A stretch of DNA of 34,929 bases from Gonapodya prolifera JEL478 (lineage: Eukaryota; Monoblepharomycota; Monoblepharidomycetes; Monoblepharidales; Gonapodyaceae). Below, piece after piece: positions 1-34,929 of this stretch (position 1 is its first letter; each line of letters starts with the position of its first letter). Position numbers and translations under genes: made by a program. The notes beneath the pieces are model-generated. The model did no database searches. It was not told the origin of the DNA and saw only the letters and a program-made list of their open reading frames with translations. The DNA lies in the NCBI GenBank assembly GCA_001574975.1, contig KQ965869.1:31985-66913 (forward strand). Direction: 5' to 3'.

Positions 1-1857
1 GTGATCCTACCAAACGTCGTGGTCTTGTTATTAATGGCCTTCTTCCACTCCGGGATATCCTTATCGGGGTCCACCGTGAACCCTCTCAAATCCTGCGCGA
101 ACGTCCGCTCGCCTTGGTCCGGCATAGGATCCACCCAGGGCTGGTTCAAATCCCTCGGCACGTCCATCTCGGCTTCGAGCTGCTGGGACTTGAACTCTCT
201 CCGTTCCTTTGCCAGCGATGCGCCCTGGATGGCGGCGCGATTCATGGTGCCATCAGGGTTCTTGACGATCTTGACGGGGCTCAATTGGACAGCCCCCCGT
301 GTTTGACCGGCAAGAAAGGCGGGCTCGTCGTCCCGGATTTCAATGTCCAGCTCTTCCTCCTTCTCCTCGTAATTGAGCACGCCCGAGTCCACATCGTCAA
401 TATCGGGGTAATCCGCCGGGTCCAGCACGCCCGACGCGATCAGCTGCTTAATCTCAAACCGCTCCGGGCTTGAAATCCTCTTCCGCCTCGTCGTCGCCGC
501 AGCGGCACCGGCGGGCTCATCGCCCATCCCGGGTGCGGTCTGTGAGCGAGCCTGGGCGCGTTCGCGGCGAAGACGGTCTTCTTCGGCGAGTTCGGCGGGG
601 GTGCGCACGCGGAGGTTGGGTGTGAGGTCGCCGCCGGTGGATTGGTCGACGTCTTTGATGGAGAGGGAGACGCGCGTGCCGGCGACGGAGAGGACCTGGG
701 TGGAGTAAGGGGGGATTGGGTGAGCGCACGTCCTCCCCGGGCACCTCCTCCAGAAAGAAGGGAAGAAAGACTAGGGAAGAAAAAGACCAGGAAAGCTCCA
801 TCGAACTCCTCCCATTCGCACCGTGTGCCTAAAACATCCTCCGTCCAGACACTCCAAGCAGGCATAAAGCCTCCGACAGACTCCTCGGCATCCGGCGCCT
901 AGGGCTTGCTGCCCTCGCTCGATCGCCCAGCTCCCTCCGCTGACACTCGACACTCACCTTGACGTACACCGGCTGCCCCCTGCTCACCACATCCTGCGGG
1001 TGATTCACTCTACTCGCACTAATCGAGGACACATGAACCATACCCTCCCACCGCTTGCCACCGGCTTGGGGACGGACATTGTCGAGTGTGACAAAGCACC
1101 CGAAATCGCGCATGTTTGAGACTTTGCCCGTGTATATTTTGTAGAGTTGTGGGGTCTCGTCGACACCGTGGTGGTGCGAGCCCCGGGATGCGCGATGGTC
1201 GTCTCTGTCCCGTCCCCTGTCCCGGTCGTCTCTGTCCCCCCGGCCCCGACCCCGGTCCCGATCGCGGTCACGGTCACCCCAACCCCAATCATCGTCTCTA
1301 TCGCCACCCCGTCGCGCGTCGCGTTCGTCAGCCTCTCGCCGTGCAGACGAGATAAGACCCTCGAGCGCCGACACCGTGTTCTCGACTTTCACCTTGCGCG
1401 GGTCGGCGTCGTCCTCGTCCGGGTTATACGCCGGCTGTGGATCCGAGTCTGGGATTGCCAGTCCGGGGAATTTCTTGACCCTCTCGCGCTTTGCCTCCTC
1501 CCTGTCCGGATCGACCTCCTTGCCCGCATCACTCTCGCCCTCCCACCCGCTCGTGCGCTGCTTCTTCGTCGCCGTGTCCGCACCGTCCGCTGTCTTCCTC
1601 TTCTCTCCGCCCTGTGTCGCCGTCGCTCCCGTTGACAGGGTGTTGACCAGTCTGTGGATAGACTCGAGCAGCGAGTCCGGCAAGTCCATTTCCCTGAGGG
1701 CAGCCTTGAACGCAGCCAGGTCCGGGTTCTCATTGTGCACGTGCAGCAGAAACTCGGCGACGGACTTGTCGTTGACGCCCACGTGGTTCTGCACCTCCGC
1801 GCTGATTTTGGACACGAGCGACAGACGCTCAAGCTTGGCGAGCGCGTTGGCGGACAT
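1..1857 (-). CDS. PRP22: Prp22/DHX8-type pre-mRNA-splicing ATP-dependent RNA helicase, N-terminal part (3' end beyond the left edge)
   Basis: Prp22 is the DEAH-box helicase that releases spliced mRNA from the spliceosome in the nucleus. Two exons are visible: 1857..958 and 695..1 (531 residues), separated by a 262-nt intron with GTGAGT and CACCCAG ends. The chosen ATG at 1855-1857 opens MSANALAKLERLSLVSK, a family-like start. Residues about 180-230 are an Arg/Asp/Gly-rich repeat (RDRDRDRGRGRG). Residues about 233-320 form an S1 RNA-binding domain (YKIYTGKVSNMRDFGCFV ... EGMVHVSSIS), completed after the intron by VLSVAGTRVSLSIKDVDQ. Further on comes a linker rich in acidic residues, with TFAQDLRGFTVDPDKDIPEW shortly before the edge. 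The helicase core, including the DEAH motif, lies outside the window. The family usually has about 1,100-1,200 residues, so roughly half is missing. The frame is open throughout. Identification is firm because both S1 halves and the linker match the family in order. Confidence 0.93.
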
Positions 1858-2203
1858 CGCGTGTGGTGTGGGTGGGGAGTGCGAGAAGTGTAGGGGTGGC
1901 AGAGGCGGAGTGGAGTGGGGCGGAGTGACGATCGCTGCGGGAGTGGGGAGGGGTCCATACAAAGTGAATGGCAATACGCAAGGGCGGCCTCTTTAAAACC
2001 GGCCGTTGCAACCCATGAACCGCGAGGTGTGACACGCCGGTCGTCGTGCCCGGCTCGTGACTTTTTGGGTTTGGCCCGAGCTGCGGTTCGGTGCCTTGCA
2101 TGGAGGAGACCCAAATATAATCCAACTGAGATCCGTCTTACCGAAACTGACCGTGTTGCTGTACATCAACCATATATTTACACTTCACCCCCACTTCTTC
2201 CAC
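1858..2203. other. Intergenic: PRP22 promoter and 3' flank of the DUF3445 gene
   Basis: The stretch separates the DUF3445 stop (2204) from the PRP22 start (1857), both on the minus strand. It must hold the PRP22 promoter and the end of the upstream transcript. I see no convincing gene, RNA or clear TATA box. Short open frames here are GC-rich or continue antisense to PRP22. Confidence 0.6.
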
Positions 2204-4241
2204 CTATTGGCCACTGTTCACCTTCGATGTATCGAGCTGCGCCGCAACTTTGTCCCGGCCACCCGCGGCTTCAATAACACTGTCGAGGTACCCAAGCACG
2301 GATTTGATGAGGTCGGGGGAGAGGCCTTTGTAGTTCTTGACCTGGATTGATGGGTTTGTCGTCGCCATCAACCGACAATTGACCTCGTTCGATCACGATA
2401 GCAGGTTGAATACACTCACGCTAGCATCCAACCCCGTGATTGCACGCTCGAGCGCAAGCGCGAACGTGGGCCCTTCACTTTCGACCGCTTGGCGTAGTGT
2501 ATGCTGTTGTCCCATTCCGCCGGTGTGTCATTTCGAATGCAGAGAAACATTTCAGACACCATAAGCCCAACTCAAACCCCCACCCACGGGCCACACTTCC
2601 CCCAACCCACACACACACACACCATATTCGTCTTGATCCCAAACGCAATCGCCCCCGTCTTGGGCAAGCGCGCGAGGGTTTGCCGCTCCACGCGGTACAT
2701 CAGCATGTTAGCGACGTGTCCAGCTGGGGCGGCAGCGGATGGCGCAGATGTGGAGGTTGACTGTGCAGCAGCGACGCCGGCGTCTTTGTTGAATGCAAAG
2801 GATTCGACGTCTTTACGCCACCTTGATTGTGGTGTTGTGGGGGAAAGGAGGAGCAATAGAGAGCGATGGTCGGTTGTGGATATGGAGTTATCTGCACACG
2901 AATGCATTCTTGGTGCGCACAAGATCACTCACATTCGGGTATCATCCGTCAGTAACCAATTGAATCGATTGATGGGCTTGTTCAGTCTCAGCCCCGACTC
3001 AAAGAATCTGAAGCAAGCAATTTGTTGCCGTGTCAAGAGAGGGGATTCCGAAAAATCACGTCACGGTGCAAGGAGGCTCACTTATTCATGTTGCGTTGCA
3101 GCTGCTCTGCGTATTTGGGCACGGGGTGGTGCACAAAGCTGAGCGGCTTTCCGATTCGTTCGCGTTGGATCTGCCTGTGCACGTGTGTTCATCATGCATG
3201 CAAACAAAATGGACGAGTATGCGGATCAAACTTGGAGCGTCTGTACAAATGGTGATGCTGGTACTGTGTAACTCACCCAGGAAAACTGAAAATATTCACC
3301 GAGCTCGCAAACACGTACTCGCCATCTGCGTCCGCTCCAGAAGCCGCAGTCCCTGACATCACGATTACCCAATCGGCCTGCAAGTGCGATCACAACAGAG
3401 AAGGGCATCCACAGTCAACTACCCGACTTGCACTACAGTCTTCTCACCTGCGTCAGCTTCCCGAGCACCCACAACGGCCTTTGGCGATCCTTTCCGCCCT
3501 GTGCGATGTCCCAGACATGGCCTCTCAACCTATTTACAAACACTTTCCTCTCCCCGTCCCGCTGCTCCCACACGAAAGCGTCCGGATACCTCTTCTCCAA
3601 AAACGCTACGACGCAATCCAAAAGCTCGCCATTGGCCTCTCTTAACTTCACGGGATCCACCAGCGAGTCGGCACCCGAGGGCGGGTTGTGCACGCATGTG
3701 TCCTTCGGGTCCTCGCGCATTGCCTCGTCCCTGATAGCCATGTCTGCAAGGTAGTTGTCGTCGAGTTCCACGACTTCGCTGGCCGGGCAGAGCGAGAGGC
3801 CTGTGTGGCGCAGGTGGCGCAAACGGTCGGGTGAACGGTTTAGGCGATCCGATCAAAAATGTGACGAATGTGAAGAAACAGAAAACGGACCGAGCTTCTG
3901 GCGGTGCGGATACGGCTGTTGGTCGACGGGCTGGCTGTACCTGCGAGACCCAGCGGGCGGTATTGAGTTTCACTGGTGCAGTGGGGGAGAGTGCAAGCGC
4001 GCACTTCGGAACCGTGCCAAACTCACACTTTCTGCGGCGGCAATCGCATTCCTCTGAAAGGCTCGATCTCCGCCTCGGGCACAAACGTCGAGCGATTGCT
4101 GCTCTTTCGGCCGGCGGTCTGTGTCTTGGCGACAGAGACGAAGAGGGCAACCGCAGCCGCGAAGGTACAACCGACCCCGATCGCAGCGCCAATTGCACGA
4201 TGCGGATGCTGGAACGTCTCTGCGAGTGTGGAAGTGGACAT
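2204..4241 (-). CDS. DUF3445 family protein, haem-dependent oxidative N-demethylase-like, with an N-terminal membrane segment
   Basis: Nine exons give 435 residues: 4241..4027, 3940..3891, 3800..3448, 3377..3277, 3174..3082, 3007..2933, 2821..2623, 2503..2420, 2341..2204. Seen: residues about 17-38 form one hydrophobic segment (AIGAAIGVGCTFAAAVALFV), then family blocks in order: VVELDDNYLADMAIRDEAM, ELLDCVVAFLEKRYPDAF, ADWVIVMSG, RERIGKPLSFVHHPVPKYAE, NKPINRFNWLLTDD, MYRVERQTLARLPKTGAIAF, and a C-terminal YKGLSPDL helix. Family knowledge: bacterial members are haem-dependent oxidative N-demethylases of small amines; fungal ones are usually membrane-anchored and biochemically uncharacterised. 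Substrate here is unknown. The small second exon (50 nt, donor GTCCGT) is the least certain; all other junctions restore frame exactly. Intron 7 contains an (AC)n run. The gene shares a 247-bp divergent promoter with the NTF2-like gene. Confidence 0.85.
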
Positions 4242-4488
4242 CGGTGTTGGGTGCGATCGAGGTTTCCCAGGGCACAGGCGGTGGAGTTTCTGATACCGGG
4301 AAATTGCCGCCTTGGGGGGGTACACCGGCGAGACCCTTCCTCCGAGCGACACCTGATGACTCGGACCGCACGACCCGCCCAAGGGCCAATCTCGGCTTAT
4401 AAGCCGTCTTATTGGGCTGATAAGCGTTGAGTCATTGGAGGCGTCAAGTCTGTGGAGTACTACAATCCTTAAGCAACCATTTTGAATC
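4242..4488. promoter_or_regulatory. Divergent promoter between the DUF3445 and NTF2-like genes
   Basis: The two start codons are 247 bp apart and point away from each other. Near the centre is a perfect 14-bp palindrome, CGGCTTATAAGCCG (4393-4406), which includes a TATA-like core. CCAAT at 4386-4390 and its inverse ATTGG at 4411-4415 flank it almost symmetrically. The arrangement suggests co-regulation of both genes; that is inference. Confidence 0.5.
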
Positions 4489-5101
4489 ATGTCGACCAAC
4501 TCCAAAACCTACGAAATCCTGCGCAAATCAGTCGAGGACTTTGGCAAGGGCGATCTCGAGGGTTACTTGAGCGCCTTTACGCCCGATGCGGTCGTGTCGG
4601 TGTTTGGGATTCCGTGAGTTGAGTTTTGCTCAAGGGTCAAACCGCGATGGAGCCTGGAAGGTACAAGTGCCAAGTGGAGACTCTTATCATCGTTCTAATA
4701 ATGTTCCACTCCTCGATCGCATTTTCAAGGTTCGAGCCCGCAATCCCCTTCTGGCACAAATTCGACAAAGCTCGTGCAGACAATCTCGACGTGAGTTTCC
4801 CTTCCCCTTTGATGACATCGTTTGCCCTACACAGATACTCATTGCTCAATCGGCGCGTTTCTAGGAGAGCCAATCCACACTCGACTTGTACGACCTCGTA
4901 GTGGGCGAGAAGCGCGGGTTCGAACTCTTTCACGTCGTGGACGTGCACAGGGACGGGCGGAAGACATTGTACGACATGTGCGTGATCGTCGAGTTGGACG
5001 CCGAGACGGGAAAGATCAAGAAGTACCAGGTGTTCACGGAGGATATGGAGGTTATCAACATGTATCGCGGGTGGTATAAGGCGGTGTCTGGTAGGGCGTG
5101 A
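4489..5101 (+). CDS. NTF2-like / SnoaL-like superfamily small protein
   Basis: Three exons, 4489..4613, 4730..4790 and 4865..5101, give 140 residues. Donors are GTGAGT at both introns and the acceptors TTCAAG and TTCTAG keep frame. The protein opens MSTNSKTYEILRKSVEDF, followed by GDLEGYLSAFTPDAVVSVFG (the helix-turn with a dipole-lining Asp typical of NTF2-like folds), then IPFWHKFDKA, GEKRGFELFHVVDVHRDG and KKYQVFTEDMEVINMYRGWY, which look like the closing beta strands of the cone. Members of this superfamily include isomerases, dehydratases and ligand-binding proteins; nothing visible decides which. No signal peptide or membrane segment. Length is normal for the fold. It diverges from the DUF3445 oxidoreductase-like gene, which hints at a shared small-molecule pathway but does not show it. 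A 12-nt poly(T) tract lies about 45 bp after the stop. Confidence 0.8.
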
Positions 5102-5199
5102 CGGGGCGGCGGTCGGCGGATGTTGAGTGCGGGATATGGGGAGGTGTTTTTTTTTTTGTATCATAGAATGACACTGAATCAAGTTGGTTGGTCGAGCGT

Positions 5200-5350
5200 G
5201 AGTGTCAGACTCGGATCATATGACGGTCTAAAGTCGAGCCGGGCCCGTCAACTCGAACCTAAACCCGATCCATCCATTTCAAGTTCAACCTAATCACGAG
5301 TCGAAAAAATGGACACCGAGTCGGCTCAAATAGACTCGGCTCGACTCGAA
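5200..5350. repeat. Degenerate ACTCG/GAGTCG-rich tract
   Basis: ACTCG and its complement recur within 150 bp, for example GACTCGG, ACTCGAACC, GAGTCGAAAA, GAGTCGGCTC and GACTCGGCTCGACTCG. The order is irregular, so this is a decayed simple repeat rather than a clean satellite. It sits between the NTF2-like gene and the small secreted-protein candidate. Confidence 0.6.
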
Positions 5351-5351
5351 A

Positions 5352-5556
5352 TCAAGTTCCAGATGCATGACTCCCTTCAATCAGCTGAGAAAAGAGTCCA
5401 GAGACGTTCGGCACCTTAATGTTCACTTACTCGACCTGTGCACCTAGTTTCCTTCTCGCAGGTCTTGCAATCGGGACCGCATTCACAGCTTTGAATCACT
5501 GCCGCGCTGTCAACGCATGCGCAGATGGCCAAGAGAAGAAGCGCGAGGAGACGCAT
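5352..5556 (-). CDS. Candidate small cysteine-rich secreted protein
   Basis: ATG at 5554-5556 opens MRLLALLLLAICACVDSA, a textbook short signal peptide with a likely cut after DSA. The mature part is tiny and Cys-rich: SCECGPDCKTCEKETRC, five cysteines in 17 residues. Two readings are possible. Unspliced, translation stops at 5416 (46 residues). If the GTAAGT donor at 5430 joins the TTTCTCAG acceptor at 5385, a 46-nt intron is removed and the protein ends LIEGSHASGT at 5352 (52 residues); I prefer this because the donor is canonical. A TATA box (TATAAATAGG, 5620-5611) lies about 55 bp upstream of the ATG on the same strand. I do not recognise a family. The spacing CxCx3Cx2Cx5C is not a standard fungal metallothionein, and the signal peptide argues for secretion. 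Effector-like or peptide-signal roles are speculation. Confidence 0.5.
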
Positions 5557-5610
5557 GGTGAAAGTGCGATTGCGATGCTGATGGTTCCGTCAACACCTCT
5601 CCAGGCGAGA

Positions 5611-5620
5611 CCTATTTATA
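5611..5620 (-). promoter_or_regulatory. TATA box of the small secreted-protein candidate
   Basis: Reading the minus strand, CTATAAATAGG lies about 55 bp before the ATG at 5556. Most other genes in this window lack so clear a TATA element, which supports real transcription of the small gene. Confidence 0.5.
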
Positions 5621-7395
5621 GAGCAATCACAGGTATCCGGTTCGTTGCGCCCTTCTTTTCTCGGTCGGAACAAAACAATGGACAGGTATGCAGGGACCGC
5701 AAAATCTCGATTTCTGCGGGTGCGCGCGCGTTGTCTCATCCATTAGTAGTGGGTTTCAAAAGCGACCGGGATGCGTCAGAATGCGCAAGAGAGAGGTTTA
5801 GTGTTTATTTCCGTGGGATTTCGTGGGTGGGGGTTTGAGACCCACGTGCGGAAGAGTGCAGGGAAGATGGCGCCAACCCGAGGTGGCCGGGCACCATGTG
5901 TACAATTTACGAGTCAACTTCCGCTGTTGCTGCGTGGGACTCGGCTGGCTGCAGCGACGAAGTGCGCAGGAGCAGCAGCCGCGGCGTGGAGTCGGAGAGG
6001 CAGACACAGCATGCGTGGTCTGCGGAGTCGCAGTGTCTCGGAATGTGAGACTCGCCTCACTTTCCACCTAGTTGCCAAAACCCCGCCTGGCCGCACCACC
6101 CCGTTCCAATCTACAGTATTCACATCCGCCGGTGCCCCGTCGCCGTCCATGTCCACCATTCCAAAGTTGCCGGTACTCGGTCTACTTCTTTCGGTAGATG
6201 ATATCTCAAGGTTTATTTCTCGGTGTTCCGTGGCAATTGGTCGTGCAGAATCGTGCTAGTAACAGATCGTGCACGATCTTGCACAAACAATTGCTTCTTG
6301 ACAGCACGGGGTTACTCCCTGATGACGTCACTGCTTTGGCTTCCACGGTGCGTATCCCGTGCTTCCTCCCTTTTGCGGTAGTTGCATGGGCTGACGAGCT
6401 GTGGACCGTGGTTGCTCCCTCAGCAAAGCACTGTCGACCACCATTTGCCCAGACTTTCTTGCAAACGTGACTTGCAAACGCCCAAACGGGGTTCGTGAGC
6501 AGCTCGGGTGTTTGCATGCTCAATTTGCAGGAGAAGCCTTGGCTAGTGGTGGCCGGTGGATCAAGACGTCGGTCCGAAGGCGCGCGACGTCAGTCAGCCA
6601 GCCCAGCTCCGAGTCCCGACTTGACCGCCCTCCTCAACGGTATCAGGGAAACGGTCAGCCAAGTAAGACTGGGGCGCTGGTGGGTGCCGCGAGGGAGAAG
6701 CTGGGATGTGCGTTGGTGAGTATGCCCGCAGGGGCACCACCGCGGGGACTTGCACCTCCGGTAAATGCACAAGGGGCTGCAGGGAATCAGTGAAGGAGAA
6801 GGCGCATGAAGGCGGATGACGGTGGTAGGCAGTCCCCAAGGTTAAGAAGGGGTTTTGGAGTCAAACCCACCAAGGACGAGCCTGAGTTTCGGTTGGAGGA
6901 CGTATTCAATTGGTTGATTAAGTGGTGGTTTCTCTTAGCTCCGTAATACTAGCGGTAGTGAGGTGAAGGGATTTAGCCAGGACATGATCTCTCGCTCCTT
7001 CCAGTTCAACCGACGATTCTTCGGTCTTCCTCACAGGACTGTCTGGCACAGCACATATCTTGAGCAAAAAGAGATGGATACATTTGATCCATGCCTCCCA
7101 ATTTCCCACATCCCTGACTAAACTAACACTATTATCGCAATGAAGCCGCGGTTACTCCGTCACTGCCACCCCAACAGGACACCGCCACCGCCCACACTCG
7201 CAGTCGACAACGCCACTCTGAGATCACCGTCGGAGAGACCTTTGGGCCCTGACCTGCGGGGTGAGGATCCTCAACCTGCAGGTGCGGTTCCGCTGAGGTG
7301 GCCCCCGTCCCTTACCATTTTGCAAGCCGCTCTCAAAAACTATGAAAACCGATCTGTCCGCACCAAAGTCAAATCCCAATCGCGCGTTTCTCATC
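5621..7395. other. Long stretch without a supportable gene
   Basis: About 1.8 kb upstream of the carboxylesterase. Open frames exist on both strands (for example 5914-6159 minus, 6206-6523 minus, 6918-7111 minus), but none shows family motifs, signal peptides or splice-supported extension. A perfect 16-bp palindrome AGATCGTGCACGATCT sits at 6264-6279. The 6918-7111 minus frame has a coding-like feel (NWEAWIKCIHLFLLKI) and may be an element or gene relic, but I cannot assign it. Confidence 0.5.
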
Positions 7396-9043
7396 ATGCA
7401 CGCCACACACGTCTTTACGGCGGCCATCCTGGCCCTGTTCTCACTCAGCGTGTTGGCTGTCCCGTCGCTGGTCGATCTCGGGTACACCCAGTTGCAGGGT
7501 AGAGAAACCGCCATGGGGGTCATGCAGTGGCTCGGAGGTGAGACGCGCCATTCTTTCTTGCGCCATCACTCTGGCATTCAATCCTCTGGGCATCTTGCAA
7601 TCCCCCCCACCTTTGAACCCCTCGGCAGTCCCCTTCGCCGCCCCCCTACTCGGCCCACTACGCTTCTCCGCCCCGATAGACCCACTACCAACGACCGACA
7701 TCGTCTATTGCACCGCGTTCCGTCCAATCTGTCTCCCACGCCAGCCGTCGGACTTCACCATGAAGCCCAATCGCCGGTTTACCGTTTCGGAGGACTGCCT
7801 CTTCGTCAACATTTTCGCGCCCACGAACGCGACGGAGGACTCGCAGTTGCCGGTCATGTATTTCGCTCAAAGTGAACCGTCTCTTCGATACAGTTAAGCT
7901 GGCAGCAGACTGTTCCTGACATCGACGTATTCCATCCATTTCGTAACGAGGCGGCGGCTTCCAATCCAACTCCAACGCCAACTTCAACGGCTCCCAACTC
8001 GCGCTCTTTGGCGAAATTATCATTATCAAAGTCAACTACCGCGTCGGCCCGTTCGGGTTCGCCCAGAGCCGCGAAATCGTCGCGGGGGTCAGTCTCAACA
8101 ATGGCATGAAGGATATCATCCAGGGCCTTGCATGGGCGCAACGCAACATTGCCAAATTCGGGGGGAACCCGGACCAAATCGTCATCTCGGTGACTCGACG
8201 GCGCCACTGCCATCGCCCTCCTGCTGCCAGCGCTCAAGGACAAGTACCCGACGCTCATCAAAGGCGCCATCCTGGAATCGGCCTCCTTCGCCACGATCTG
8301 CACGCTGGACTAAAGGGCAAGAGAAGTACAACTGCCTCGTAAAACGCGTCCGGGTGCTTCGGGGCAAACGACACCCTGGCATGCACGCGAGGCGTGAACG
8401 CCTGGGGCTGCAAACCGAGCAATGCCAGTTCAACCCCCACCTCGACGACGACCTCATCAAAACCCCTCCCTGCAGAGCTACGCCGCGGGGGCACTCCTCC
8501 ACGTACCGACCATCTGGGGAAACTGCCAAGACGAAGGCGCCAAGAACGTCCCACAGAGCCCAAACAAGACGGAAGATGCCTTTGCCGTCATGCAGGGCCA
8601 GGCCTTCAACGTGCTGAGCAACTACTCGCTATCGCTACTCAAACAAACCTACCTTGCCGTGCTGCAACCGGTGTTCAACAACTCGGGCGTTCTGTGGCGC
8701 CAAATTGCCAATGCGCACAGGTACTACCGCGCCTTTCTGCCCCACGTGGGCGCTACAGAACGGGCTTGCGGCTGCCGGCGTCCCCACGTATAACTACAGG
8801 TTCGGATCCATTGATCCGGAACAGGAACGACTCGGGTTCGGGGCGTACTATACCATCGAGCTCAACGTGGAAGCCCTTGTCGGTTGAGGGCCGGGAGCGG
8901 TTGTTTTCCAGACGGGGAACATGGCGATGGAGAGCATGCCCAATGAGCAGGAGAGGAATTGTAGGATGTTAAAGGGGATGTTGCAGGCGATCGAGACACC
9001 CTTGCCACAGGGGACGGTCGTGAATCTTACGTTTCCTGCATAG
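7396..9043 (+). pseudogene. Type-B carboxylesterase (lipase/COesterase family), secreted, frame-disrupted
   Basis: The 5' part is well formed: exon 7396..7537 with signal peptide MHATHVFTAAILALFSLSVLA, exon 7629..7871 with VPFAAPLLGPLRFSAP and SEDCLFVNIFAP, and an exon from 7951 with GGFQSNSNANFNG, VNYRVGPFGFAQS and WAQRNIAKFGGNPDQIVI. Then the frame breaks repeatedly. Around 8190 and 8200 one G each seems missing, exactly across the nucleophile elbow GDSTGA. Family-like blocks continue in changing frames: ALLLPALKDKYPTLIKGAIL, EKYNCLVKRV, GANDTLACTRGV, NPSLQSYAAGALLHVPTIWG, CPTWALQNGLAAAGVPTYNY and a final EQERNCRMLKGMLQAIE to TAG at 9041. At least six frame changes occur, too many for introns. 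Intact members hydrolyse carboxylic esters outside the cell. The clean frames of neighbouring genes argue for true decay over poor sequence, but homopolymer errors cannot be excluded. Confidence 0.75.
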
Positions 9044-9313
9044 AGTGGATCACTGAAAGAGCTTGCGACATGTAGTAGATCTCAGTGGCAAGGAAGCCAC
9101 TAAAAAGATGAATGGTTGAATTTGATCTGGAATGGTTGACATGAGCGGTGCTTATTTGCGAGTGATGACCACTAGACGTCATCAGACCGAGCGTCATTTA
9201 ACGAAACCCCAATTACCTAATTAGAGACAACAGCATCAAAGACTGGGCTCGTTTACATGTGAATGACCAGAATGAATGATAAATCGCGGCCAGCCTCCAG
9301 GCGTAGCATAATT

Positions 9314-12773
<3,460 letters not shown>

Positions 12774-13509
12774 GTGATTCAGGGGACGAAAGTGGACAAG
12801 GCCAACGTTTGCAACCCTTCGACTTTTGCTCAACACAAACCATTATGGAGCGGATAATAACGTGGATGAATCATCATAAACTCGAGGTCGTGTTCCCATG
12901 GCGGAATGGTTGAAGCGGGTAACCTGGAAAGAGTGGAGAGAGCGCGCCAACATCGAAGTTCCGTTGCGAAAATAGTAACGTTCTGGAACGTCAGTATTGT
13001 CCGCGGAGATCCTCATGCACGGAGCCTTTCAGTGACAGACCCTAAACTCAATAAATAACGACTGAGGTGAGGAAAAGGCAAATCAACACCGTGATGCATC
13101 CACGAGCAGGCAAACGCACACCCATTAGGCCCTTTGACATATCCCGTTTGTGCAATGGTACTTTGTCGTCGCTGTTGATGAAGACGGTATTCATCAAAAA
13201 AGACAATCAAGGCTCTTATCAACCCCCTGCATGCTGCGCCACACGATCCTGGACCTAAGCTTCTTACATATCCGCCGAAAGCGATATAATTACGGACGTA
13301 CTCTGCACGCAATCCGGGATCGAAAAGTGAATACGCTTGGTGCTGTCGCGTGGAGTCGCTTGCGTGTGTTCTCGGCCAATTCTGACGCGATACACTGTCA
13401 ATGCGCGTGCCTCATGATCATCCACCGAAGAGGCGACAGACTTGGCGGGCTGCGACTCCGAACGGTTCTTTCGATCGAAGACGTTTGACGTTGTCTCTAA
13501 GTCTGGTTG
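12774..13509. other. Shared 5' intergenic region of the PFK2/FBPase2 and C2H2 factor genes
   Basis: The 736-bp gap lies between two outward-facing start codons, so it must contain both promoters. I find no supportable gene; open frames at 13013-13312 and 13264-13539 (minus) have no motif and no splice support. No tRNA could be folded from it. Confidence 0.55.
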
Positions 13510-16497
13510 ATGGGATACATGGCCATGATTCCTGGTCACGGCGATTCGCAGTTATACAACACCAATTACCGCGGCGCCAACGAACAGCAAACATCCCGTA
13601 TACAGAGCCACGAGCCCCTCCCTTCCACCGGCTCATCAAACCTTGATTCGAGCGTCATGTTATCGGCGATTCCTTTCTCACCTGGATTCACCGATATATT
13701 CGGAACCGGAAGTACTACGGACATCAGCCCGGCGTCACACGCCCCTACCGACGTGTTTACCTCATACGGTCACTATGAAAGCTTCCAGTTCGACGGAGCT
13801 CCGACCTCGGTGGATGACTACGACCCTTGGGGAGACTCACCGGCCGTATCCCCAGAAGGCCACGCTATATCGGTGGACTCGGCAGAAGGCTCGGATGCTG
13901 GGGAGGATAGTGATTTTGAGGACGGGATGGACCTCGTCTCTCCAGGGAATATACAAAACACAGGGGAGGACAACCGTGACGACTCGGACTTCCAAACAAT
14001 TCCGGTTCTGCAGGATCAACAATCGAGTGGCACAAAGTTCCGTCCATCCACACTCAAGCGAAAGCGAAAGAAAGGCGCCGACGTCACGTATGCCGATATA
14101 ACCGAAGAGCGGCCTTACATGTGCTCGGAATGCGGTAAAGCCTTTTTTCGAAGGTAATTAAGGTGACCGTTCCATCACAGTGATGTGTGCTGACGTGTTT
14201 TCTGCATTTTTGTAATATAGTGAACATCTCGCCCGCCATTCCAGGATTCACACCGGCGAGAAACCTTAGTGAGTCAAAATCTTGCGCCTTAGTCTCAATG
14301 GGGACGAGACTCATCGATTCGTTGCAATTGTATCTCAGCCAATGCAATGCGATACATTGCCACAAAAAGTGGGTACTATACGGACTCCGCATCATGCATG
14401 CCCCAAAGTCACGCGTGTGTAACCCCATCACCGACATTTCCTTTCACTAGGTTCGCACGATCAGACGAGCTTAAACGGCACGAACGAGTCCACCAGGCCG
14501 GATCCTACGATACCAGCTCGCACAAGAAATCCGCCTCAAAATTGTCGGCCGTATCGTCTGGGCCGTTAAGGACCCAAAAGTCGACATCCAAAACGACCCG
14601 AACGGCTGCCCGTGATTATGACACGGAGTCTGAGAGTTTGGAGACCTCGCGATCTGCGGCTGCCACAAAACGATCGATGTCGTCTCGAAAGCGGAGGTCT
14701 GCGGTGATCGTTGACGAAGGTTCCACCCCCCCGTTAAACACGGAAATTACCGCAGTCTCGAGCTCGCCCCCCGTTCCATCTCCTCTAATTCCCACCAAAC
14801 CCGACCCTCCCATGACTCCCATTCATCGGCCGTCATCCGCCACGCTTTCGCTCCAACGGACGATCACTCCTCCCGCCCGCCCGGACTCGGCCCGCTCTGG
14901 CGAAGAAACCAACGGCCACTTCCCCTGCACATCCGTCGGATGTGGGCGGGTGTTCTCCCGAGCGTCCCACTTGTCGCGACACCTTCGAGGGACCCACGGC
15001 GTGGTGGACGGGTACGCGTGTGGGACGTGCGGGGCGAGATTCGCACGACAGGATACCCTGCAGCGACATGCGGAGACGTCGCACGCCAAGACCAGCGAGG
15101 CACCCAAACGGGATAACGGAAGCGTGGCCATGAAAGTGGAGAGCGGGAGTCCGCTTTCCTCAGGGCCAGGCACTCCTCCGAGCGCGACGGGAACTGGTCA
15201 CCCTTTGGGTAGCCTGCCGGGAAATTGGGCGCTGCCAATAATGACACCCACGGCTCCGACACCACAGGAATCATCTCCTGCAGAGGCAGTTAATATGCCA
15301 CCGGGGTATTTTTACGGACCGTTTCATGCGTCGCAGCTTACCAACCTGGCACCGAATGAGACCACCTTTGATGTCCCCTTTCAAAGCACTCCACCCATTC
15401 CCTTCGATCCCAACCTCGCAGCTTCACTGCACCTCGCTCGGCTACCGTCAACCATGACCCTCGCTGCTGCCCAACAGCTGACATCCTTGATGGGGTTCCC
15501 CGGTACTGTCCCGCCACACGTTCTCCTCGGCGCACCTCCATCCTTGACACATTTTGCTCGACAAAACCCGAGTCCCTTCGTGCCTGACTACCCACTGCCG
15601 ACGTCTATGCCGGTGTTCACCAACCCCGTATTCGGGTTCTCAGCGCCAGCACCTGGTTCATTTATGTCTGCACTTTCGATGGCTAACAGTCCCTCCGTGC
15701 ACGCGGCGCGGAGAGTCGAGCCTCCACGGTCTGAGGCGATGCAGGTCAATTCAGACGCGGTGATTGGTGATGACGCCTGGTTGGCCTTAATGATGGGTGG
15801 AGAAACACCCGATGCTGGTGCAACTGCCAGATTACTGCAAGCCGTTGCAAATCAGGGTGGCGTCGCTCATACTCCGAGTTCTCATGGAATGCCGAGTGCC
15901 TTATCGAGTGCGAAACCAGAACGGCTCCTCTTCCCGAATCGAGCAGCCGCACAAGCGGCTAACCATGGAAGTAATAGCGTGCCGACACCCACCTTGCAAA
16001 CTCCCCCAATCAATATTCCCCATCAGCAGTTTCGGAAATTGGATTCTCACTTGGACGACCTCTTGTCGCATCAAACACCTCAGCCAGTGGTGCACGGACC
16101 GCGCCCTGTTCGGTTGGTTCCAGCTGGATTGACAAGTGGGCTTGGAGGTTTCAACAGAAGGAACGTGCCGGGGTTTCCCAGTGTGATTCCTCGTACGTCA
16201 TCTCCTTCGACTGCATCCTTCCCCATACCATCTGCCGCCGAATCCTTCTCTTCTGCACCACATCCCTTGCTAACGACATATCCGGACGTCTCACTGAACC
16301 GCGCTACACCTTCTGATGCAGCCCCTCGGAAGCGCGGACGAACCAACAGCCTGTCGAGTGCGTCAGTGTCCCCGACAAGCCTAGGCGCGGCCAAGATGCT
16401 GGAGCAGTTGAGGGCGCAGGGAGGGATGGAAGAGCTGCAGAAGATCCTGGAGAAGGCGGATATGTCCAAAATCGTGGGAACCGGGAGGATCCATTGA
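13510..16497 (+). CDS. C2H2 zinc-finger transcription factor with two separate finger pairs
   Basis: Four exons, 13510..14153, 14221..14268, 14339..14368 and 14451..16497, encode 922 residues. The finger pair is split by three introns that keep frame: finger 1 C205-x2-C208-x12-H221-x3-H225 (YMCSECGKAFFRSEHLARH), linker TGEKPY, finger 2 C233-x4-C238-x12-H251-x3-H255 (CNAIHCHKKFARSDELKRH). Exon 3 is just 30 nt and supplies both cysteines of finger 2. A second pair follows at C400-x4-C405-x12-H418-x4-H423 and C431-x2-C434-x12-H447-x4-H452. A basic stretch (TLKRKRKKGAD) precedes finger 1 and could be a nuclear localisation signal. The rest is Ser/Pro-rich, probably disordered activation or repression regions. 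The first pair resembles the Mig1/CreA class (SDELxRH, TGEKP), which represses genes in glucose, but the extra pair is not typical and orthology is not claimed. It is head to head with the fructose-2,6-bisphosphate enzyme gene. Confidence 0.9.
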
Positions 16498-17029
16498 GGC
16501 TTTCGTCTCCTCGAGGCTTGTGGACCTTGTGATATCCAAGCGTTCACTTCCATGTAAATCGTATTTGTCATTTACCTAGAAGTTTTGCTTAGAAGTCTTT
16601 CGTCTAATTCTGTACATTACAATGTGGACTCCCATTCAAAGTAGCGTTTGTCAGCCGTAGGCCTTTGCCACATCTCTGCTGGAAGTATCATACAAGAAGC
16701 AATCATATTCATCAAGTTGAATAAACTACAACACAGCAATGATTCTTCTGCTTTGTGTTAACATCTCTGATAACGATACTTTTGACACCCACACACTACT
16801 AATTCGAGATCAACCTTTCAATTTTCACCGAATCTTATGGGTTGTCTCACCGACATGGTCCATCTCAATTGGGAGGCAACACCGTCTAAGATGGTATCGT
16901 TGACGAGCTTATTTTCTATTTGCCGTCCGCATTGAATTTGGCCCCAGTGTCCAATTGCACCTTAATGTTCCACCGGTCTCCCACACCGCCTTGCACGGAA
17001 AATAAAATGCTCGTAATCCAACTGAAATC
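16498..17029. other. Intergenic, no gene seen
   Basis: The stretch is relatively AT-rich compared with the flanking coding DNA and contains the 3' end of the zinc-finger gene. I see no open frame with support, no repeat and no RNA gene. Confidence 0.6.
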
Positions 17030-17426
17030 TTAGTTGATTTTGTACAGTTTGAAGGACTGCAATGTGAATCCAATCACTGATTATGTAATAGTCCGGCGCA
17101 TGTTTCACCTTGTTTCCCACAAAGGTGAAGTACGTGGAAATCGTCTTGGTGGACATCGTATTCACCACGGTGGACGTATAAGAGATAGGTCCGGTTGCAG
17201 CAACGACAAAGGTTGGGGTCACCGCAAACGTGAGCGTGGTGAATAAATTGAAATCGCGTGCCAACAGTTGGTGCAAGCCTGCCGTTGATGTTATGCCGGG
17301 ACTGTTGAAAACTAAACTTGCAGCCTGGACTTGATATAAGCCCGTGAGACTCGTCAGCGTCAAGGTTCCAATCGGCGTACGTGGGGAAGGACCAGAACCG
17401 CCGGCAATGGCTATGGGGTAAGAGAG
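17030..17426 (-). CDS. Unassigned Thr/Val-rich protein, C-terminal part, N-terminus unresolved
   Basis: Two exons look real: 17426..17109 (106 codons) and 17056..17030, joined by a 52-nt intron (GTGAAA..TTGCAG), ending SFKLYKIN. The exon carries alternating hydrophobic and Thr/Ser residues: TPIGTLTLTSLTGLYQVQAA, FTTLTFAVTPTFVVAATGPI, STVVNTMSTKTISTYFTF. This suggests a beta-sheet protein, perhaps secreted. The exon starts after a plausible acceptor (CTGTTGCAG); no good first exon was found upstream. An ATG at 17466 (MQRLHSVRTRPVAALL) is in another frame, so either an unseen intron or a frameshift separates it. Family unknown. It could be a 5'-broken relic. Confidence 0.4.
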
Positions 17427-17995
17427 CTGCAACAGGTCTTGTCCTGACCGAGTGAAGTCTCTGCATTCAAAGCGCTACGTGGAATATAGCGGGATCATTC
17501 GCCGCCGGCGGACTCCTCTGTCAACGCTTCGCAAAAATATTCCGACTCGCGGGGAATTCGCTCTGCGAGGAACATTCGGCTTCGTGGGGATCACTCGCCT
17601 CCCTCGGACATACTTGCTGCGCCTGTGTCCTTGGTCGGCGCCTTCGCGCTTAGGCCTCGCGTCTCACTCCTCCTGCCTGCTCATGCCTCGATCCTCGACC
17701 CCCCATCTCCCCCCCCCCAAACGCACGTGACAAATGCGGGACTGGAGAACCGGCCTAGCTGTCGGCACCCCTGAGTGACACGACCCGGCAATATTAGTAC
17801 GGTTGACTCCGTTGCAGACCGTGATCCAAGTCACGCAATGTAGCCCTATCCATCAAATGATGTAGATGGCTGATGTAATCTTAGACCCTCAGGAGATTTG
17901 GTCTGGAACGAAACCGTTTATAAATCACCACTGCACAATGTTGCTGATCTCGTATGAGGATATGAATTACAAAAACAGAAATCGATCCCTCCTTT
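17427..17995. other. Intergenic with no supportable gene
   Basis: This lies between the unassigned fragment and the 3' end of the F-box gene. Any missing 5' exon of the 17.0-17.4 kb gene should be in 17427-17750, but no exon joins it cleanly. Otherwise nothing is seen, apart from a short C run near 17710. Confidence 0.5.
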
Positions 17996-19391
17996 TCATT
18001 CCTGGGCTAAATTACAACCGCAAAATATGCAGAGTTCCATTGACCTGTCCGCGTCGTCTTCTACAATTGTGTACAATCGACATGTGGGGCAATCGACCTC
18101 GGCCAAATTAAACCTCCTCATCACTTTAATGTCAGCAATGAGGTCGATGGGACCAAATTCGACGAGGAGACTGTGAAGTTCTTTGATGGCCACCTCGTCA
18201 CTGTCGACAGATTGTTCCATCCGGTTGCCTTCCACGTTCAGGCTCTTGAGAGTGCGACCAAGTTTTTGGAGAAGGTACACCACGGTGGCAATATTGTCGA
18301 TGGAGCACTCGCGAAGAGTAAGATCGACAAGATGGGGACAAGTCCGGGCAAGGTGGTCGACAAACCCCTTGTCTGAGCATCCAGCACGATTCAAATACAG
18401 AACTTTGAGCTTAAGCTCCACGGAGTGACCAAAGATTGGGAGCACGCCAAGGTTAAACTGCAGGCCAAAGCCATCAAATTCCAGTTCGACAAGATTGTTT
18501 GCGATCTGACGGAGACAGTCCAGTTTCACATTCCTGTCCGGGCTGTCCAGGTCTTCAAATATGGAGACAGTCGCGAGCTTTGTGAACTTTGCAATACTTT
18601 GGTATATGTCTGTGTACAGCACCACAGGTTTCCACGTGCGGATGGTGAGATTTCGTAAGGAGTCCTTCAGGACGGGTAGGTTGGGCAGCGCAAAGGGATC
18701 CGTGATTCCATAAAGCGCGAGCGTCGTTAAGTTTGCGTTATTGCTGATAAGCAGATCGGTGCTTGTTCCATTGATAGCGCCCTGGTATTGATCATCAACT
18801 GACTCCTGCATGAAGTGGAGCACAAGCTTCCGCAGCGCACCACTCCCAAAACTGGTTGAAATGACCGGCAACCAACCACGTATGCTCCTAGTAAACTTGA
18901 GCGAGGTTACTTTTGCGCCGACGTGCTCCACAAGACGCAACGCCTGTGGTAGGAACCGTGACGGGAACAGACCGGGCCATATTTCCAGGGTTCGAGGCCG
19001 CACGAGAGCCCTGCTCTCTGGGTTCAGAGCCGAATACGGTCGAAGAACCATGGGAATGATAATCCTTGATGGACCCAATCTGAACCCATCGCCAACTAGC
19101 AATTAGTGCTGGAGCGTACCACGCCTTGCTGCAACGCGACGTTGCTCCAAGACGTCAACCGTTATACGTTAGACGAAGAAGCGTGTGGGTGAGTGCTCAC
19201 CAAACCAGAGCATATGGATGTCCGTTCAAGGTCCTTTCGTCCCGTCGCATGCGCCCGAACACGTGCTCCAGAATGATTCCGACGATCTCTGGGACAGAAG
19301 TACATCGCTCAGCAGCCGATGGCTGCCGCGGAGGGTCGATTGGTTGTGTGGTGGTCGACGAGACGGCTGCTGTCGAGCTCGAATGGTTCAT
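17996..19391 (-). CDS. F-box protein with degenerate leucine-rich repeats; one unexplained frame change
   Basis: Exon 1 (19391..19201) encodes a Ser/Thr-rich start, then the F-box: CTSVPEIVGIILEHVFGRM. After a 72-nt intron (GTGAGC..TTGCAG) exon 2 resumes at 19128 with LVCKAWYAPALIASWRWVQI, the standard F-box ending. From about 19030 the coding frame shifts by one base into LNPESRALVRP, LEIWPGLFPSRFLPQALRLV and a long open frame down to TGA at 17996. That part shows repeated LxxLxL-type strands (LKVLYLNRAGCSDKGFVDHL, CPHLVDLTLRECSI, LGRTLKSLNVEGNRM), consistent with LRRs, and ends with a CxxC pair (CPTC) and CIFCGC. F-box proteins recruit substrates to SCF ubiquitin ligases; the substrate is unknown. 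The shift at about 19075-19030 is either an indel in the genome (young pseudogene) or a sequence error; no intron fits it. Confidence 0.65.
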
Positions 19392-19699
19392 GTTCGGCGG
19401 AAAGGATTAGGCTCGGCCGACGAGGACCGGTTGAGTAGAACGGGTCGCTTCGCGCGAGCTCTGCTGCAGGCGAAACCAGACTGGAATGCTGGACGTGGTT
19501 TTAGGAGTGACCGAAGTTCATAATATCTAGCGGACATAAAATCATTCGACAAACAAACGTAGTTGGATTCGTTTGTCTCCCTTCGCAGATTCCAAACATA
19601 TTCTGGCCACCGCGATCCTGGATCGGTACGGTAGCCCTTTTTCGACCAAGTTCATTTTCAGCAACCGAATCAAACTTGCAGTTTCCAGAAAGTGACCAC

Positions 19700-20955
19700 G
19701 ACCTCGGAGGTAGATAAACTCGTTCTCGCGTTCTCCATCCAATCCTCATGTCCTTCATCTCGCTCGTATCCCGGGATTGGAGCAACCTCGCCCGGTCAAT
19801 TCTCGCGGGGTGTACCCGCTTCGGTGACGATAGGTCTGCAAATGTCATGGAGAGCGAGGAAAGCCCTGCGGGGACGGACGGCAGACGTGGAGTCTCTTTC
19901 ACAGTGGACATCGAAGTCGCCCCACATTGTGTCGCCATCGGTGCATACACCCTGGTGCTAATGGGGGCTCACCCGGGTCCTGAGACCGGGGCCGGGGGTG
20001 GAGCAGAGGTCACTGCGGGATCAGCAGCGCTTGAACCCACCTACCCGCCAATGTACCACCAAATGCAAGCGCACACACATCACCAACACAAATTGACCTT
20101 GTTGTCATCGACCGCCATCAGCCGCGCTCGTCGACCCTCGACGACCTCTCCGCAGTCTTTCCAAACGCCCGCGATTAGGTCCACCGCTAAAGTTATAGCA
20201 CCTATCACAAAAATAATTGGTTTTCAATATATTTGCGCATCGCGTTCCGGCGATACGCCAAGGCCCGGTGCGTTATCTTATTTACCCCTCCCAACCCAGT
20301 TATATCCCTCACCTCCGTCACCTCATTTACCATCAGGACGGGTATTGGTGCACTCGCACCCGTCTCTTTTCTTTGCTTTATGTCAACCATCTTTGCCACC
20401 TTCCCCAACCTACACACACTCGGCGCGTTCGACTTCCCGGACGCCGTATAGGTCGAGATTTCATCCTTCCTCTCCTCCCTCTCACCGGACACACCGTCGC
20501 ACCCGACATATCCCACGCTGGACACCCTCGCGCTCAACCTCTGCCACTGGAGTCCCGGTGCGGTAGATGCTGTAGCCATGTACGGTGAAGACCGAATGAT
20601 CGAATGGCTAGGCACATCTCTGCGCGCCCTGCTCCGGCGTCTGCGCGTCCTGCAAATGATCATCTTTGGTGATGTCGTGCTGCAGGTGTCGAGGATGTGT
20701 AAACCCGAGACGGCAAGATCGTGGGCTCGCACGGTGGGGGGGTTAGGTCTAAGAGAGGTGGTGTTGGTGAGCTGGCCTGAGGGAAGACACGTCACAGAGG
20801 CACTTGATGATGTCGGGGAGCCGCCGAACCATGGCAACAGTGATCAGGAGGAAGCGAGGCAAGTGCTGGTTAAATGTGCGTTGGCGTTCAGGAGGGAGTG
20901 CAAAGAAGGTGGTGTCAAGGTTATGGCGGCCAAATATGTCGATGAGATGTATTGA
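19700..20955 (+). pseudogene. Decayed F-box-like locus
   Basis: An F-box second helix is readable at 19748 onwards (MSFISLVSRDWSNLARSILA), but no intact F-box start precedes it. After an ill-defined middle section, a frame from about 20233 reads VILFTPPNPVISLTSVTSF and FPNLHTLGAFDFPDAV, hits TAG at 20449-20451, and continues in the same frame as VEISSFLSSLSPDTPS, YPTLDTLALNLCHWSPGAV and RALLRRLRVLQMIIFG to TGA at 20953. Sense continues on both sides of the stop, so TAG looks like a lesion. F-box genes are numerous and turn over quickly in Agaricomycetes. The locus lies head to head with the F-box gene at 18-19.4 kb. Confidence 0.45.
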
Positions 20956-21362
20956 ACGGACATCACGAGCGCGCTGGGTTATTCATAGAGCTGTGACTAC
21001 CCAACATGACATACTTTTCTGCCTCGAGGAATAAATATTTTATTCACATTCAATAAAGTGCTTTCCATTTGTTACGTGTCAAATTCAGCCACGGATGTGA
21101 ACAAGTACGAGCATATACCCAAAGTCTAAAAGATCTCCCCGTCCAAACGGGTCAACCGAGACCGTATTTCTTGCCTTTTCTCATAACCGAAAACTTTTCT
21201 TTACCTAGCTATCAGAAACTCCGGTCGTCCCCCACCAAAGCGCATGACGCAGCTGCAAATGAACCCTAATTTTCGGCAACACTCTCCCCGCCTTACTTCA
21301 TATACGAAGAACACAGCGTCCTGTCGCCCCCTCGGTCCATCCCCACGTTCCCACATCCAACG
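20956..21362. other. Promoter region of the acyl-CoA ligase gene with poly(A) signals of the upstream locus
   Basis: Two AATAAA hexamers (21030-21035 and 21052-21057) follow the decayed F-box locus by 75-100 bp and probably marked its 3' end. The remaining 300 bp should be the promoter of the acyl-CoA ligase gene; no clear TATA box is seen. Confidence 0.45.
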
Positions 21363-24300
21363 ATGCTGCGACTCGCGAGCGCGGCCGCTCTGCCCAGGGA
21401 CATGGCTCTTCTCGCAAAACCATTTTCCTCACTCTCCTTCTCCCGCCACCTCGCCTCCATCGCGACCACTCCTGTCGCTCCACGCCCATCCTCCATCGCC
21501 CGCTCATCAATCCCCTCTCTCGCCGCCCATCGTCTCTCCAAACTCAAACCCTGGACTCGGTCGCTCGCAACACCCGCTCAGGCAACACCAAACCCTTTGG
21601 CGCCTCCAGGCAACCCCCCGCAAATCACGACCGTCAATGCAGACAAGCCATGGCGGACAGAGATGACGCCCATCCATTTCCTGGAACGCACGGCCCGGAT
21701 ATGGCCGACGAAATTGGCCGTTGTTCACGGTGACAGGCGGTACGACTACAAGGAGGTGACTGATCGTCCACTTCGCACTTTTCTTGTAGAGTTTCTGCGG
21801 GCTCATGTCTGACGTACGACCAATCGCTCTCAAGATGGACCGACGTGTCCGCCACTTCGCGTCCGCCCTTCTCGACGCTGGACTCAAACCAGGCGACCGC
21901 GTCGCCTTCATCTGCCCCAACACACCATCGATTCTCGAGGGACACTTCGCAGTACCGCTTGCCGGAGGAGTACTCATCTGCGTCAACACGCGGTTAAAGA
22001 ACCCCGAAGTCGAGTACAGTGAGTCAAGATAAACCAACGTTCGAGCAGTTGTCGCTGCCTCGATCCCCGTTCGGTCCGCTGACACTGATGTGCGATCACT
22101 ATACCTGTCCCGTTCATCTCGTCCCGTCCCCGGCGTCGCCCTCCCAGTCCTCAAACACGCCGGCGCGCGCTTCGCCATCATCGACCGAGACTCCACGCAC
22201 CTCGCCTCCGTCGCGACCGCCGCGGGGGTGGAACGCGTCATCATCGACCACGACACGGGAAGCGTGGAGACGTCGGATTTCGAGAAGTGGATTGAAGCGA
22301 GTCCGATGAGGCATTGGTGGAGCTACCCGGGGTGGAATTTGAAGGATGAGAATGATTTGATGTGAGCTGGGCGGGGAGTGGGGCGTTGGGCGGGCTATGT
22401 TTGTTCTCATCACCTTCTTTCTCTTTTGTTGTCCAAAGGTCCATCTGCTACACGAGGTACGTCCCCTCTACACTCACACCTTCTTCTCTCCTTCTGATCA
22501 CCTTCCGTCCTCCCTGCCCCCCATGAACCTCCAGCGGCACAACGGGAAACCCCAAGGGCGTCATGCACTCGTACCGGTCGTGTTTCTTGCAAGCCCTTTT
22601 CCAGAACGTCGAGATGCAGTTCGATTTCAATTCTGTGTACCTCTGGATGTGAGTTTTACTTCAACCGAACCACCACCCAATATCGTACGACCCCACCCTT
22701 CACCGCGATTGTTTTAGTCTGCCCCTCTTCCACGCCAACGGATGGTGCCTTCCTTGGTCCGTCGTCATGGTCGGCGCCACCAATATTTGCTTGCGCAAGG
22801 TGAGCTCGGGCACCGCCGCGGAGCATGAGACGACACAACGATGACCATCATGGTCTGGGGATGATAGGTCGACTACGACTTGATCTGGCAGTACTTCACC
22901 AAAGAGGGCGTCACGCACTATAACGGGGCGCCAACAGTTCAGGTATGTTTCCTACACCAACCAACCCGCGCAACGTGGCTCATTCCCGGCCGCATCATTC
23001 ACAAATCGGTGGTTGCTACTTTCCAGACCTTCATTGTCAACAACCCCAACGCCGTCAAAGTGCCTCGCAAGATCAAGGCCATGGTGGCCGGAAGCCCGCC
23101 CAGTCCGACCCTGATCGAGCAGCTCACGGCGATTGATATCGACGTGTTGCATGTGTATGGAATGGTGTGTTTTGCAGATTTTGTCCGTGCCGTATTGTGG
23201 AATTTACACATGAATCGATCACCAGACGGAGACTTACGGGTACGTCCGATGCACCACCACACTTATCACTTGCCGTCTCACTCCAACTCACCCCACTCCC
23301 CTTGCAGCCCCTGCGCGCGCGCATACCCCCAACTCGAATTCCAAGGTGAAACGGACCTTCACAAGATTGGGCAGTTCTACTCTCGCCAAGGGCAGAACTA
23401 CGTCGGGCAGGACGAAGTTCGCGTCGTGGACACGGCCATGAACGACGTGCCCTTGGATGGAAAGACACAGGGAGAGGTCGTGTTTAGGGGGAATATTACG
23501 ATGTTGGGGTAGTGAGTTGGTGGATTTTGCGCGATCTGGCTGTGGTGGAACCGCGACGCTCACGACGCCGGACGCCCGCATTAACCCAGCTACAATGACC
23601 CTCAGGCCACAGAGAAGGCCTTTGCGGGCGGATGGCTCCATTCGGGAGACGTTGCGGTGCGCCACCAGGACGGGTACATCGAGCTCAAGGATCGCATGAA
23701 GGTCAGTACAGCAGGTTGCGGTTTTCGGTCATTCTGACACACCTATGAGCTCCTCTGCTGACGTGGATTTTCCGTGCGACTCACTAGGATATCATTATCT
23801 CTGGAGGAGAGAACATCTCGACCATCGAAGTGGAGAAGTAGGTCGAAGCGCTCATCACAGCTCGGTGCAGGCTTAACTATACCGCTCCGCCAATGGTTGT
23901 AGTGTAATCGCCAAGTTTCACAAGGTGCTCGAAGTCGCTGTGGTACCAACCCCCGACGTGAGTAGCTTACCTGGTAGCATGACTTGCGCCAGTTGTGAAA
24001 GCTAACTTCTTGACCACGACAGGACATGTGGGGAGAACGCCCAAAAGCATACGTCGTGCTGAAAAAGGAGTTCACGGAGCACGAGAGCTTCGAGCCTGGC
24101 GAGCTTGAACAGGTGCGTGTGCTTGTTTAGGGGTAAATATGCAACCTCGTCTTACCTTTGTGTACCGGCGCGTCACAGGAAATCATCCAGCACTGTCGCC
24201 AACACCTCGCGGGATTCAAAGTCCCCGCTGTCATTCAACTTGAGCTAGACGTACGTAAATCCTTCTCGTACTACCGTACTTGTTTGCTCGCTTGACTGAC

Positions 24301-24405
24301 ATCATTTCACCTCCAAAGCTCCCCAAAACCTCCACGGGCAAGATCCAGAAATTCGTCCTTCGCGAGCGGGAATGGCAGGGCCGGGGCGGGCGGAGAATCA
24401 ACTGA
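21363..24405 (+). CDS. AMP-dependent acyl-CoA synthetase (ligase), probably mitochondrial
   Basis: Sixteen exons give 633 residues: 21363..21755, 21835..22018, 22148..22361, 22439..22456, 22535..22648, 22718..22799, 22868..22942, 23027..23164, 23226..23239, 23308..23511, 23590..23701, 23788..23837, 23903..23957, 24023..24112, 24179..24250, 24319..24405. The enzyme activates a carboxylic acid to acyl-AMP and then acyl-CoA. Motifs: the phosphate-binding loop [11 protein letters not shown] (268-278), [19 protein letters not shown] at the adenylate site, [25 protein letters not shown], and the C-terminal lysine in [11 protein letters not shown]. The first 75 residues have Arg, Ser and Ala but almost no acidic residues, as in a mitochondrial presequence; no peroxisomal tail is seen (ends RRIN). 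Overall it resembles the medium/short-chain acyl-activating group; the substrate is not decided. Exons of 18 and 14 nt carry part of the ATP loop and the TETYG motif, so errors in splicing there would abolish activity. Confidence 0.93.
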
Positions 24406-24792
24406 ACAAATGCGCCACATACGAGAACGTCAACTCAGTATTCTGGTCAGACAGTATTACATATATTCGGTGAAATGAATTATAATCGGAAATCGCTAAA
24501 CTGGAGGTCTATTCGAATCAAATTTCACCGCGTATCTACATAATGTGCACTGCACACGAATCGCCCAAAAACCAAAACATGGGTAACATCCCTAACAGCA
24601 TCAAACCCCGACTCATTACAACCGCGCCTTCAAAGTCCTTGCCAACGCCCGCCCCAGCGCCTCCAACGGCTCGAGAACAGGCCTCACGCGCTCACCGAAC
24701 CATGTCACAGTCTTCCTGACATGCCCTTCCCATCGCCAGATCCCCTCCGCGACAGCAGTACTTCCACCGCCCCTGTTCTCGAGCCACTCCCG
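24406..24792. other. Convergent 3' intergenic region; open extension after the Hsp40 stop
   Basis: Between the ends of the acyl-CoA ligase and Hsp40 genes. On the minus strand the Hsp40 frame stays open for 58 codons after its TGA, to TAA at 24618-24616, with segments such as EGIWRWEGHVRKTVTWFG and VLEPLEALGRALARTLKARL. The rest (24406-24615) shows nothing. Confidence 0.5.
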
Positions 24793-26218
24793 TCAAAATC
24801 TGGACCCACCCAGCGCCTTCTTAACTGCATCCTTCTGCTCCTGCGACAGGCGTTTCGGGAACTCGACCTCGATGGTGACGACCAAATCCCCCCTTTGGCC
24901 CGTCTTGCTGTTGGGCATGCCCTCTCCCCTGAGCGTGATTTTCTGGCCCGGGTGGACAACGTTAACGTCGGTTGTGGAGGGTGGTGTGATTTTGATGGTG
25001 CGGCCGTCGAGGTGAGTAAGTGAGTGCGTGAAGGCGGTGAGTGCGGAGGCGAGCGGGATCGTGATGGCGGTTGTGAGGGAGTCGCCGGAGCGTTTGAACA
25101 AGGAGTGTGGTTTTCTGGGTTGGAAACGTGTAAAGTCAGTCGATAACAGAGAATCTACAATCTAATGACCAGAGGACTTGACTCACTCTTCGATCACAAA
25201 CTCGATATCCTGTGTGGCGCCATTAGGCAACTCATCCCCCGCATCTGCAAACTTGATCTTCGTCCCGGCCTTCCACCCGGGCTTGACATTGATCTCGAGC
25301 ACCTTCTCCTCCTTCCCGCCCGAGCGGAGGTTACGCGTCACTTTGAGCTTCTTGGTCGCGCCCTTGTATAAGTCTTCGAGTGATACGGGGAGCGCACGGG
25401 AGACCACGGTGGGCACGCCACCAGTGCCGGCACCGGCCCCGCCGCTGCGAAGGATGTCCTCCATGTTGAATCCGCCTGGGAATCCGCCGGGCATGCCGCC
25501 CATGCCGGAAAAGCCTCCTGGCATGCCTCCCGCGCGCCCGGCTCCGCGTCCACCCCGCGCACCCCCACGCGAGCCGGACATCCCGGGAAACCCTCCGTGC
25601 ATTTCAGGGTCGGAGTCGCCATCGCCTTCCACGCCGAAGCCGAATGGGCTGGAGGAGCCGAAGAACTATGATTTGCAACGGCAAGATTAGGCACCAACAT
25701 CGAAATGCCAACCATTTGTAATAGCGACATACCTGAGCGAAAATATCTTCCGCCCTGCTCGGTCTGAACCCGCCAGGGAAGCCACCTCCTGCTCCCCCGG
25801 GACCCGAGGTGAAGACGAAGGTGCGCGCACCACCGGGTCCACCTGCCGAGAATCCGGGCGGAAAGCCGCCGAATCCAGCTCCAGGTCCACCGGAAGCGTC
25901 GGGAGTTGGTGGGGCGCCTTTGAGACCTGGCGAGTGTGAAGCAGAGAAACGTTAGTCAAAATCGGACCCTTTGGAGCGCAGAGCTGGGTAGCCTTTGTAC
26001 CCACCAGCTTCACCAAACTGATCGTAAATCGTGCGTTTCTGCTTATCCGACAGTACCTCGTACGCCTCGGAGACCGCCTTGAACTTCGTCTCAGCCTCTG
26101 CCTTGTTGTTTGGGTTTCTGTCCGGGTGGTGCTTCAGGGCAGCCTTGCGATAGGCCTTTTTGATTTCGTCGTCGTCTGCGGTCTTGGACACCCCGAGGAG
26201 TTTGTAGTAGTCCGACAT
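24793..26218 (-). CDS. Type II (DNAJB/Sis1-like) Hsp40 co-chaperone
   Basis: Four exons, 26218..26005, 25926..25733, 25665..25187 and 25114..24793, encode 402 residues. The J domain is complete ([23 protein letters not shown] at 31-33, [17 protein letters not shown]). A long Gly/Phe and Gly/Met region follows ([15 protein letters not shown], then [20 protein letters not shown]), as in Sis1. There is no CxxCxGxG zinc region, so it is type II. The C-terminal substrate-binding domains read [50 protein letters not shown] and [20 protein letters not shown]. The protein ends KKALGGSRF. It hands unfolded clients to Hsp70 and stimulates its ATPase in cytosol and nucleus. A perfect heat-shock element upstream predicts stress induction. 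The frame runs on past the stop (see findings). Confidence 0.94.
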
Positions 26219-26839
26219 GAGTGGGCGAACGTGTGCGGGTGAATGGAGTCTTGCTTTTGAGCGATAGCGAGTTGAGTGATGACGTTTGATTGAAAGTGCG
26301 GTGAGAGAGAATCGTCGTCGATGGACGCGTGGATGTGTGAATGTGTGGAGCTGGTTACGAAAGGATCGTTGATTCGACCGTACCGGCAGAATCCGGCTGA
26401 ATGTTCTGGAAGCTTCCACAGCATTCCAACACGACATTTGGTGCGCAACACACATAAAATCACAATAAGGCAATAAGCTATACTCTACAATATGAAGCGG
26501 GATATACGCAAAACCACTTCCGAGAGACTTTTTGAATCGTCCCATGCACAAAGAATGTGCAGTCACTTTTCCGTCAACTAATTTATTTTAAGGCGCGTAG
26601 CTGACGTTAGTTTCCGAGAACAAGGTATCCGCCACCCAAAGGGCATTGAACGACACTCGTAGGTTCAGGCCACGGATCCTGGACAAGACGCAAACGTTGA
26701 CCAGACGTCGTTGTTGTTGACTTCTCTTCGTCGAAATGAAACCGACCGAACAGCGAAAACGAAACAGCATGATCTGCACGGACTATTATAGACACGGAGG
26801 GACACGTTTCAAAGAGATGTTTCGGAGTCGACACTGGCT
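26219..26839. other. Hsp40 promoter and intergenic DNA
   Basis: Apart from the heat-shock element this stretch holds no supportable gene. Its right part borders the end of the decayed F-box/LRR locus. Confidence 0.5.
26404..26416 (-). promoter_or_regulatory. Heat-shock element upstream of the Hsp40 gene
   Basis: TTCTGGAAGCTTC matches TTCnnGAAnnTTC exactly, three inverted nTTCn/nGAAn units that bind trimeric Hsf1. It lies 186-198 bp upstream of the Hsp40 ATG. Extra GAA and TTC pentamers close by (about 26392, 26423) may extend it. The element is read equally from both strands; the only nearby gene is the chaperone. Confidence 0.7.
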
Positions 26840-27938
26840 TTAACCATCCGGGTCCTCCACATCCTGCTCTTCGGCGCCTTGAGTCTCGTGCAGACGGTAG
26901 CACCCGTTTTGCCCTCCAATTACCGGAACATAATACTTTGTAACCGAGGGAAGGCGTTCCCTTGAATGACTTGGACGAGTAAATTCAAAGTGAGAGGCTC
27001 GACTAAAGTCACATCCCCCAAATCAAGTACTTCCAAACACTTGTGCTGCTTGACCTTGTCGCGACCACCCTGTGCTCCAAAATCGAAAGCGTCCACCTCA
27101 CTCTCCGGACCTCCGGACCGAGCTCCAAATGGTGCGCGTTGGGGAACAAACGACACTGCACCGAGAGGGGTTGAGCCGTCCCGAGACTGATCCGGGGCGC
27201 TCGGAGACATTCGAGGCATCCGGCCTTGGATCGCGAGTTGCGACAGTTGGAGAGTTGGAAAACAGGATGGTTTCGCAGCCTAAAAGCGCACTTACCCTAT
27301 CACACGCGTACTCCCCCTGCCACTTCTCGTTCTTTAACACCCCCAATCAGCTTCAAAATGCAGCTTTGTCACATCCAGTACGTTTGCCAGCTGAACAATC
27401 CCCTTAATTGACAGCAGGTCCGACCGGACACCAAGCGACTCAAACTTGACCTTTCCGAACGGGAACACTCGCTTCAACGCCGCCTTAACCGTGTCGCATA
27501 TCTCGGGTCCTGGCGTGACTTTCGCCTATGTTGGTCCGAGTCCAGCGGGGTACTGGAGGAACAGTCATCGTTCTGAGAGACGGTATGTAGCCCAAGGGTC
27601 GTCGATGCTCTGGAGGACGTACGGTACAATGGTCTCTTTCAAACGATCAACTTCGCCCGCACCCTCCGCAATCTCGCAATTCGTCCATCAAGAAGCGGGA
27701 CTTGGAGAATGCGTAGATTGAAATCGAGATGGTTAGAGTTGATGCTATCGGCAGACTGTTTACAAAACGGTGAGCTTGGGGGGCACTGCTCTGAAAGGAG
27801 AGCTCTCGAACCTGCTCTGATGGTGGACTGGATGTCGCGGAATCGCCGGCACACAAACGGGACATGGGAGAAGAACGCCTTCTTATCGGCGAGCAGAACG
27901 AGGATGCGAAGGAGGATTTCGTCCGGTATCACGTCCAT
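26840..27938 (-). pseudogene. Decayed F-box/LRR gene
   Basis: ATG at 27938 opens MDVIPDEILLRILVLLADKK and HVPFVCRRFRDIQSTIR, a good F-box. Coding sense then moves between frames: EVDRLKETIVPYVLQSIDDP (about 27660-27600), GKVKFESLGVRSDLLSIKG and LANVLDVTKLHFEAD (about 27450-27345), LFPNAHHLELGPEVRR (about 27155-27100), CLEVLDLGDVTLVEPLTLNL and GNAFPRLQSIMFR (27040-26920), and an acidic tail GAEEQDVEDPDG to TAA at 26840. These are LRR-like strands in the expected order, but stops and frame changes separate them and only some could be introns. I call it a pseudogene; a badly resolved many-intron gene is the alternative. Confidence 0.5.
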
Positions 27939-28198
27939 TGGAGTCTTGAAAGCAATTGCTGTGGTCTGGATGGTGAGGGTACGCACAAACCACGTCGAAA
28001 TGCGAGACCTTATGAGTGTAGAGTGTGAGTCTTTCGACGATGAAGAACCAGGAGCCACTGCGACTCGAAATACCACAAGGCACCATGGAGCGCTCAGTGC
28101 TGAATCCATTCACAGCAAGAGCTGCCGCTCAAACAAATGGAAAACCCGACGATATTATCAACCTTTTCTCAATGAGGTTTGAAGATAAAGGGAAGCAA
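27939..28198. other. Intergenic, upstream of the decayed F-box/LRR gene
   Basis: Should hold the old F-box promoter. No independent gene is seen; open frames on either strand lack motifs. Confidence 0.5.
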
Positions 28199-28201
28199 AA
28201 A

Positions 28202-28228
28202 CTGCTGGCTAGTCTGTACACTGCAAAA
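28202..28228 (+). repeat. 3' flank repeat of the HMG array, copy 1
   Basis: GCTGGCTAGTCTGTACACTG followed by an A run starts a block that stays similar to copy 3 (32590 onwards) for about 300 bp, up to the tail exon of each HMG gene. It lies downstream of the HMG relic, in the same relative position as the other two copies. Confidence 0.7.
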
Positions 28229-28367
28229 CGCTCTCCTGCCACACACGCATGTTGTCGTGGACATTACTCCTCCCGCTGCAAAAAACCCAAAGACGCACTA
28301 CAATATTACTCCAACCTCGGCCCTCCAAAGCGCAAGTACATGCCCGCGAGCTCGCACGATGTTCCCG

Positions 28368-29172
28368 CTACCCCGCCGTCCCGTCAAAACCACCTCCCTT
28401 TACACCCGCCCGACCCCCCCCCTCTAACTCCCTCTCTCCGCTAGCCATATCCTCACAAGTGCGCTTTCCCCGTCCCCGCCCCCGCCTCGTCGACACCCAC
28501 GATCCTTGCCGACCTCGCGCGTGCGTATGGCACGGCGGCGGTGGCGAAACCCGTGCGAAGAGGTCCTGCGGTCGCGATCGCGTTTGGGCTTCTTGCCAGG
28601 GCGGCGCAAGTGGTCGCTGGTACTGTGTGGTCGGATCCACAAGGCACAGAGGGCGAGGGTGTGGGGTGAGGTGGTGGATGAGGTAGTGAAGTGTGGTGGG
28701 CGAGACATGAGGTCAAGTGAAGTGAGGTGAGTACACCCGCAGTGCAACCGGGATACACCTTTCAGGAAGCCACCTTACGCGCCACGTAAAGCTCACCCGA
28801 TACTTCGGATAGGTCTCCTGATGCATCTGGTTCATCTCCCTCGCTTCTGCATGGTAGGCGGATTTACCGTCTTCGGGGAGGTCGTTCCATAGTTCGGCGA
28901 TGATGGTGGATACTAGTGGTGTTCGTGGGTGCGTTGGTGTGTGGTGCGGGGTGTGGGGGGGCGGAGGCGGCAGCAGCAGCGGTGGTGGCGGCGGCCAGGA
29001 GAGCGTGGGGTGATGGCAGCAGGGGACAAGTGGGGCCAATGAGTGGAAAGGCGGATGGGCGGCGACATCAATTAGACCGAAACACGAAACAGCATCACGC
29101 TTTACGTTGGCCAAACCCGGGCTCTCGGGCTGAACTTGCTCGTGGTAGTCGGTGCGGACAATGGGGAAGGCG
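28368..29172 (-). pseudogene. HMG-box gene copy 1: 5'-truncated, frame-shifted relic
   Basis: Two exons of the HMG box survive: 29172..29099 (FPIVRTDYHEQVQPESPGL) and 28912..28797 (STIIAELWNDLPEDGKSAYH, MNQMHQETYPKYR). Their lengths, 74 and 116 nt, equal those of copy 3. The exons that should lie upstream, with the long N-terminal region and the RRPMN-like start of the box, are absent; 29173-29870 holds no trace of them. The tail exon begins near 28622 but reads YQRPLAPPW instead of the YGD-x-x-RRPGE tail of its relatives because of a one-base insertion; DHLRRPGKKPKRDRDRR is readable in another frame and VDEAGAGTGKAHL in the third. I call it a dead duplicate. HMG boxes bend DNA; this copy lacks a start codon of its own. 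Confidence 0.7.
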
Positions 29173-29686
29173 CTGCGTTTTGCCGTGAGGAGATGAGCAC
29201 TGAGGTGGATGTGGCAGCAGGGAGAAATGCAGTTGGCAATGGCGGTGCGTCAAACCAGACTGCAGCGGCCAAAAAATCGAGGACTCGCGCGGGTCCCGAA
29301 TTCCAATACCTCACTGTCTTTCGAGTCGTGCTATTGTCTTCCCCACAACAATACCCGCACCTTCCCCAGCATTCACTTCATCGACCTCTTCACCCTGACC
29401 TCCTCCCTCGTCTCTCCCACCTCCCCTTTTACGACCATGGTTTATGGTCTGTTTGTGAGTTGCTGCAGTCGGCCAGTTTCAACTTCCCTATGTTCCCCCG
29501 TCCTCCTTCACAATGAAGAGCCAAAAGCACTGCGTCTCGAAACAGCGCGAGGCGATTTACAGTTTCGAATCGACTTGACCTTACCACCAAGTCATTCGCC
29601 GCGCGCCTCAAGCAAGTGCAAACAAAACCCGACGTTCCATTACTCTTCCCCGTTGAAGTAAGTTAAAAAAAACGAAAGCGACAGTC
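29173..29686. other. Spacer between HMG relic copy 1 and copy 2, no gene seen
   Basis: This is where the 5' exons of copy 1 should be, but no FNFAP/DQPLVV-type sequence is found on the minus strand. Open frames on the plus strand are CT-rich and unsupported. Confidence 0.55.
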
Positions 29687-29714
29687 GCTACTGGCTCGTC
29701 TTTACAATGCAAAA
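29687..29714 (+). repeat. 3' flank repeat of the HMG array, copy 2 (diverged)
   Basis: GCTACTGGCTCGTCTTTACA, then ATGCAAAA, aligns with copies 1 and 3 with several changes. It sits about 160 bp past the stop of the complete HMG gene, as expected if the 3' flank was duplicated with the gene. Confidence 0.55.
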
Positions 29715-29870
29715 CCGCCACCTTCGCCATGGACATCGACCTTATGCTCTGTAGCAAACCCAACCACACGCCGCGCCAAAACCCGGTCCACCTTCAAACG
29801 CGCCGCACACACAATTACCACTTCTTGTAGATGTCGCTCCCCCTTCGATCCAGGAGCAACGGATGCACGT

Positions 29871-31854
29871 TCAGACGTAAGCCACCCCCGCCTCGTCAAC
29901 CGTCATGGTCAGCTTCGAACGCTTACGACTGCACCGCGCGGACGGTGTACGAGCGGAGGTCCTGTGCTCAGTGTTTTCGCCGGGGCGGCGCACGAAGTCG
30001 CCGTACTGCGGGATATTCCAAAACACGCAGGCGAGCCGGCGCCGGGTGAGGTGAGGGTGAGGTGAGTACAACCGCCAACGGGATGGGATTCTAGGAGGAC
30101 GCCTCGCGTGAGGAGTGAGACTCACCTGGTACCCAGACTGAGACATATGTTTCAAATGCTCCGCTTTGGCAAAGTAGGCGGAACGAACGTCGTCTGGAAG
30201 CTGACGCCAAAGTTTTCCGATGATAGACGACACTTGTCGCAGTATGGGTGGGATCGGGATCCGGGGAGTTGGGGGGAGGGGGGTAGGGGGGAGTTGTAGA
30301 TGGCGGTGAAACCGATGAGTGGGCCCGCATCAGCAATAAACCGAGATTCCGACGGATATTTACTCACACTGTGTTGTGAGCAAGCCCGGGTTCTCGGCTT
30401 GCACTTGGTCGTGGCATTCGTTGCGGAATATAAGGAAGGCACTGGTTGGATCAAAGACGATGAATGTCAAAGTGAGTACTTAGAACACTTTTTTGCGCAC
30501 AGACTCGCACGTCTCCCATCTTCGCACTCGCACTCGTTGCTCAACCCTAACCCTGTAGCGCCACCACACCAGTACAACCACCCACCCCCGCCAATGCAAA
30601 CTCACTTCAAAGGCTTTCTAATCCTGGCCCGTTCGTCACTCATCTCCCCGCTCCCTCTCACTGCTCCCCCAACAGTGTCGACTGCCCTCTTTTTCCTCGC
30701 CTGACTCAGCGGTATCTCCTGCCGCATCTTAGGAACAACACCGCTGGGGGGGAAGGGTTGGCGGTTCCGGGCCGGGATGCGGATAGATCGAGGTGCCAGT
30801 CCTGGAGTTGAGGGCGGCTCGTGACTGTGTCTGTGTCTGTAGATTGATGTGGATTTGGGAGATGAGTGGTGATTTGGGGTCATGGACGTGGTGCTTCTGA
30901 GGCTTGAGGGGGAGGATGGGATTTCCGAGGAAGGGATTTCCGGCCCCGGCAGGTTGACGTTGAGGAAGAAGGGAAGACTGCTCGCTGGTGGCATCGAGAC
31001 GACGAGCGGTTGGTCGACGTGCGGAGCAAAGTTGAATTCGATGGGAGGATCGGCGTGCGCTGTGGGCGCCATCGTCATGGGTAAGGGGGGCGGCAATGGT
31101 ACTGGGACGTGGTATTTGATACTGGTACCGATGGTGGAGAGGGGCTGACACAGTGGATGGTCCGACATGAGGAACGGAAAGCACAAGTAATTTGCCCTCC
31201 TGGGTTCCGACACGTACCTGTGCAGGTTCATGATCAATATGGAATACTTGTCATGGGAGGGAATCGTTAATAGAAGATTATTCACGTGTGCGTGTGCGAA
31301 AATCAGACCATATACAAACCTTCATGTGTGTACGCATCAATATCTGCACCGATTCCAGCACCAACTCCCACATATCCAATCCCACCGGCCAACCAAGCGT
31401 CGGAAGACATGGAATTGCACACATCCCACGGTTCCATGTACACCCCACCCCAGACAGCCTTGCCCGTATGTGTCATCAAGTTCATTCTGTCAATGTCTTG
31501 TGCCGGAATGCCCAGACTGAATAGGGACGGAGGGCACAGCGCATCTAGGGTGACAGTGCAAAAGGGCGAGATTGCGTCGTAGTTCGAGGGCGCTGGTATG
31601 GGCGGAGAATTGGCGGCTGGCCCCGTTGAGACTAGGTAGCGAGGCACGAGCGGGACACTCTCCATAGCGGGGTCGAATGCCTGCTGGCTCGTCATCGCAC
31701 CCTCGTGCATGCCATGTGTAGCGCTGGTACCGCTGGTACCGCTGAGAGTGGAATACCGGACGTAGAAGTCGTTTTCGGGTTGCGGCTTGAAACTCCACAG
31801 CTCTGCGAGCGCGTGGTCGCAATCGACCGCGTATGGCGAGAATAGGGAGTACAT
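29871..31854 (-). CDS. HMG-box protein copy 2 (complete)
   Basis: Six exons, 31854..31320, 31246..31218, 31144..30606, 30441..30368, 30232..30126 and 30005..29871, encode 472 residues. The N-terminal half (MYSLFSPYAVDCDHALAELW; MEPWDV near residue 142) is not a known domain. Exon 3 holds a block shared with copy 3, FNFAPHVDQPLVVSMPPASS and LPFFLNVNLPGP, then a Ser/Pro-rich stretch and a basic region ending IRKPLN. The HMG box (about 363-428) reads RKPLNAFLIFRNECHDQVQA, ENPGLLTTQ, LSSIIGKLWRQLPDDVRSAY, and is followed by YGDFVRRPGENTEH and a basic tail. HMG boxes of this MATA/SOX-like type bind the minor groove in a sequence-specific way, so a nuclear regulator is likely. Targets are unknown. 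All junctions keep frame; the 29-nt exon 2 is supported by its match to the copy 3 exon ending (PAQ versus NAQ before a GTACGT donor). Confidence 0.82.
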
Positions 31855-32589
31855 TTCCGTGTTGTTTTATCTTTGCGTGTGCCAGTCCGCGACCGATTGG
31901 GCTGTTGTGTCTGTCAAACAACCAGGTCAGGGAAACAACCTTGCCTGTCCGCACGGATATAACACTTTGACCATATCGGGGCATGCTCACACTCACCCAA
32001 TCTTCTGCCACTACCACCGGACAGAGAGATGCGTGTGAATTGGCGCAAGGGTAGCTATGGCGCATACCTCAGTCCTTCTACCGCGGAACCGGGTGGTAGG
32101 TGGCAGGGCAGTGGGATGGAGGATAGGCGTGCCTTGATCGCGGAAGTATCAACGTCAATTTTTCCGGTGTTTACATCTGTGGGGAGTTTGTGGGTAAGAG
32201 GTCTTGCGGTTCCAAGGTGGATGGCTTGCTGGTTTCCATTTAATGATGATTCTTAGAGGGAAGTGGAGGCGTGCAACATTGCGCATGCGAATAAACTTTG
32301 CTTGTGTTGCGAAGAATACAATATCCCCTTTGATTGCGCTACAATTTGAAAATCGCCAATTCGGCATGTGGCGCACTCTGCGGCACCGCCACGTCGGCCC
32401 TCTTGCCCAGGTCCCTTTGCTCCGGTACCGCCCTAGTGCATCTCTCAACGTCAGACTTGAAAAGCAAAGTCAGTGACAGCACAGAGCAACAGATCCCCGT
32501 CCTTCCTTCTGGCTGCAACAAGTAGACGACTAGCATTGTGAGTACGGGGGCTCTATTGCCCTTTTCTCGATGAAATGAGTTACAAAAAG
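31855..32589. other. Promoter of HMG copy 2; no other gene seen
   Basis: 735 bp between the ATG of copy 2 and the 3' flank repeat of copy 3. Short open frames on both strands lack motifs. No clear TATA box near the copy 2 start. Confidence 0.5.
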
Positions 32590-32616
32590 CTGCTGGCTAG
32601 TCTGTACACTGCAAAA
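32590..32616 (+). repeat. 3' flank repeat of the HMG array, copy 3
   Basis: GCTGGCTAGTCTGTACACTG plus an A run, identical over this core to copy 1. Similarity continues with gaps to about 32890, sharing CT-rich segments and the end of the tail exon. Confidence 0.7.
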
Positions 32617-32847
32617 AACTTTCTCCTGCCCCACACAGAGGTGGTGGACATTACACACCTCGCTTCCAACGTTGCAAAACCCCAAACTCCAACCTCGGCT
32701 CAAACCTCAGTCCTCCAAAGCTGCAAGTGCGCGCGCACGCGCGATGTCGCGGTGGCCGCCTGCCCGACCCTTCAAAACACTTCCTTTCCCACACACCGGC
32801 CCACCCTCTTCCCTCCCCTCCCACTCCCTCTCTCCGGGGGCTCATCC

Positions 32848-34929
32848 TCAGAAATGCGCCTCTCCCATCCCCGCCTCGTCCAAATTCATGGTCCTTGCAG
32901 AAGTACTCTTACGGCAGCGTGCGGCGCGCTTGCATGTCGAGGACCTGCGCTCGCGCTCGATCTTCTCGCCGGGGCGGCGCATGTGGTCGCCGTACTACGT
33001 GTCGCGTGGAGCGGGTGCACGAGGCGCGAGGCGAGGGCGGCCGGTGTGACGTGGGTGGGAGGCGAGGTGCAGCGGTGAAGGATGGCGAGGACACAAACAA
33101 ACGAGTTCCGGATTACCGAGTTGAGGTGAGGCACCACCACGCACAAGAACCGCGACTCACCCTATACCCAGGATACCTCTCCTGATGCATCTGCTTCAAC
33201 TCGCTCGCCTTTGCGTAGTACGCCGACTTGATGTCTCCGGGAAGGTTGTGCCACAGCGCGCTGATGATGCGTGATACTGGTATCGTTCGTGGGGTTGAGG
33301 GCGGTGGGAGAGCGGGGGAGAGCGGGGGAGAGCGGGGGAGAGCGGGGGAGAGCGGGAGAGCAGGGAGCGGTGGTACCAATGAGTGTGAACTGTGATTGCG
33401 CACGGCGAATGGACGGTGGACCGGACTCACGCTGAGTAGTCTTCAACCCGGGGTTCTCGGCCTGCACTTGGTCGTGGTAGTCTGTGCGGAATAGCATGAA
33501 GGGGCTGCACATGCCCATGCGGTGTGACGCGGTGACGTGGTCCGGTCGGTGTCGGTGGCGCAATCAGCGTGAGAGAAAAGAGAAGTTTGAGGTGAGTCAG
33601 AACATTCACTATGTACAGACTCGCAAGTCGCCAGTCCCACACGACCCTCGGCCAGGCCGGCCTGACACTCCCCCCCCCCGCACCCTTCAACTCACTTCAT
33701 AGGCCTCCTTACCCTCTCCGCCTCCCCCTCCCCTTCCCCACCCCAACCCCCACGCCTCTTCTTCCTTGCCTGCACAAACTCCCCGCCCGCCAACCCTTGC
33801 CTGAGCACGGCGGCGCGGGTCTTGGCGACGGAGCCGGGAGGAAGTGTCGCGTGGATGCGGGCGGGGATCCGGAAGGCGCGTGGTGCGAAGGTTGGGGTGG
33901 GGTTGGTGGAGGTGGTGGAGGTACCCGTGGAGCTGGACCGGGAGTAGCGGTGTGACGGAAGGGTGGACGCGCCGCTCCTGGTGCTACCGGGGCTCGAGGG
34001 GGAGGAAGGGGAGGAAGGGGAGGAAGGGGAGGAAGGCCCACCCCCAACCAGCCCCAACGGGCCTGGGAGATCAAGGTTGACGAAAAACGGCAACCTGTTC
34101 GCGGCCGGCATGGCGACGACCAGTGGTTGGTCGGCGTCGGGTGCGAAGTTGAACGGGATGGGCGGGTCGACGTGGACGTACGCGTGGCTGCGCGTGACCG
34201 CGGAGGGAGGTGGAGACGGTGAGGGTGCGGTTGGTGGGGTTGGTAAGAGGTGTTTGAGATTGGGAGAGGCGGGGCCGAAGGTGGGGAAGAAGGTGGTGAT
34301 GGGCTGATAGCGCATGTTCAGTGTACACGGGGAAGCCGGAGATGAGCAAGGGAAGGAGCACGGGCTGCAGGCGCTGCGGGTTGGAACACGTACTTGTGCA
34401 TTCTCGAACGGGTTCACTTGCGTTTGCCATGCGAGGAGTTGCGCATGGTCGAACGGCGAGAGTTGAGTGCTCGTGCCGGGCTCGTACTTGACTTCTGCAG
34501 GTGGGTAGTCTGTGCGAGTGCGTGTGCGAGGGGTGGGGGGATTGTGAGAGTGAGATGGAGCGTGTCTGCCAAGAGAGGAAAAGAGACAAGAGACAAGAGC
34601 CGCGAGCCGAGATACGTACATTCTGCGTGCGAGTGCATCGACTGCATTTGCATTTGCAACTGAATGTCCGTACCTGCCATTCCCATTCCTTGCATACCCT
34701 GCATTCCTCCCCCCATCCCCATCCCCGTCTGCATCTGCATCTGCATCTCTGCTGCGTTCATACCCACACCCGGGATTCCACCACTCACGCCCGCATCTCC
34801 AACCACACTGATCAACCCTGGGTCGGGATACACATCCCACGGCTGCATATCCTCTGGTCCTCCATATCCGAACGAACTAGCCTCGCCCGCATGAGCGAGG
34901 GGTAACAGCTCGAACCCGCCAAATGCCCC
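32848..34929 (-). CDS. HMG-box protein copy 3 (5' end beyond the right edge)
   Basis: Visible exons: 34929..34620, 34509..34394, 34303..33696, 33504..33431, 33276..33161, 32994..32848, 456 residues. The first holds MQPWDV and a Met/Gln repeat (MQMQMQTGMGMGGGMQGMQG). Exon 2 has KYEPGTSTQLSPFDHAQLLA. Exon 3 has the shared block FNFAPDADQPLVVAMPAANR and LPFFVNLDLPGP, then an SSP tandem repeat and a Ser/Thr/Arg-rich stretch ending RRPMN. The HMG box reads NPFMLFRTDYHDQVQAENPG, LSRIISALWHNLPGDIKSAY, ELKQMHQERYPGYR; the tail begins YGDHMRRPGEKIERERR and ends MNLDEAGMGEAHF. The usual NAF of the box is NPF here. Exon lengths 74 and 116 match copy 1, and 74 matches copy 2. The frame is open throughout, so this copy looks functional. 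The start codon is not in the window. Confidence 0.82.
33311..33358. repeat. 10-bp minisatellite inside an intron of HMG copy 3
   Basis: AGCGGGGGAG is repeated four times exactly, with a shortened fifth copy. It lies in the intron that splits the HMG box (33430-33277), close to its middle, and is not visible in the matching introns of copies 1 and 2. Confidence 0.9.
34000..34036 (-). repeat. 9-bp coding repeat (Ser-Ser-Pro)n in HMG copy 3
   Basis: GGGGAGGAA on the plus strand is repeated about four times in frame and encodes SSP units on the minus strand. The unit length is a multiple of three, so copy-number change would not break the frame. Confidence 0.85.

Follow-up and report, generated by a model that had tools for sequence, protein, structure and literature searches.

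The window analysed here is a stretch of 34,929 nucleotides, positions 31985–66913 of contig KQ965869.1 (C139) in a 47.56-Mb assembly of 207 contigs; positions below follow the numbering of the window. It carries three HMG-box units, all on the minus strand in head-to-tail order within 28368–34929, which we name A, B and C by rising coordinate. An earlier sequence-only reading had placed three copies there in one orientation, with a first box exon of 74 nt in each and a second of 116, 107 and 116 nt, and both statements hold: the box exons are 29172–29099 (74 nt) and 28912–28797 (116 nt) in A, 30441–30368 (74 nt) and 30232–30126 (107 nt) in B, and 33504–33431 (74 nt) and 33276–33161 (116 nt) in C. 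Exons were placed manually, following the splice consensus and the reading frame; all 13 modelled introns (5 in C, 5 in B and 3 in A) are GT–AG, their boundaries having been picked with GT–AG in mind. In each unit the HMG box is split over three exons, its first residues closing the preceding exon as RRPMN in C, RKPLN in B and RSMN in A. The spliced proteins score 73.2 bits (C), 57.6 bits (B) and 52.6 bits (A) against the Pfam HMG_box profile (PF00505), so far over the cut-off of 25.4 bits that a chance match is unlikely for any of them. The window itself is free of N, and its right edge is a gap of 5,012 N that runs from C139:66914 onward; further HMG copies could lie in this gap.

Because of the gap, copy C (32848–34929, minus strand) is incomplete at its 5′ end. 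The hand-made model, with GT–AG introns, comprises exons 34929–34620 (partial), 34509–34394, 34303–33696, 33504–33431, 33276–33161 and 32994–32848 (with the stop codon), an open frame of 456 amino acids whose HMG box spans 33161–33712. Copy B (29871–31854, minus strand) is a complete gene of 472 amino acids with start and stop codons, modelled by hand with exons 31854–31320, 31246–31218, 31144–30606, 30441–30368, 30232–30126 and 30005–29871; its 107-nt exon leaves the box three residues short near the C-terminal end. Both genes have an N-terminal motif upstream of the box (DPPI.FNFAPD.DQPLVV.MP.A..LPFF.N.DLPG in C, 34052–34183; 70% identical over 40 amino acids in B, 30941–31060), and in both an RRPG tail follows the box directly and in frame (YPGYRYGDHMRRPGEK in C and GYQYGDFVRRPGEN in B). 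B and C may be of the class of fungal MATA-type single-box factors with a basic RRPG tail; an NCBIfam search assigned neither to a family. Among sequences in the PDB, the box of C is best matched by an SRY/HMGB1 chimera, then by yeast ARS-binding factor 2, and then by SRY and SOX boxes. It aligns with SRY without gaps over 72–73 residues, including RPMN and YPxY; the single boxes of SRY and SOX are nevertheless an animal family, and the likeness need not mean orthology. No PDB chain matched the N-terminal exon profile of C at E up to 1, and AlphaFold2, given this long exon of C together with the rows of B and of a further copy on contig C57 (three sequences), gave no confident fold (mean pLDDT 51.1, pTM 0.11).

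Copy A (28368–29438, minus strand; exons 29438–29377, 29172–29099, 28912–28797 and 28622–28368) is shorter. It begins 15 residues before the box, shortly past the 3′ flank that B shares with the other copies, and lacks the long N-terminal exons; a genome-wide search found no N-terminal motif at this copy. The sequence-only reading had described all three copies as long, multi-exon regulators, which cannot be upheld for A, and had given each a tail exon that begins, or at one time began, TAC-GGC-GAC and encodes a basic RRPG-type tail. This description fits B and C, in which the tail is in frame. In A, TAC is followed by an additional base, the frame set by the splice site has no RRPG, and what is left of the tail is scattered over two other frames, one of which gives DHLRRPGKK while another ends VDEAGAGTGKAHL, resembling the end of C.

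The three units are of common descent within this genome. In a tree inferred by maximum likelihood from 24 HMG boxes (A, B, C, the C57 copy and 20 others), these four form one clade with support of 96/95, which supports one ancestral unit; the branching order inside the clade is weakly supported (63/33 and 69/0). The 24 rows represent 27 of the 41 HMG matches in the genome, several matches being exons of one box, and some rows are partial or spliced by hand. The other 14 matches, which stayed outside the tree, are repeat copies (C79, C42, C52:153370 and C22), further domains (C87:155591, C87:172117, C19:318973, C19:329361 and C1:6720) and weak matches (C16, C82, C44, C21:443462 and C27). Among these 24 boxes of the same genome, A, B and C did not group with different distant paralogs, a result that the sequence-only reading had offered as grounds for abandoning its proposal. 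That proposal, a tandem built from one ancestral unit, is thus borne out by the clade, by the shared exon structure and by sequence shared in introns and 3′ flanks.

Box amino-acid identity is 61% between A and C (69 codons), 64% between B and C (69 codons) and 46% between A and B (65 codons), and the box exons are 69–76% identical at the DNA level. Copy-specific box residues number 2 in C against 13 in A and 12 in B, so that the box of C has changed least of the three. In the region ahead of the box, the proteins of B and C are 51% identical over 167 aligned residues, and the N-terminal motif has three matches genome-wide: C, B and the C57 copy. Similarity also extends beyond the coding sequence. 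The 3′ flanks of A (28029–28367), B (29503–29870, of which 29803–29503 aligns with A and ends beside the start of truncated A) and C (32553–32847, of which 32747–32553 aligns with A), all on the minus strand, are 77% identical over 188 positions (A–C), 72% over 275 (A–B) and 73% over 167 (B–C), with alignment scores of 406, 340 and 199 against maxima of 143, 142 and 172, respectively, in 200 triplet-block shuffles. A blastn alignment of A with C starts in the 3′ flank and continues through the last intron (764 columns, 66% identity), and the last intron has a 19-nt stretch that is 95% identical between A and B. The flank of the C57 copy exceeds the shuffle maximum against C (204 versus 178) but not against A (124 versus 136) or B (85 versus 185). 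This dispersed copy is a clear pseudogene, with a stop codon in the box, a deletion spanning the beginning of the box and some 500 extra bases ahead of the tail; its single NCBIfam match (E = 0.17) is meaningless.

Differences between B and C fall in excess at third codon positions, both in the box (18/14/35 at positions 1/2/3; P = 0.004) and upstream of it (62/55/93; P = 0.003), which points to constraint on these parts. The excess is not significant for A and B (22/18/30; P = 0.2), for A and C (19/13/26; P = 0.11) or for the tails of B and C (15/11/16; P = 0.61). When base changes specific to one copy are tallied in the same way (12 sites differ among all three copies), C-only changes fall at 6/3/11 (P = 0.038) and B-only changes at 9/10/16 (P = 0.087, not significant), and the 23 A-only changes, at 10/8/5, show no third-position excess. 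Comparison of third with other positions between the A-only changes and the pooled B-only and C-only changes (15/13/27) gives P = 0.042 in a Fisher test, a small test of nominal significance only. Counting against decay of A are its open box of 52.6 bits and the dN/dS of 0.28 between A and C (NG86), a value that includes the constraint on C. Taken together, the truncation, the loss of the tail frame and the small codon-position test indicate that A is probably a pseudogene.

It is possible to read the array instead as three functional, diversified regulators, with A as a short HMG factor that starts from a codon of its own (29438) and carries a new tail. An in-frame ATG does lie 15 residues ahead of the box, the box is open across three exons and a basic tail frame is open to 28368. 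We nevertheless consider this reading unlikely: A-only changes lack a third-position excess, remnants of the ancestral tail sit in two other frames, and the splice donors of A are GTGAAT, GTGATG and GTGAGC, compared with GTGAGT at the same three introns in B and C. The box of A also has proline where B has leucine and C has methionine, at the position that we take to be that of the residue intercalating into DNA in SRY. In a further reading, of low probability, B transcripts would take up the truncated A box as an alternative exon, for which the splice phases of the models are compatible. A very different explanation, that alleles or a collapsed repeat were joined by the assembly into a false array, gains something from the sequence breaks nearby, namely the 5,012 N to the right of C, a contig (C152) that starts with 2,114 N just short of the array, and another (C61) that ends within a first HMG-gene exon. 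The absence of N from the window speaks against it, however, as does the 69–76% identity that A, B and C share in their box exons, lower than in five of the six pieces matched between the presumed haplotypes (79–90%; the sixth is at 74%), which makes joined alleles unlikely. We regard an artefact as extremely improbable.

These two contigs match the surroundings of the array. The interval 20800–28100 matches C152 in four pieces (79, 84, 90 and 74% identity, the last of about 100 bases), reaching 26241, and a C2H2 zinc-finger gene at 14293–16497, 14 kb from the array, has a second copy on C152 with 87% identity. To the right of the gap, the sequence matches C61 at 88%, and there C139 and C61 are not collinear. 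Judging from these matches, C152 and C61 together appear to represent the other haplotype (or a subgenome). The final base of C61, 280638, falls within a first exon that is related to exon 1 of B (49% over 43 amino acids; 75% over 108 nt), and the contig also matches the stretch upstream of the start codon of B (72% of 94). The exon 1 match means that the other presumed haplotype carries at least part of one related gene; from its position, we would guess that this is the allele of C. An F-box-like domain lies to the left of the array (27642–28109; 22.5 bits, below the cut-off of 24.3) and another on its other side (L002:2103–3899; 29.7 bits), and an exon with an S1 domain lies 26 kb away (832–1992). 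Elsewhere, the genome has 9 matches to a radial-spoke protein (the best, of 57.7 bits, on C3) and 40 to Zn-cluster factors at E up to 1e-5. The radial-spoke protein led us to drop a dikaryotic basidiomycete as the source, and the Zn-cluster factors place the genome within the fungi; barring contamination, the two families together point to a zoosporic (flagellated) fungus.

The sequence-only reading had called array expansion of a long HMG regulator unusual, most fungal HMG factors being dispersed single genes. That clustering is exceptional finds no support, because three further HMG boxes lie within 2.5 kb of each other on C30, and likewise on C78, in the same genome, and because a published study describes five HMG-box genes in tandem in Rhizophagus irregularis, one of which is upregulated when two isolates coexist (PMC7490403). 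Two of the three boxes on C30 and C78 lie on the same strand in the same frame and could be parts of a single two-box gene, which would make two or three genes. The Rhizophagus tandem resembles ours in that HMG-box genes lie in tandem at one locus of an early-diverging fungus, but it belongs to a different phylum. A literature search for HMG-box gene clusters formed by tandem duplication found nothing. Tandem HMG genes are therefore a known arrangement, of which the present array is a new instance.

An HMG-box factor is also present at the SexM/SexP locus of Mucoromycota and at the sex-related locus of microsporidia. The array might be, or form part of, a sex-determining HMG locus of the kind found in Mucoromycota. 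The single-box factors, the divergence of the presumed haplotypes and the non-collinear right flank are in keeping with this possibility. SexM and SexP, however, are two alleles of one gene, whereas the array has three related units, and in both groups TPT and an RNA helicase lie beside the HMG gene. At E up to 1e-5, TPT has four matches across the genome (C2, C5, C7 and C9), with none on C139, C152 or C61, although gaps are present and weaker exons may escape such a search; this result counts against a sex locus of the Mucoromycota type, with TPT beside the HMG gene. As regards the helicase, the observation here is the S1-domain exon 26 kb away. An earlier account of the TPT–HMG–helicase locus reports that its synteny was absent from the chytridiomycete genomes then available and that, in Encephalitozoon, an HMG gene and a weak HMG gene adjoin (PMC2866331). 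Divergence between haplotypes is not special to the array either, since the C2H2 gene 14 kb away, the only further gene in the comparison, has diverged too (87%). We judge a sex-determining locus of this kind improbable, and still place slightly less weight on a rapidly turning over, haplotype-specific HMG locus for mating or self identity, with copy number and content differing between haplotypes. A search for STE3 gave no match in this genome, nor in any control genome, and so carries no weight either way.

Our preferred reading, which we hold to be likely, is a small tandem array that arose when one single-HMG-box gene was duplicated locally, in what is probably a zoosporic fungus with two strongly diverged haplotypes, and in which B and C are regulators and A does not work. 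Duplication of the ancestral gene in place would have produced A, B and C in tandem; the array, set in a region where F-box and HMG genes are clustered, may have been both made and kept unstable by unequal exchange. By analogy with the HMG-box family, the proteins of B and C would bind the minor groove, bend DNA and regulate, and their long, probably disordered N-terminal region would be the part that binds partners; A would yield no working factor. What they regulate may be development or mating, in line with other single-box HMG factors of fungi, but this is a guess.

The finding is mostly one of ordinary local gene duplication, at an assembly break. Among the open-licence papers that our searches brought up, no title or displayed abstract describes a mating-type locus of a zoosporic fungus, so an HMG cluster in the genome of such a fungus offers at least a starting point for finding one. 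The array and its relative also document birth and death in a regulator family within one genome, from C, which is close to the common form, through the intact but altered B and the truncated A, to the dispersed pseudogene on C57.

The 3′ flank of each of the three tandem HMG-box units on the minus strand carries a 39-nt stretch (window 28197–28235 in copy A, 29683–29721 in B and 32585–32623 in C), in which copy A shares 90% identity with C and 69% with B. One intron of copy C contains a tandem repeat with a period of 10 nt (window 33306–33360).

To the right of the assembly gap that adjoins the window, repeated sequence was found at L002:2103–3899 and its neighbours in loci L001, L002 and L027; it is F-box-like where tested, and its arrangement is not collinear between C139, the contig of the window, and C61. 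Both C61 and C152 are contigs that we read as the other haplotype or subgenome. C152:2115–2200 and C139:58225–58140 (window 26241–26156) are 100% identical over 86 bases that border the gap of C152 and lie inside a DnaJ-domain frame, whereas the two contigs elsewhere mostly differ by 10–20%. This identity could reflect an assembly overlap or gene conversion.

Clusters of three HMG boxes, each within approximately 2.5 kb and comprising two or three genes, occur at C30:370700–373900 (L007) and C78:31700–34800 (L008), and these two contigs appear to represent the two haplotypes. Closely similar HMG-box-like exons (for example, PAPFVLFTREKRPEVKAAFPDLSFATIPATIGNMWKALSNEEKQ) are scattered across C79, C21, C42, C52 (at 153370), C22, C109 and C51 (loci L012–L017 and L021). 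In most members the exon is followed by similar adjoining sequence, and this dispersed family seems to belong to a multicopy or mobile element.
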